A program made the position numbers and the translations under genes. A DNA stretch of 64,000 nucleotides from Eremomyces bilateralis CBS 781.70 (lineage: Eukaryota; Ascomycota; Dothideomycetes; Eremomycetales; Eremomycetaceae). A model generated the notes under the pieces. The model was not told the origin of the DNA, did no database searches, and saw only the letters and a list, made by a program, of their open reading frames with translations. The stretch's first letter is position 1, and every line of letters starts with the position of its first letter. Positions 1 to 64,000 of this stretch are shown in pieces. The stretch spans positions 248,001-312,000 of the forward strand of contig NW_022985076.1 of assembly GCF_010015585.1 (NCBI RefSeq), written 5' to 3'.

Positions 1-611
1 GCATGGACACAGTCCAAAAACAATTTTGATTTCCGAAGCTGGATAGCCCACTGCATAAATTTGGAGTCGTCCACTGCCAAGTAATACGTCTTCCGTACTT
101 CGGCGGCTAGGTCGGTGGATCTGAGTCTTGTTCGGAAGTCGTGCGCAATCGCTGCGCTTGCATTGTGGAAATACACAAAGGCCAAATGGCTATCATCCCC
201 TGGCTCTCTGGGATATGCCAAAGTACGTTTCGCTGACTGGTAAATGTGTCTCATTCCGGCCACCTGCACTTCTTTCTCCTCCTTATCATCCTGGTAGATA
301 CAGAGAGCATCAATCCAGAACAGAGCCGACGATGTAATCTCCCGCTTCTGCCGTAATATTAGAAAACCCAGAGCGGAGACAAGATTCGTCCCTCCCCAGA
401 GAAAGCTACCATCTCCGCACGCGATGCGCTGTCTATCAGGGTTGGGGCCCCAGACGTACGACAGTGTTTCGAAGGGTCCTTTCGCTGTATCCGATCGAGT
501 GTGGATGATAGTAACCTCCGGAGTAATCGTGGACGGCGTGAATGATATGTCCGGAAGTCGGACGAGGCGAATTTCACCTTCAGTTAGCGGGCGGTATCGA
601 TAAACAGGCAT
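1..611 (-). CDS. HET-domain (heterokaryon incompatibility) protein, 3' end beyond window
   Basis: An open frame starts at the ATG at 611 and stays open for 203 codons to the left edge, so the C-terminal part lies outside the window. The translation has the usual order of a fungal HET domain: YRPLTEGEIRLVRL near the start, FETLSYVWG about 50 residues in, then LFWIDALCIYQDD and MRHIYQSAKRTLAYP. HET domains act in non-self recognition after hyphal fusion in filamentous ascomycetes. The family's usual CINQDD motif reads CIYQDD here. No intron is needed in the visible part. I cannot tell whether the whole gene is intact or which domain follows. The HET assignment is firm; partner and specificity are unknown. 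Confidence 0.85.
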   Translation of the reverse strand, partial: MPVYRYRPLTEGEIRLVRLPDISFTPSTITPEVTIIHTRSDTAKGPFETLSYVWGPNPDRQRIACGDGSFLWGGTNLVSALGFLILRQKREITSSALFWIDALCIYQDDKEEKEVQVAGMRHIYQSAKRTLAYPREPGDDSHLAFVYFHNASAAIAHDFRTRLRSTDLAAEVRKTYYLAVDDSKFMQWAIQLRKSKLFLDCVH

Positions 612-1508
612 TCTCTTTCTTGGACTATCTGTACTTCGATAGATGAAAGGGGCGTAAAAGGCGGTTAGTTGACTTAGAAGGCGAAATAGGAAGTAAAATC
701 TGGAGAACAAGGCATTCCAAGTCCTCACTTGATCGCTTTTTTTGGCGTTGCGAGTTGACGCCCTTTCATGCCATAATGAGGCTGTGTTTGACAGGAAATC
801 CGATGCTACCATTGGATACAGACGCAGGCAGCCACCAAGTTGATGATATTGGCCGAGGGTGCAGTCTCCATCGTCGGCACTACAGTAGGTGATGATACGC
901 ATAGAAAATAGTACAGTCCCGGTAGGCCGACTCTGGTTAATATCTAAAGAAACCCATAGATGTATAAAGCAGCATTTTAACGCAGGGAAAAGAGATTGTG
1001 TAGAAAGAAGGACATCAATCAGAGAAGGTTGCGTTGGTATGTAGCAACGTATTAGTACGAGTAGGTATCCGCTTACAAGCTTTAGAAGTGGTAACTTACA
1101 CTTTGGACTTACCCATAAAACAATAGTATGAAATTCAGGGAAACTAAAGTCAAAATCATAAAGTCTGCTTGGTCTTGGGGTCAGGTAGGAAATACATCGA
1201 TGTTGAGCAGCTTTCAGGAGATAATTCAAGCTAACTTAACCACTTCGGGATTAAAATACCACGCTACTTTCAGAACAGCCCCAGCATTGCGTCGTGTTGT
1301 TCATCTTGTTCATCATAGGCAACGTTAAGGTACCTCTTACTTACAAGAAACGTCGACGATCTCAAATGACTCAAATGCACGCTTCTGTAGCCAATTGCGG
1401 CTTTAGTGAGCACTTTCTCAATTGTTGAAACATGGGCGAACTATAGAGTACTGGAAAGACGAGAACCTGACTGCTTGTTGAGCTCGATACAAGGCATCCT
1501 CGTCCGCG
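612..1508. other. Intergenic, divergent promoter region of the HET and OPA3-like genes
   Basis: About 0.9 kb separates two divergently transcribed genes. Only short frames without recognisable motifs occur here. It presumably holds both promoters; I could not name a specific site. Confidence 0.6.
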
Positions 1509-2271
1509 ATGTCTCTGACTCTAAAGATTGGATCGCTTGCCATTCGAACCTTCGCCAAGCCGGTTGCCGTACGTACAAACCCACATGTATCTGCCCGGAA
1601 ACTAACGCGTGATCTAGAACTACATCAAGAGAAATGCCCACGAGCACGACCGATTCCGCAGGGGCTGCATCTCCTTCGCCCAACGCCTCCACCGCATCGA
1701 CATGCGCCTCCGCCTCGGCCTCCTCCAGGACCCTGCCGTCATCGAACGCCAGATCCAGCGCGAGATCAAGGACGCCGAGGCGAAGCGACTCGCGCTCCAG
1801 AACATGCCGACGGTCAAGACCGAATCGGAAACGCTCGTGTCCGAGGAGATAGCGAAGCGGGAGCGCCAGGGGATACGGGAGAAGGTGCGGTCGGAGAAGC
1901 ATATACCGCGGATCCGGCCGCTGTCGGAGGCGAAGGCGATAGAAACAGGGGCGAATTTCATGAGCGAGGCGTTCATGTTCCTGGTCGCGGGAGCGATCAT
2001 CGTGTTCGAGTCGTGGAGGAGCCGAAGGAAGGAGTTGAATAGAAGAGATATGGTCGCGGATCGGTTGGAGGCTTTGGAGGCGGAGAAAACTGAATTGCAG
2101 AGCAAGATCGAGCAGTTGGAGGCGGTGGTATTAGGGAAGAAGGCGGCCGTTCCGTCATCGCAGGCGGACGACACGGGAGCAGCCATGACACAGGCGGTCG
2201 GTAAGGAGCCTAGGTCGATATTGGCTTCCCTCCCGGATATTCGGAAGGTCTTCTCTAAACGAGATACTTAA
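1509..2271 (+). CDS. OPA3: OPA3-like mitochondrial protein
   Basis: Two exons, 1509-1568 and 1618-2271, are joined across a 49-nt intron (GTACGT donor, CTAAC branch, CTAG acceptor). This gives 237 residues. The start MSLTLKIGSLAIRTFAKP is the conserved OPA3 N-terminus, which resembles a mitochondrial targeting segment. After the splice come NYIKRNAHEHDRFRRGC and the block HRIDMRLRLGLL, both typical of the family. A hydrophobic stretch (FMSEAFMFLVAGAIIVFESW) follows, then a coiled coil rich in Glu, Leu and Lys. OPA3 proteins are small mitochondrial membrane proteins that affect mitochondrial morphology and lipid homeostasis; the biochemical activity is unsettled. The ATG at 1509 is chosen because the conserved motif begins there and the intron restores the frame exactly. 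Confidence 0.93.
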
Positions 2272-2517
2272 AACCTCTTTCCGCGGTTTAGCTCTGGCGA
2301 TTGGATCCGAACGCTCGAATGCCATTGTGTATATCACGAATCTTCTCTTGATGGTACTGGTTTTTGATTGGGACGGTGTATTTATTTGGGAACTCATCTC
2401 AGCGAAGATGCTACGAAACGGAAAAGAGACAACGTATAGATATGTAGACTATTGTCCTGAAATATCAGGCCTGCCATTTGATGGCAACATGATCTACGGA
2501 GGATAAATCCGCCCGAC

Positions 2518-3633
2518 TCACTTCATCCCTGAAATGTACCTATGCTGCGTCGTCACCGCCGTGACGTTGAACGTCATCCCAACGCTGATCTCCGTCGGCT
2601 CCTTTCTCGGGATACAATGCATCCCAAACGCAGGCTTGAAAGTGAATCCATGATCGATCCGTCGGAACTCCATCATCAAGTCCCACGGCTGCTTGGGATG
2701 CTCCTCGGCCGTATCCGGATCCACGTTCGGCACTCTGCACCTCAAGCAACGAGAGATGACTTGCATATCGAGCGTATCCTTGCTCTCGCTCTTTTCCGCG
2801 CCGGTAATCCGGACCTCGCTCCAGATATCCTCGCTCCACGCGTCGCCGCCTTCGACGATGATATTCGGCCGGAACCGCTCCATCACCAACGTCAGATCCT
2901 CTCCCTCCTCTTCCAGCCGCGCGTTCAGATCTTTCAAGCTCGCTTCCGACGTGACCATCACCGGCATGATATCCGGGTACGCGATGTACTCTTCCCGCCC
3001 GATGATCTCCGGGTTACCGTTCCCTCGGAGCACGCGCTTCTCGGGGCCTTTTCTCACTAGGAGGACCTCGCGACCGAACAACTCGGTGAGGGGCGCGGTC
3101 ATGCTAGCGGGATACGCCCAGCCGTCCGTGGTGGTTTTCCAGATGATGGTGGGGACCAGTTCGGTGTTCTGCTTCAGCCATTTCTCCGACGGGTGGGCGG
3201 CGATGCGGATCGTGACATCGGGTGGGTTCGGGAGAACTTTCGACGGACGGACGGTGACCACCAGCTCATCCGACTTCGCGTCGTAGACGGGGGTGATGAG
3301 CGTCATTTTTGCCATTTCCCGGATGGTAAGGAATTTCTTGGTCGCTGCGTCCACGAACATCCATTGACGGTCGAGCTCCAGGCCGGTCTTCAGCATCTTG
3401 GACTTCTCAAGGCGGATTCCACGACATGATTTGATGGGATAGGTGTACAGTCCCGTTATCTTGGTGGGTGGCGGCAGTGGAATCTCTGTATTTGGTGCGG
3501 GGGTCTGGGGAGTCCGCGTCTCGAAGAAGTAAATGAGAAGAGGGACCGTCGTGAATAAGAAGGCAAACAAGGTAGTGAATAGTCCCCCGACGGTGATTTC
3601 GAACTCCTCCATGTTGAAGAGTTGGTCGAACAT
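2518..3633 (-). CDS. MOSC-domain protein, mARC-like molybdenum cofactor enzyme
   Basis: One exon encodes 371 residues from the ATG at 3633. The frame is open upstream but has no further ATG there, so this start is preferred; an upstream exon cannot be excluded. A single membrane segment lies near the N-terminus (VGGLFTTLFAFLFTTVPLLI). It is followed by the MOSC N-terminal beta-barrel start ITGLYTYPIKSCRGI and then the MOSC domain with FRPNIIVEGGDAWSED. The Cys-rich segment SRCLRCRVPNVDPDTAE carries the Cys expected to bind the molybdenum atom. Order and length fit the mitochondrial amidoxime reducing component family, which reduces N-hydroxylated compounds at the outer mitochondrial membrane. 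The substrate in fungi is not established. Confidence 0.88.
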   Translation of the reverse strand: MFDQLFNMEEFEITVGGLFTTLFAFLFTTVPLLIYFFETRTPQTPAPNTEIPLPPPTKITGLYTYPIKSCRGIRLEKSKMLKTGLELDRQWMFVDAATKKFLTIREMAKMTLITPVYDAKSDELVVTVRPSKVLPNPPDVTIRIAAHPSEKWLKQNTELVPTIIWKTTTDGWAYPASMTAPLTELFGREVLLVRKGPEKRVLRGNGNPEIIGREEYIAYPDIMPVMVTSEASLKDLNARLEEEGEDLTLVMERFRPNIIVEGGDAWSEDIWSEVRITGAEKSESKDTLDMQVISRCLRCRVPNVDPDTAEEHPKQPWDLMMEFRRIDHGFTFKPAFGMHCIPRKEPTEISVGMTFNVTAVTTQHRYISGMK

Positions 3634-4539
3634 TTCGATTCCGTCGTCCACCGTGTCTGAGTACCAAAAAGATCGAATGCGCAACCAAAAGCTTAGCGGG
3701 TGTGATGATGATGGCTTATACCATTCACTCTCTGTTCCGTAGTCTGGGTCTCGTACCGGATTAAACAGTAGATATCCCTTTTCTATGTTCTTGAAAAGAA
3801 GACTGTGAGATGCATCTGATGTACGTATCAGGTTTGCAGCTTGATGACTTTGACGTCCAATATCACTTGCCTAATCCGGAAAGGCTGATATCATAAATCT
3901 GCTGGAACGTCTCCGCTCGAGATCTACGGGGAATTTTTCACCTGCAATTGCACTTAACCGTAAGGAGAGCGTGGAATCTGCATATAAACTAGACCGTTGG
4001 TCCCTTACCTAGGCACATAAGCATTGGTTAAATAGTTCGCAGGATGAAAAAAGGCCCAGACTCGCCTGAAGCAGTAAGCAGGGCAAACCCCACGGGTCCC
4101 GATTACAGACGCTTATGAATCCCGGAAATCAATTGTATGATACAGGATCCAATACGAACTCACAAAACCATTCCGAAGGGCGAAATAATGTAGCGGCATT
4201 CACGTGAGTAATACGGTGGTCGTACCAATCGGCATGCGAAAAGGTCAAGGCAATAGCCTTCTCATTGTTTAGTGGGTATGCGAATATCGGAACTGGAAGA
4301 TGCTACTCTAAATAGTACTCCGGAATCCATGCTATTCTTCCATGATTTTTGGGTCGAAGCGATTCGTCCCTGTCGCCGCATGGGCGCTTCAACTCTTTCT
4401 TCCACTGCGGAAAGAGTGCTGTGACGCCGTGAAACGCCGTCAGAGGTCCGAAACCATGACCTTAGACTCCACGCGTTCCATTAGCTTCTTCCTCCGTAGA
4501 GGTGCTCATTGCGCGCATGTGTCGATCATCCATCCTCTC
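3634..4539. other. Intergenic, 5' of the MOSC gene and 3' of the mit1 gene
   Basis: About 0.9 kb between two minus-strand genes. No coding motif, RNA gene or repeat is recognisable. The short plus-strand frame at 4342-4617 overlaps the 3' end of mit1 and shows no family signal. Confidence 0.5.
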
Positions 4540-7500
4540 TCATTGATACCCCACCCCCTGCATAGCATTCGCCAACCTCTCCTCCATGGTCTGCGGCCGA
4601 CTCTGTGGCGGCCGTGACCCTTGCTGCGTACTTTGCGGTTGGTACGAATAGGGCAGAGCGTTCAAGCCACCCAGGCCACCATGCTGCGCTTGATTGATCA
4701 ACATATTAGCCGCCTGCAGTCCGCGTGCGACCGCGGGGTTGTTCGATATCACCTGGCCCGACACCGCGTGATGAGCGGTTTGTCTCGCTTGATTCGCCGC
4801 GCCGTCCCGTCCGGGAACAGCGATGCCCATTTTATTCTCTCGCTCTTTCTTCTTCCGCTGGACCAAGTGGCCTTTCACACCACGGAGATACTTGATGGCC
4901 GCGTCTACGAGCTCTTGGTCCTCGTTGCTCATCTGCAGGCAAGCTATCATTTCACGAACTTGGGTTTCGGAGTTGATATGCGGACATGTTCGACCTTGGC
5001 CATAGTGAGCGAGGCCGCAGAGCGGACAGTGTTCCACACCAGCGACTTTCAACGGACAAGATCCGACGGCATGTACCTGTGAACAAGCAGGACAGGCGCG
5101 TTGTTTTGGTAGCGGCTTGTGAGGATTTGTGGGGTCGGGGATCGGCGGAGCGAGGAGCCTCGCTTTGGGAACTCGCACGCGTTTGAATGGAGCTGCCGAG
5201 GATTAACAGAGTTCCAAGTGGTGGAAACAAGATACTCACCAGAATTCGATCCATACTTGACCCTCCCATTTCCGCCTGAAAGTTCCTGTGCCTGGGACTT
5301 AAGAACAGAGGGAGGCGCAGCCCCTGGAAACGCTCTGACATCGGGTCCAGTATCAGGTTCAGCAGTCGCTCCAGCAAAAGCAAGTCCCCCCTTTGGATCT
5401 GCCACAAACCTCTCTACCAACTCACCAGGCTGAAGAGGTACAGTCGGTTCTTCTTCACTCTCCTCTTCTTCCGCGCCCTCGTCTTGAAAGTCCGTGTCGC
5501 TGTCGGCACTGTCGGCATCACGCATGCGGCGGTTGCGTTTTTTGATCGGCGGGAGATCTTTATCTCCAACGACTTCCGCATCAAGATGATTGCCTCCGGA
5601 ATAGTCAACTACCGCTTTGGTCCGCCTTCCACGCCCCAGCAACTGTTCTCGAGCACGAGCTTCCTCGGCAGCCATGCGTTCACGCTCACTAAGGATCTTG
5701 GTCCACACGGTAGGGTCCGGTTCATCATCGGACTTGTCGTCCAGGGTATCCTGTAACCCGTCGTTCTCCCAGACTCGCGCGAAGCTGAATTGCGTGTCGG
5801 CCGATTGATTGGCTCCGGTCTTCGTGCTTTCGATCATCGACCGATCGAGCAGCTTCTCGATGGCGGTATCATCGTACTTGATCTCCACTTCCTCATTTTT
5901 CTCGTCGGAAAACAATTCGGCGGCACCGTGCCTCAAGATAGAGGCCACATCACGGTCCTCGAGGTCATCGGCGTCAAGTGTACCGACGATGACGTGCTCC
6001 AACGCCATCTTCTTCCGGCCGATGGAGAGGATCTTTTCCTCTGGCGAGGCACGGGTCATCATCTGGAAGCAGACGACCTTGTGAGTCTGACCGATGCGAT
6101 GAGCTCGCGAAATGGCCTGGAGGTCTTGATGGGGGTTGAAGTCCGGGTCAAGAAGGATGACAGTGTCAGCCGTGGCAAGATTGATTCCGACACCACCTGC
6201 CCGAGTTGAAAGAAGGAATGCAAAGTACGGAGAATCCGGCGCGTTGAACTGATCGATTCGTTTCTGTTTCTCCATTGCGGAGATCGTTCCATCAAGGCGG
6301 CGATGAAGTAAGCCCAGACCATCAAGGAAGTCTTCCGCGATGCTCAACATATCCAAGAATTGGCTGAAGATGAGACAACGGTGCCCACGCTCTTTGAGCT
6401 TCGGAAGGATCATCTCAAGCCACTGGAGCTTTGCAGAAGCCTCGACAAGATTGCGATGCAGCACGATAGAGGATTCATTGCGCTCCTCAATCTCTTGATT
6501 ATAGACGAAGGGATGGCACAATACTTTTCGAAGCTGCATCAGCACGTTGTTCAGGTTCGCACGATCATTCTTGTGTACCGTCTGGCGGTTAACCAGGGTC
6601 TTGAGCAACTCGGGCTTTTGGGCCAGGATCGACTTGCAAACCTTTTTCTGAAGGAAGCTCATTGTAATCGGGACAATGACATGACCCAACGGAGGAAGAA
6701 TGTCGCTAAGAGCTTGCACCTTGGTCCTGCGGAGGATGTAAGGCCGAATCAGTTCATGCAGCTCTTTAATGCGTTCGTTCGTAAGATCCTCAAAGTGCGC
6801 GTCCAGGCTCCCGGCGTGGTTCTGATCATCGAGGAATTGAAGGAGATTGAACAGCTCGCGGGCGTTGTTCTGCAGCGGCGTGCCGGTCATAAGGATGCGG
6901 AAGGCAATCTTGAAGCTTTTCAATGCGGTATACAGTCGTCCAGAATCATTCTTAAGCCGCTGACCTTCGTCCACGATAAGTCCTTGCCACGGCACGCCTC
7001 TCAAAGGAGCTCGAGCGTCGTCGTCGGAAACCGCATCGTATGAAGTGACGACAATGTGCGCCTTCAGATCCTTGCTCTTATCCGGGTAGAGTTCATACTC
7101 CTTAGATAGCATACGAGCAGCCGCAGTGCCGTAGTAAGTGACGACTTTAAGATTCGGTGCCCATTTTTGGATCTCGCGACGCCAGTTCGGACAGGTTGAA
7201 TTTGGAACGACCACAAGGAAAGGCCAGCAGTGATACTCGTGCACCATATGCGCAAGGAAACCAATGATTTGAATCGTTTTTCCCAGACCCATCTCGTCGG
7301 CCAAAATCCCGTTCGCTTGCTGATGCCATCGGTAGTAGATCCAATTCAAACCTTCCAACTGATAATCCATCATCTTCATGTCTTTCTCGAGGTCACCAAA
7401 GTTGGGCGGTTGCTTCTTCAGCTCAAGCTTGATGAACTGTTGTGCGCGGGCCTTTTCCAAACGACCTCTGAGTGGGCCGCTCTTGGGGATCCGGATATAC

Positions 7501-10105
7501 CTCCCCACAACCCAATCTTTATACGCAGTCTTAAAATCATCCCATCGTTCCCCGTCTTCGGTGGTGGGGACGGTTTCCCAGACTGCTTCTTCGTAAGGTA
7601 GACCCTTGTACTTGATCAGAGCCTTGTCGACTTCTTTCATGCGAGCAATGTCGACCTGTTCGGTTTGGACGTCAACGTAATTCGTATACTTCACACTTAA
7701 AACAATGTCAATCCGGAGGAAGTCTTCCGGGATAGCATCCTCAGTCCTCATCTTTGGGCCAGTGTCTTTGGTCGTAAATGCGCGCCGCATTGCAGGGGCA
7801 GTCACTCCCCAGGTCCAGCCACCAGGCATCCATTTGGCACGGAAGTAAGAGAGCTTCTCCCACTTGACCAAGTATTCTAGCTCCTCCTGATACATTTCAC
7901 TCGCTCCAATGCCCTGCACATACGTATCTGGATCGATGGGTCGCCATGCGATCATCCCAGAAACTTTCGCGGGCATCGTGGAGCAGTCCTGACATTTGAA
8001 GTCCCGCGAGTATTCGTAGAATCGAGTCTGGGCAAGTTCATAGACATCTTGAGCATCTACCGACATCTGGACCGCGTTTCGAGGTGTCAGATGATGGAAA
8101 TGGAAGGCCAGCCAACAGTGTGTGCAGCGGAAGAGCACGCAATCGACGTTGTTAATCAGCTTCGTGTCGACATCAATGATCGGATCATCTCCGAAATTCT
8201 CTTGGCGTTCCTTCTGCTCTTGTTGTGTGGACTTGCGTTCACGGAAGGGTGCGCAAGCCGGACCGGTCTCCTTGCAAATTTGACATTGGCCGTGATCGGG
8301 AGCGGTGTGGTCTTTCTTGCGGGCCACATTCACACACCGACGACATTGTAAGACAAAGTTGTCAGGAGCAACTTTGGAAACAATGTGTTCTCTGCCGGTC
8401 CGATGACCAATGCACTGCGGATGGTAGGCAAGGACACAACCTTGGCAAAAGATCAATTGTCCACCAGGCAGGCCACAGCTATCGCAATACTGGCAGTGTC
8501 GTTTGCGGAACTCATTCGTCGTGGGCAAGTCCTGGTAGATCTCCTTGGTGACCTGAACTTTCGGCGCTGCCTTTTCGTTGCCGGAATCGTCTCGGTAGAT
8601 GTCTTCAACATCGATTTTTTGCATGTCCTCTTGATGGCGGTTTGCACGACCAGATCGCCGGGTAGGACCGTCATTGCAGCGTCCCTTGCGCTTCTTCGAT
8701 AGTAGAACATCAGAGCGCAAGAGATTGAACGCGTTGTTGCTACCGTCCTCACCCTCGTCGTCCGAATCTTTCCGGCGCAAAGAATACCGTTCGCTTCGCC
8801 TGGTGATATTGCCGTTACGTGTAGTCTTCTTCTGTACCTTGCGTATCTTGCGTTTGCTACGCCGCGGGCGCCCGTAGTCATCCTCATCCACATTGCTAGG
8901 GCTCCCCTCAGTCTCATCTTCGCTCACTGGGTAATGGATACCGTCAGATTCCGAACTGTCATCTCGATGGCGTCGCTGGTTTCCGGTCACTCTTCGGCGT
9001 TTGGAGGTATGACGCCCTGCAAAGCGACTGCTGGGGCCTTCGCCGTCTGAAAACTCCACATCCACCCAATCAACGTAGCCCTCTCGCATGGTTGATTTCC
9101 GTGTCTGTCTCGGTTGAGCCATCTCGCTGTCGTCACTCTCGGGTTCGTCTGCTTGAAATCTGTGAAGTGCCGCTCTACCGTTGGTGAGCTTCAGCAGATT
9201 GTCAAAGATGACCTTTAGCTCTAATGATTAGTGACTGATATCGTTTGTATGTTGCAGAAAGCTGGGTTTAAACCGCGATTTAAGTGGGGTCGGATTGAGA
9301 CAGGTGAAGAGGAAGCAAGACAGTAAGTGAGGGATGAGTATATCTAGGGGTGAGATATGTCACCTTGCGATGGTTAGGCAGAAGTGGCTGAAAAGAAATC
9401 GAGTAAGGCGTATTATTAGAGGAAGATGTTGAGGTCACAGGGCTGATGCGACTTCTAAAATGCGCCTGGTAGGTTCATCTCATGGCCAAGTCGCCTCCCC
9501 TGACGCGCTCGAGGTGAGAAGTCACTTTAAGCAGCAGGACTTAGAGAACAGTCCGAGGAAATTAAAGAGCGCGTGAGTAGACTGGTAAGAAATCGAGAGA
9601 ATTGAGTGTGAGGAGTAGAGGGGGGAACCGAGACCACGACAGAGAAGTGTCAAAGAGTGTAAGGAAACCGATGAAGAGACCGGGCAGAAGGAATCGGACT
9701 TACCATCTGTTCCCGTCCATACGCGAATCGAATGTTATAAGACAGTCCACCGTCGATGTCGTCCACTTCATCGAGTACCCTTCGTACAACCATCTCGTCC
9801 GGATCATCATGATATACTCCCTTCCCCTTGAACGGAGGAATGACCACTCCTACAAACGCACTAGACACGACGGCCAAGTCTTCTTCATCGGCATCCTTCT
9901 TGTCGACATCATCGATATCCATACCATCCTCAAATCCAAGTCGATTTGAAGGCGGCGAGCTCTCCTCACCCTCGGCCACGAACAGTTGCCCGGGTGGCGA
10001 ATGAACGACTTTCTGCTTCTCGGGTCGGGGAGCGTCATGTTGAAAGGACGCGAGGGCGGTGTTCGCGTCCAAAGACCCTTCTTCGGAGGAGTCGCGTTCA
10101 GACAT
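4540..10105 (-). CDS. mit1: Mit1/CHD-type SNF2 chromatin remodeller
   Basis: Three exons are inferred: 10105-9704, 9212-5240 and 5192-4540 (introns of 491 and 47 nt), giving 1675 residues in one frame. Exon 1 is acidic and ends in a chromo-like segment (VRRVLDEVDDIDGGLSYNI) that continues across the splice into VIFDNLLKLTNGRAALHRF. Next come a PHD-type finger (CDSCGLPGGQLIFCQGC, near residue 377), a second Cys/His cluster, a chromodomain-like LVKWEKLSYFRAKW, and the SNF2 ATPase with ADEMGLGKT, a DEGQ box and SRAHRIGQ. Exon 3 adds a Cys-rich zinc-binding C-terminus (CPACSQVH, CPLCGLAHYGQGRTCPH). This order matches fission-yeast Mit1, the remodeller of the SHREC heterochromatin-silencing complex. 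The link of exon 1 rests on frame and motif continuity, not on transcripts. Confidence 0.88.
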
Positions 10106-11171
10106 AGTGGAATCAGAATACTACAAAAGGACTTTGAGATCAAAGGTCGGTCGTGGAGAGCGAGGTGTGGTGTCTATCAAGCCATCGATGTGTGGATGGT
10201 GCGGTGGATAGCGGTGGAGGCATAGTGAAAGTATGAGGAACCTGCCAACACCAAAAGAAGTGGGAAGTGAAAATGAAGTGTAGTTAAGAAATGAAAGTGA
10301 GAAATGCCCAAGTTCCGGCCAAGTTCCGAAGTACCTCCAATTCCGGTATTAATGAAGCTCCCCAGGACGCGATTCACACCCGACTCAAACGACGCGTTTT
10401 GGAACAGGTCACGTGCCACATGAAATGATAGGTCACGGAACTATCATGTGGCCCCGTATTCCACCACTTGACACTTGTTGGTTGTGCAGTTCTAATTATT
10501 ATCATTATCGTTCAAATTTCTATGTTCATGCCTGTTACAAACGTTACTTATTAAGGTATTGTGAAGAAATGTGGATATGAAGGTGCTAGATGCCATGGCC
10601 AGACATACACGACGACTTATAGTTGTCACAGAATATCTGTGTTTCTTGGCGTTTCCCCACGGCTTCATTCCGTATTCGATTCTATCCCTATTCTTTCCCT
10701 CTTTAGGGAGTAGATCACCATTGTAAACCATATAAAATAGCTGCAGGAACAGCCTGTTTTCGTAGGATCCGGCTCTTCAGGGTCAAGTTCAATCTATCTA
10801 CGCTCTTTTGGAATCTAACGGGGTTTTCCCACCGTGTCTCTGCATTAATCACCTGATTGAGCGAAACTGCTATTTATCTCACAATAGTTAACTAAGTTAA
10901 CTTAACTTAGTTAGTTAGTGGCTATTAGTTAACTATCATGAACACTGAACGCGCTAAAAGGCACGAGACGCGTCGGTTCACATGGAAGCCACGTAACCCC
11001 GTGATCCATCGATTTGATACCATATCACGTGACATCGTCGACTCTGGTGATCTAGTCCAGAGCTTGGTGGTTGTCCGATCTTTTTCTTCGATACAAGATT
11101 TATGAACCGTACATATAAATCTAGTCGTTTTCTCTCGAAGAAATGGCGCGCTGCATCCCCCGAACTGAGCG
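10106..11171. other. Divergent intergenic region, mit1 / MRM1
   Basis: About 1.1 kb between divergent start codons. It holds an AT-rich inverted repeat (10884-10936) but no recognisable gene. Short frames here have no conserved motif. Confidence 0.6.
10884..10936. repeat. AT-rich nested inverted repeat
   Basis: The outer arms atagttaacta (10884-10894) and tagttaactat (10926-10936) are exact reverse complements. Nested inside, the 9-nt arms at 10890-10898 and 10904-10912 pair across a 5-nt spacer. The GTTAAC core recurs. It could extrude as a hairpin or bind a dimeric regulator; no function is shown. Confidence 0.75.
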
Positions 11172-12953
11172 ATGAGGTTGGTGTTGTGCCGTACCATACG
11201 GCCCCGACAATTGCAGAACGCATCATGGACTCGCCGCAAGTCCACCATCGCTGCCATCAAAAGCGGAGTATGGAAAGAGAATGTTGACGAGAAGGGGGAT
11301 TCGTTTCGTTCCCGACGACATTTCATAGAGCGGGGGCCTGATGAAAGAAGACGAAGCGACGATGGGAACAGCTCCCGGTTTCGTCCATCTCCCAGAGATC
11401 GCGATGAACCTCCTCAAGGAAGGCGAGGCGACGATAGAAGGGCCTCCCGATTTCGATCATCTCCCAGACATCGCGATGAACCTAGTGAAGGCCGACAAGG
11501 CGACGATAGATATACCTCCCGACTTCGATCATCTTCCAGACGTGGCGATGAACCTGCTACAAAACGGCGAGACGATAACGGAGCCCCGTCTCGATTTGGA
11601 CTGCCTTCTAGGCACCACGATGAACCTACTGAAGGACGGCGAGACGATAGCCACACCTCCCGATTTCGATCATCTCGTGGCCGTCACGATGAACCTCCCG
11701 ATGTCCTCCCCCACAGGTCTGCGACCTCCCAATTCCTCTTTGGCACATCCACCGTCGTCGCGGCCCTCCGTGCGAAACGCCGGCAGCTCTACCAATTATA
11801 TATCGTCCACGACAAGATGCCGAAAGACGACTCGTCCCTGACCGCCGACGACATCCTGAAGCTGGCATCTAACGCCCGTTGCCCATATCGGATCGTGGAA
11901 CGCGACTGGTTACCCCTTTTCGACCGCGTGAGCGAAGCCCGACCACACAACGGCCTCATCCTCGAGGCATCCCCTCTCCCCACACCCCCCGTATCCGCTC
12001 TCCTCCCCGTCGACCAACGCGCCACCCAAATCGACGCCGCCTCTCCTTCCCTCACCACCACCCCCTCCCCCTCACTCACCATCCCCCTCCCCCGCCATCA
12101 CCACGCTTTCCGCTCTCCCTTCCCCTTCCTCCCCCTCTTCGACACCGTCCTCAACCCAGGCAACCTCGGCTCCCTCCTCCGCTCTGTCCACTTCCTCGGC
12201 CTCCCCTCCGTCCTCCTCTCCACCCGCACCTGCGCCCCCCTCAATGCCTCCACCCTCAAAGCTGCCTCCGGCGCCGCCGACGCCCTGCGCATCCTCGCCG
12301 TCTCCGAGCCTGCCCGCTTCCTCGACGAGAGCATCCGCAACGGCTGGCGCGTCTACGGTGCCGCGAGCCCCGAGGCCGCAGCCAACATTGGCGAGGCGAT
12401 GGGATGGCGGTCGTCGTCGACTCGCGAGAAGCATCGGAGGGGTCCGGAGCTCCCAGGCTCGACGGTCGTGTTCTCCGCGCGCTGGGAAGGCGGCGTGGCG
12501 CCAGCGAAGCCGTTGTTCGAGATGTCACCGCATCCTCTGGGAAAGAGCCCGGTGATTTTGCTGATAGGTGGGGAAGGGAAGGGGCTGCGGCCAGCGCTTC
12601 TGAAGCGGTGTCAGGGGTTTCTTGGGATTACGAAGGGGAGGAAGGTGGGTGGAGATGTGGGGGTGGATAGTTTGGGGGTGGCGGTGGCAGGGGCGGTGGT
12701 GATGGAAGGGATGTATGGTTCGTGGTTGTATGGGAGGGGGAGAAGGGAGGGGAAAGGGGTGGAGGAGGCGGATGAAGAGGAGGAGGATGGAGAGGGAAAG
12801 GAGATGGAGATAGAAGAGGTGGAGGAGACGGTTGAGGTGGGAGGTGGAGAGGGAGAGCAAGTTGTTGAAGAAGAGAGACGGCGGGAATTGCTCACCGAGC
12901 ACGGAGAAGACGATCCCGAAGAAAAGGCCAAGCAAGAAAGTCGACTGTGGTAA
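11172..12953 (+). CDS. MRM1: Mitochondrial rRNA 2'-O-ribose methyltransferase, SpoU family
   Basis: A single exon of 593 residues starts at ATG 11172, the first ATG after an in-frame stop. The basic N-terminus (Arg-rich, MRLVLCRTIRPRQL) fits a mitochondrial presequence. A repetitive Arg/Ser/Asp region follows (about residues 55-175), then the substrate-binding domain start FLFGTSTVVAAL. The SpoU/TrmH catalytic motifs are NPGNLGSLLRSVHFLG (near 327), LIGGEGKGLR (near 463) and VDSLGVAVAGAV (near 497). MRM1 methylates a guanosine in the peptidyl-transferase loop of the mitochondrial large rRNA. The protein is longer than yeast Mrm1 (412 residues) because of the repeats, a Pro/Ser/Thr-rich insert before motif 1 and a very acidic Glu-rich tail. 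Confidence 0.92.
   Translation: MRLVLCRTIRPRQLQNASWTRRKSTIAAIKSGVWKENVDEKGDSFRSRRHFIERGPDERRRSDDGNSSRFRPSPRDRDEPPQGRRGDDRRASRFRSSPRHRDEPSEGRQGDDRYTSRLRSSSRRGDEPATKRRDDNGAPSRFGLPSRHHDEPTEGRRDDSHTSRFRSSRGRHDEPPDVLPHRSATSQFLFGTSTVVAALRAKRRQLYQLYIVHDKMPKDDSSLTADDILKLASNARCPYRIVERDWLPLFDRVSEARPHNGLILEASPLPTPPVSALLPVDQRATQIDAASPSLTTTPSPSLTIPLPRHHHAFRSPFPFLPLFDTVLNPGNLGSLLRSVHFLGLPSVLLSTRTCAPLNASTLKAASGAADALRILAVSEPARFLDESIRNGWRVYGAASPEAAANIGEAMGWRSSSTREKHRRGPELPGSTVVFSARWEGGVAPAKPLFEMSPHPLGKSPVILLIGGEGKGLRPALLKRCQGFLGITKGRKVGGDVGVDSLGVAVAGAVVMEGMYGSWLYGRGRREGKGVEEADEEEEDGEGKEMEIEEVEETVEVGGGEGEQVVEEERRRELLTEHGEDDPEEKAKQESRLW
11346..11705 (+). repeat. 72-bp coding tandem repeat, about five copies
   Basis: The word cgatgaacct recurs at 11402, 11474, 11546, 11618 and 11687, a spacing of 72, 72, 72 and 69 nt. 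Each unit encodes about 24 residues of the form RRGDD-x4-SRFRSS-x-RHRDEP-x-EG inside MRM1. Copies have diverged but the period stays a multiple of three. Confidence 0.9.
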
Positions 12954-13196
12954 TATATTTATCTGATTATAACCATAATCAATTCAATGCTGCCACTATG
13001 TCCATCACGCTATGCATAAATGTAAAAGGGAGCCGTCCATGTATACTTCCAACCCGTAACATCGGGGTCCGATCCATGCTATGCAATGCTATTCCTTCTC
13101 AACGAAAAGTACAACCTATCCTCATAACTATCGTAGCCGTGCTTTTCATCTCCTTTCCGCGACCTCTCATCTCCGCCTATCTCCTCCCTCTCCAGC

Positions 13197-16100
13197 TCAC
13201 ATCCACCCCCCCTCCCCCGTCCCTGGCACCCTCCCCCCCGGCCCCGGCGGCCCACCCTGCTGCGCCAAATAACTCGACCCATACGCCTGCGGCGCCATCT
13301 GCACCTGCTGCTGCAAATGCCGAATCTTATTCGGATCCGACTGCCCACTCCCCGGAGAAATCGGCGACACCGGCGCCATCGGGGACATCGGTCTCGGGGA
13401 CATCGGTCTCGGCGCCATCCCAGGTCCCATAGCATGCAGCTGCTGTGGTGACGTAGGTCCAGGATGATATCCCCCACCCCCACCACCCATCTGCCCCGCG
13501 CTATTCTGTCGTGCATATCCCGGCCGCGTCGCCACGCCCGGCGGCGCGTGTCCTTGCCGGCTGCTCGATCGATACATGCCGTACGCCTGATTCGCGCCCA
13601 TCATATGTGGTCGTTGCTGATAGCCCGGGTGTGTCGGTCCCGGCCCCTGGCCCGGTCCTGCTTGTTGCGGATAATACCCCGAAGGAGCTGGATACATCTG
13701 CAGCGGCCTCTGCCCATGCGCTGGACCTTGACCAGGCGGATGTACCCCCTGATGATCACGATATAGAGACGGCGATCCCGCCTCCATCCTCGGGTTCCCC
13801 CCAGCCCCCACCACTGCCATCTGCATCATCCGCCCCCTCTCCACCGCCGCGTTCGCCCGCTCCTGCTCCCGCCCCGCAATCACATTCACCAGCCCAGGAC
13901 TACCCCCAAGCGCGACATTCGGCCCTGGGCTGCTGGCACGGGGATTCGCCCCTGGACTCCCCCCAACCCCCAGACTCAACGAGCTCGGATTACGCTCATG
14001 CCGCGGCCCGTCCCGACTCCGCAACCCATCGCGGCTGCCCGCGGCGGCGCGCATGACGAGCAGCTCATCGGGCGTCGGGGTGACGCGCCCGCCGGCCGTG
14101 CCGGGTCGGACGCCGGCGGCGGAGCCCGGGCGGGAATTCGGGTTCGCGAGGAGGTTCGTGGAGGATTTGTTGCGGGTGTGGGTGTAGAGGGGGCCAGGCT
14201 TGGCGGCCTCGCCGCGTTGGCGGACCCATTCGTCGGGGGAGAGGGGGGTGGTGGATTGGGGGGATTGGCCGGGGGGAGGAGCGAGGTTAGGGGACCATTG
14301 AGGATTGGAGGGGGTGGGGAGGGGTTTGGTGGGGGAGCGGGAGTGGAGGCGGGGGTTGGGTTGGGTGGTTTCGGTGGGGGGGAGGTATTCGCGGACAACT
14401 TGGGCGGTGGCAGTGGGGTTATGGGTGAACCGGTTGGAGTTGTCGGTCGGGGGTTTGGGTCGGTAGGCGTAGGTGGGTCCGAAGTCGACGTTGGGGATGT
14501 CGGAGCCGGGATGCTTAGACGCTCCGGGGGTGTATGTGGTATCTCCGACTCGAATGTCTTGTGGCTCGACATTCCCCACGGTTCGTAGCTGTCCGGCACG
14601 AGGGGCGTCGAATGATTCCTTGGATGGGTTGGCGGACCGGTCCGTTGATGGTGGGGTATCGTAGTCTGTGGTTCCGGAAGCTCCATCTCCATCCCCATCG
14701 GCACCGTCCATCCCACGGTATCCGTAGTTCCCAGCTCCACGGCCGAGATGTGGCTCAGCATGTGCATGGGCAGGGAGTGGTTTCCTCCGAACCGGCTGTC
14801 CACCACTCAGCCGATCGCCACCCGGCGACGTATTTACTGGAGATACGTCGCCTACGTGGTCCTGCTTAGCCTGCATACGGGGCAGGCCTTCCTGGGCGGA
14901 CATTCCCGGGCTGCGAGATTGAGGCGGAAGATGAGTCGCGTGCACTTGGCCATGTTCAGGGACGGGAGGAGGAGGACCCACATTCGAAGCAAAATATTCC
15001 TTGGTGGCGTGCGGTTGCGTGGGACTCCCTGCCTGCGGCACGTACGGAGAGGCCGGGATGGTGGGAAGGCGGGTCTGGCTTTGCTGTTGCTGTTGGTAGG
15101 GCCCGGAATTCCAGCCGGAGCGGGGCGCGATGTATTGCGGTTGGGGCTGCGACGGGTCAAATGGGTCGGCTTCATCCGTGCTCTGGCGTCCGGGAGGATA
15201 GGCTCCGTTGGTTCTCCGATCGTTCTTCCATGCCGAAGCGGCACCAGCGATGGCCAGAGATCCAAGGACTCCTCCAGAAGGTAGGTTCTTCAGCGTTGCC
15301 TCGTCCATGGGGGAGTTTTGCCGTCCCGGGGTTTCTCCGGGATAGAGTTGTGCGGTCGGTCGTTGACTGGGCTTGTGCTGGAATTGCGGAGGAGCGGCAA
15401 CAGGTGCTGGAGTGGCTTGAACTCCCTTGACGGCTGCGAGCTCCTCGGGAATCTCACTCGGCCTGCCACCGCTCAATCCGCTGCCGTCTGACTCCGGCGT
15501 CATACGATCGCGCGTTACACCACCATATCCGTCCGATCCCTGCGATGAAGTGGGATTGTATGCAGATTGGCCAAACGCCGTCGAACTATACGGCACACCT
15601 TGGCGGTGAGCCGGAGGAGGTGGCGGAGAGTCATCACTGTCGCCAAATCGAACGCCTTCCGCGTCAACCGATTCTCCCGACGCCAACCTTGATCCACCTT
15701 TGAAGTCCGGCGTTTCTGACGCCGATCGTTTGTGCTGCATCGCCTGCGCGAGGCCGTTCGGAGGCGCAGAACCGGTTCGCGTCGGATCATCGATGCTCGC
15801 ACGCACGGGAGAGACTTGTCCGGATGCGGGGGTAGAGGGGGCTTGGAACCGAATACCTCCTTTCGACGCGGGAAGACTGCTCCGACTATCGCGACGGCTG
15901 CCGATTCGACTTCCGACGGGACTGCGTCCGGCAAGCATGCGTTTGTTGGTCAGGTCCTTCATCTGCTTGCGCCATGCTCTCTCGCTCCAATTGGTGCTGC
16001 CCTCGGTGTGAACCAAACCCGCGACGTCCAAGATGTCAAGGTATCCGTATCTCTTGTCTTTCGGCAAGGCGAACATCAGACCTCGAGCATCTAGCACGTC

Positions 16101-18061
16101 CGCCACGAGCCGATTCGGGCGTCCATAGAGATTAAAGACGTCCCAGACCGGGAATAAGAACCGAAGAAGCATCTCGAACCCCGAAACCGCCGCGTGGTAT
16201 TCCGGCATCACGAACACGAACCCTTCCATTCTCGATTCGGGGGTGGTGTGGATGGTGATCTTCCCCTCGATTTTCAGCAGCGTCGACTGGTCGATCAACG
16301 GCTTCGATTGCGGATAGATGGCGTAGGCCGAGTACGAGTCGGTGATGGTCGCGATGGGGATGCTCTTCTTCGTGACCTTGCGGGTATCGTAGAATTTGAT
16401 ATCGCCTTTCAACACCGGCGTCTTCCCGTACGACTTCTTCTTCATTGATTTCTGCATCTTCTGGTATTCTTTCTCGTCCGGCGGGGAAATGACGCACCAA
16501 CACCGTCGCCATGGAGTGCCCGCACCGAACCGTACGCGTACCCAATCTTCTTGTTTCACACGCGTCCGGTCCATGATCTGTCGGATGTTGTTGAGGGCTT
16601 TCCCTTTCCCGGCGATGAGGGATCCGGTATAGGCTTCTTGCAGGCTCGAATGTTCGAACATGGCCAGCCGAATACCGGCAGTCCATTGCGTGAGGGAGTT
16701 AAGAGAGTTGAAGTGGAGAAGGTATCGGTTGTTGGCGGCGGTGGATACGCTAAGGACATTTTGGAGAGCCTGTCCGGTTGAACTGCTCATCGGTAATGAC
16801 TCAATCTAAAGATGTTAGCACTGTACGCCGATTTCATTTGCGCTATTCGTACCATCTTGATGGAGGCATCCGAAAGATTTATAAAGGTTGGAACCACTTC
16901 TCCATTATCCCCCGCCGCGTCCAGTGCTGCTGCATCCCACAATGATAGTACTGTGCCGACGAGTTGTGCGAAGCATTCCTTCCATGACCGGTCTCCGCTT
17001 GGTCTGCCACCTGTTCATCCGCTAGGTCAGCAACGTGCCCTTTCCGTTCCGGGGATGTTTCGGATCTTACGTGAATCGAGGTCGTGCAACATCAGGAAAT
17101 ATCCCTCCTGGTACAGCTTGTTCCCATGGCTGTTGAGGAATGTGAAAATCGGCTGCAATTCCGGAAGCGTATCCTGTGCAACCTCCATCACCGGCGGCTG
17201 ATAGGTCTGCACCATGGACAACGGGCGCGACGACGTCCGCGAATTCGACCGGTTCCGCTGATGCGACTGCGGCGATGCGCGCTCGTAATTGAATCCTGCG
17301 TAGCTGTCGGGTTGTGCGGAGGATCGGTTCGATTGCGGAGGGGTGCGCTGGATGGAGGTGGAGGAACCGGTCGGGGGAGTGAAGGTCGCAGGCGGGAGTG
17401 CAGTAGCGCTGACGTCCGGGTCAGATTTCGCCGGATCCACGGAGGGAATGGCGTATTCAGGTCCGGTTCGGGGGATTGTGGCGTGTGGTAGAGAGGCTGC
17501 TGAAGGAGAGGCCGAATTTGGGGCTGATTGTGAGTCGCGGTCGAGGGCGGATGAAGAGCGACGATGCCCAGGCGCCCATTGAGAGAACAACGAGGAGACT
17601 ACGTGGCAGAAGCGACCCGAAGGGTGGGTCACGGAGAGATTAGCAAGGCGTCATTGAACATCTTCTCGCGGCGAAGGGTCCTCGAAAGCGAATATATATG
17701 ATTTGATATGGACAGGCGCGGGATCATGTGCCAAAGTCTGGGGTTGGGGTAATTAAGGGACTCGCATGTTAAGCAGTTCATCAACGGTCATGGGGGGAAT
17801 CCTGGGCTGGCGTCTCTGGAGGACATGGACCGCGGGATTGAACAGAGTAGAGGGGTAATGAGCTAAAGTCTTGGTGATGGCGTTACCCATTCAACCGAAA
17901 GACAATGATGCTGTGATGAGAAACAATAGGATATCATAACCGGAAGAAGAAACCAAGCATAATAAACCGTGAGAGACAGAGGCGCATTTGCGCAACGCCC
18001 GGCCTTACCATCACACTGGACAATAAATGGAAAAGCACTCACCTCGTCTAGACCGCGGCAT
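13197..18061 (-). CDS. CAF120: Caf120/Skg3-type PH-domain protein
   Basis: Four exons are inferred: 18061-18043, 17598-17071, 17010-16853 and 16805-13197, with introns of 444, 60 and 47 nt; 1437 residues. The 19-nt first coding exon (MPRSRR plus one base) supplies the only sensible ATG, because the frame of exon 2 has no ATG before the conserved region. Exons 2-4 build a PH-like domain (roughly residues 165-280): VAQDTLPELQPIFTFLNSH, YQEGYFLMLHDLDSRGRPSG, LVGTVLSLWDAAALD and QWTAGIRLAMFEH, then GAGTPWRRCWCVI. The remaining 900 residues are disordered and rich in Pro, Gly, Ser and Gln. Yeast Caf120 is a CCR4-NOT-associated factor and Skg3 its paralogue; the role in filamentous fungi is little known. 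The family call is strong; exon 1 is less certain. Confidence 0.85.
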
Positions 18062-21000
18062 ATTGTCCCACGGATGGAATACGTTCCCGGTTCTTGCCTT
18101 TGGCTTCTTCTCCAATCACGCCGAAGTAGCTCAGGACCGTTTCAATCGGTCGGATCGGGCTCGAAGAAGTCCAATGTGTTTCAATCAGGTCGAACTCGGG
18201 GTTCCAGAGCCGCTCTTATGGAGATTCGGATCCGGTACAAATCGTCGGCATGCTGCGGAGATTGGCAATATTGGTGGAATCGAGGTATTTACAAACCGGG
18301 AGCCGTGAACGCCGTCAACGAATGCCCAACGGGTTAGGATGCTTTCGGCCAGTTCCAGGGCAGGGATTCGGCGATGATGACGCGGTTAGACGGTTTAGGG
18401 ACAAAGAATACAGTGGGAAGATGTTGTCTAGGTGGAAGAGGTCGAAGAGTGTAAAATAGGGGATATGATGAAGTTGAAAGGTCTCTCACACAAACTCTCT
18501 CTCTTGAAGCAAAGAGGGAATGCGATGGTGTTTAACTTAGCGGCGACGGCGGCGGAGGAGGAGCGGCGGGTAGAAGCTGAAAGATCAAGGAAGTTCCAAG
18601 GGCCCAATATAATGAACTCCTGTAAAGTCCTGTTGTCATCCTGTCATCGTGTCCGCAGCGATGGCGGAGACGGACGGGTGCCAAGTCAACGGTTGATCCA
18701 GACGGGTTCGCCAATTGTTAGCTCAAGCGTCGTGGCTATTCTTTGTCTTTCCTGGTAACTATCGTTTGTATCTGGCCCGCTACGGTGATAGACCCGGGCC
18801 GAGGAGGATGGACTTAATTAAGACTTCAACGAAAGGAGGCACGGTAAGTTGGGAGGTAACTCTGAGCACTGAGGAAGTTTCTCCTCATCCCCGAGCAAAC
18901 AATCATAGATTCAATGAACAGAAGTTGGATAGCCATCGACAGGTTACCGGTAACTCTCGTTAGCCCTCTTCATCCCGCACCACAGTTCCCCGTCATAGTG
19001 CGAAGACAGCTCAGTGCTACAATGGGCTGGAGAGTGGGCATGGATCGATGACGAATTCAACGAGGCGCAAGCCAATAATGCCACCCAAGCGGCCAAGCGA
19101 TGCGGGCTAACGGCGAATCTTGAACCATCCAGGAGATTCTAGGCTAATCAGATAAGATGCTAAACGAGGATACATTTGACACCCGCCGGATGTTGAACTT
19201 CAGCCGGTAAAGCTTGAGACCTTTAGGTTCTCGTGCGCATGAGAGGAACCCGCCTGACTCCTGACCTCCTGAGACATGTTTCAACTTTCAACATCGTCGC
19301 CACGTCTGGTCCTATCACCACCTTTCTCTCCCATTGTCCCAAGGTCGGGTCACGCTTGATGCTACGCTTCCTCTTTCCGACCACGGGAATCTCTTGGTCA
19401 TCGTTAGTCATCTTATTTTCATACTTTTATTTTATGCCTGGGTTGCAGTGAAACAAATGTGGTCTATTGGCTTAGAAGAACCGACTCGGGGCCTCTGATA
19501 CATCGTGAATCATCCCAGTCAGAGGCTCATACCCGCCACCTTGCCCTGACAGAACTCCCTAAGCGGCATCTGTGCCCTGTACTACGTGCCTACAAATAGC
19601 CCGCATCGGCTCCGTGCTAATTGCCAAGGTTGACTGTATACCGTAGTATTTAGAAACCAGACAAGGCCTGAGTCCGTCATCCGATACGCCATACGCTCTC
19701 TGTCCCCTATCCTTAATGGATTCTAACCACACCAGCCCAAACAGCTGAATTCTGAAATCGATGGAGTCCTTCATCGAATTCTGGGGCCTCACCACCAGAT
19801 CGACACCGCCGTCGTCGCGTCGCCAATCTTGAGATGCCTCCCTGCAACTGCATCGGCGACGTCATTGATGGACCGCTGAATGCAGCCCCTATCGGTAGGA
19901 TAAAGCGCTGGTGGCTGGGAGATCGGCGCCCCAGTCTCAGGTCCAGACCGGAAATCGCAGCGATCGTCGAGAATTGGATCGTACTACGTAGTAGTGGGGG
20001 AGGGTTGCGACGATTTATTTTTCCGACGTGGAGGTGATGCTTTGTGGTGTTTTGGACATGGTAGATTTGGAGTTGGCTTTTTATAAACCGAGTCGGAGGT
20101 GTTGTTTCTGATCGAGCAGGTATGTCTGGCAGTCGTGCTCGCCGAGCTGTGCGTCGCCAGCGAGGCTTTTCACGGGAGTTTTCTCATGTCATCCAAACCG
20201 CTACTAAACGTCTAAATAACAATCGAAGGAAATGCAGAGCCATCTTGGTATATCCACGAAAGACATTCGACACCGGTCTTCTCGTTGCGGAATTGCCATG
20301 AATCGATGACGGGATATCACCTATAGTACGGAGTGCTCGAATAGCTAAGTGAAGGAATCCGGTATCCTCGGCGAGCAAATCGGCCGCGATATCACGCCTC
20401 TGCCGCTGCCGCGACGCAGAACCAACCTAGAAAAATCAATCACTGGCTGAAATGGATGGACATCCCTCGCAGGCACCCAACACCTCTCGACCCATTCATC
20501 GTCCGGATGTACTACTAGCCCATAAACGACATCATCCCTTCCTCCAACTGCCCCGAACATCCTTCTTCAAACCCAACTCAGCCCCCGGGCCACCAGCATC
20601 ATCCCTCCACCATCACCTCTGCCTATAAGAGTACTGCCCCTCCTCATCCCCAAACACCGAACCCGAATCCAACGTCCGCCCAACCCTGCCCACCTCTCTC
20701 TTAAACAGAAGCGGATTGAGGGGGTGGGGAGCAATGCGGTTGTGATGGGGAATTTGGACGGGGCGCCAGGAATGGGGTGGAGGGAGGGGTTTCCGGAGGT
20801 GGAGGGGACATGGGAGGCTTCGGGAGGACTTTTGGGGTATGTTTTTGGAGGGGGGGCGAGAGGAGGCAGGCGTCTTTTCTATCTATATTTTCCAGGGCAT
20901 GTGGAGTGGGTGATGCGTTGTCATGGGGTTGATTTAGCGATTGCTTCCAGATCGTTAGTCGCGGAGGGACGGACGGCTGGGCCTGAGATTTGGGATTCGG

Positions 21001-21988
21001 AGACGGAGAGGGAGGCGAGTGGTCATACGCCTGTTTCGGTGGGTGTGAGGATGTTGGTTGAAGGGGATCGATATTTTCGTGTGTTGGCATGAAATCCCGT
21101 CTGCGAAGCCCCTAAGCGCAGGACATGGGCGGTGGCTCAACGCTTGCTCTCATACGACACCGGTGAGTTGGCTGTGGGTTCACCATAGCATTCAGGATGT
21201 CAGGAGAGGAAGCAAACGTAGGCAATCGGCTCCACATATGACCAACAAAAACGACTTCCTTCACCAAGTTAAGGAATATTTTCGTGGAACTTTCCTTGTT
21301 ACTGCGTTGACAGGTGTGGAAACTCCCAGTTCCTGTAGTCAACCCCTGAATTCAGAAAAACCATGTCCCAAAGTAGAGGATTATGTATAGTTGCGTAGAA
21401 AGTATGAATGATCCTTACTGTAGCTTGCTTCAGTTAGTTCAAACTGCTTTGAGCTGGATATCTCCAGCTCTTGGCCCCGGAATTTGATATTTCAGTTTCA
21501 GTCACATCAGCCACATCAGTTACAACACCTGCTTGTAAATTTATCCCAGACTCCTGGGCAGCCCTTCAAGGAGTAGAGCAATTTATGGGTCTTTGGAGTT
21601 AACAGTTTCTGCAATTCCACTTAATATGGCTCCTAATTTCCGCTTTCGGTGCCAGAAAGTTACTGTGTAGGTTGTCAAACGAGGGGACAAGTAGCTAACA
21701 TGACCATCATGAACGATAGCTTCCGAAATTGTCAGAGTTCACATGTGCCAATTGCCACACTAAACTGCCTATAATGAACAAAATACCACGGCCATGGGAG
21801 AGTAACTTGTTCCTCGAGAAACAACACCTAAGCCCTTTACAAGCCAGCGGCTTGAAATAGGACGCAAATATCCAGCGGGAAGCAGCAGCGATTCTGGAGC
21901 CTTGTGAGCAGTCTTCAACCTGATCTTGTACTACCTAAGCCAACAATTGCAAGCATCTAATTCGGTTTATACACCTACGAATGCTTGA
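18062..21988. other. Gene-poor stretch of about 3.9 kb
   Basis: No frame here shows a known motif. A proline-rich minus-strand frame (20701-21090) overlaps a glycine-rich plus-strand frame (20724-21092); neither looks like a real protein. A further minus frame at 20345-20560 is unrecognised and may be a remnant. Around 21400-21960 the DNA is more AT-rich. I see no terminal repeats or RNA gene. Confidence 0.45.
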
Positions 21989-22978
21989 CTATTCGACCTC
22001 TTCCTGCTCCTCCGTACTCCTAACCCTCGTCAACCCCTCTCCAACATGTTTCCGCTCCTCATCCCGCTCCTCAGGTCCTCGTGCCCGCTCCAACTCCCTA
22101 CACCTCCCCGCCAAATCACTCACATGCTCATCCACACTCTCCGGACTCAGCGTCTCCAACGCCATCTCCAGCATGTACAAATACTCTTTATTCTCCCCAC
22201 TCGGACCCACGCTCTTCAAGATATGCGCCGCGAGCGCATCGAGATCCTGCGGGCCGACGAATTGCGGATTCTCGGGGAGTCCGATGTAGACCAGGCATGA
22301 GAACTTCTCCGGGAGCGAACCGTCGGATTGTCGGACGGATTCGGCGGGGTAGAACGGTGTGTATTGGATCGAGTAGCCGTTAATTTCGCGGATGTCGAGG
22401 TATTCTTTTACCTCTTGGGTGCGAGCCGGGGGGATGTGGTAGGCGGCGCCCCATACTCTCTCTGGGGCGTTGGCGTGCTTAGACATTATTCAGCAGCATT
22501 CTTCGGAGTCGATGTCTAATAGCTGGACCGCTACATACTGGGTCGGAAAGTGATTTCCAGTGATCATGATCGATGAGCGTGACAACCCGACCGGGTGCCT
22601 GAGGCGTCCCACGATGATCTTCGCTGCGGGATAATTAGATTGAGAAAGATGGTAATAATGTTTGTTTGTTCTTTACCTTGCCTACATCAATATCGAGGTT
22701 TCCTTAGCATCCCGATATTTAATATGATTTCGCGGCCCGTCGCTCACCTGCCAAAATCTGCGAACATAGCGGTTGATATATCCGGGTACTCTCCTATCTG
22801 ATGGACTGTATGAGATTATGGTCTAAAACACGATGTAGATGACGCTCACCGAAATGAGGTGGAGGCTTCCATATCAAACTCCTGCATCATGATCAGCTTC
22901 CGTCTTGCATGTCATAGAATCTGAGGATAACACGTACCCATATCCAAAAAGCCAGAGGCCACTTGTCTCGTCTTCCAT
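21989..22978 (-). CDS. ChaC-type gamma-glutamylcyclotransferase
   Basis: Six exons are inferred: 22978-22938, 22881-22850, 22797-22748, 22681-22677 (5 nt), 22623-22539 and 22477-21989, with introns of 56, 52, 66, 53 and 61 nt; 233 residues. The product reads in order FGYGSLIWKPPPHF, RVPGYINRYVRRFWQ, ASEDHRGTPQAPGRVVTLI, RVWGAAYHIPP and YLDIREINGYS, the ChaC family sequence from end to end. The YGSLIW loop binds the gamma-glutamyl group and Glu102 in REINGY is the likely catalytic acid. ChaC enzymes cleave glutathione to 5-oxoproline and Cys-Gly in the cytosol. The C-terminal 60 residues are Glu/Arg-rich. Family certain; the microexon is an inference from frame and motif. Confidence 0.92.
22677..22681 (-). 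other. 5-nt microexon GCAAG in the ChaC gene
   Basis: Read on the minus strand, a TAG acceptor stands directly before GCAAG and a GTAAAG donor directly after. Including these five bases joins RRFWQ to SEDHRGTP as WQ-A-S-EDH in frame. Splicing exon 3 straight to exon 5 would shift the frame. Confidence 0.72.
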
Positions 22979-23306
22979 GGAGTGCAGCAGCAATTTTGCA
23001 GCGACTAGTTTAGTGTATAATGGTCTAAGTACATTTAAATCCGACGTCTATTTCTTTGAAAATAGGAAGAAATGAACTTTCTGAGGATGGTGCAATATTG
23101 CATCAATGTTTAAAGTCATGTTTATTGAAATACGCTAATTGGTCATCAGTGTCACAACGACTGAGATTATCAAAGAGACCAGATGACGTCCATATTTTGG
23201 AGTGTTTTATTGAATTCAAGTTTGCATTTGACGTATCATGCCCTTTCCCACTGGTTCTAGAGTTATATACAATCTATTAAAGTCGCCGAGCTGATATCTA
23301 CATGAT
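22979..23306. other. Intergenic, 5' of the ChaC gene and 3' of the MFS gene
   Basis: 328 nt, AT-rich, with no coding motif. The plus-strand frame at 23056-23280 has no recognisable content. Confidence 0.5.
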
Positions 23307-24959
23307 CTATTCTTTCTTCCCGACGGCGCCTTTTTCCATGTCTTCACAGACTTCCACTTCAACAGGGAGACTCTCCCCCTCTGAACTATCATTGCGCAGC
23401 GATATATCGGTGATAGGTTCCTTTTTATTTCTGAGTCCGAATCCACCACCCCATCCGATCCAACCCTTCTCATGCGGCCCCCTGACAAGGGCGATTAAAA
23501 GCGCAGCGCAAACAAAGCCCACGCTGGCACTGCCGCTGCGAATCCATCCGCCAGCAGCGTAAAGATGACTACCAGCCGAAGTGCCAGTCAGTTGGCCGCA
23601 GAACACCGACACCATGAACGCCGTGTTTAGTCGATTGCGTGCCTTGGGTTCAATCGAATAGATAGCGCTACGGTTCGCGATCTGCGTGGTCTGCATCCCA
23701 AAGTCATTGAGGATGGCGTGGATAATCGGTCCAGCCACCGTAATTGTCCCCGTATACGTCCCGATGATGATGCCGACAAGCGCCAAACTTATTCCGACTA
23801 GGACGCTGAATAATGGGACGAAGCGATCCGTGACGAGACGGGCGTAGAGCGGCCCGAGGATCATTACCGCGACGCCGATGAGGCCGAATAGGCCAATAAC
23901 TAGCGGGGAATAAAAATATGGCGATCCCGAGAGCAAGAAAGTGACGACGGTCCAGAAGTTCGTGAAGGTCGCGGAGGAGAAAAAGCCGATCAAGCAGGCC
24001 TGGACGAGGACGGGGTGCTGGCATACCATCTGCACGATTGACCACAGCATGTAGAAGTAGTTGAGTCCATCGGGGTTGGTCGACGGATAGTCCGGCATGA
24101 AGAGCCAGAGTAAAACGAGGATCGAATATTGCAGACCGAGCGCCATCCAGTACACGTTACGCCAGGAGGTGAAGTTGGTCATTGTCCCCGAGACCACTCT
24201 GGCGATCAAGATCCCCAACATAAGTCCTGAAACTACGATTGACAGCGCGGCCGCTCTACGCTCTGGAGGAGCAAGGTCGCCGACCAGTGGTAGAGCAAGT
24301 TGCGGAGTGACCGTCGTCACCGAGGTGATGAACGAAATGGCCGTGAAAAGCGTTAGCGACTTGGTGACGCACAACACTATCCTGCGGAAGTCTTAGCATG
24401 CCGAAACGAATTCTCCAACCGTTATCACCAACCATAGCGTCGCAGTGAGAAACACCAAACCCAGCACGAAATGTCTTCTCCTGAGCAAGTCTCCCAAAGG
24501 ACACAGAAAGAGGAGGCCCGCCGCATACCCAGCCTGCATCACGGTAGGGATCTGCGAGACTTTCTCATACGGAACCCCAAAATCTGCAGCGAGGACATTT
24601 AGAATCGGGTGCGTGTAATAGAGATTCGCCACGGAAAAGGCCGCCGCGAACGCGAACAGTACGTTTAGGCCAATCGAGAAGGTGGGTGGCTTCTCCGGAT
24701 CCCAGCGACATCTTGGAGGCGTCCAGGTCACGAACCATACGACACTGCTCCATGCTTTCTTCAATTGGCCAGTCCATGGCTGGTCCCGGTTTGAGGGTTC
24801 CAAATCCACGCCCGATATCGTGGATGTATGTGGCTTTTCTTGGATTGTTGAGGTTGACTCGGAAACGTTCGACTTCGGCTGTGGGGTATCTTGGATCGGG
24901 ATTAATGGGGATTCAATCTTATCTCCGGACTTCGTCCCATCTGCCAGGTTGCCGCTCAT
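23307..24959 (-). CDS. MFS transporter (YnfM-like)
   Basis: Two exons, 24959-24433 and 24381-23307, give 533 residues. The 51-nt intron uses a GTTGGT donor; the more attractive GTGATA donor 4 nt downstream would break the frame, while GTTGGT gives the smooth TATLW-IVLCVTKSL. About 90 polar residues precede the first membrane helix. The first half has YYTHPILNVLAADFGVP, PTVMQAGYAAGLLFLCPLGD and the cytoplasmic motif GDLLRRRH, typical MFS loop 2-3 features. The second half has PLVGDLAPPERRAAALSIV and further helices. The protein resembles bacterial YnfM-type permeases and their fungal relatives. The substrate cannot be read from sequence. It lies 357 nt upstream of the SDR gene on the same strand, without evidence of a shared function. 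Confidence 0.87.
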
Positions 24960-25316
24960 CTTGCACTGACGATCTCATAATAGAAATAACTTATATGTTA
25001 CCAAGAATGGAATTGAATAATGACCGAAAAAAACTTACGAAAGGAACAATTGTGCATAGCGTGCTTTAGATAGTCTTCCAGCAGGAAGCGGAGGTAGCTG
25101 CCGACAGAGCAGCGATAACCGGCCCCACCTACAGGGGAGATAGTCGACGGCGCGAATTACGACATCCTGATGCATTTGGATAGCCCGACTGAAATTCATT
25201 GATTGATAGTTCTCCTAAAAAATCGCTGCATATTGATATCATACAAGTAAAGTAGCGTTGCGTAGACCAAGAAGCCGTGACGAAAAAGAAAATCCCGGGA
25301 AACATGGTGCAATGGA
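24960..25316. other. Intergenic, 5' of the MFS gene
   Basis: 357 nt between the SDR stop and the MFS start. Nothing recognisable beyond the presumed MFS promoter. Confidence 0.5.
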
Positions 25317-26329
25317 TCAGAAATTGTTCATGATCCCAGGCTGGATCGCTTCCAACTTCTCCGTCAGTTCATTCCACACCCGCTCCTGAGTAACCCGGCC
25401 TTCCTTCGACAAGACGAATGGCGATATTGGAGCGACGCGCATGTCGGCGAGATACTGGCCGTGCGATTCCTGTCCTTTGCCCGGCCCATCAACGAGGGTC
25501 CCTGCGCCGAGTACCATCGGTCGCGCATGGAGGAAGAACCTGAAGATAGCGGCCATTATATCCTGCCCTCTCAGGAACTCCGAATGGCAGAAGCCAGGGT
25601 TCACCAGATTGATGATAACCGGGTAGCCAATGGGTGCGTGCGCTCTAACCATCTCGCGGACAACGAAGAGTTCTAGCAGCTTGGTCGCTGCGTACCGGCC
25701 CGCCATCCGTGCCGTAGACTTGTCGTTCAAGTAGTTGAATATCCCGTCCGGGTGGTTCCTTTCGGGCTTGAGAGTGGTCGCGAAATGCGCTTCAGAAGTC
25801 ACAACCACGAGCCTCGGCGTAATGTCGAAAGTCTTTGCACTCTCTCGGAGCTTGGGGAGAAGGAGGACGTCAAGAAGGAACGTCGACACGACATTCACGG
25901 TGACTGCCACCTCGTTATCTTCCGCTACGGAGTAGCTCGCAGCCGTCGGTGCGGGTGATACTGCAGCATTCTCCAGGAGGACGTCCAGTCGGTCGAGGGT
26001 TTGGGCTTTCGCAGCGAAATCCTTGACGCTTGCATAGTGCATACGAACTGAGGTCGAGATGCCAGACCTCCACGACCCCGGTCCAGTTTCCTGTTCGATC
26101 CATTCTTTGGCCTCATCCCCTTTCTTCAGGCTTCGGATAGCTATGATCACTTTAGCTGCGTGGAGCCGAACAAAGTGGTTGGCTGCCTGCTTCCCAAGTC
26201 CAGTATTCGCTCCTGTTACAATGATGGTTTGACCTTCGAAGGATTGGGTTGGAAGCGGTGAGGTTGTGAACCATTGGCTGTTGATAAGATTGCGCCAAAG
26301 CTAATGGGGGGCATGTCTCCAAAAGCCAT
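25317..26329 (-). CDS. Short-chain dehydrogenase/reductase, frame break near the start
   Basis: The body is an SDR of about 310 residues. It has the cofactor motif VTGANTGLGKQAA, ENAAVS in place of NNAG, the catalytic Ser region VVVTSEAH and the catalytic pair in GRYAATKLL (Tyr-x3-Lys). The conserved N-terminal segment WFTTSPLPTQSFEGQT lies directly upstream, but that frame has no ATG before a stop. The likely start, ATG at 26329 (MAFGDMPPISFGAILST), is in another frame; the two meet near 26,270-26,285 with a two-base mismatch. No plausible intron bridges them. So this copy carries a frameshift, is mis-sequenced there, or uses an upstream exon I could not find. Substrate unknown; closest in style to retinol-dehydrogenase-like fungal SDRs. 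Confidence 0.75.
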
Positions 26330-27085
26330 GATGATGTGACGATGGAGAGATAGTTGAACTGATTTGAGACGCTGTAATTGGCGGAATGGAGGATTGACGG
26401 ATTGACTGATTGATGGGCCGGAAAAAGACTGCAACAAACGGAAGACTTTATACCTACTCGCCTTCATCGGCCCGGTTCGCAGAGTCTATTAAATCCAGAG
26501 CTGTGCAACCAGAGTACTTTTAGCGAGCACCGGAGTCGCACAATCTCCAAGTCCAGACATCTGAATAGTGAAGCGGTATCAAAAACAGCAACCAGACGAC
26601 AGGCCTTGCTGAGTGCAACCATCGACCGGAGAAATCAATATCGCCGGAGATAAAGAATTCTAACCTAGAGAGGTACCCAGGTATCTCCGGTAGCCAGAAT
26701 AGTGGACATGCAAATGTGGAAAGAGAAGGATTCATCCGAATTCATGGGAGTGATTAGTGACTAGAGATAATGACGTGGTGTGGAAGACAGATAGTGGACA
26801 TTAGGATGGAAACTCCGTCCCAAAGCCCAACACGTAAACAGTTGCTTGGGGAAAGCTTTCAGCCAATAGAATCTGGCAATTTTCAGAGTCACCCGACACT
26901 CATGATATTTGCCAGTGAGAGTGCACCACAGCCCCTGGCAGGGCAGCAGCTTGGTGGCACCACATCCAAGTCAAGTTCTTCACGATTGTTCACGAGTCAC
27001 CTCACGGTAATCACCCAACCATTGTAGAATGGGTTCAGCTATCTTTCCATGCATTGAAACCCCAACCTTGAATCCATAAACAAAC
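26330..27085. other. Intergenic, about 0.75 kb
   Basis: It contains the putative promoter of the SDR gene and a short run of near-repeats of gattgact/gattgatg around 26391-26415. No gene is recognisable. Confidence 0.45.
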
Positions 27086-27463
27086 ATGTCTGGGACCTTG
27101 TCCCAGTGTGGCAACCGACCGAGTGGCTTCCTTCGGCTTCCATTCGAGATTCGTGAGACTCCACTTCTTACGGGTCTGAGGCAGCTCTGCCTCGTCGCGG
27201 AGCAGCCATTGGAGGCCGGGGCCTACTTCGATGGCTCTACCCTCGAGCAGGAAACGCAGATATGGATTGAATGGCTGGGGCCGATCTTACGATACCTCGC
27301 GAAGAATATGTCGAAGACGACTACTGTCAGTGTGGATGATAACGACGTGGTGGAGACGGGCGAACTCATGCAGAAATGCCTCAGCCCTGGCTATAACAAG
27401 GTACAGACTGTGACTGGAGATGAAATTTTCCTGAGAAGTCAGTTCTTGGAGGAGAGTGATTAG
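27086..27463 (+). CDS. Small 2EXR-like protein, probably a truncated family member
   Basis: A 125-residue frame from ATG 27086. Residues 15-24 (FLRLPFEIRE) match the opening LPxEIR motif of the fungal 2EXR/DUF7730 family. The part that normally follows (MIY and several helices) is missing: the frame jumps to TPLLTGLRQLC. The later segment, with LGPILRYLAKNM and VSVDDNDVVETGELM, looks like a family C-terminus. The gene lies next to a decayed DUF1479 gene, so an internally deleted remnant is plausible. The function of the family is unknown. Confidence 0.45.
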   Translation: MSGTLSQCGNRPSGFLRLPFEIRETPLLTGLRQLCLVAEQPLEAGAYFDGSTLEQETQIWIEWLGPILRYLAKNMSKTTTVSVDDNDVVETGELMQKCLSPGYNKVQTVTGDEIFLRSQFLEESD

Positions 27464-27689
27464 TGGGATGATATTAATGACATTGATGGTCCGAACTCTG
27501 CAAGGGATGGTATAGGCAGCGATTAGTCTGATTAATGCCCGGACCAGAGTTCAAAGAAGTTAATTAACTTCTATCTACTCAACGATCTTATCTGGGCCGA
27601 TCCAGAAGCGTGCAAGAGGTTTCCAGAAGTGGTTCCGTTGTTGTAGAGGAGTCGCTACAGGCACTCAGAAAAGAGCACGGGATATATTA

Positions 27690-29190
27690 GATGCATTTGT
27701 GTCTCTGTCGGGGAAGCCCTTCAAGCCCCTGTGCCATGATATGCAGATCTTAAAAGCAGATTGATCTAGGGCACGAGAAAGAAGTGGAAGCACCACAAGA
27801 AGGTTCCTAGGCCATCTATAGGATGAGGTATTAACGGTAGCCTTAGTCGGCCTAAGTATAATCTCAGAGATCAAGTTCTCAGAGTTCGATAATCCATCGG
27901 ACAAGTTCAGTGCAGAGCACAGAAGGCGTGGGGTTCTCGTGATTCGAAGGGTAATCCCCGAAACAGAAGCATTGCAGCTTAAAGAAATCCTCAAGAAGTA
28001 CATCGAAGACAATCGACATAAAAAAGGTACAAGAGTCATCCCACTATCGTAATACTGGACGCTGGCAACTATACAGCGTTACCCTGAATAACCCTCAAGT
28101 CTACGAACTCTACTGCCCCCCCTCCAACGTCACACCCGCTCCAATCCTCGCTTCCTGAACGCCATGCGCTTCCTCATGTCCATCTAGCACAACCTTGATC
28201 TCTCCATCCCCATTTCCACCGCGCATCCAACCCTCAACGTCGACTGTCTTCGGATTCGTCTACCCGGGCACAACTAGTTCGCCCTAAGTCCGCACGTCGA
28301 CTGTGGAAGCGTGGAGCGCTGGGGAGAGAATGACTATGGACTTAGAACAGTGTACGATGCTATCTGGCGCGGTGAATTGGAGCGGCTTGATCCATGGGAG
28401 GCGAGCGGTAGGTCTCCGGTGCTATCAGACTTGTATTATGGGTTTGGTACTTGCAATATATCTAGGATGGTACAGGGGTGGGTTTCTATGTAGGATGTTG
28501 AGCCTGGTGAGGGGGAGTTGCTGGTGTGTCCACCCGTGAATGCGGCTCCGGCGTATTACATTCGTCGACCCTTCTTTGAGGAGGTAAAGGGAAGAGATGA
28601 AGTGGTATCGGAAGAGGAATATCTGGATATTGAGACTTGGAGAGTTGAGTTGGAGACTACGAGTCTACTTGAGGGGGTAAATCCAGGGGACGGGCAGGAG
28701 TTGAAGCCCAATCTACACCCACATTTGCAACTAGATAAGGCCATAGTCCATGTACCAAGGGTCAAACTAGGAGATTACGTTGCCTGACACTGACGGTAAG
28801 TCCATTGTCTGACGCTCCAGCACGCCTCCGACAATTAGACTTATCAGGAGACAGTCATCCATGTAGTGGACAACGTGCACAGAGGCACCAGTGATTCCAG
28901 TGTCATCCATATTCCGACCTGCCCTCTCACAGAGGGAAATGCGCAGTTCCTCGCTCGTCAGAGACAGGCGTTCCTCTCGGGTACTCTATGCCCGGACTTT
29001 GACAGCGGAGAAGGTGATGTGCACCACAAAGGAAAGGCTACTGTCGAGTCCCTGGCGTCCATGTCATCATCAGGAGGGATGTGGGCATTTGGACAGATGG
29101 AATGGCATAGCTCTGCTGAGGGACTTAGTCTTGGAGAACGAGGAACATCACGTCGTGCTAATAAGGTGTTCGGTCGTTTCCATCCATAGA
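27690..29190 (+). pseudogene. Decayed DUF1479 (YbiU-like) gene
   Basis: Conserved blocks of the DUF1479 family appear in the right order but in different frames, with stops between them. They are AFVSLSGKPFKPL (27,69x), EIKFSEFDNPSDKFS and RRGVLVIRRVIPETEALQL (27,86x-27,98x), VTLNNPQVYELY (28,08x), SPHVDCGSVERWG (28,28x), WGENDYGLRTVYDAIW and SPVLSDLYYGFGT (28,31x-28,45x), GQELKPNLHPHLQLD and VHVPRVKLGDYV (28,69x-28,79x), and VHRGTSDSSVIHIPTCPLTE (28,87x). The His-x-Asp of HVDCG is the family's presumed metal-binding pair (2-oxoglutarate-dioxygenase-like fold). At least several frame changes and stops separate these blocks, so no functional product is expected. The age cannot be set without a homologue. 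Confidence 0.82.
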
Positions 29191-29721
29191 AAATCCAATG
29201 TGTTCACGTGTGGATTTCCTAGTGTGAAGGGTGAATACTATCGTGTCCCATCGTATGTTTTGAAGGGAGGGTGAATTAAATGCAGTCTATGGTTAAACCT
29301 GGCAAATTAATTCCCAGCGGAAATGACTATGTTGGTTTAACGACTGATGCGGATCAGGTACAGCTGAAAAAAATGACACCAGTCCCATGGAACAGACACC
29401 TGGGGCCTGCGAGATGGTTGATTTTCTACCCCTGCCCTCGAAGGTAGGTTATCGTTTTTTGCTTTTTGCTCTTAATACAGAATCGCACAAAGAGTCGATT
29501 GAACTGGGGTTGGAAACGATCCGATCATGTTTCGTGGAGTTGCGGTTGATTCTGTGGTTGACCGGCAAGAAATTCACTGTTTTGATGGACAACTGGCTGG
29601 TATAGGGGTTCAAAAGGTACATCGAGTGTTTACGTAAGCGAAAATCTAGTAGTGCGAGGCTACGAGTTCGAACTATGCTTGAAGCAGTTCTTTTTTGGCA
29701 CCAGACTGTATACTGACCCCA
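29191..29721. other. Intergenic, 3' flank of ROK1
   Basis: About 0.5 kb with no coding motif. A short frame at 29387-29605 is unrecognised. Confidence 0.45.
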
Positions 29722-31863
29722 TCAGTCATCGAAGCCCTCGAACTCACTCTCATTTTCCTCCAACACATGCTTCACAACAGCATCATTCCGATCCGACTGA
29801 TGGTGACTCTTCGCTGCCTTCCTCTTATTCTCCATCCGCCGCTCAAACCCACTCTTCGTACTGATGCGCGCAGCAGCTGGTCCCTTTCCGTCACCCTTCC
29901 CATTCAGCGCATTCACCGACCGAGCCGGCACGCCCCGCTTCTTCAACAACTGCTTATCCCGCTTCGACGGCGTCGGCAGCGCATTCAGCAACCACGGCTC
30001 GATCGTGGTCTTCTCGTCGCCCCTCGATCGCTCGCTCGCCGCAATGACGTTCGCGATGTTCTTGACGTACGGAATGTCCTCCTTCGTATAGTACGTCACC
30101 GCCACCCCGCCCTCCCGCCCCGCCCGGCCTGTCCGCCCAACGCGATGCACGTACGCCGCCGCCGAGTTCGGGATGTCGTAGTTCACCACCCCATTCACCC
30201 CGCGGAAATCCACCCCGCGAGCCAGCAGGTCCGTCGTGATCAGCACCCAGATCTCGCCCTTGCGGAACCGCGTCATCACGCGGTCGCGCGCCTGTTCGGA
30301 GAGGTCGGAGTGCAGCACGGCGAGGCGGCTGGCGCCGCCTGCTTCTGGGGGGATGTCGAAGAGGAGCTCGGAGTGCAGCGCGACGGCGCGGGGGATCGTT
30401 TGGGTGAATACGAGGAAGGGGGGCCGGAGGCTGGGGCCGGCTTCGCCCTGGGGGGCGGAGGGGTGGATTAGTTGGCGGAGACCTAGGAGTTTGCCTTGCT
30501 CGGTGGCTGCGTAGACGAGCTTGTGGTCGATGTTGGGGACGGCGGTGTCTTTGATGCCGACCACCAATCGTAGGAGTAGAGATTTTGATTCTGATGAAGC
30601 ATCGTTCTTAGAGGGGCGCCGTCGGTCTTTCCAAAAGTTGGTGGCGATTTCCTCAATGCTTGAAGATATCGTTGCGGACCAGAGAGTGGACTGTAGGTTC
30701 GAATTCGTACACTTTTTCCATATCCCCAACGTTTGGTCTCGGAATAGCGGGTCTAGCAACACGTCGGCTTCGTCCAACACTAGTTGTTGCACGGTTGGGA
30801 GAGAGCGCTCCTTGCCGTCGTCACTGCTCAAGGAATTTAATAGCGCCAGCGGGGTGGACACTAGGACATGTGACTTGATCTCCAAGGCAGCTCGCTTCTC
30901 GTGATCATCCACATCGCTCTCATTGTCGCTTTGCTCTTCGTCCCCAACACGCTCCAATGAGGTGCCAATCTTCATGCCTTTTCGAAAGAGCGTGACTTTA
31001 ATTCCCGTATTCAAAGCCAACTTTCTGCCTTCGTTAGCAATCTGTGATGCTAACTCCTTGGTCGGCGCGAGTACGATGGCTTTCAACCCATGCTCCTCCG
31101 TTTCGCTCTTAGACTTCTTTCGCTCTGAGATCAGCCGGTGGAGAATTGGGATAAGAAAGGCGAGGGTCTTGCCGCTCCCCGTGGGGGCGATTGAAAGTAA
31201 GTCCGGTGCATCGGTGTCCACGAAGGAATCTGAATTGGCCAAAGACTTGGCTGGATCCAGGAGCAGTGGTATAGATGCGAGTTGCACCTCCGTGGGGACC
31301 ACATAGCCTTGGTCTTTGATGTTCGATAGTAGCCTCCTGCTGATATTGTATTGGGTCCGAAGTTGGTCGAAGGACACGAGAGGCTGGGGAAAAAGCTCCT
31401 GTTTATGTTTCGAGCCCGATCCAGATTCCTTGGACGATCCCTTTTCCTTCTTTGATTTTTTCAATCCGGTGCTCTCTTTGCTTTGTTTCGGCTCGGAGTC
31501 CAGGACAACAATCTTCACCTTGTGAGACCGCAATATCCGTAGACATTCCTCCTGTGGTTGTCTGCCTGTAGGCCGTCCCGAGACCTGTCCAGATGTTTCC
31601 TCCCCATTTGTGTGGATTTTCGTATCGCCATTCGACATGGACGTTCGATCGCCTGGCTCCGAAGCATTCTTTGCGAATTCGCTGGCCGCCGCACCGCCTC
31701 TCTTCCTCTTTCCTAGATTGGACTTGCCCTGCGAGTCGTCGCCGTTGCCGAACAGCTGTGGATTGGACGGCGCACCTGTCGAGGGAAGTTTGGCATTGGA
31801 CGGTCGGGCGGTCTGGGACCGAGAAATCTTGGTAGATCTCGTTAGGAGCTTGAAAACGTCCAT
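29722..31863 (-). CDS. ROK1: DEAD-box RNA helicase Rok1
   Basis: A single exon of 713 residues. The ATG at 31863 (MDVFKLLTRSTKI) is chosen because this is the conserved Rok1 N-terminus; an in-frame ATG at 32010 would add 49 unrelated residues. The N-terminal third is Ser/Lys-rich. The helicase core starts at FDQLRTQYNISRRLLSN (Q-motif region). It shows APTGSGKT (motif I), APTKELASQ (Ia), LDEADVLLD (II), SAT (III), LLARGVDF (V) and HRVGRTGRAG (VI). The segment LLDPLFRDQTLGIWKKC after DEAD is typical of Rok1. Rok1 acts in the nucleolus in early pre-18S rRNA cleavages and in release of snoRNP/Rrp5 from 40S precursors. The C-terminus is basic and ends in an acidic tail. Confidence 0.95.
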   Translation of the reverse strand: MDVFKLLTRSTKISRSQTARPSNAKLPSTGAPSNPQLFGNGDDSQGKSNLGKRKRGGAAASEFAKNASEPGDRTSMSNGDTKIHTNGEETSGQVSGRPTGRQPQEECLRILRSHKVKIVVLDSEPKQSKESTGLKKSKKEKGSSKESGSGSKHKQELFPQPLVSFDQLRTQYNISRRLLSNIKDQGYVVPTEVQLASIPLLLDPAKSLANSDSFVDTDAPDLLSIAPTGSGKTLAFLIPILHRLISERKKSKSETEEHGLKAIVLAPTKELASQIANEGRKLALNTGIKVTLFRKGMKIGTSLERVGDEEQSDNESDVDDHEKRAALEIKSHVLVSTPLALLNSLSSDDGKERSLPTVQQLVLDEADVLLDPLFRDQTLGIWKKCTNSNLQSTLWSATISSSIEEIATNFWKDRRRPSKNDASSESKSLLLRLVVGIKDTAVPNIDHKLVYAATEQGKLLGLRQLIHPSAPQGEAGPSLRPPFLVFTQTIPRAVALHSELLFDIPPEAGGASRLAVLHSDLSEQARDRVMTRFRKGEIWVLITTDLLARGVDFRGVNGVVNYDIPNSAAAYVHRVGRTGRAGREGGVAVTYYTKEDIPYVKNIANVIAASERSRGDEKTTIEPWLLNALPTPSKRDKQLLKKRGVPARSVNALNGKGDGKGPAAARISTKSGFERRMENKRKAAKSHHQSDRNDAVVKHVLEENESEFEGFDD

Positions 31864-32437
31864 CGGGTTTATACTATGGCCTAAGAAGGCATCGACCCAT
31901 GAATTCCTCTGTTTCGCGACTTTCGGATGTTGGTGGCACAAAATATGAAGTTGAGAATATTGTGTTCTGGTTGGTTGTGACAGGAATTTCTCATCGACAT
32001 GTCTTGGCACGTGGGATACAGCAAAATCGCTTCATTCTCAACAATGGTTGGGAGAGTCCATCGACTTAGGGGAACATCTGTTTGAAGTGATTGAAATATT
32101 TTAAGGCTGGTGAGTACCACTTTCGGGGCTTAAGGCTTAATGGTTCGAACACAAATACACTTCGATACTGTGGTTACAAGTGTCCCGCCACCGGAGATGG
32201 AAGTACAAGTCGGTGTATATTTTGCTCTACCAACATGCACAAGTGACCATCCCCAACTCTGATGTACAGGTTCAGCACAAATAGGAAATCTATAGCGCGC
32301 AATGTCGCCAGAATAGTACAGTTGCGGAAAGTTTTGGTTAAGTCTAGGGCCACCTGCCCACTCGAGTCTCGACCATGATGACCATGATGCCCACGCTCCC
32401 CCACGCTCTCCAGCCCGTCCCAACTAGATCAACTCCT
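31864..32437. other. Intergenic, ROK1 promoter and ATP20 3' flank
   Basis: About 0.57 kb between two minus-strand genes; no gene recognised. The ROK1 frame is open upstream of its preferred start to beyond 32010, which I read as 5' UTR. Confidence 0.5.
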
Positions 32438-33125
32438 TTAATGATGTTGTCCATGCTCGGCAGATCGGTATCCGATGATCTTGAAACGTCCGATCATCTC
32501 GCCAATTGAGAAGAACCCGAGCACCTCGGCCAACACGACGCCGGCAGCCGTCAATTCAGCGGTGCTGAGGTTTCGGACCTGTTGGAGGGCGCTTCGGGGG
32601 TTGGCGGTGCCGCTGGCAGCAGAAGTACTTCGGATGCTGTTGAATGCGGATTGGAAATATGTTTGGAAAGTGGCCATGGATCTGGGGACGTTAGTAATTG
32701 AGCTGGAAGTAGTGTTGAGAGGTCGCATACGGTGGGCTCATTTTCCTTCCCTCGAAGATGAGCTTTCCAAGCTCAAGTCCGACTTTCGAGTAGTGTATCG
32801 TTGGCGGAATGAGGGCTGTACATAATGTTAGTGGATGAGGATAGATGTTGGACGATCAACCCATACAGTTAACGAATCCGACCAGCCTGCCCGTCCGGCC
32901 GCCAATGCTCCCAATTGCATTCCCAAGAGCGCCAACAGCCGACCCAGCCTTGCTCAAAGCCGATCCAGCCGATGCCTGTGCCCGAGACAGGCCTTCCGAT
33001 GCTTTTGACGCGGCCTCCGAGGTTTTCGCCTGGGCGGCTTCGGCGGTTGAGGCATGTCGCGAGAAGATGCGCCGGAGGGCAAATTGCCGCTGTCGGAGGA
33101 CAGCGCGAGAGAGTGTGGGCGACAT
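32438..33125 (-). CDS. ATP20: Mitochondrial F1Fo ATP synthase subunit g
   Basis: Three exons, 33125-32867, 32815-32731 and 32681-32438 (introns of 51 and 49 nt), give 195 residues. The N-terminus MSPTLSRAVLRQRQFALRR is a basic mitochondrial presequence followed by an Ala/Ser-rich linker. The conserved core spans all exons: SIGGRTGRLVGFVNSLIPP, HYSKVGLELGKLIFEGRKM, SPPSMATFQTYF, then the single membrane helix LTAAGVVLAEVLGFFSIGEMIG with its GxxxG-like spacing. Subunit g sits in the Fo membrane part and supports ATP synthase dimerisation and cristae shape. Every splice junction keeps the frame. Confidence 0.94.
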
Positions 33126-34775
33126 GCTCCCGATTCGTTGATTAAAGGACGGGATGGGTGGGAATTGGCGAGTTGCAATGGAGGATGAGAGATGGTAAAG
33201 TGCTGTTGGACTTTTGATGATCGAGAGGTTCGGGAGACCAGAGCGAATGCCGGAAGATCCCGTGATTGGAACCTCAGGCTTCAAGGCATGAATATCACAT
33301 CTCAATTGATTAAAATGAACCTGAATTCAAAATGGACTTGAGTTTAGCCACGTCTTAGCATTGGTTTCGGCGTGAGCTCGGCATGCCATTGTTCAAACTC
33401 ATTAAAGCTACAGAGGGTCGGGGTATGTCTTAGTAAGACATCGAAAGGCTTGGGCGAAACCGGTGAATACACCATATCGCTCCCCTCTACAGTGAATCAT
33501 TCACCAGTCAAAACACACATTGGGGAACGTATCTACTCTCTTCGGTATGAATTTGGGTTTCCGAACTACATCTTAGTTCTAAAAGAGGACCTGGTAAATG
33601 TATTCAGAGTAATTGCATTCAATTGGCATGGCCTCGGGTATGCTCCCTATGTACAAGGCATCGGCTTCCTCGACAACCAGCCACATAAAAACCCCAACTC
33701 CGTATCCATGTATCATAGGCTAAATGCGTAGCAACTTTATGCAGCTTTCAGGAGAAGCGCTTCTCGACCTGGCAAGCTGTTAATGCCAACTCTTTCAAGC
33801 TGGGGGACTGGAAAACTCACCCTCCAAGCATTGTTGAACTCGAATCCTTCCGGGGCCGCTGCTTTATCGGTCTGGCCACGAAGGAAACCGGTTAATCGTC
33901 GATCGCGTTGCATCACTAGATCTGTTAGCGGAGGGCGCGAGAACGGAATACCGGTCGAGTATACTTTGCTGTGATACTGTTAGCAACCATCTCCCAAAGA
34001 TCAAAACCCAATTGCATGAACGAACGCTGTCCCATCGATCAACACCTCTCCTTCCTTTCTTGCCTCCGTTCTGTATGCGCTGAACGTGTAGAAGGCCCGC
34101 TCCGGAGATTCCAAAGAACTAAGGTCGTGTTAACAGTCTCGATTGCAGCGGATTCTACTTGGGACATACGGTGACTATGACGGCATACGGTAGTAAGGCT
34201 TCGAATGGAATCGCCATCGTGACTGAAACCTCGCGCAGGCGGACTAATTGATGGTTGTAGATTAAAAGTAAGGTGCCAAATGGATTCGGATTTCGGAAGC
34301 TTGATGTCTTTCCGGCTCGTTGCGATGAGCTCGAATCGTGATGATGTTGATTGGATGATGGACGCTGGACCTTTCACGTGACCTCAGCTATCAAGCCCCA
34401 GTTTCTGCCTTAGGCTCTAATATTATTCGCCTTCAATTCGGCTTCGCTGATACAATCTGTTGATCCAACTGCATACATATGGACAACGCACAACCAGATG
34501 TTACAGTTTCTACTAGCTGTTCGATTGCACTGAAGCGGAGCCACTGTGAAAATCTGAAGGCGGCGAGGTGGAGCTCGAGATAAGAACGGTAGCTGCAGCT
34601 ATGAGTCTGATGACCTTTATCAGAAAGATGTCTGTCGTGCGGCTACTGTATGTTACAGCTATATGTGTGGCTACAGCTCCCCACCATGTCGGGTCTCATT
34701 CCAACCCCATCTCTGGCACTCCGGTCCATGGAGAAATTAAGTCGTTCAGCTTATTAACAGGTGTATTGATCCAGA
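33126..34775. other. Divergent intergenic region, ATP20 / P450
   Basis: 1.65 kb with no recognisable gene. Short frames at 33372-33731 (plus) and 34039-34377 (minus) have no conserved motif. It must hold the promoters of ATP20 and the P450. Confidence 0.5.
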
Positions 34776-36640
34776 ATGCTATCAGAATCCGCCCCATTCG
34801 CTCCTACGTTGGCCGTTCTAACGGTCATTCTCTTCCTGTTGTACAAATATGTTGTGCATCCAGCGTTGTTCTCCCCGCTATCACGGATCCCCGGCGCTCA
34901 CTGGAGCACATCTCTCAGTCCCGTCTGGATACTATGGACGAGATATAAGAGTATGGAAATCCGCACATTACACCAGAAACATCACCAATTGGGACCGGTG
35001 ATCCGTCTGGGGCCAAATGATATTAGCGTGAACTGCGTCAAGGGCGGCATATCGACGGTTTATGCCGGAGGATTCGAGAAGCATGCGTGGTACTCGAACC
35101 TTTTTAACAACTATGGCGTGCCGAACATGTTTTCGACTTGCCAAGGGCGGCCGCATTCGGTCCGCAAGAGAATGATGTCGAACGTCTACTCGAAGTCATA
35201 CATGCATGGCTCCAAAGCAATGATCGAGATTACCACCGAATTAATCTACCGGCGGCTATTGGTGAGATTTGAGGAATATTCCAGCACCGGTAAAGATGTA
35301 GACATCTACAAAGTTTCCAGTGCCATTACCATGGATTTTGTGACCGCATTTTTGTTCGGGCTGGCATCGAGCTCGAACTTGACGATGGACGATGAGAGGA
35401 GAGACTGGTTTCTGGAACTGTATAACAGTCGACGGAAGTATAACTTCTGGCCTCACGAGCTTCCCAATCTTACAAAAATTGCGAAATGGGCTTGTGTACC
35501 GCTGGTTCCTAAGTGGGTGGATGGGGCCAACGCGACCATCGAATGTGAGTTTAACCAGTATTCCTAATGAACGAAGAACGGGAATGGGTGACAGTGTCTA
35601 GCATGGACTCTGGAAATGTGCGATGGGGCATCAAAAGCCGTCGGCCAGCAGCCTTCCTCCAAGATCGCCCCTAGCTCTCCCGATTTTCCCATCGTATATG
35701 CGCAACTTGATTCGGCTATCCGCGATGGAAGATCGAAACAAGATATGGACTCAGACCTAGCTCTATCTCCACTACAGCGTCTCACAATCGCCAGTGAGAT
35801 GCTCGACCAGCTCGCCGCCGTAAGCGTACTTCGAACATCGAGATCGACCAATAAAGTAACCCCTCTAGGGCTTCGATACGTCCGGAATAACGCTCACGTA
35901 CGCCATCCACGAACTCAGCCACCATCCTCATCTACAAAATCTCCTCCGCTCCTCCCTCACCACCCTCACCCCGCCCATCACCCCCCTCTCCACTCCTTCC
36001 CTCCCCTCCCCAAAAGCCCTCGACGCCCTCCCCCTCCTCCACGCCATCCTCTACGAGACCCTCCGCCTTCACGCCGCGATCCCCGGGGCGCAGCCGCGGA
36101 TTACCCCCGGAAAACCCTGCATTCTCGGCACCGCGGCGAATGGCGGGGAGTATTTCGATATCCCTGCGGGCGTACGCATCAGCGCACAGGCGTGGAGTCT
36201 TCATCGGAATGAAGAGGTGTTTCCGCAGGCTGAGGAGTGGCGGGTTGGGAGATGGTTGAAGTGGAGGGATGAGAGCGGACGAGCAGGGGAGGTGGTGGAC
36301 GTGGAGATGGTGGGGGTTGGGGAGTTGCGGTGGTTAGAGGTGCGGAATGATGTAGAGATGAATCGGTGGTTCTGGGCGTTCGGGAGTGGTGGGCGGATGT
36401 GCATTGGCAGTAACCTGGCCATGTATCGTGAGTATATCCCGGGTCGTTCGTGGGATTGGTATCCTGCTGCGAACTTGCTTCTCTGATGCTTATGCAGAGA
36501 TGAAGTCCATCATGGCGTGCTTGTATGGCAATTTTACGACGAGGATCGTTGATGACGAGGGCATTGAGCAGAGGGATGCGTACACGGCTCCTCCAAAGGG
36601 TGAGAAACTGATAATCCGGCTTGAGGCCTCAGCTATTTGA
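34776..36640 (+). CDS. Cytochrome P450 monooxygenase
   Basis: Four exons, 34776-35544, 35602-35819, 35869-36427 and 36498-36640 (introns of 57, 49 and 70 nt), give 562 residues. An N-terminal membrane anchor (LAVLTVILFLLYKYVV) and the Pro-rich hinge SRIPGAHW are typical of microsomal P450s. The oxygen-binding helix I motif AGFDTSG is split by intron 2. The ExxR motif lies in YETLRLH and the heme loop reads FGSGGRMCIG, with the ligand Cys near residue 505; intron 3 falls just after it. Residues around 450-490 form a Val/Glu/Arg-rich insert before the heme loop. The enzyme would need a cytochrome P450 reductase. No other biosynthetic gene lies beside it, so the substrate is open. CYP family not assigned. 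Confidence 0.93.
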
Positions 36641-36816
36641 ACACCTTTCAAAGAGATCATGGGGACAAGGCGATCGCTGCAGGCGTCATAATCACTGTTA
36701 TGAGCGCTAGCTGAGATGGCCGGTACATTTTCAAATACAGCCGGTTACAGGCGGTTTGAGCCTGTCGTACAATCATTTTAACTGCTTCTTCCCTACCCCT
36801 GGCTTTTACGCGTCCT

Positions 36817-37221
36817 TCAATCTTTACTTTTCGCCCTCTGCTTTTGGCTTCCGTGAGCAGCCATCACGAATTGTACTCGCTCTTCCAGGTCTTGTAAATC
36901 CCGAGACAATATCACATAGTCAATCCCCTGCACGTCAAGCAATCTCCGAAAACTCGCATCGACATTCGCCTAGTCCTCGTTGTCTTTCGGCATCAATCGC
37001 GTCCCGTCGTCAACCAGCCAAGTGCCTCCAGTCTCGCAGAGAATCACAGTCCCGGATCTCATGTTGTCAGCCATTAGCGTCCATATTAGAGAGGCAAGCA
37101 GCTTTCGGGCTGACTCCGCTCCCACAAAAATCTCTACGGATGCAATCAGATCTATCCCGGACCGGTCAGGAATGAACCATTGCTTCCTCGAACCGCTTAA
37201 CGTCGCAGATTCGGCTTCGAA
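36817..37221 (-). pseudogene. Decayed C-terminal coding fragment, family unknown
   Basis: One minus-strand frame reads like real protein for about 135 codons, interrupted by a single TAG. Segments such as QWFIPDRSGIDLIASVEIF, RSGTVILCETGGTWLVDDG and, after the stop, ASFRRLLDVQGIDYVILSRD have balanced composition and alternate hydrophobic and charged residues. It ends at a stop at 36817. No start codon or 5' part was found upstream. I do not recognise the family. It may be the relic of a gene whose 5' part is lost. Confidence 0.4.
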
Positions 37222-38100
37222 TTAAGCTTCGAGGATCCTTTTGTTATGACACGTGCGAAAGCGGGTGTCATCATTGTTGGCGACCGGGCTACATTGACAA
37301 GGACCGGAAACATCGATGGTCATAGTAACAGTAAGGCTGTTTGGCGACGTCTACTTGACCGCTGCACTGAAATCGAATTGCCTAAATAATCTAGTCACGT
37401 CGTAGACACGATGAGCTTCTATAGAGGATTTCTACAAGTGTAAGGTTTGTCGCACGGAATGAAGTGCCAGCGACAGACTCATTGAGTAGAGTAAAATACA
37501 CAGTGCTACTCCGTAGACATCCAAGCAATCGGACCATCAATTACAGACTATCAAATGTTTTAGAATTTGATGGGTGAAGACTGAAGAGTGAAGAGTGAGG
37601 ATGGGGTGTGGTCTTCGTCTCCACTTGAGACAAGGGTTCGATCTAACACGTGCCTTAGCACGTGACATTAAGTATAATATTCCACGTGACATATATTTAG
37701 CGCCTTGGCGACCCTGACATCGCGTTCGGCTCAATCTGATGTCCCCTGTCGCACCTGTATCGTGAATGTGGAGCTTCGTCGCGCTCACTCGGCTTCATTC
37801 TCGCCAGCGAGGGACCTGTTCAAGTGCTGATATCACCCAGAATCTTATATAGCGCGTATCCGGTGTCTATCATACACTGCCAGCCGGAATCTGTCACCCA
37901 CCCCTCCCCCAGCGCCTCCAATCGCCACACTACGACGAACCGCCGAATGGACTCATAACATTGCGCCAACACCCGAAACGGCACCCCCTTCCCATGTACT
38001 TCGAATATTACCCTCTGGTGGGTTGCTCAGTAGCGATACTGAGTCCGTCGTAGCTGTGGATTTCTTCACTTCCCGACTGAAGACGGCGGTGACCTACGCT
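37222..38100. other. Intergenic, SAS3 promoter region
   Basis: About 0.9 kb; the SAS3 frame is open for some codons before its first ATG but without coding character. The word cacgtg or acgtga recurs three times around 37648-37690 (acacgtgcc, gcacgtgac, ccacgtgac), E-box-like sites of unknown meaning. Confidence 0.45.
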
Positions 38101-41100
38101 ATGGCTTCAGAGCCTAGCAGGGAGATAATAGAGGGGGAGGACGTAGACGCGATTGGAAGTGATGCGGATGGGGAATATGATGAGGAAGACCATATGGAGG
38201 CTCGCGATGGCGCGCCACAGATGAATGGGGATAAGCATGATTTAGAAGACAGGATAGGCGACGATACGTCAGACGCAGATGCAGAAGGAGAGGAAGACGA
38301 CGACCAGGATATGAACGCACCCGTTGGCGCGGTGAAGGTGCCCAAGGATGACGAAACGGCCGACGAAAGCGCAGCGGAAGAGGCGATAGATGACCAATCG
38401 TCAGCCTCGAGCAGGCACAGTGGCAGTGATGAAAGCGAGACAAGTGACGAATCTGAAGAAGAGAATGAATGGGAAGAAGAAAGCGAAGGAGCTGATGATG
38501 CTGTGGAGGAAATCCGTGACTCGAATCTTTGCATGTGAGTTGGGTCGGGAGCATTCGAGGCGGGACGCATGCTAACAGAGAACAGTTTCTGCCGCCAGGA
38601 CGAAGAACATGACCCAAGCGAGGAGTTCGAAGAGTATCTCTCCTGTGTTGTTTGTGGAAATAACTCCCACCGCCAATGTGCACGGAACGAAAACGCACTG
38701 GTATCAAACGACGACGCAGACAAGTGGCGCTGCCTTACATGTGTTGAGAACGGCTTGGAAGCAGACAATGACGCAATGGAAAACTCGTCGACAAGGCGTG
38801 CATCCGCACCTCAAATTACTCGGGATCTACTGCCGGCATTGCGGGGAAGCATGAATCCCGATAGCCACTCGATGTTCAACTCGTTGATCCTCGATGATGA
38901 CCCCATGGATGGCTCACGTTCCTTGCGAAAGAGGAAATCATCAGACGTAGAACCGTCTTCGAGGCCGCTGCGGAAGCGCCTGAGACCTTCTGATGATGAA
39001 GCATCGCAGAACGGGGATGCTAGCACTGGAGCTGGCTCTGCTCTGAGTTCGAGACCGAGGCGGACTAGAAAAGTCGCCGCGCCTTTGGCAAAAATCGTCC
39101 ATGAAGGTCCGGCAAGCATCATCGTTGCTCTATCATTAGACCCGGCCCGCATGCACAAAATACTAAGTAGTCGGCCGAGGAAACGAAGAACCTACAATCG
39201 CCCTCGGCGGCAGCGTAGCCCTCCATTTCCCGAAATCGAAGAATCGCATTACCCGTCAATTCCACTCACGTTGGGTCCGCAACTCTTCAGCCTCCACGAT
39301 CGAGACATGGATGATTCCAAGTCGAAACCTTACGGCGGGATCTTGAACGAGGCTGAAGCAGACACCTCGAAGACGTTCCCTTATACCGCTGACAGGAAGA
39401 AATTCGAGGACGCAAGACTAAAAGCAGAAGAGGACTGGAAACGGAAAATGACAGCACTTTATGCTGGCCAGGAGTTTCAGCGCCCCTATCACAAGCCTTC
39501 AGCGACAGCCAGTAAGGTCAAGAGCATCAACTTTGGTGGCTATGACATTGACACATGGCATGCCGCTCCGTACCCGGAGGAGTATAGCAAGAACAAGATT
39601 CTCTACATCTGTGAGTTCTGCTTGAAGTATATGAGCTCGGACTATGTTGCTTGGAGACACAAGGTAAGCCTGAATCAAGCGTAATCGAAGCTCATATTTG
39701 GCTAACATTCATAGCTCAAATGTCCTGCTAAACATCCTCCGGGTGACGAGATCTACCGCGATGGGAGGTACTCCTTCTTTGAAGTCGACGGGCGAAAGAA
39801 TCCGGTATACTGCCAGAATCTCTGCCTACTGGCGAAACTATTCCTTGGGTCCAAAACTCTCTACTACGATGTCGAGCCATTCCTGTTCTACATCATGACG
39901 GAAAACGACGAGTATGGCTGCCATTTTGTGGGCTATTTCTCCAAGGAGAAACGACCTAGTAGCTTGAACAATGTTTCTTGCATCCTGGTTCTCCCAATTT
40001 TTCAAAGAAAGGGCTTTGGGCATATGCTCATTGATTTCTCCTACCTTCTCACACGCGTCGAGGAAAAAACAGGTTCACCCGAGAAACCGCTTTCGGACAT
40101 GGGCCTCGTTTCTTATCGGAACTACTGGCGACTCATTCTTTGCCAGCATTTGATGGACCAAAAGGCCCCACTCAGCATCACTGACATTGCGGAACGAACG
40201 GGCATGACCGCCGACGACATCATCTCCGCGCTGGAAGGCTTACGAGCTCTTGTCCGCGACCCCGTCACCAAAACCTACGCGCTCCGCATCGACTATAAAT
40301 ATTTCCAAGAGTACATCAATAAGCACGAAGCGAAGAAATGGCCGAAACTCAACCCCGACGCCCTCGTTTGGGTTCCCTACGTCATGGGCCGCAGCAACCT
40401 CGCCCACTACGAAGACGCGCCCCAGATGCACACCGTCGCCCAGCGCGAGGAAGAGCACGAACCCGCCGAATTCCCTGAAGAAGGCGTGCAGCAGCAGCTC
40501 GCGCGAAGCACCGAGCCGTCACACGAACGAGACACTAACGGCATCCAGGACAGCCCCATGGATCTCACCCCCTACGATGACGCCGACCGCTCCCTCGCGC
40601 GCACCCCTTCCAACGGCTTCGACCACCCCAACGGCTACAGCTCCATGTCTCCCTCCCGCTCCCAGCCGGGGACCCCGCTCCCTAACGGCATCCACACCGA
40701 GGGCAGTGCCTCCTTCGCGATTCCGCCGTCGCGCTTCGAGATCTTCCCGCCAGTTCCGGGAACCACAACGCGGCGGCGGCCGGGGCGACCGTTCGGGTCG
40801 CGGAGGAGGACGGGCACACCGGTGAGGAGGAATAGTGGGAAGGTGATGGGGGTGGGGTCGGGAGGGGTGTTTGAGACGCCGGTGATGGGCGGGGCGTTGA
40901 GGCGGACGAGGAGTAAGTTGGGGGAGGTGGTGAATGGGGCGGGCGAGGAGGAGGGAGGGGAGGGGAAGGGGAGGCATGCGCAGGTGAACGGAGATGGCGA
41001 CGGTGATGGGGAACAAAGTGGTGCGCGTGCGAAGGAGGTGAACGAGCGGAACAGTGATGGGGAGGCGGATGCGGAGGGGGAGGACGTCACGATGGAGGAC

Positions 41101-41130
41101 GCTGGGCAGGGTGTGGAGGAACATGACTAA
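38101..41130 (+). CDS. SAS3: MYST histone acetyltransferase Sas3 (NuA3 catalytic subunit)
   Basis: Three exons, 38101-38534, 38586-39663 and 39715-41130 (both introns 51 nt), give 975 residues. The first 140 residues are very acidic. A PHD-like Cys cluster follows: CIFCRQDEE (completed by intron 1), CVVCGNNSHRQCAR and WRCLTCVENG. The MYST domain starts with SKPYGGILNE, then YPEEYSK, and has its C2HC finger CEFCLKYMSSDYVAWRHK-LKCP across intron 2. Catalytic Cys is in NNVSCILVLPIF (about 593), the acetyl-CoA loop is QRKGFGHMLI and the catalytic Glu lies in GSPEKPLSD (about 627). The tail has an AT-hook-like RRRPGRPFG and runs of Glu/Gly. Sas3 acetylates histone H3 (Lys14, Lys23) at active genes. 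First ATG in frame is 38101. Confidence 0.95.
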
Positions 41131-42118
41131 TGCATCGGATACAGAATTAGGATTGCCTTAGGACTCCATGCCATTGAATACCACATCATTTACTGGGCAT
41201 CGGACGCTCCCTTACCCCTTTCAAGTTCCGTTTGAAAAGTCCGTAATGTCCGCCATCGTCTCCCTGCCAGGTTCCGCTCGTTTCGGGCACCCCAGCCGCG
41301 CCTTTTCGAACGACCTCACGAACAACCAGACCGCTCCCAACAACAAACCCGCCCGATGGAGATGCTGTCAGGCGATATCCTGCGGCTTTTCGAACCGCGT
41401 TCGCTGCAGCTAGCCATTTGCGGACGGGGATGAAACCCAGGTGGACGCGGTTGGGTAACGTCGCACGAAAAGGCTTCATGAGGTTCGAGCGACGGGATGG
41501 TGCAGGACAATGGTTTTCTTTCTGTCCGAGTGTCCACTGTCCAACACGGGTTTCCGGGCGGTTGGGGAGGTTCGCATGGGCGCTGGAAGCTCTCTACGTT
41601 GCGGACGCCGCGCTGCGTTGAAGGGCATTTCCAGCTTGGAGGACGGGTTGTGCCACGGAGGGTGGTCGACGGTCTGGATGGGTTGCGATTAAGCGAGGTA
41701 CACTGCTTTCCGTACCCTGCCCAAGTTGGTGCATCACACATGACCAGCTAGGGCATCAGCTTTTGCTGTAATATCGATTATTTCTGTTCCTCCTTGCATG
41801 CTTTACGTGAAATGGGACCTTCATGCCGTTCTTCTGACCGAAAGACAGATCGACGAGCACAAGCGAGGTGGAATGAGGTTCGCCACACCGGGTATCCCAA
41901 TGTCACGGAAACGATCCAATGTTCGTGTATCAATAGATTGATCAGATATATGGTCGTCTCACTCTACATCTGACCGTTCTAGGTAGAAGTACACGTGCTC
42001 ATTGATAAAGCAAGGAGAGGTCCAGACCGGGACATGCGACACTCACTCAACGACAGACCAAAAGGGTGGAACCGGAGCCGAGCGTCGCCTAACCGTCGCG
42101 ATCTATAGAATCCGATTG
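41131..42118. other. Region 3' of SAS3 with an unassigned minus-strand frame
   Basis: Two overlapping minus-strand frames (41316-41741 and 41186-41479) are fairly long, but neither has a motif I know. A gene split by a small intron is possible, for example around the segment PNRVHLGFIPVRKWLAAANA, but I could not find supporting splice sites. Nothing else was seen. Confidence 0.35.
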
Positions 42119-42382
42119 CTAAGATGATGTATCGGAGAATTCCATTGGACGTGGTTGCGTGTTTCGGGATCTCCTATATTGCCAGGAATGAATTCCTCGA
42201 GGTGGTTCCTGGAAACGATTAATATACATGTATGCAGCGAAGCCAAGGGCAAGGGCTAGGGCCGCTGTGGACGACGTTAGCCGCCTGGATGGTAAAGAAG
42301 GACGCAAGGATGACCAGATGAGTGAGGATGGAGGCATATTTTGAGTCGATATTGAAACGATATTGAAGGACAAGCTTGGCAT
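42119..42382 (-). CDS. Possible small membrane protein, doubtful
   Basis: An 87-residue frame from ATG 42382, or 72 residues from the internal ATG at 42337. The central part is Ser/Arg-rich (SSLRPSLPSRRLTSSTAAL) followed by one hydrophobic helix (ALALALGFAAYMYI), like a small mitochondrial inner-membrane protein. No family is recognised, and the polar C-terminus looks unstructured. It may be a chance frame. Confidence 0.3.
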   Translation of the reverse strand: MPSLSFNIVSISTQNMPPSSLIWSSLRPSLPSRRLTSSTAALALALGFAAYMYINRFQEPPRGIHSWQYRRSRNTQPRPMEFSDTSS

Positions 42383-45300
42383 TATAGTCAGGGGTCACAA
42401 TAGGAGGTCGATCCCATCACGGAGTATTCAGCTGCCCATCGCTGGAATGACATTTAGATGAAGGCAAAATGGCGACACTGGATCATCACGGAGTTGGCGA
42501 ATCATGGGATTGGCGGATAGAGTGTTGATGATTCGGAGCAGGTCAGCCTGACCTTCGCCCAATCTCCATAGACGACCACGTATCTCAGCAATTGACTTTG
42601 CCGCAAGTCATATTGACATGAAGTGACCGCAATGATGAGGTGTATTGACCTTCATGATATGGAGATGAGATGAATGCGGCGAGACATCCGAAGACGATGG
42701 GGACAATCGCCATTTGGACCAGGATATTCCAATCTCTCGTGACCGGTGGTTGATCCTTCGGACCTTCGCCTCAACTCACTGCCAGCTGCAAGAGCGCATT
42801 TTGCAGCTGGACCGACCGACGAGATTACTTGATGGACTTGGACTTATTTCTCTGAAATATGAAATCCTAGTGCTCTCCACATGTCGTCATGACGGTGAAC
42901 AATGCCCTCTCACCCTCAGGGGGCCATCTTACCGATTCCGGGCTCAAATGAGCCGACTTGCCCCAGGTTGGAGTGGCACGACGATCGCAAGCACAACAAG
43001 GCGAGACGAGATCTGAAGGAAGGAGTGGATCCCCTGATCTGGGACATTGACATGAGAAGAATCCGATAGATGAATCGATCAAACCCAAACGCATCTGGAA
43101 GAAGCGGATGTTTTCGCCCATCAGCGTCCAAGTCGTCCAATTCGTTTGGAGTCCTAGGAAGCACAGGGGCCGTCGAAACTGTTTCATAAACGAGCGATCT
43201 GTTACCATTGGCCCGGATCAGATCAAGTATCCGCTTGCTATAGGGCTAATTGCTGGTCAAGACGGTCTTATTGCAATATTTGCCCATCTCGTATTGCATG
43301 TGAAATTTTTAGTAGACGAAGATTGATCTCGAATTAACGCCGCCAGCAGAACCAGCGACATCCAACACGCGCACAGCACAACAAACCTGAATGCTCTCTA
43401 GCTAGGGTTTCTCATCGGGTTCGGAATCTCTTTCGATGCACAACCACCGCGTTTACCAATCCCGATGCGTTTAGGCGCAGACACTTCCGGGCCCTGTGCA
43501 ATGGTTGACCACGGTGACTCCCAACGAAATCCGCTTTCCATTCTCGCCGCCGTCGCCCTTCCAGTTTCCACGGTCCTATTACGAGACTTCCATGGCGTGG
43601 ACCTGATTCGCGTCTGTGGTAAATGTGAGCAATCAGTTCTGCAAGTGAGGCAGGGGACTGCCGCCTCTTACGGGAGCGGTTACGATTGGCTGGGTCCCGC
43701 CGTGATATATATGCTGTATGCGGTAGATTGACCAGTTGCAGCAGAATGATAGCAGTGGGTTTGACGGTAGCTGGACTGCCCCAAGCTCTCCATTTGGTCT
43801 CGATGCCTTTCCCTGCAGATGATTCCGCCCTGCAGGGCGTCTATTACGACTCCACTACGCATCCTGCTGCCCATGCCTTGCTGCATGACCCTGAGATTGC
43901 CGTTGAAGACCCATGTGCAACTTCGACGGTCCATCATGGCTCCGCTGATGCTGTCTGGCTGTGCCGCACTAGGAGATGCCTGTCTTAATGCCCGTCGGAG
44001 CCGCTGTCATGACTGGGGCATTGACTTGGGACCATTCTGAACATGAACTTCTGAGGCTTCGTCACGGTTTGATATCTCCTCGTCTTCCATTTTCCTGCCT
44101 TTCTGTTGGATTGAATTGGACCTTTCCGGTCTGCTCGGTCCGTCTCCATCGGCGGCAGATTTAAGACGGTTTATGTGGGGCAATCCGCCGAGAGAGCTTC
44201 GTCCTGTTCGTCCGTTTGCAAGTACGTTGTAGGGCCGAGTCGCAGGAAACCAGTCGTTGTGAACCGGTTGGCGAACGTCTTTAAGAATATTCTGGCGAAG
44301 CGTGGCGCATCGTGCCTATACTCCCTGACCGAATGAGGCCGTCGACGCATCTGATACTGGACGGATAAGACCATTGTCTCGACCATCACACCTTGGCCCT
44401 CGCCTTGCGAAACCATCAGTCAAGAGAAGGAGGAAACCGGAGATTAGTCCATCCACACGTTGTTGTCACTGCGAGATTGCAAGAAGTCCAGCCGAATCTC
44501 AGAAGTCAGGTATGCGAGCAGATTTCCGGAGTTTGGAACCGAAAACTTCTAGCCCGATCCCCCCTCGCCGGCCCGAAACTCTATCGCCGAGACTCCAGCG
44601 TGAAGATTGCCCATTCGCCAGACCGAGAGCGCCTATCAAGCCCATTGCTAGGCCCTCCGGGGTTGCTGCTGGGGAGGAGCGGCAGCTACGGCGCGAGCGG
44701 AGAGGCGCATCGTCTAACGGGCATCTAAACTGTGGAGTCGGTTTGACTTTCAAGAGCACTGGGGAGCACCGCCAGTACTTGCTCAGGAACAGGAAGTGGA
44801 AATTTCCGATATCGAGAGCCTCCACCACCTCCGCATACAGTATATAACGATATCTACAACCTAAGACCTAAGGCCCTGACATCTTAAGTGAGCGCCCGAG
44901 AGCACACCAGAGGACTTGAGAGCACATGACATCGGTTGTCGTCGCAATTGCGCTCCTTCCAACTCTGGGCTGTACGATCGCACCTGCCTCCTGCAAGGCT
45001 GAAACCCGTGGCTCACGACTTCACGACTTCACGATTTTCCTCCAACGACAACAAGGACCACCGATCATCATCGACGGGGTCTCCCTTGGACTTTCTTTCG
45101 TTCGGCCGGGGCATCTTCATTCAGGATCGAGTAGTCCGGATTGACTAGTCCTAGCGTCCCGATTACGAATCCATTCATTTCCTCAAGGGCTCAAGATACA
45201 TTCCTTTGGTTGAAACCAACTGTTCTCACTAGCAGACACTTTACTGCCTGCGTCGATTCCGTCACGGAGGCAGCCAGTCTATTCCTCTTTCTACTGTCCA

Positions 45301-46293
45301 CGGGAAGGCTCGAAGAGTTCCCTTTGTCACAAGATCCTTCTCGATTGGGAACAAGAAAGAGCTCATATTGACGTCGAGAAAGGGCGTCTGGACCCGGAAT
45401 TTGCCCTTTCTCTGTCACACGCTTGACTGCTTTGAGCATATCTGGAGTTGAACGGAATACCTTTTACCATAGTACTTCGTGGGCTGACCTGGCCGGTGAA
45501 AACACGTTATTGGTTGGCGTCACTCGGATACTGGAACGAGTTCCCCATCGGGCCCAACAACTGCGGGTGCTGGTGCGGATATTGGTCGTCGCGGGGCTCT
45601 AAAACCGCCTTCCCGAGCGTCTACCAAAGTAAATCCTAGCTACACCTTTAGCTACACTGTGACGCGTTCAGCTTGTGATCTTCGCGTCAGTTTTTGATCT
45701 GGGTTCATTAGAGGTAACACGACCGTTCTCAAGAAAGGCTCCTGGAGGATTTCGAGTGGTTCACGAGAGGATCGCATACAGCTCCGCCACGCCCCTTTTC
45801 TAGTTGAATTATCCCGCAGCCCCCCTACGGCATCTTCATTGTGTGGCGATCAGTCCTGAGAGTGGGGTGTACCAGCAACTCCACCCGATATAAACTTCAA
45901 GATACCTTCAACGGCACTTTCCGGTCGTTGTGGGAAGTCGTTTCCAAATTGTCCCTACCCACCGGATCCGGTCGTGGATTCTCAGCTCGATGAAGTGCTG
46001 CAATCGAAATTGTGGTACTCAGCCGCCCTCTTCCCCAAACTTGGTACAGCTCAGTCACATTTGGGTCTCGAATGTCCCGTTCTCCCAGCACCTGCAACAG
46101 TCATCTCCATCACTGGCACCCGCCCTTATAAGCCCTCAAGGCCTCGGGAGCTGTGTCGCATCCATATCGTCACCCATAATCAACATCCGGCTATCTTATT
46201 CTTCCATCAGTCGATCAGTTATTCCTTCCGCGGCAGCTTTCTCTAAGCAGAGACCACTTCGTCCCTTCAGGTGCCCCTACGGGTCTTTCCAAG
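42383..46293. other. Gene-poor stretch upstream of the velvet gene
   Basis: About 3.9 kb without a recognisable gene. Several frames of 70-150 codons exist on both strands (for example 44374-44847 plus, 45930-46373 plus), but none has conserved motifs. The right part is plausibly promoter and long 5' leader of the velvet gene, with many short upstream frames. No repeat or RNA gene was seen. Confidence 0.4.
44841..44847 (+). promoter_or_regulatory. Possible TATA box (tatataa)
   Basis: The only clean TATATAA seen in the 4 kb before the velvet gene, about 1.45 kb ahead of its ATG. If used, it implies a long leader. Sequence match only; no functional support. Confidence 0.2.
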
Positions 46294-47643
46294 ATGAATC
46301 AAATGAACCCTGGGATGTACCAGCAGCAGCCATATCCTGTGTACGGAATCGTACAGCCGAGTCCAGCGTATAGACCGCTGGAAAGGTGCGCTAGAAATCC
46401 GTCGCGGGCGCCATTATTGCAAAACAGCAACTCATCAACTAACCGGGACACTTACAGTCGAGATGTGCGGTTGCTCGTTCGGCAGCAGCCGAAAGAAGCT
46501 CTGGTAGCCGTCGAAGGGAAGGAGAAGGGTACTTCGTCCTCTCGCCGAACGCTCCGAAGCATCGCTAACCGCAGGCCAGGGCGCAAACCCGTCGATCCCC
46601 CTCCCTTCGTGCAGCTTGTCGTGCATCAGCAAGCCGATCCTTCTTCGTGAGTAGAGAATCTACACTGAGCGACGTAGCATTAGCTGACTGCTCCAGGGTG
46701 TACCTCTCCAACCCGTATCTGTTTTGCGTGGCATCACTGTATGACAAGACAGGACGAGTCCCGGCGAACAGTGGCAAAGCACTTACAGGAACTCTGGTTT
46801 CATCATTACACCGGGTGAAAGATACCGATAACAATGGTAAGCACCCCGTTACCGTTCAAGAACCCAGACTGACCCTCCAAGATGGTGGCTTCTTCGTCTT
46901 CGGTGACGTTTCAGTGAAGCTCCCAGGAGAACACGTCTTATGCTTTACGCTCTACGATTATCGAAAGTGAGCAATCACGCATTGCGTCCAAGACACCATT
47001 CTAATACTTCCTAGGGAGGAAGGCGCTGCCTTCAAATTATGCCAGGGCTTCTCAGAGCCCTTCAAAGGTAGGATCGGTGGAGTTATTCTCAATGGTCCAA
47101 ACTAATTCAAGGACAGTCGTAACCCAGAAGGAGTTCCGCGGACTGGATGAGTCGACATATCTGTCCCGAGCCTTCTCTGATCAGGGGATTCGACTCCGGC
47201 TCCGCAAAGAACCTCGCGCCTTCGGGTCAGTCTCCTCAGTGCATCCTGCACGCTCCAGAACGCTAACCACCTCTAGCAGGCCAACCAAGCGCGGTTTCAA
47301 GGACACAGTAGAGGCGCCAGAGCAGGGCGAAGCCGAGCACTCGTTTGTGACCGACTTCAATGCGGACCCTCTGGACCCGGAGCGAACGCCCAAACGCGCG
47401 CGAACCATGGGCTCCGATCAGTACGACTTCGCGGGCGGGATGCCACGCGACTGGGCGCTGCCCGACCCTAGGGATAGCCAGGGACAGGTCTTCAACTCGA
47501 TGACATCGCTTGCGGAGCCGTTCCCCAGACAGGAGCCGTACGCACGACCGGAGTTCGCAAGACAGGGACAGGGATATCCGGATATCAGTGGGGTCGGGGG
47601 CCTAGACTTGTATCAGTCTGATGTATTCTATCCTGGCCAATGA
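46294..47643 (+). CDS. Velvet-domain regulator, VosA/VelC type
   Basis: Seven exons, 46294-46528, 46580-46646, 46697-46836, 46882-46966, 47015-47067, 47117-47225 and 47277-47643 (introns 45-51 nt), give 351 residues. The velvet domain runs from about residue 53 to 230: DVRLLVRQQPKEALVA, GKEKGRKPVDPPPFVQL (joined by intron 1), YLSNPYLFCVASLYDK, TGTLVSSLHRVKDTDNN, GGFFVFGDVSVKLPGEH, SEPFKVVTQKEF and STYLSRAFSDQGIRLRLRKE. The GTLVSSLH and FSDQGIRLRLRKEPR blocks fit the VosA/VelC subgroup better than VelB or VeA. Velvet proteins bind DNA as dimers and coordinate sporulation with secondary metabolism. The C-terminus carries a basic RTPKRAR-like patch, a possible nuclear signal. Intron 6 is stop-free and 51 nt, so it could also be retained. 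Confidence 0.92.
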
Positions 47644-48106
47644 ATCAAATGAAATGAAATTTTAATACATTAAACGATGGATTTCCTCAACCATGTGTAA
47701 TTACTCATCATGTTTTCAGTAAGCTGACAGTCTCTCGCCGTCGTCACCCTTCTGGGTCCATACCTGGAGCATAGAGTTACAGTAATCGCGCTTATCTCAA
47801 GATCCACCTTGCAGATCTCCCACGCTGTTCTTTTGGTCCGCCCCATTGCGTTGTGTGACACAACTTGTGTCCATGTCAATTATCAGTTTACTGAAAAAAT
47901 GATGTCAGAGCCTGAGGCAGAAATGGCCGCTTAAGCCCACACACGTCGTCACAATAACTCAGTGAGTTCCAGACTCCAATGGTACATGACTAGTCTAGCA
48001 GTCTAAAGAAAACGAGCGATCCTTTCTGAAACCAATTTTTATAATACTATGAACTTTCGAGTTTATATTTACAGATTTCCTTTTTTGAAATTGATAACTT
48101 ACACTC
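47644..48106. other. Intergenic, velvet 3' flank and F-box gene promoter
   Basis: 463 nt, AT-rich, between two plus-strand genes. AATACATTAAA-like polyadenylation context lies just after the velvet stop. Nothing else recognised. Confidence 0.5.
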
Positions 48107-50016
48107 ATGGCGGACGATGCTACACAAGGGGATCTCGGTCGAGCGATACTGAATATTCTACCTGCGGAACTTCTGTCCAATATCATTAGGTACCTTCCGA
48201 CCATAGAAGAAGTCAGGAACCTTAGTTTGACCTGTCGCGGTCTTACTGCCTTCATTCAAGAGCAAGGATGGAAGATCTGGGTCCAGACACACTTCCCCAC
48301 CTTCAACCCACCGCCCATATGGGAATCCGTCGCCGTTGAGCTAGCAGCGCTCTCGCAACACCTCGACACGAAGGCAATGACCCTTCGACACTTAGACCCT
48401 ACCGGAGCCACCATCTTGATCCCCCCTGACTGGCCAGACTACAAGTGGCCTGCCTCCAGCGCGAGGCAGACGATCGGCTATCGAGCCGTCCTGGACAGCT
48501 ATGAAGAGTGGAGGGCGGGAGACTGGGGGGCGCGACGAGAGGTGCTGGGATGGGGAGCTGGTCCGGCCTGCTACTTTCGCGTGAGGGAGATCGATCCGAA
48601 CGCTACTGGAAACAAACGAAGCAAGCCATTCAGATGGTGCAGCTTCAAGCCGCCGAATGCGGTGGATGGACACGATGATGTGACTATGCTGAAGCTCCTC
48701 GGCGTGCAAGACCCCACAGGCCATTTTCCTAAAGGGGATAGAGTCCTCATTGGAACCGCGGCCGGCAGTCTTACACTCGCGAGCTTCTCGCTTGAGGGGA
48801 GTGCTAACGACAGGAACACCGCTCTCTTGGCTGGCTTTGGCACGGGACAACGTGCATTGCTAGGCGGCGATGTATCGCCTGCTGGAGATGGGTTATTTGC
48901 TGTATCTCTGGGCAAGGCGGATATCGCTCTCTACCGCGTTCCAGATGAGCAGATGTCGGATGTTAATCCGTTGAGCGAAGTAACGGCATTCCGCGACACA
49001 AAAGACAGTCGGTTGTGGTGTTGCAAATTCATGTCGGAAACCCAACTCGCTGCTGCTGGTGGTTTATCCACTCATCCGATCAAGATATATCAAGTCACCC
49101 CTTCCGGATTTTCAGAGTCTCCCGTAAACTCTTGGGAGTTTAAGGATGGACTTTCGCGCCAGGGCACGCCGATTACCACAGGAACATGCTACGCCGTGGA
49201 ACCGATTCCCCAATCCTCATCTTTATACAATCCTGGGACCTTCGTGTCGGGCCTTAGAGACGGAAGTGTCAGGTACGTCTACCCACTCTTCATCCGTGAA
49301 CGAAGCTCATTTGTAGGCTGCATGACTTAAGAGTACCCGGTCTAGGCGGCAGATGCCTATACGATCTGTTGCCCGGACCTGTCTACTCCCTCTGCTGCAT
49401 CGGTGGACGAAGTCTCCTTGTCGGTTTGGGCGATAGCCCAACTATCGCGATTCTCGACCTCCGCATGCCTGGTAGTCGCGTCTATGACTGGAGAGATGCG
49501 TTGACCGAAGATCAACGCAAGGATCTGACATGCCCGCTCGTCCAAGCTCCGTCCGTTATCCGTGACGGTGGCGACCTTCCCAACAAAGCTGATGAAGTAT
49601 TCGGAGCCACCTCCGTGGACCTGCACAAGATAGTGCAGCGGATTACCGGCTGGAACAGGGCTCGAAGCACATTTCCGATTTACTGTCTATCGCGCCCCTC
49701 GTCTGTCTCGTCGAGTGTCTTCGTTGGTACACAGAATGGAGTGGCGCAGCTAGACTTCCAGGATAACCACGAGGCTTGGTGGGATTCCTTTTACCGAGGA
49801 AATGAAGCAACTTATGACCGGCTTCTTACCGCACCTGACCTACGCAGCATTGTCAGTATGACCATGGCAGAGCGGAGGTTTGACACGAGGCAAACGTGGT
49901 ATTGGAAACAGGCAGAGCTACCGTCCCTTGGACATCCTCCGCACTCTACGAAACTGCCGAAGGATGCAGTAAGCTTCCTTGGCGGACTGGACATGCGGTG
50001 GAAATTGGGATCTTAG
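48107..50016 (+). CDS. F-box protein with a probable beta-propeller C-terminus
   Basis: Two exons, 48107-49272 and 49317-50016 (intron 44 nt), give 621 residues. Residues 16-60 form an F-box: ILPAELLSNIIRYLPTIEEV then LSLTCRGLTAFIQ. Many strands of WD-like character follow: LIGTAAGSLTLASFSL, GDGLFAVSLGKADIALYRV, RLWCCKFMSETQLAAAGG, FVSGLRDGSVRLHDLRVPG (across the splice) and SSVFVGTQNGVAQLDF. This suggests a degenerate propeller that binds a substrate. F-box proteins bring substrates to SCF ubiquitin ligases through Skp1. The gene is a single conserved-looking fungal protein; I do not recognise a named orthologue. Confidence 0.85.
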
Positions 50017-50365
50017 CCAGTCACGGCATATGTGAGTAGGTATGTAAAGTGGGAGGCCCCTTTGACATCCTCGCTACGTCAAGAATGTGAAAAGGAGCGT
50101 GTTCGAGGTCGCCAATGCATAGACTACTTGTCTATGAATAGAAATAATATAGTCATATTCAGGGTATAGAGAGGTGATCCACAACATTACCTACACAATC
50201 ACCATAGCCTCGCATATCATACACGTCACATCCTCGAAACATGCAATACCCCGCCGTCATTGATCCCTAGCGTCGACTGACCGCTACGTCGAGATACCCA
50301 AAACCATGATCGGACCCCATGTCATCCAATTCCCAATCCGCCCACCCATCGTCCCCGATAACCCA

Positions 50366-50644
50366 TCACATTTCGTCATCTCCATCATCAGATCCAGACC
50401 GGAAGCGATCACCGAGTCTCGGCGGCCCGGATATCCAGACCTGGCTCGCGCTGACATCGTCAGCATCATGGTCCGGCTCTTTCTCATCATCATCATCCTC
50501 CCCGGCAACGGGGTCACCATCAACGGATGCGGCGTTGGCTGCTTCAAGCTCTTTCTGACGTTGGGCAAGCCGAGCGGCAAATTGTCGGCGCGCGCGCGAC
50601 GGCGCGACCTGCAGCGGAGGAGGGATCGCGATGGGAGGCGTCGA
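50366..50644 (-). CDS. Probable 3'-terminal exon of the SAPS gene
   Basis: After an AAG acceptor the frame reads STPPIAIPPPLQVAP, then SRARRQFAARLAQRQKELEA and an Asp-rich tail, ending at TGA 50366. The SRARRQFAARLA motif is what I expect near the C-terminus of fungal Sit4-associated proteins. Its phase (0) does not fit the obvious GTGACC donor after MDYR at 50898 (phase 2), so the true junction, perhaps with a small extra exon, is unresolved. The intron would be about 250 nt. Confidence 0.55.
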   Translation of the reverse strand, partial: STPPIAIPPPLQVAPSRARRQFAARLAQRQKELEAANAASVDGDPVAGEDDDDEKEPDHDADDVSASQVWISGPPRLGDRFRSGSDDGDDEM

Positions 50645-50894
50645 CTTAGGCTAAACAATGGCGCGAACGGGTTAGCCCTCTATTTCACGACGGAGAAAGA
50701 AGAAAAGAACAACACGAAAGATCCATCGTCTGAATTTGAACATGACTCGTACAATCATTAACTCCAATAGTGCTAAAAACGAGCCCTGCACAGACAGACC
50801 AAGATAGAAGCGAACCACATGACGGCCGCCACCACCGATGGGAGGTAAAAGAAAACGCACCCACTCTGCGCTTTCTCGGATCGATGTGACGGGG

Positions 50895-53800
50895 TCACCG
50901 ATAATCCATCTCAACATCTTCAAATGAGAGTTCACCCACTTGGTCTGATTCGCTCAACGGTTGAGTCTCCCGATCATCAACATCAGCCTCCCCGCTCTCG
51001 CTGCCCCCAATCACGCCCCCTTCATCCCCCTCCTCGTCTTCCTCGTCGCTGGAATGATTGAATCCGCTGAGCAGCGTGTTGCCGCCGAAGGTGTATCCGC
51101 CCGCTCCCGGGTCGCCGGCGAGTTCGAGGGTCTCCAGGCCGTTGGAGCCGCTGCTTTGGCCCATCAACGCGGCGAGGCCGGAGGACCCGCCGTCGTAGCC
51201 TTGCGCGGAGTTGACTGCATTCAGAACGGCTTGGCGTGGGCCGCCGGCCAGATCGGGTCGCACGCCGCCTAGGATGGCGTTGTCGCGTTCGCGTGTCTCG
51301 GTGAGCGTTTGCTCGACGTAAGTGACCCACCCATCGCTCATGACCCGTTCTAGGACAGATTGGGAGAGGAGCTCGGGCGGGTGTCGTTCGGTGAACTTGA
51401 CTACTTCTTCGGCGATTAATGTCAGGTGTCCCATGTATCCGAGACGGATGTTGGTCTCCTCCTGTGCTTTATCGCTAGCTTCCTGGCCGTCGATGATTCG
51501 CTCGGTGATTCGGCCATTGTCGAAGAGGTCGATGGCTAGGCTGCGGTTGAAACCGCGTTCCATTTGACCGTTGAAGACTTGTTGAACGACATCGTAGACA
51601 ACGTTGTGGAGGAAGTTATTCCATGGAAACCGGAAGAAGAAGTCCTAGATCAAGGTTAACGAGCCGTGACAAGGTCTATCAAGCTGAAGAAACACTCACA
51701 AGGATCGTAGGTACCACTCTGTTCTCCACGAATTGTATCTTCAAAAAATCCCCAACGACGGGTGCACCATCCACGTCGACCTCAAACGGAGGTGCGGGTT
51801 CTTCTGGGGGACCTGCAAGAATGACTGAATGTGAGCTCTGGGAATCCTCAAACTCCGTTCCCGTATCCGTTCCACGTTTCTCAGTTTCGTCCATGGCGTC
51901 TTCTTTTGATGCCGGACCGTCATGCTCTATGTTGTTGGAAACACTTGGCTTGCTCGAGAATAATGGTGCGGGCATTGCTGCAGAGATTTCGAAGCTAGGT
52001 TCATATTGCATACGATCTGGGGAACTGTTGGTACAGGTAATGATACAGTTGGTTAAATGGGACGTACCGGTGTCAGTCTCTTCCCCTGGAGGTAGGCTAT
52101 CCACAAACTCTGCTGCGGTCGTAGGTTCGGCTCCTGTATCCAGACCAAGGCCTTGTTCTAGCTTCAGCTGATCAAGTCTTTCGCTAAGTGATCCTGAGGA
52201 CTCCGTGTCGGTGGATGTAGGGCCGTCGTGGTTCGTATCTTCTGCTGCTTTCTCGGTTGCGCTCTCATTCTCTTCAGCTTTCTCATTAGGGACTTTCTCG
52301 GTGTTTGCTGAGCTGCCATCTGACAAGTCGTCCTTCTCTGAAAGAGCATGAGCCGTATCGTCCTTGCCAGGATCGGTTTCCACCTCTTCGCCATAGACAT
52401 CAGACGCTGCAACCTTTTCGAACTCGTCTTCCTCGCCGCTATTCGAAACTTCCAACCGTTTGATCAGTTCCGGGGAACCTTCTAAGCTCGAAGGCCGTCG
52501 CGCGTGATGAAAACCGGAGCTGTCAACGCTCGTTCCAAAGTCATTCTCGAGAGCAGACTCTTTCACGGAGGTCAACTTTCCTTCTGCTTTAAGTCTGGCA
52601 CGCTCGGCGTCCCTTGCCCTGATCTCCATTTCTGCCCCCCTCTCGTTGAGAAGAGCCATATTACTGCAATGGAGTAGCTCTGCCATCAATTCGCATGTCT
52701 TGAACCGATCGAATCCAAGCGGCTCGAATGGTTCGCCGAAGGCCGATTTGATTTTCTTGGGTATTTGAACCTTGACGCCATTCTCTTCGACGGTTTCCAT
52801 AGCAGTGTGCTGGATAAGACTCATGAAGTCGGGGATATGCTGCGCGAACTGGCGAAGAAGGGTGCCAAGGTATATCGGGTCGGAAGATTTGGGAACTGGG
52901 CCTATTTGGTTGTCCATGTCATAGTCGGAATTATTCTTTCGGATAACCTCAATGACAATACCAACGCCAACAGTCAGAGGATTGCCGCCACCAAGCATTT
53001 CGTTGATCAGCATTCCGATGCATTCCTCGGACACCAATTGTCGTGTCAACTCGTTTGGACCGATGACACTCTGATCCTGACTCGTCGCGTTCGCTGATAT
53101 CGTAATGATGGCTTTAAGAAAATCTCCGGCCGAAGTTTGGGTGGAAGAGGACTGCTTAGAAGACAAATATGAAAGCAAAATGGGTATCATGTCCTTCGTT
53201 TGCAACCACTATAGAGATGCGATGAGCGACGAAATCAGGAGCTTTTAATAAAAAACTTACATCAACAATGCCCTGTCCTCCTTCGGCCTTCTCCAAACTG
53301 ATGATCTTCAATAAGAGATCCATGATCATGGGACAGTCGACATGCTGCAACATGTCCGGAATGATGTTATCGATGGATTTGAATAGATCCAGCATCTCCT
53401 CGGTCTTTCGATCTAACAGGGACTCGTTGACTTTCATGAAATATCCAGCTTGGACGGCGTCAAGTGGTGGTTCTTGCTTGGCATAATCCCAGAATTTGCG
53501 CAAGCTTTCCTGGTTTTCCATCAAAGCCTCCGAGATGGACCAGACCTCCGAGGAAAGAATCTCACTGGCCACATATGCGTACTTCAGCCGTTGCTTTTCT
53601 TCTTTCGATTCCTCCCCATCTCCGTCGTCTTTGCCTAATGACTTCGATCTTGATCGACGCCTTCCCTTGCTGAAGAAGCTGTCCAAGGCGCCGCCGCTCG
53701 ATGGCCTGTCCTTCTCCGCTGGGCTCGGTTCATCTTCGTCCGGTGTCGGCTCCGGGTTCAGCGCAACTACATATCTCAGTAGGCGGTCAAGTATATTGTC

Positions 53801-53956
53801 GTCGCGCAGATACTCTATTAACTTCGAGTTCTGCTGCTTCAGCTCTTGGATAAGATCCGACTCGTCCAGCAGCTCCTCAAGAGTAACATCGGGTTTATCC
53901 AGTATCGAGTCTAGGGTGGAAATGTTCGCATATCCACCCCCAAAGCGCCAAAACAT
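50895..53956 (-). CDS. SIT4-phosphatase-associated (SAPS) protein
   Basis: Exons 53956-53261, 53208-52068, 52016-51700 and 51644-50895 (introns 52, 51 and 55 nt) give 967 residues if read to the stop at 50895. The start MFWRFGGGYANISTLDSILD and DVTLEELLDESDLIQELK are the SAPS signature; LQTKDMIPILLSYL, SEECIGMLINEML and VENRVVPTILDFFFRFPWNN follow. After the last splice come NNFLHNVVYDVVQQVFNG, NIRLGYMGHLTLIAEEVVKF and RERDNAILGGVRPD. These proteins are regulatory subunits of the PP6-type phosphatase Sit4, acting in TOR signalling and the G1/S transition. Intron 2 is 51 nt and stop-free, so retention would also keep the frame. A further exon probably follows at 50644-50366. Confidence 0.92.
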
Positions 53957-54936
53957 GTTGGCCGATGTGATCCCAGGGGGAATAAGAGGATATATGAGGG
54001 GTTTCCTGCGTGGAGAGCAGATCGGTCAACCAGGCGTAACTCGGAGCATGTGGCCAGGGTGTAGGAGAGACACGGGACGGTCCTATACTGAAAGTAAAAC
54101 CACGAGATATTGTTAGCCAGGCTCACATGAAAGCGCTAAATGGAAGAGTAATGATTATAACAGGAGGAATTGCGGCAGCTTGAAGACCACAAGGTATGGT
54201 AGTGTTATCAGAAGCTTCCTGAGAGCCTTACTAGGAGTTCAAGATGATATATGCTCGGATGTACCCATGCTATACGACGGACCGAATGGAACTATGGCGA
54301 TATCCCAGTTCTTAATGGTATTCGAGCTAGTCTACAAGTAGAGCTTTCATTCGATAGTTGGGAAGAGGACAAAAGGTGTCGTAGATTGATCACAAACAAG
54401 TGACACTCGGTGATTTGGACGTGGCCAAGTCAGATCGAATCGAGACCTGGCAAGCACGTGACGAAAAGATCATCCAGCATCGCGGATCATGATTGTACAA
54501 CTATCACCTTCATGTCATGATCACAGTTGAACATGAGGCTAGATCCCCAGATTTTTCTATGTCAGACCAAAGGGGACGTCTTAGAATAGGATGTTACATC
54601 CAAGTCCTTTACATATGTTAATGACAACTCCGATCCGGGTGTGATCGAGCAGGATTGAGCCCTACGGTACCTACAACTCCTGACACTAGTCATGATGCAA
54701 AAGATGGATGTTTAGGCCACAGCGTATCACAGGTCATTTATCGAATGCTCATTGAGTCGACTGTTGATGCCATCAACTTAATACGTTTGCCGTCCAGCTT
54801 CTGGGATTGGATTCTCCAAGCTAGGCCTTCCGCAATCTGTGACCCAGGGACGGTATTGACGAGATTCTCATTGATGTCCGCCTCCTACGCCTAGTAGAGA
54901 ACTCATATCATCCACCTGAAGCTAATATTCGCTCAA
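53957..54936. other. Divergent intergenic region, SAPS / TFB1
   Basis: About 1 kb between divergent start codons. No coding motif, repeat or RNA gene recognised. Confidence 0.55.
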
Positions 54937-56978
54937 ATGGCGAATTCAAATCCCTCTGTCGCTACCTCATACAAAAAGCAAGATGGTTCGCTCATCCTGT
55001 CAGCGGATAGGAAGTCTATCACCTGGACTCCAACGGCTCAGGGGGCCTCAAACGCGCCGATTGTCCTATCCGTAGCAGAGATATCAAGTTCGTTCGAACA
55101 TCCTCTAACGCATTCAAAGTATGCCTAGACTGACAGCCACCCGAAGACCTCCAGCAAACACCAGCCACAAGCGCCAAAGTCTCGACCAAAGTTGTCGTCC
55201 AGAAACCAAACCAAACTACCCCAGAGAACTTCGTCTTCACCTTTACATCACCGAACGCCCGAAATGAGCAATCCACCATAACCGAGTCCATCCGCAAGGC
55301 GATCGAGGCAAGCAAATCACAAAACGGAGCCGGCGATGGAGCCTCAACTGCTGCGGCTGGTCCACCAGGGGACGGGCAATCAGGCGCGATGGCTTTCGCC
55401 CAAACTGTGTCCAGTACACCTCGGACCGATCCCCTTTACGACGATGCGCGTCTTGCCACTGACGCCAACCTACAACGCTCCCTACTCCACGCGAACGCTC
55501 AGCTTCGGCAGCGATTCAATGAGTCGCTTGCCGAGAAGCCGGAAGGCATTACAATGTCGCAGTTCAGCGCACAATTTTGGTCGACAAGGGTGCATCTGCT
55601 ACGAGCACATGCCGTTGGAAAGAGCCAATCCCATGGCGTTTACAACGTACTATCGGAAGTGAAGCCGAAGAATGTGGACGGCACCGCGCGGTTGAACTTG
55701 AGCAAGGAGCAAATCGTTCTGATATTCAAACAACATCCGCTTGTAAAGCGAGTATACGATGAGAGCGTGCCGCCGATGCAAGAGAAGGATTTCTGGTCTC
55801 GATTCTTCGTCAGCAGGCTATGCAAAAAGCTCAGGGGGGAAAAAATCACCGAGATTGACTCCACCGACAAAGACCTAGACAAGTACTTGAACCAGGATGA
55901 GTATTCAACGCAGCGGAGGGACCTAGAACCTCATGTGCCACACATAATCGATCTAGAAGGCAATGAGAACGACATCACTCTGGAGAAAGGCAACCGACCG
56001 GATTGGACCATGCGTCCCCAAGACCACGATCGAGTTCCCATTCTTCGCGTGTTAAACCGAATGAGCGAGAAGATGATGACGGAAGTTGCTCCATCCGATA
56101 ACCTCTACGATCCCGTCGGCATGGACGAAGAGACGTTCAACCAACTCCGCTTGCGCGATCTCGATGCCAATGGCGCCGACAACCGTATCATCCTCAACAT
56201 CAAAGACCAGCGCCGCTTCCTCGCCGCCGGGGTCTCCCATGTCTCCAAAGAAGCTGCTCGCTTCGCCAAGATGCAACCCCAACAGGTCGTCGACAACCTG
56301 CGTGCGGAGTTCGGCACCGAGCCCTTCGATCTGAATGCCGCGCTCAACGTACGCCCACAAAGCGACGAGGACTCGGATGAGGAAGACGACCCACGCCCTT
56401 TAAAAGACCGCATCGGCAGCCGAGCCGGCCGCACCGCCGCCACAAACGACATGATCGGGACGATCCGCCAACGACGGAATTACACCGACGTATTACCCAG
56501 CGGTATGGACAGCGCAAATTTCGGCGCAGTCCCGCTCACAGACACCGGCCTGTCGCAGGATATCATCGATTCCCTCCTCATCACGCATAACACGACCATC
56601 GAATTCCTCCACTACTTCTGGGTGGTCTTCCACTCGGGCGATGCAGACCGGGCCGGCGAGCTGCAGAAGCTCGTCGAGACGCTGGATAAGAGCCTCGATC
56701 GCATCCAGATGATAGCCGATCGGGCAGAGCAGGAGCGGGGGAGCCGGGTCGCGGCGCTGCAAAAGCAGGAGGAGGAGCGGATGCGAAGGAAGGGGAGGAG
56801 GGGCCAGGTTAATGTCGGTGCAATCAAGGGAGGAGCGGCGGTTGTGAATCAGTTGCTGGCACCGACGAAGAGGGCGATTGATGCGGCACGGGTGGAGTTT
56901 GAGGCAGCGTTGAGGACGCAGTTAAGTAAGGCGGTCGGAGACAGTGGTGATCGTGATACGCCGATGACTGACCGATGA
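54937..56978 (+). CDS. TFB1: TFIIH core subunit Tfb1 (p62)
   Basis: Two exons, 54937-55087 and 55147-56978, give 660 residues. The 59-nt intron uses a GTTCGT donor and an AAG acceptor; this choice restores EISNLQQTPATSAKV, the conserved PH-domain strand. The N-terminal PH domain (about residues 10-110: YKKQDGSLILS, SITWTP, NFVFTFTSPNAR) is the docking site for activators and TFIIE. Two BSD domains follow (ITMSQFSAQFWSTRVHLL; PPMQEKDFWSRFFVSRLCKK). The C-terminal part has LLITHNTTIEFLHYFWVVFH and a Glu/Arg-rich helix. Tfb1 is part of the TFIIH core used in RNA polymerase II initiation and nucleotide excision repair. Confidence 0.95.
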
Positions 56979-57400
56979 GAACATTTGTCCCGCAACTACG
57001 GCTCTGGCTACCCCTTCGAGGGAGATACTCTCCTGGAGCTGGAAACATGGCCCACGGGACCGAAAGACGGCTCCATGATTGCAAGGATAGAAGTTTCGAA
57101 ACGATTCATATTCGGCGGTTCTACCTGGATGGATCTAAAGAAAACTTGCAACCAGTCTCGTTAAAGGAATATTCACAACGTCCCGCCCTAAAAAGGAGGA
57201 TCGTGAGACTGTCGTAACAACGTGCGGTCCAGGGTTTCACCAGGCCTCCACATCAATCTACTACACTCCCTCGATGCGATTGAGATGGCATCCTACCAAC
57301 TATCCATATATTAAAAATATTTCCGATCAAATACCAAAACCTTCGAGGCACCGCATTAAGAACACCATGAAGCAGGTGCCAGACTCCTCTCCCATGCAAT
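56979..57400. other. Convergent intergenic spacer
   Basis: 422 nt between the 3' ends of TFB1 and the unknown minus-strand gene. AT-rich around 57300 (tattaaaaatattt). No gene seen. Confidence 0.5.
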
Positions 57401-58177
57401 CTAAGTGTCCCTCACAGGGTCATAGTACGAAGTACCAGTGTGCGCCGTTTGTGCTGCAATAATATCAGCGCCAGGTACGTCGCAAGAGGTCGGACAAACG
57501 CGTCAACCAAACCAGTGGAGATGGAGCTAACTTACCGTAGTACGCATGAGGCGCATACGCCGCGTGCTGCGCGGCCGCCGCATCGCCGCATGGGTAGTAA
57601 TTCGCACTATATCGATTCCGATTCCGATCATCACGATAGCGAAACGAATGCCAAAGCCTGCCGAGCCGATCAATCACCCGTGCATTCCCGAATCTACACA
57701 CGCAGGGGGTTGGGGGGATGTCTTGTCAACGAAACGAAAATCAAAGCGCAACTTACGTCCACCGAATGATCCAATTCTCCCAATTCTCCCCGTCGTAGCG
57801 CACGCCGAGATTGTACACGGAGCGCGTCGCAGGGCTCGCGGTCCGGAAGATCTCCTGAATCTCTATGTGCTTGCTCGTCTCAGTGACGTGCGTGGTGGCC
57901 TGGTACCCGTGCAGGAGATGCTCACGATGGATGGCGCGCTCACGGCCGTGGTTCGCCTCTTCCTGTGTGCGGCATTAGTTCACTAGGCTCATGGATCGCG
58001 TGGGTGTCCGGCTTGCAAGGGGACACGATCACGGGTGTTTCATGGGGTTGGGGATCTTACCATCATCAGCATGTAGAGGTGGCGGTGGGCTTCGTTGGAT
58101 TCGGACCAGTTAAGCGCGTGGAAGAGGTCTTCCTTGGAGCGGCTCGGGGCGATGGGGGAGAGGATGGATGACGGCAT
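57401..58177 (-). CDS. Four-exon protein of unknown function
   Basis: Exons 58177-58061, 57962-57757, 57693-57536 and 57453-57401 (introns 98, 63 and 82 nt) give 177 residues. All donors are GTAAG and all junctions keep the frame, which argues for a real gene though I know no family. The N-terminal half is helical and charged (SRSKEDLFHALNWSESNEAH, EEANHGRERAIHREHLLHGY) with many His. The middle has IEIQEIFRTASPATRSVYNL and YDGENWENWIIRW; exon 3 is rich in Arg, Tyr and Ala. No signal peptide or membrane helix. Introns are longer than in the neighbours. Function unknown. Confidence 0.65.
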
Positions 58178-60307
58178 GGTTAGACGTTTAGGATGGCAGA
58201 CGAAAATCGGTGGTCTAATGTTTAAATCTTGGGAGAAGGGTCCTCGCTTTCGCCTAGCAGCGAACTGGGGACCAAGGGGCAATTTAGCAAATGTGAGGGT
58301 GTTCGAACAGGCAAATGGCAAGGCGTGGGCGACGGGTGAGTCGTGCTGAAACGTGAGGTCGGTGACGGCTTATCAAGAGGTGAGAGACGATGGGTCAGAA
58401 GGGCATATGAAGGCGAGAGCGAATGGGGGAAGCCACTCTGGGCGGGACGTGACGTGGGCAATTGGACTGAGCGGGTCGGGACACGCCGAATGAAGTGTGC
58501 ATGGAAGATCGAGTAGACATACTATGTAAGATATAACACAGTCCACCAATGCCGCTCAGCGGCAGGCTCTCAAATACCGAGACCATGGAACCCAATAGAC
58601 AGGAGGTTGATCTGTACCGCAGAAAATATGTCAACTTAGTGTCACCGCCAGGATTCAGTCGTCAAGTACCACGGCGCATGAGACACAAGAACAGGACTTT
58701 GCACCATCAAGCCACTGAATCATACCGGGCCTCTCGGGTAAAACTGCCAAGAAGAACAATAACGTTGGCGTATCATAGAAAAAGGCTCCGAGGGAGCTCG
58801 AATCAGAGCATGACGACAACTCGTCGAGACGACGCCGCACGTTGATTCGCTTGTGGACTCATGACAAGAAGAACAATTGTTGAAAGCACCACCCTACATG
58901 ACTAGGTGTGGATCCAGCGGCAGGGCCTAGTGGACGATCTTCGCTAATGCAATGTAATGTGTACCCTTTGGCTGAACCGGTCATAGCTTGCATAGTTGCA
59001 TCCACTCAGCACCGCAAACTCAAAACTCCATGGTGGCAATAGCGGAGATGGCCTGGTTGTCTGGCCTTCGGACTGGCTGGTATTGTAGCGGACGCCACGC
59101 CCGACCTTTACCCTGGGTTGATACATCCAGTGAGAAGGATGGTTTCGGGAATTCCGGTATCGAGTAGCCCCAACATTTGCTCTCGTAAAGTGACGAATTC
59201 CCTTGGTGACGTGGAAGCGCTTTGTGGAAACGCCATTTGGAAGCGCCCAGACGAAGTCCGGCTGACAACCTTCATCCCCACAAGTCACGACGACATCTGA
59301 GCAAGCAGAATATCGAGGGAGGCGTTGCGACCTGTGCAGTTTGGACCATTATTTCTCATGCAAGACGGGGAATGCTTAAAATTGATGGTGTGGAGCCCCT
59401 GGCTGGCAAAGATATAGCAGGGCGGCGATAAGCATGGCCAACGCACACTTTCAGAATCCCATGCACCTCAAAGTGGAAAATACGGAAAATCTAGCGCCAA
59501 ATGCACCGAAGGTGGATCCATCGAGCACGATTCGTCAGCCATTCCTGGCGAGAGAAAAAGAAATGAATTCCTCTCTCATCTGAGGCATATCCTCAAGGAT
59601 GGGAACTTGGATTATACTTTATCCCACAACGATGTGACAGGTTCCGCAGGCAGACCACATGCTCAAGACGGGATCCATCGCGGGACGTTCCGACTTCCGA
59701 GCGGGGACAACTCAGCCTGCGGAAGTGGAGACACGACGTCGAGAACATGCAGTTGTGGATGCGCCAGAAGCTTAGAATGGACAGAAGAGTATGCATCCGT
59801 CCACCGCCAGTTGTCGGTTGGTTCCTTTCCATCAGGCGGGCACATAATTTCGTCCTGAATTTATTCCCTGGCCAACTTGGGCCTCCTAGGCCTCATAGGC
59901 GGTGGAGAAAATCGAGACTGTGGAGATGGGAACCTTCTGTGAATGGTTCCAAACGTAGTACAAGATGGCTAGGGTCCCTGTTGTGATATCGATATGTGGC
60001 TATACAGGAAAGAGGAATTACCCTGACAGGTATGGATAATCATTGCCTCTTTCAGACGAAGGCCTTGAAGGATTCACACCAACGAAGGGGTTCTTCGAAA
60101 AAATGGTGGTTGATGCAAGCGACATGCAAGGCCCCATGCTTATGCATGAGACTGAATAGTGACAAATATGATGGACAAGGCTTGTTTGACTATGGGAAAG
60201 ACGAGACGAAAAAAGCAACAAGACGGTACGAAATGTTAAGTCTGTTATGACTTGTGGGACAAAGGCGCCTCGAGGATGCACCGCCGCACTTTTGTCTAGC
60301 CTGAATG

Positions 60308-60347
60308 ACACAAACTTGCCACGCGAGAGCCACGCGAGAGTTTGTGT
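60308..60347. repeat. Inverted repeat enclosing an 11-nt tandem duplication
   Basis: Arms acacaaact (60308-60316) and agtttgtgt (60339-60347) are exact reverse complements. The 22-nt loop holds gccacgcgaga twice in tandem (the second copy runs into the right arm). Small enough to be chance-derived, but the two features coincide exactly. Confidence 0.7.
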
Positions 60348-61472
60348 TATGATGGCTCAGCGTTCTACAAGCATCATGCTAGGAGAGAGGAAAAAGAAGA
60401 GAAAAAAGGGAGAACAAGAAGGGTGTCGAGTGGTAGAGGCAGCTGGAAGCAGAAGCACGTTGGTGCTGTATTGGGCTGAATGTCCATGGAAAACGTCTCA
60501 AGCGGGCGCCCTGCAGATGAGAGGCTGGTAAATTCTCTCCACTGGAGTGCTTTAAAGCGCTTTGACTAGGGTCGATTGGTGATCAATATCAGTGGTATCA
60601 ATGGCACTAGTCCACATCAGACAGCGCTAATCGTGTGATGCTGCCGGTCGCCAGCGACCCTGCATCGCTCCTTGGGATGATCTGGAGAATCGATGCCGAA
60701 ATAAGATCAGATAATGAGATTGGCGCGTTATGATCCAGGATAGCCTGTACAACCGCGACAGGCTAATAGTTTTCCAGATCGTCGCATTGCCGCAGGGTGA
60801 CTCCGTAAGACTGTTCCATCCACAAAGTCTACCTTGTAGTAGTGTAGGTACAGTACCCGTAGTGGAAAGTAGGGCGTAAGCCACACAGAGGACGGCACTC
60901 GGGAATGGGACAAGTCCTTGCCTGGGCTTGCATCATGGCGAGTTTCGATCCCATAGCAAAAACGCTGCTAAGTGCTAAGGGATATTACTAGAAGGCATTA
61001 GTGTATGCTCGATTTATGCTGCAGACTGCTTCCTCACTTGAGACAACATCATATTACACTTTACGGACCTGATACTCTGCTAGCAACACAAGAATAGAAT
61101 CATAGTGGGGAGCGAGAGAGCGAGAGAGGCAGGGCTGAATTGATGGAGGAACTGCTAACGAGGTGATGCAACCGCAGAGCCGCCACGACCGCCACCACCA
61201 CAGTCTATCCCAATCCGGTTGGCTTGCGCTGGTCGGAAGAACTCAACCGGCCGAAGAAGCAAGGCGAACGAAAGGACTAGAAGGTTGTTGAACTGTTAAA
61301 CTGTGAAGTTGGAGACACGGCACAAACTGTGGACAACAGGACAACGGGCAGATCGAGGGTGTCGCCCACGTGTCGCTGGTTGTACAAGCAAGGGGGCCAC
61401 ATGGCTTGATGGCCTGACATTTTTGTGTTTGTCCCGCCTCTGATGCCCCTGATATACGCCGCTGATATGTTG

Positions 61473-61523
61473 TGATACATCTTGATACGTCTGGAAACGT
61501 CTGGAAACGCCTGGGTACGCCTC
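61473..61523. repeat. 10-bp period degenerate tandem repeat
   Basis: Five successive 10-nt units read gatacatctt, gatacgtctg, gaaacgtctg, gaaacgcctg and ggtacgcctc. A shared pattern g-a-acg-ct recurs at the helical repeat of DNA. Noncoding. Confidence 0.7.
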
Positions 61524-62007
61524 TAAAGCCCTATCCGCTCCCTCAGTGCCTCCAATTCTCAAACAACATACGATTCTAGCGTGATCGTGGCCTGGACATC
61601 GTTCGTCTGCGGGCTAAGATGTCGAAAATCATGGAGGAGCAGGAGGCTTGCAAGTGGATATACTGCTCCTCGCCTCTGACCTCTCCTTTATCTCCCTCCT
61701 CTCTATTACCAGTCTACCTATCACAAGTCTTTATACGTAATAATTAGTACCGTACTTAGCCCCTCCACGTTCACTCCTGCTCCTGAGATCTCAGGTGCAA
61801 TTGCTGATTGGATATTCACGCCATGGAAGTCGCGCTCGGAGCCGTCCTGGATCAGATCATATGAACGATTGATGAATTCCTCCAGTCTATTATCCACATT
61901 GCATCTCTCGCTAATCTAATACTAAAATAACTCATCCACGGTTCTCCTGTGTGACACCCCAGTAGAGCGGAGCATCATTCCCAACCCTATCACACCGTTA
62001 TTTCGGC

Positions 62008-63372
62008 ATGTTTCCGACTACATTCTCACCACACCCACTGACAGATCACACCAATACATGCTACCCCCCGCCACGGTCTCGCCACTGTACGTTCGAGAAT
62101 CCAGGCATACTAAGTCGCAGTCAATCCAAACGCCTCCATTTCCCCCATCTCGACTCATCTGAGACCCTCCCAAGCGAGCACAGTTCCATATGTGACGCCG
62201 TCCACCGTATATCCAGTGGGAATACGGAAGCTTCCGAGACATCTGAGGCCACCCCAACGCTTCGCACGCCGACATCCGAGAGACCCCCAAGTCGACACAG
62301 CCATGGCCGCGGTGCCGCTGCATCGGACACACCACCTGTTCGCACAGCGGTTCGGTTCATCAACAACCCGCATGGCACGACTCTCACCACCATCTTCGAA
62401 CAACGCTCCTTTCTGACGCTCAGAGCCCAATCATCCGGCCGCTCCATCCCGTCCCTTCAACAACGTTGCAGCTATAGTGCCCAGGTCCCTCTGGGCCTTC
62501 GATCACGCCACTCGTTTAGCTTCGACGAGAGTATCATCCGTCGCCGTAGCCGCACGTTTCAACCGTCCAGTGCAGGCTCCGATCCCTCCACGCTCGGCAA
62601 CACCACTTTCCCCTTAGCCTGTCCTACGAAGCCTACCCATCCCCCGCACAAACGCACCCCAACGCCCCCTGGACGTCCGCGGTGGCCAGGTGACATCGGT
62701 CGTATCCCCCCGACACACCCCTCACTGCCCTCCACCGGTCGAGCCCTCGCTTCGAGCGTCCGCGACTTCCTGCGAACAAGGTCGCTGAGGAGTCAGAGGG
62801 GATCCAGAGCTCATCCAACGGGTCCGGTCTCCCCCTCCCCTGGCGGCCCTTCCCCATCCCGGCCGCCGATTCGCTCACCTACTGGCCCCAGGCGCCGCGC
62901 TACTTTACCGAGACGAGTCGGACGCGCGTATTGGCAACCTCCCCGGAGCGGGCATGCCACCTGCGGCTTCGAGGCATTGGACCGACACCCCTTCCACGCC
63001 GTCGCATTAGCTCCAGCAACCCTCGCCATGGCACCGTCTCATCCGCTGCAGGCAGCTCGCAGGCACGAACCGGCGGACAGGGCTCGACGACCCAGGCGAG
63101 GTGACAACGCCGCGAATCCGCGACCGAGGATGCTCTCAGGGGTGGCGACGCCGCGGCGTGGCGCGGACAGGCCGCAGGTGAGGACGCCAGACAATGTGGT
63201 GGCTGATGCGAGGGAAAGGGAGAGGAGAGCGACGCGAGCGCGCCGGCAGGCGATGAAGAAGGGGAAGTCGCGGGCGATCGATTGGGCGACGAGGAATTGC
63301 TGCTGTAATGCGAAGCTGGACTTGGCAAGCGACGGTGCAGCGCCGAGAGTCGTTCATGTACAGACAACCTGA
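62008..63372 (+). CDS. Disordered Ser/Pro/Arg-rich protein, function unknown
   Basis: One exon of 454 residues from ATG 62008. Composition is dominated by Ser, Pro, Arg and Thr, with no membrane helix or known domain. The more structured-looking pieces are NNPHGTTLTTIFEQRSFLTL, RRRSRTFQPSSAGSDPSTLG, RPRWPGDIGRIPPTHPS and ALASSVRDFLRTRSLRSQRG. The C-terminus is basic (RERERRATRARRQAMKKGKS) and ends with a Cys triplet (NCCCNAKLD). The frame stays open for 1.36 kb in GC-rich DNA, and the opposite strand also has long frames, so openness alone is weak evidence. I favour a real gene because of the long ATG-started frame; no homologue is recalled. Confidence 0.55.
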   Translation: MFPTTFSPHPLTDHTNTCYPPPRSRHCTFENPGILSRSQSKRLHFPHLDSSETLPSEHSSICDAVHRISSGNTEASETSEATPTLRTPTSERPPSRHSHGRGAAASDTPPVRTAVRFINNPHGTTLTTIFEQRSFLTLRAQSSGRSIPSLQQRCSYSAQVPLGLRSRHSFSFDESIIRRRSRTFQPSSAGSDPSTLGNTTFPLACPTKPTHPPHKRTPTPPGRPRWPGDIGRIPPTHPSLPSTGRALASSVRDFLRTRSLRSQRGSRAHPTGPVSPSPGGPSPSRPPIRSPTGPRRRATLPRRVGRAYWQPPRSGHATCGFEALDRHPFHAVALAPATLAMAPSHPLQAARRHEPADRARRPRRGDNAANPRPRMLSGVATPRRGADRPQVRTPDNVVADARERERRATRARRQAMKKGKSRAIDWATRNCCCNAKLDLASDGAAPRVVHVQTT

Positions 63373-63542
63373 ACAGGCAGGCCAGAGATCTCAATCACAC
63401 CCTAGAGTTCCCTTGACGCATACCAATGCAGATCCGTATTCCTTTTCACTTTGTTGTTGAGAACTGCTGCAGCCGTGCCGGTGCGCTAATATGTTGAGGG
63501 AAACGCCTATCGCTTGGCCTGGAATCGATCCTCCATTTCGGA

Positions 63543-64000
63543 TCATCCCCACAGGTCTCGCCAAAATTCTCGTAGCCCGTATTGCTTCCCCCTCCCCTCG
63601 TCATGCACTTTCGTTTTGCCTGCACCTATCGACCCTCCTATAGCAGCTAGCACTCCTCCTTCGCCGGACCTGAAATCGCCCTTCTTGATCGGCGCACGGG
63701 CTCGTTCCACTATCTCGGAGGCGAGAAGGGGCGCGACGTCAGCATAGCAAGCGTTCAACTCCCGCTCGAGAGAGTAGTATGGCTTCTTAGCAAGATCGGG
63801 CGCTTGGAGGTTGTAGGTGCGCGTGATGGAATTCAGGTTGTCGATGCTGAGCCCCAGGTACGAAAGTTCGGTTTTCTCCCATTCAGGATCGCGGAATGGT
63901 CGACTGAAGTATGGCGGTGGGTCTTGTGGCGCGGATTCAGGAATTTCAGTTACCTCGGCGGTCACCGTGACTGTGGGATTTTCTGTGCTCGTGTCGATTG
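63543..64000 (-). CDS. DUF1992 / DNAJC28-like protein, 5' part beyond window
   Basis: The frame is open from the right edge to TGA at 63543; only the C-terminal 152 residues are visible. The conserved DUF1992 end is present: LSIDNLNSITRTYNLQAPDL then KPYYSLERELNACYADVAPL and ASEIVERAR. These proteins are related to DnaJ homologue subfamily C member 28 but usually lack a J domain in fungi; several are thought to be mitochondrial or Golgi-associated, with no firm function. The visible C-terminus, rich in Gly and Lys, ends in REFWRDLWG. No intron is needed in the visible part. Confidence 0.8.
   Translation of the reverse strand, partial: IDTSTENPTVTVTAEVTEIPESAPQDPPPYFSRPFRDPEWEKTELSYLGLSIDNLNSITRTYNLQAPDLAKKPYYSLERELNACYADVAPLLASEIVERARAPIKKGDFRSGEGGVLAAIGGSIGAGKTKVHDEGRGKQYGLREFWRDLWG

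Follow-up and report, generated by a model that had tools for sequence, protein, structure and literature searches.

The question raised by this locus is whether an exon of only five nucleotides lies within the 124 bases that separate the end of exon 3 (22748) from the start of exon 5 (22623) in a ChaC gene. The gene is located on the minus strand of the window, i.e., the whole stretch of 64,000 nucleotides that was analyzed, and a 233-residue ChaC protein is encoded at 22978-21989 (-) by six predicted exons, of which the microexon is exon 4. Exon 1 (22938..22978) encodes MEDETSGLWLFGYG and its final codon is split; the GYGSL motif crosses the junction with exon 2 (22850..22881), which encodes SLIWKPPPHF and has split codons at both ends. 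These exons are separated by intron 1 (22882..22937; 56 nt, GTACGT...CAG), and intron 2 (22798..22849; 52 nt, GTGAGC...CAG, with a weak branch score of 2.1) leads to exon 3 (22748..22797), which is 50 nt long. Intron 3 (22682..22747; 66 nt, GTGAGC...GATGTAG, with a branch-like TGCTAAG) is followed by the microexon (22677..22681), in which GCAAG supplies an Ala codon and bases 1-2 of a Ser codon, and by intron 4 (22624..22676; 53 nt, GTAAAG...CCCGCAG, with a branch-like ATCTAAT). Exon 5 (22539..22623) opens with a C, continues with EDHRGTPQAPGRVVTL, and ends in SLSDP. Exon 6 (21989..22477) runs to the stop codon and contains most of the ChaC domain, and the open frame at 21989-22486 matched PF04752 at 98.9 bits. 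The predicted spliced sequence at the microexon is ...TTTTGGCAG GCAAG CGAAGATC... (junctions 22748/22681 and 22677/22623), and the codons over the microexon and exon 5 read GCA AG|C GAA GAT (A S E D). The original prediction had placed GCAAG at 22681-22677 (-) between a 66-nt and a 53-nt intron, with TAG and GTAAAG flanks, and these coordinates were exact, base by base; exon 3 does end in RRFWQ, as it had also stated, and does so at 22748 in phase 0. Its claim that exon 5 starts with the second base of a codon was wrong, as the C completes the Ser codon (AG|C) as its third base.

The acceptor of intron 5 (22478..22538; 61 nt, GTATGT...AAG) is uncertain: both the AAG at 22478, which adds HANAPE, and a GAG at 22460 are in frame, whereas a CAG at 22462 scored better than the in-frame acceptors but is out of frame. 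Elsewhere in the window, G+C content was 63% at 12001-16000 vs. 50-55% in the other 4-kb stretches, and a plus-strand frame at approximately 46850-47100 (+) reads, by eye from its translation, like what we take to be a velvet-domain regulator. A Major Facilitator Superfamily (MFS) transporter frame (23307-24377 (-); PF07690, 66.7 bits) is situated on the same strand just upstream of ChaC.

Inclusion of the microexon yields RRFWQ-AS-EDHRGTP, in which Ala-Ser fills a slot of two residues. Every one of the 80 bacterial relatives analyzed (the top 80 of at least 578) has a slot of this length, as do the human and yeast enzymes. In the same 80 (again the best of at least 578), the gap between RRFWQ and DHRG always comprised three residues (xS-x) with Ser in second place; the first slot residue was Gly in 71 and Ala in 6 of the 77 relatives parsed by script, and the remaining three, parsed by eye, read RRFWQGSTDHRG. 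A single-protein query of bacterial and archaeal genomes found no relative, and the relatives were obtained by querying these genomes with a three-sequence alignment (at least 578; the top 80 were retained, and every one of these was used). Two search patterns were employed, one of which covered the WQxSxDH motif; since 52 of the 80 relatives carry His at position 44 (the third slot place), which FWQ[AGS]S[TE]DH disallows, these 52 must have entered via the other pattern. The viral contigs that were scanned contained no ChaC relative. The three residues between RRFWQ and DHRG are GST in ChaC2 (PDB 6k95), SST in PDB 5hwk, which we take to be the yeast enzyme (presumably named Gcg1), and A-S-E in the fungal gene, which is 47% identical to each of the two and shares the motif RRFWQxSxDHRG with both. 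Compared with ChaC2, the fungal protein has a longer C-terminal tail and a short insert after RVVTL. S15, H46, R47, E93, E102, Y106, Y135, and Y170 are unchanged across the three-sequence alignment; the GYGSL motif, the catalytic Glu, and the active-site His-Arg and Tyr are present and invariant in it, and the active-site roles of the human counterpart residues are described in the accessible text of PMC7022552, which also agrees with ChaC2 being human. Counted along the ChaC2 sequence, Ala-Ser corresponds to Gly35-Ser36, which stand where loop 3 begins (34-46; numbering of PMC7022552), and this loop carries the active-site residues His39 and Arg40 (PMC7022552). Two candidates were scored in the genome and one was a family match; the gene appears to be single-copy.

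All alternative ways of splicing between exon 3 and early exon 5 were enumerated from GT or GC donors and AG acceptors (13 donors and 7 acceptors); introns had to measure 40 nt or more, and no more than one additional exon, of up to 60 nt, was permitted. Twenty-nine parses were in frame and free of stops. Scored against a family profile built from the 80 bacterial, the ChaC2, and the yeast sequences, the parse with the microexon ranked first of the 29 (198.0 bits; the next reached 189.7), and among the two-intron parses it also had the highest summed splice score (17.1 + 12.0). With the Pfam ChaC model (PF04752; cut-off 21), the microexon protein scored 192.6 bits vs. 184.1 and 175.0 for two single-intron parses without the microexon. 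When the microexon is skipped and exon 3 is joined to exon 5, the frame shifts and the product is 60 residues long; retention of intron 3 gives 62 residues and retention of intron 4 gives 43. The five bases are required for both the frame and the conserved protein, which supports the earlier proposal that they are needed for WQASEDHRGTP, at least among the 29 in-frame parses enumerated.

At 5 nt, exon 4 falls within the size class of ultra-short internal coding microexons (≤15 nt between two introns), and it is flanked by a canonical AG acceptor (TAG) and GT donor (GTAAAG) with usable introns on both sides, although these signals are weak by matrix. Splice matrices were built from 44 confident introns found in 264 kb of the same contig (window included), sought at 42-110 nt and chosen by a summed score cut of 17.5. 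A looser de novo training run had strayed into coding noise, with 745 "introns," 326 of them having GAG acceptors; it was dropped, and the stricter run was stable at 44. The training introns have A[N]G|GTRWGT-like donors, TGCTAAC-like branches approximately 12 nt from a YAG, and a median length of 55.5 nt; the middle half of their lengths spans 49.75-72.25 nt, and introns 3 (66 nt) and 4 (53 nt) both lie inside it. This set is skewed toward textbook introns with G at +5 and is therefore a biased yardstick, and for this reason donors were also rated by their pairing with the U1 5' end. The donor of intron 3 had a matrix score of 7.5, in the mid-range of training, and with U1 pairing at -11.1 kcal/mol the GTGAGC at 22747 was the strongest of the 106 GT and GC sites in the gene region. 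The donor of intron 4 (GTAAAG) scored 1.9, under the training minimum of 2.6, because it lacks G at +5; GTAAA donors were found in 0 of 63 candidates with a strong acceptor and branch vs. 14 of 3045 for the others. However, AAG|GTAAAG forms 7 U1 pairs, 6 of them consecutive, at -6.8 kcal/mol, which equals or exceeds 57% of the 44 training donors. The acceptors (4.6 and 3.8) and branches (5.0 and 6.3) of introns 3 and 4, respectively, all fell into the bottom quarter of the training values, and the summed scores of 17.1 (intron 3) and 12.0 (intron 4) were below the cut of 17.5, as was that of intron 2 (approximately 16.2). Plausible branch sites had been claimed for both introns, and branch-like sites are indeed present in both; ATCTAAT in intron 4 is 12 nt from its acceptor, whereas TGCTAAG in intron 3 is 23 nt away, just outside the usual spacing (median 12 and 95th percentile 22.85 in the 44 training introns).

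Chance occurrence was assessed by dinucleotide shuffling of the 124 nt, repeated 20,000 times; the first 8 and last 6 bases were fixed, and microexons of 2-20 nt with GT donors and introns of at least 40 nt were allowed. A stop-free microexon that restores the frame arose in 2547 of the 20,000 shuffles, and one of 5 nt in 496. A microexon of any allowed length with an equal or better summed splice score was present in 76/20,000, one encoding [GSA]S in 37/20,000, and one combining both residues with the splice score in 2/20,000. A motif scan of 312 kb that took in the window, for two introns around an exon of 1-15 nt, at a summed score like that of ChaC, returned 113 motif pairs. Open flanks were seen in 108 rows, and 19 rows at ten other places retained both open flanks and a flank codon score of at least 0. 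ChaC was missing from this codon-filtered list, which fits the negative codon scores of its flanks (-4.7 and -0.2); the flanks are short. One 3-nt candidate in the scan (ATC, 52016-52014 (-)) outscored ChaC; it lies within a long unbroken open frame and is probably false. Because ten places in 312 kb score equally well, splice motifs alone would not support a microexon claim, and the case for the predicted microexon is one that rests on the protein family.

Several other readings of the 124 bases were weighed against this background. The simplest employs one intron with another donor, so that exon 3 is extended by 62 nt to 22686 and the segment from GTAGGC (22685) to the CAG at 22624 is removed. 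The result is in frame and without a stop, and the splice score of the 22685->22623 intron (13.9) is higher than the 12.0 of intron 4. However, 21 residues would replace Ala-Ser (net +19), and no insert occurs at this slot in the human or yeast enzyme or in any of the 80 top-ranking bacterial relatives (of at least 578); the family score falls to 178.8 and the Pfam score is the 175.0 given above. Furthermore, GTAGGC pairs poorly with U1 (-4.0 kcal/mol, equal to or above only 14% of the training donors), and its use would mean passing over GTGAGC at 22747, which outranks every other donor in the gene by U1 pairing, making this reading very unlikely. That strong donor is retained in a single intron of 149 nt that ends at the CAG before 22598, which is in frame and has the top single-intron splice score (22747->22598, 15.6), so a gene finder might pick it. 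It loses ASEDHRGTPQ and leaves RRFWQ-APGRVV, with a family score of 156.4, and the missing DHRG contains the His and Arg that are active-site residues of human ChaC2 (PMC7022552, accessible text); it is regarded as highly improbable. It appears just as improbable that a GC-AG intron is used. The GC donors at 22751 (GCAGGT), 22733 (GCGAAA), and 22736 (GCCGCG) are all in frame with exon 5, and the first pairs well with U1 (-7.7 kcal/mol) and has a fair splice score (22751->22623, 13.1), but it turns WQAS into a single Cys (family score 176.1), and the other two score very badly as donors (-4.8 and -12.0 by matrix) and reach 188.9 and 189.7, respectively, in family score.

The remaining readings keep none of the five bases as a normal exon. 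The gene may be broken or the assembly wrong, with 5 nt lost at an exon edge and GCAAG occurring by chance within one 124-nt intron, which accords with the frameshift and the 60-residue product obtained without the five bases. On the other hand, an error of one or two bases would explain the frame but not the two missing residues, the five needed bases sit between splice sites (only 2 of the 20,000 shuffles were as good), and elsewhere the 233-residue frame is uninterrupted and conserved; this explanation is very unlikely. A stwintron, in which two nested introns are removed in turn and none of the 124 nt is kept, comes to mind because the two introns are nearly back to back, and stwintrons have been reported from filamentous ascomycetes; however, without any of the 124 nt the reading frame is lost and the product ends at 60 residues, and such an arrangement is scarcely credible here.

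These results suggest, with considerable confidence, that the locus holds an intact gene for a ChaC2-type glutathione-specific gamma-glutamylcyclotransferase with a constitutive 5-nt exon 4 (GCAAG) and ascomycete-like introns. From the sequence, the microexon is very probably present in the mRNA and constitutively included, and the product is predicted to have ChaC enzyme activity, i.e., to degrade glutathione. Recognition across the intron is the established view for short introns of fungi, and a study of Schizosaccharomyces pombe reportedly addressed such intron definition. Introns 3 and 4, being short, would each be recognized singly across the intron by the spliceosome. In the presumed order of events, excision of one of them would leave the microexon as the end or the beginning of a longer exon by the time the other is spliced out, such that both edges of the 5-nt exon would never need to be bound simultaneously. 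Together with the first base of exon 5, GCAAG would then supply Ala-Ser to RRFWQ-AS-EDHRG, where the active-site loop starts.

A variant of this mechanism is suggested by the junction itself. Joining exon 3 to the microexon creates a GC-type donor, CAG|GCAAGG, whose U1 pairing, at -6.8 kcal/mol, is as strong as that of AAG|GTAAAG, the true donor located 5 nt further downstream. The microexon might thus be a resplicing exon that acts as an off-switch: if the second step used the recreated GC site, the five bases would be ejected and the frame shifted, giving the 60-residue product with a stop in exon 5, upstream of intron 5. If so, splicing could tune glutathione breakdown, but this possibility is considered unlikely, and constitutive inclusion of the microexon is the preferred reading.

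Under constitutive inclusion, the ChaC microexon is comparable to several tiny exons described elsewhere. One close case is CYP621A of Fusarium species, with a 1-nt exon backed by 18 RNA reads and by orthologues in many Fusarium species (PMC12940212). Both cases involve a filamentous ascomycete, an ultra-short exon that is not a multiple of three within a conserved motif, inference from frame and family, and an AG/GT-flanked exon inside an oversized apparent intron (139 nt in CYP621A vs. 124 nt in ChaC); in contrast to the 1-nt exon with its orthologue and read support, the ChaC exon is 5 nt long, belongs to another gene family, and is predicted from the DNA. The Xlr2 microexon of Trichoderma virens, which was missed by the gene model, is likewise a microexon of non-multiple-of-three length in a conserved domain of a filamentous ascomycete protein, but it has 20 nt and was demonstrated by experiment to be a glucose-dependent switch (PMC11121469), whereas that of ChaC is predicted from sequence. 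Tiny exons beside short introns also occur in the P450 genes of Phanerochaete chrysosporium, the shortest being 6 bp, although this fungus is a basidiomycete and skipping a 6-bp exon preserves the frame (PMC1184071). Plant microexons share the size class and are needed for the correct protein, were absent from annotation, and include 1-nt exons in APC11 and VPS55 and an RT-PCR-confirmed 5-nt exon in rice; they differ in coming from plants and in having RNA-seq support from many datasets (PMC8831610). The statement in the original prediction that such exons are rare in any eukaryote was therefore overstated, given the 2,398 exons of ≤15 nt reported across 10 plant species (PMC8831610) and the 1-nt Fusarium exon (PMC12940212). 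Among the papers listed from the literature searched, which covers few subscription journals, no report of a ChaC microexon was found; in a zebrafish microexon study (PMC12626424), a word beginning with "chac" occurs once. Tiny exons are already known down to 1 nt, and the ChaC case is a good new example rather than a new type.

It had also been proposed that this gene is probably mis-annotated in related genomes, which is plausible because the three in-frame single-intron parses have fair splice scores and would yield a wrong protein. If transcripts confirm it, the microexon would be among the shorter fungal exons on record. The case offers annotators a clean test, as the family has a fixed length at this slot in the relatives examined and any annotation lacking the exon has to lose or make up residues; the family profile picks the right parse here, and splice motifs alone cannot find such exons. 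If the microexon is real, it would belong to the active-site loop of an enzyme for glutathione breakdown that spans from bacteria to humans.
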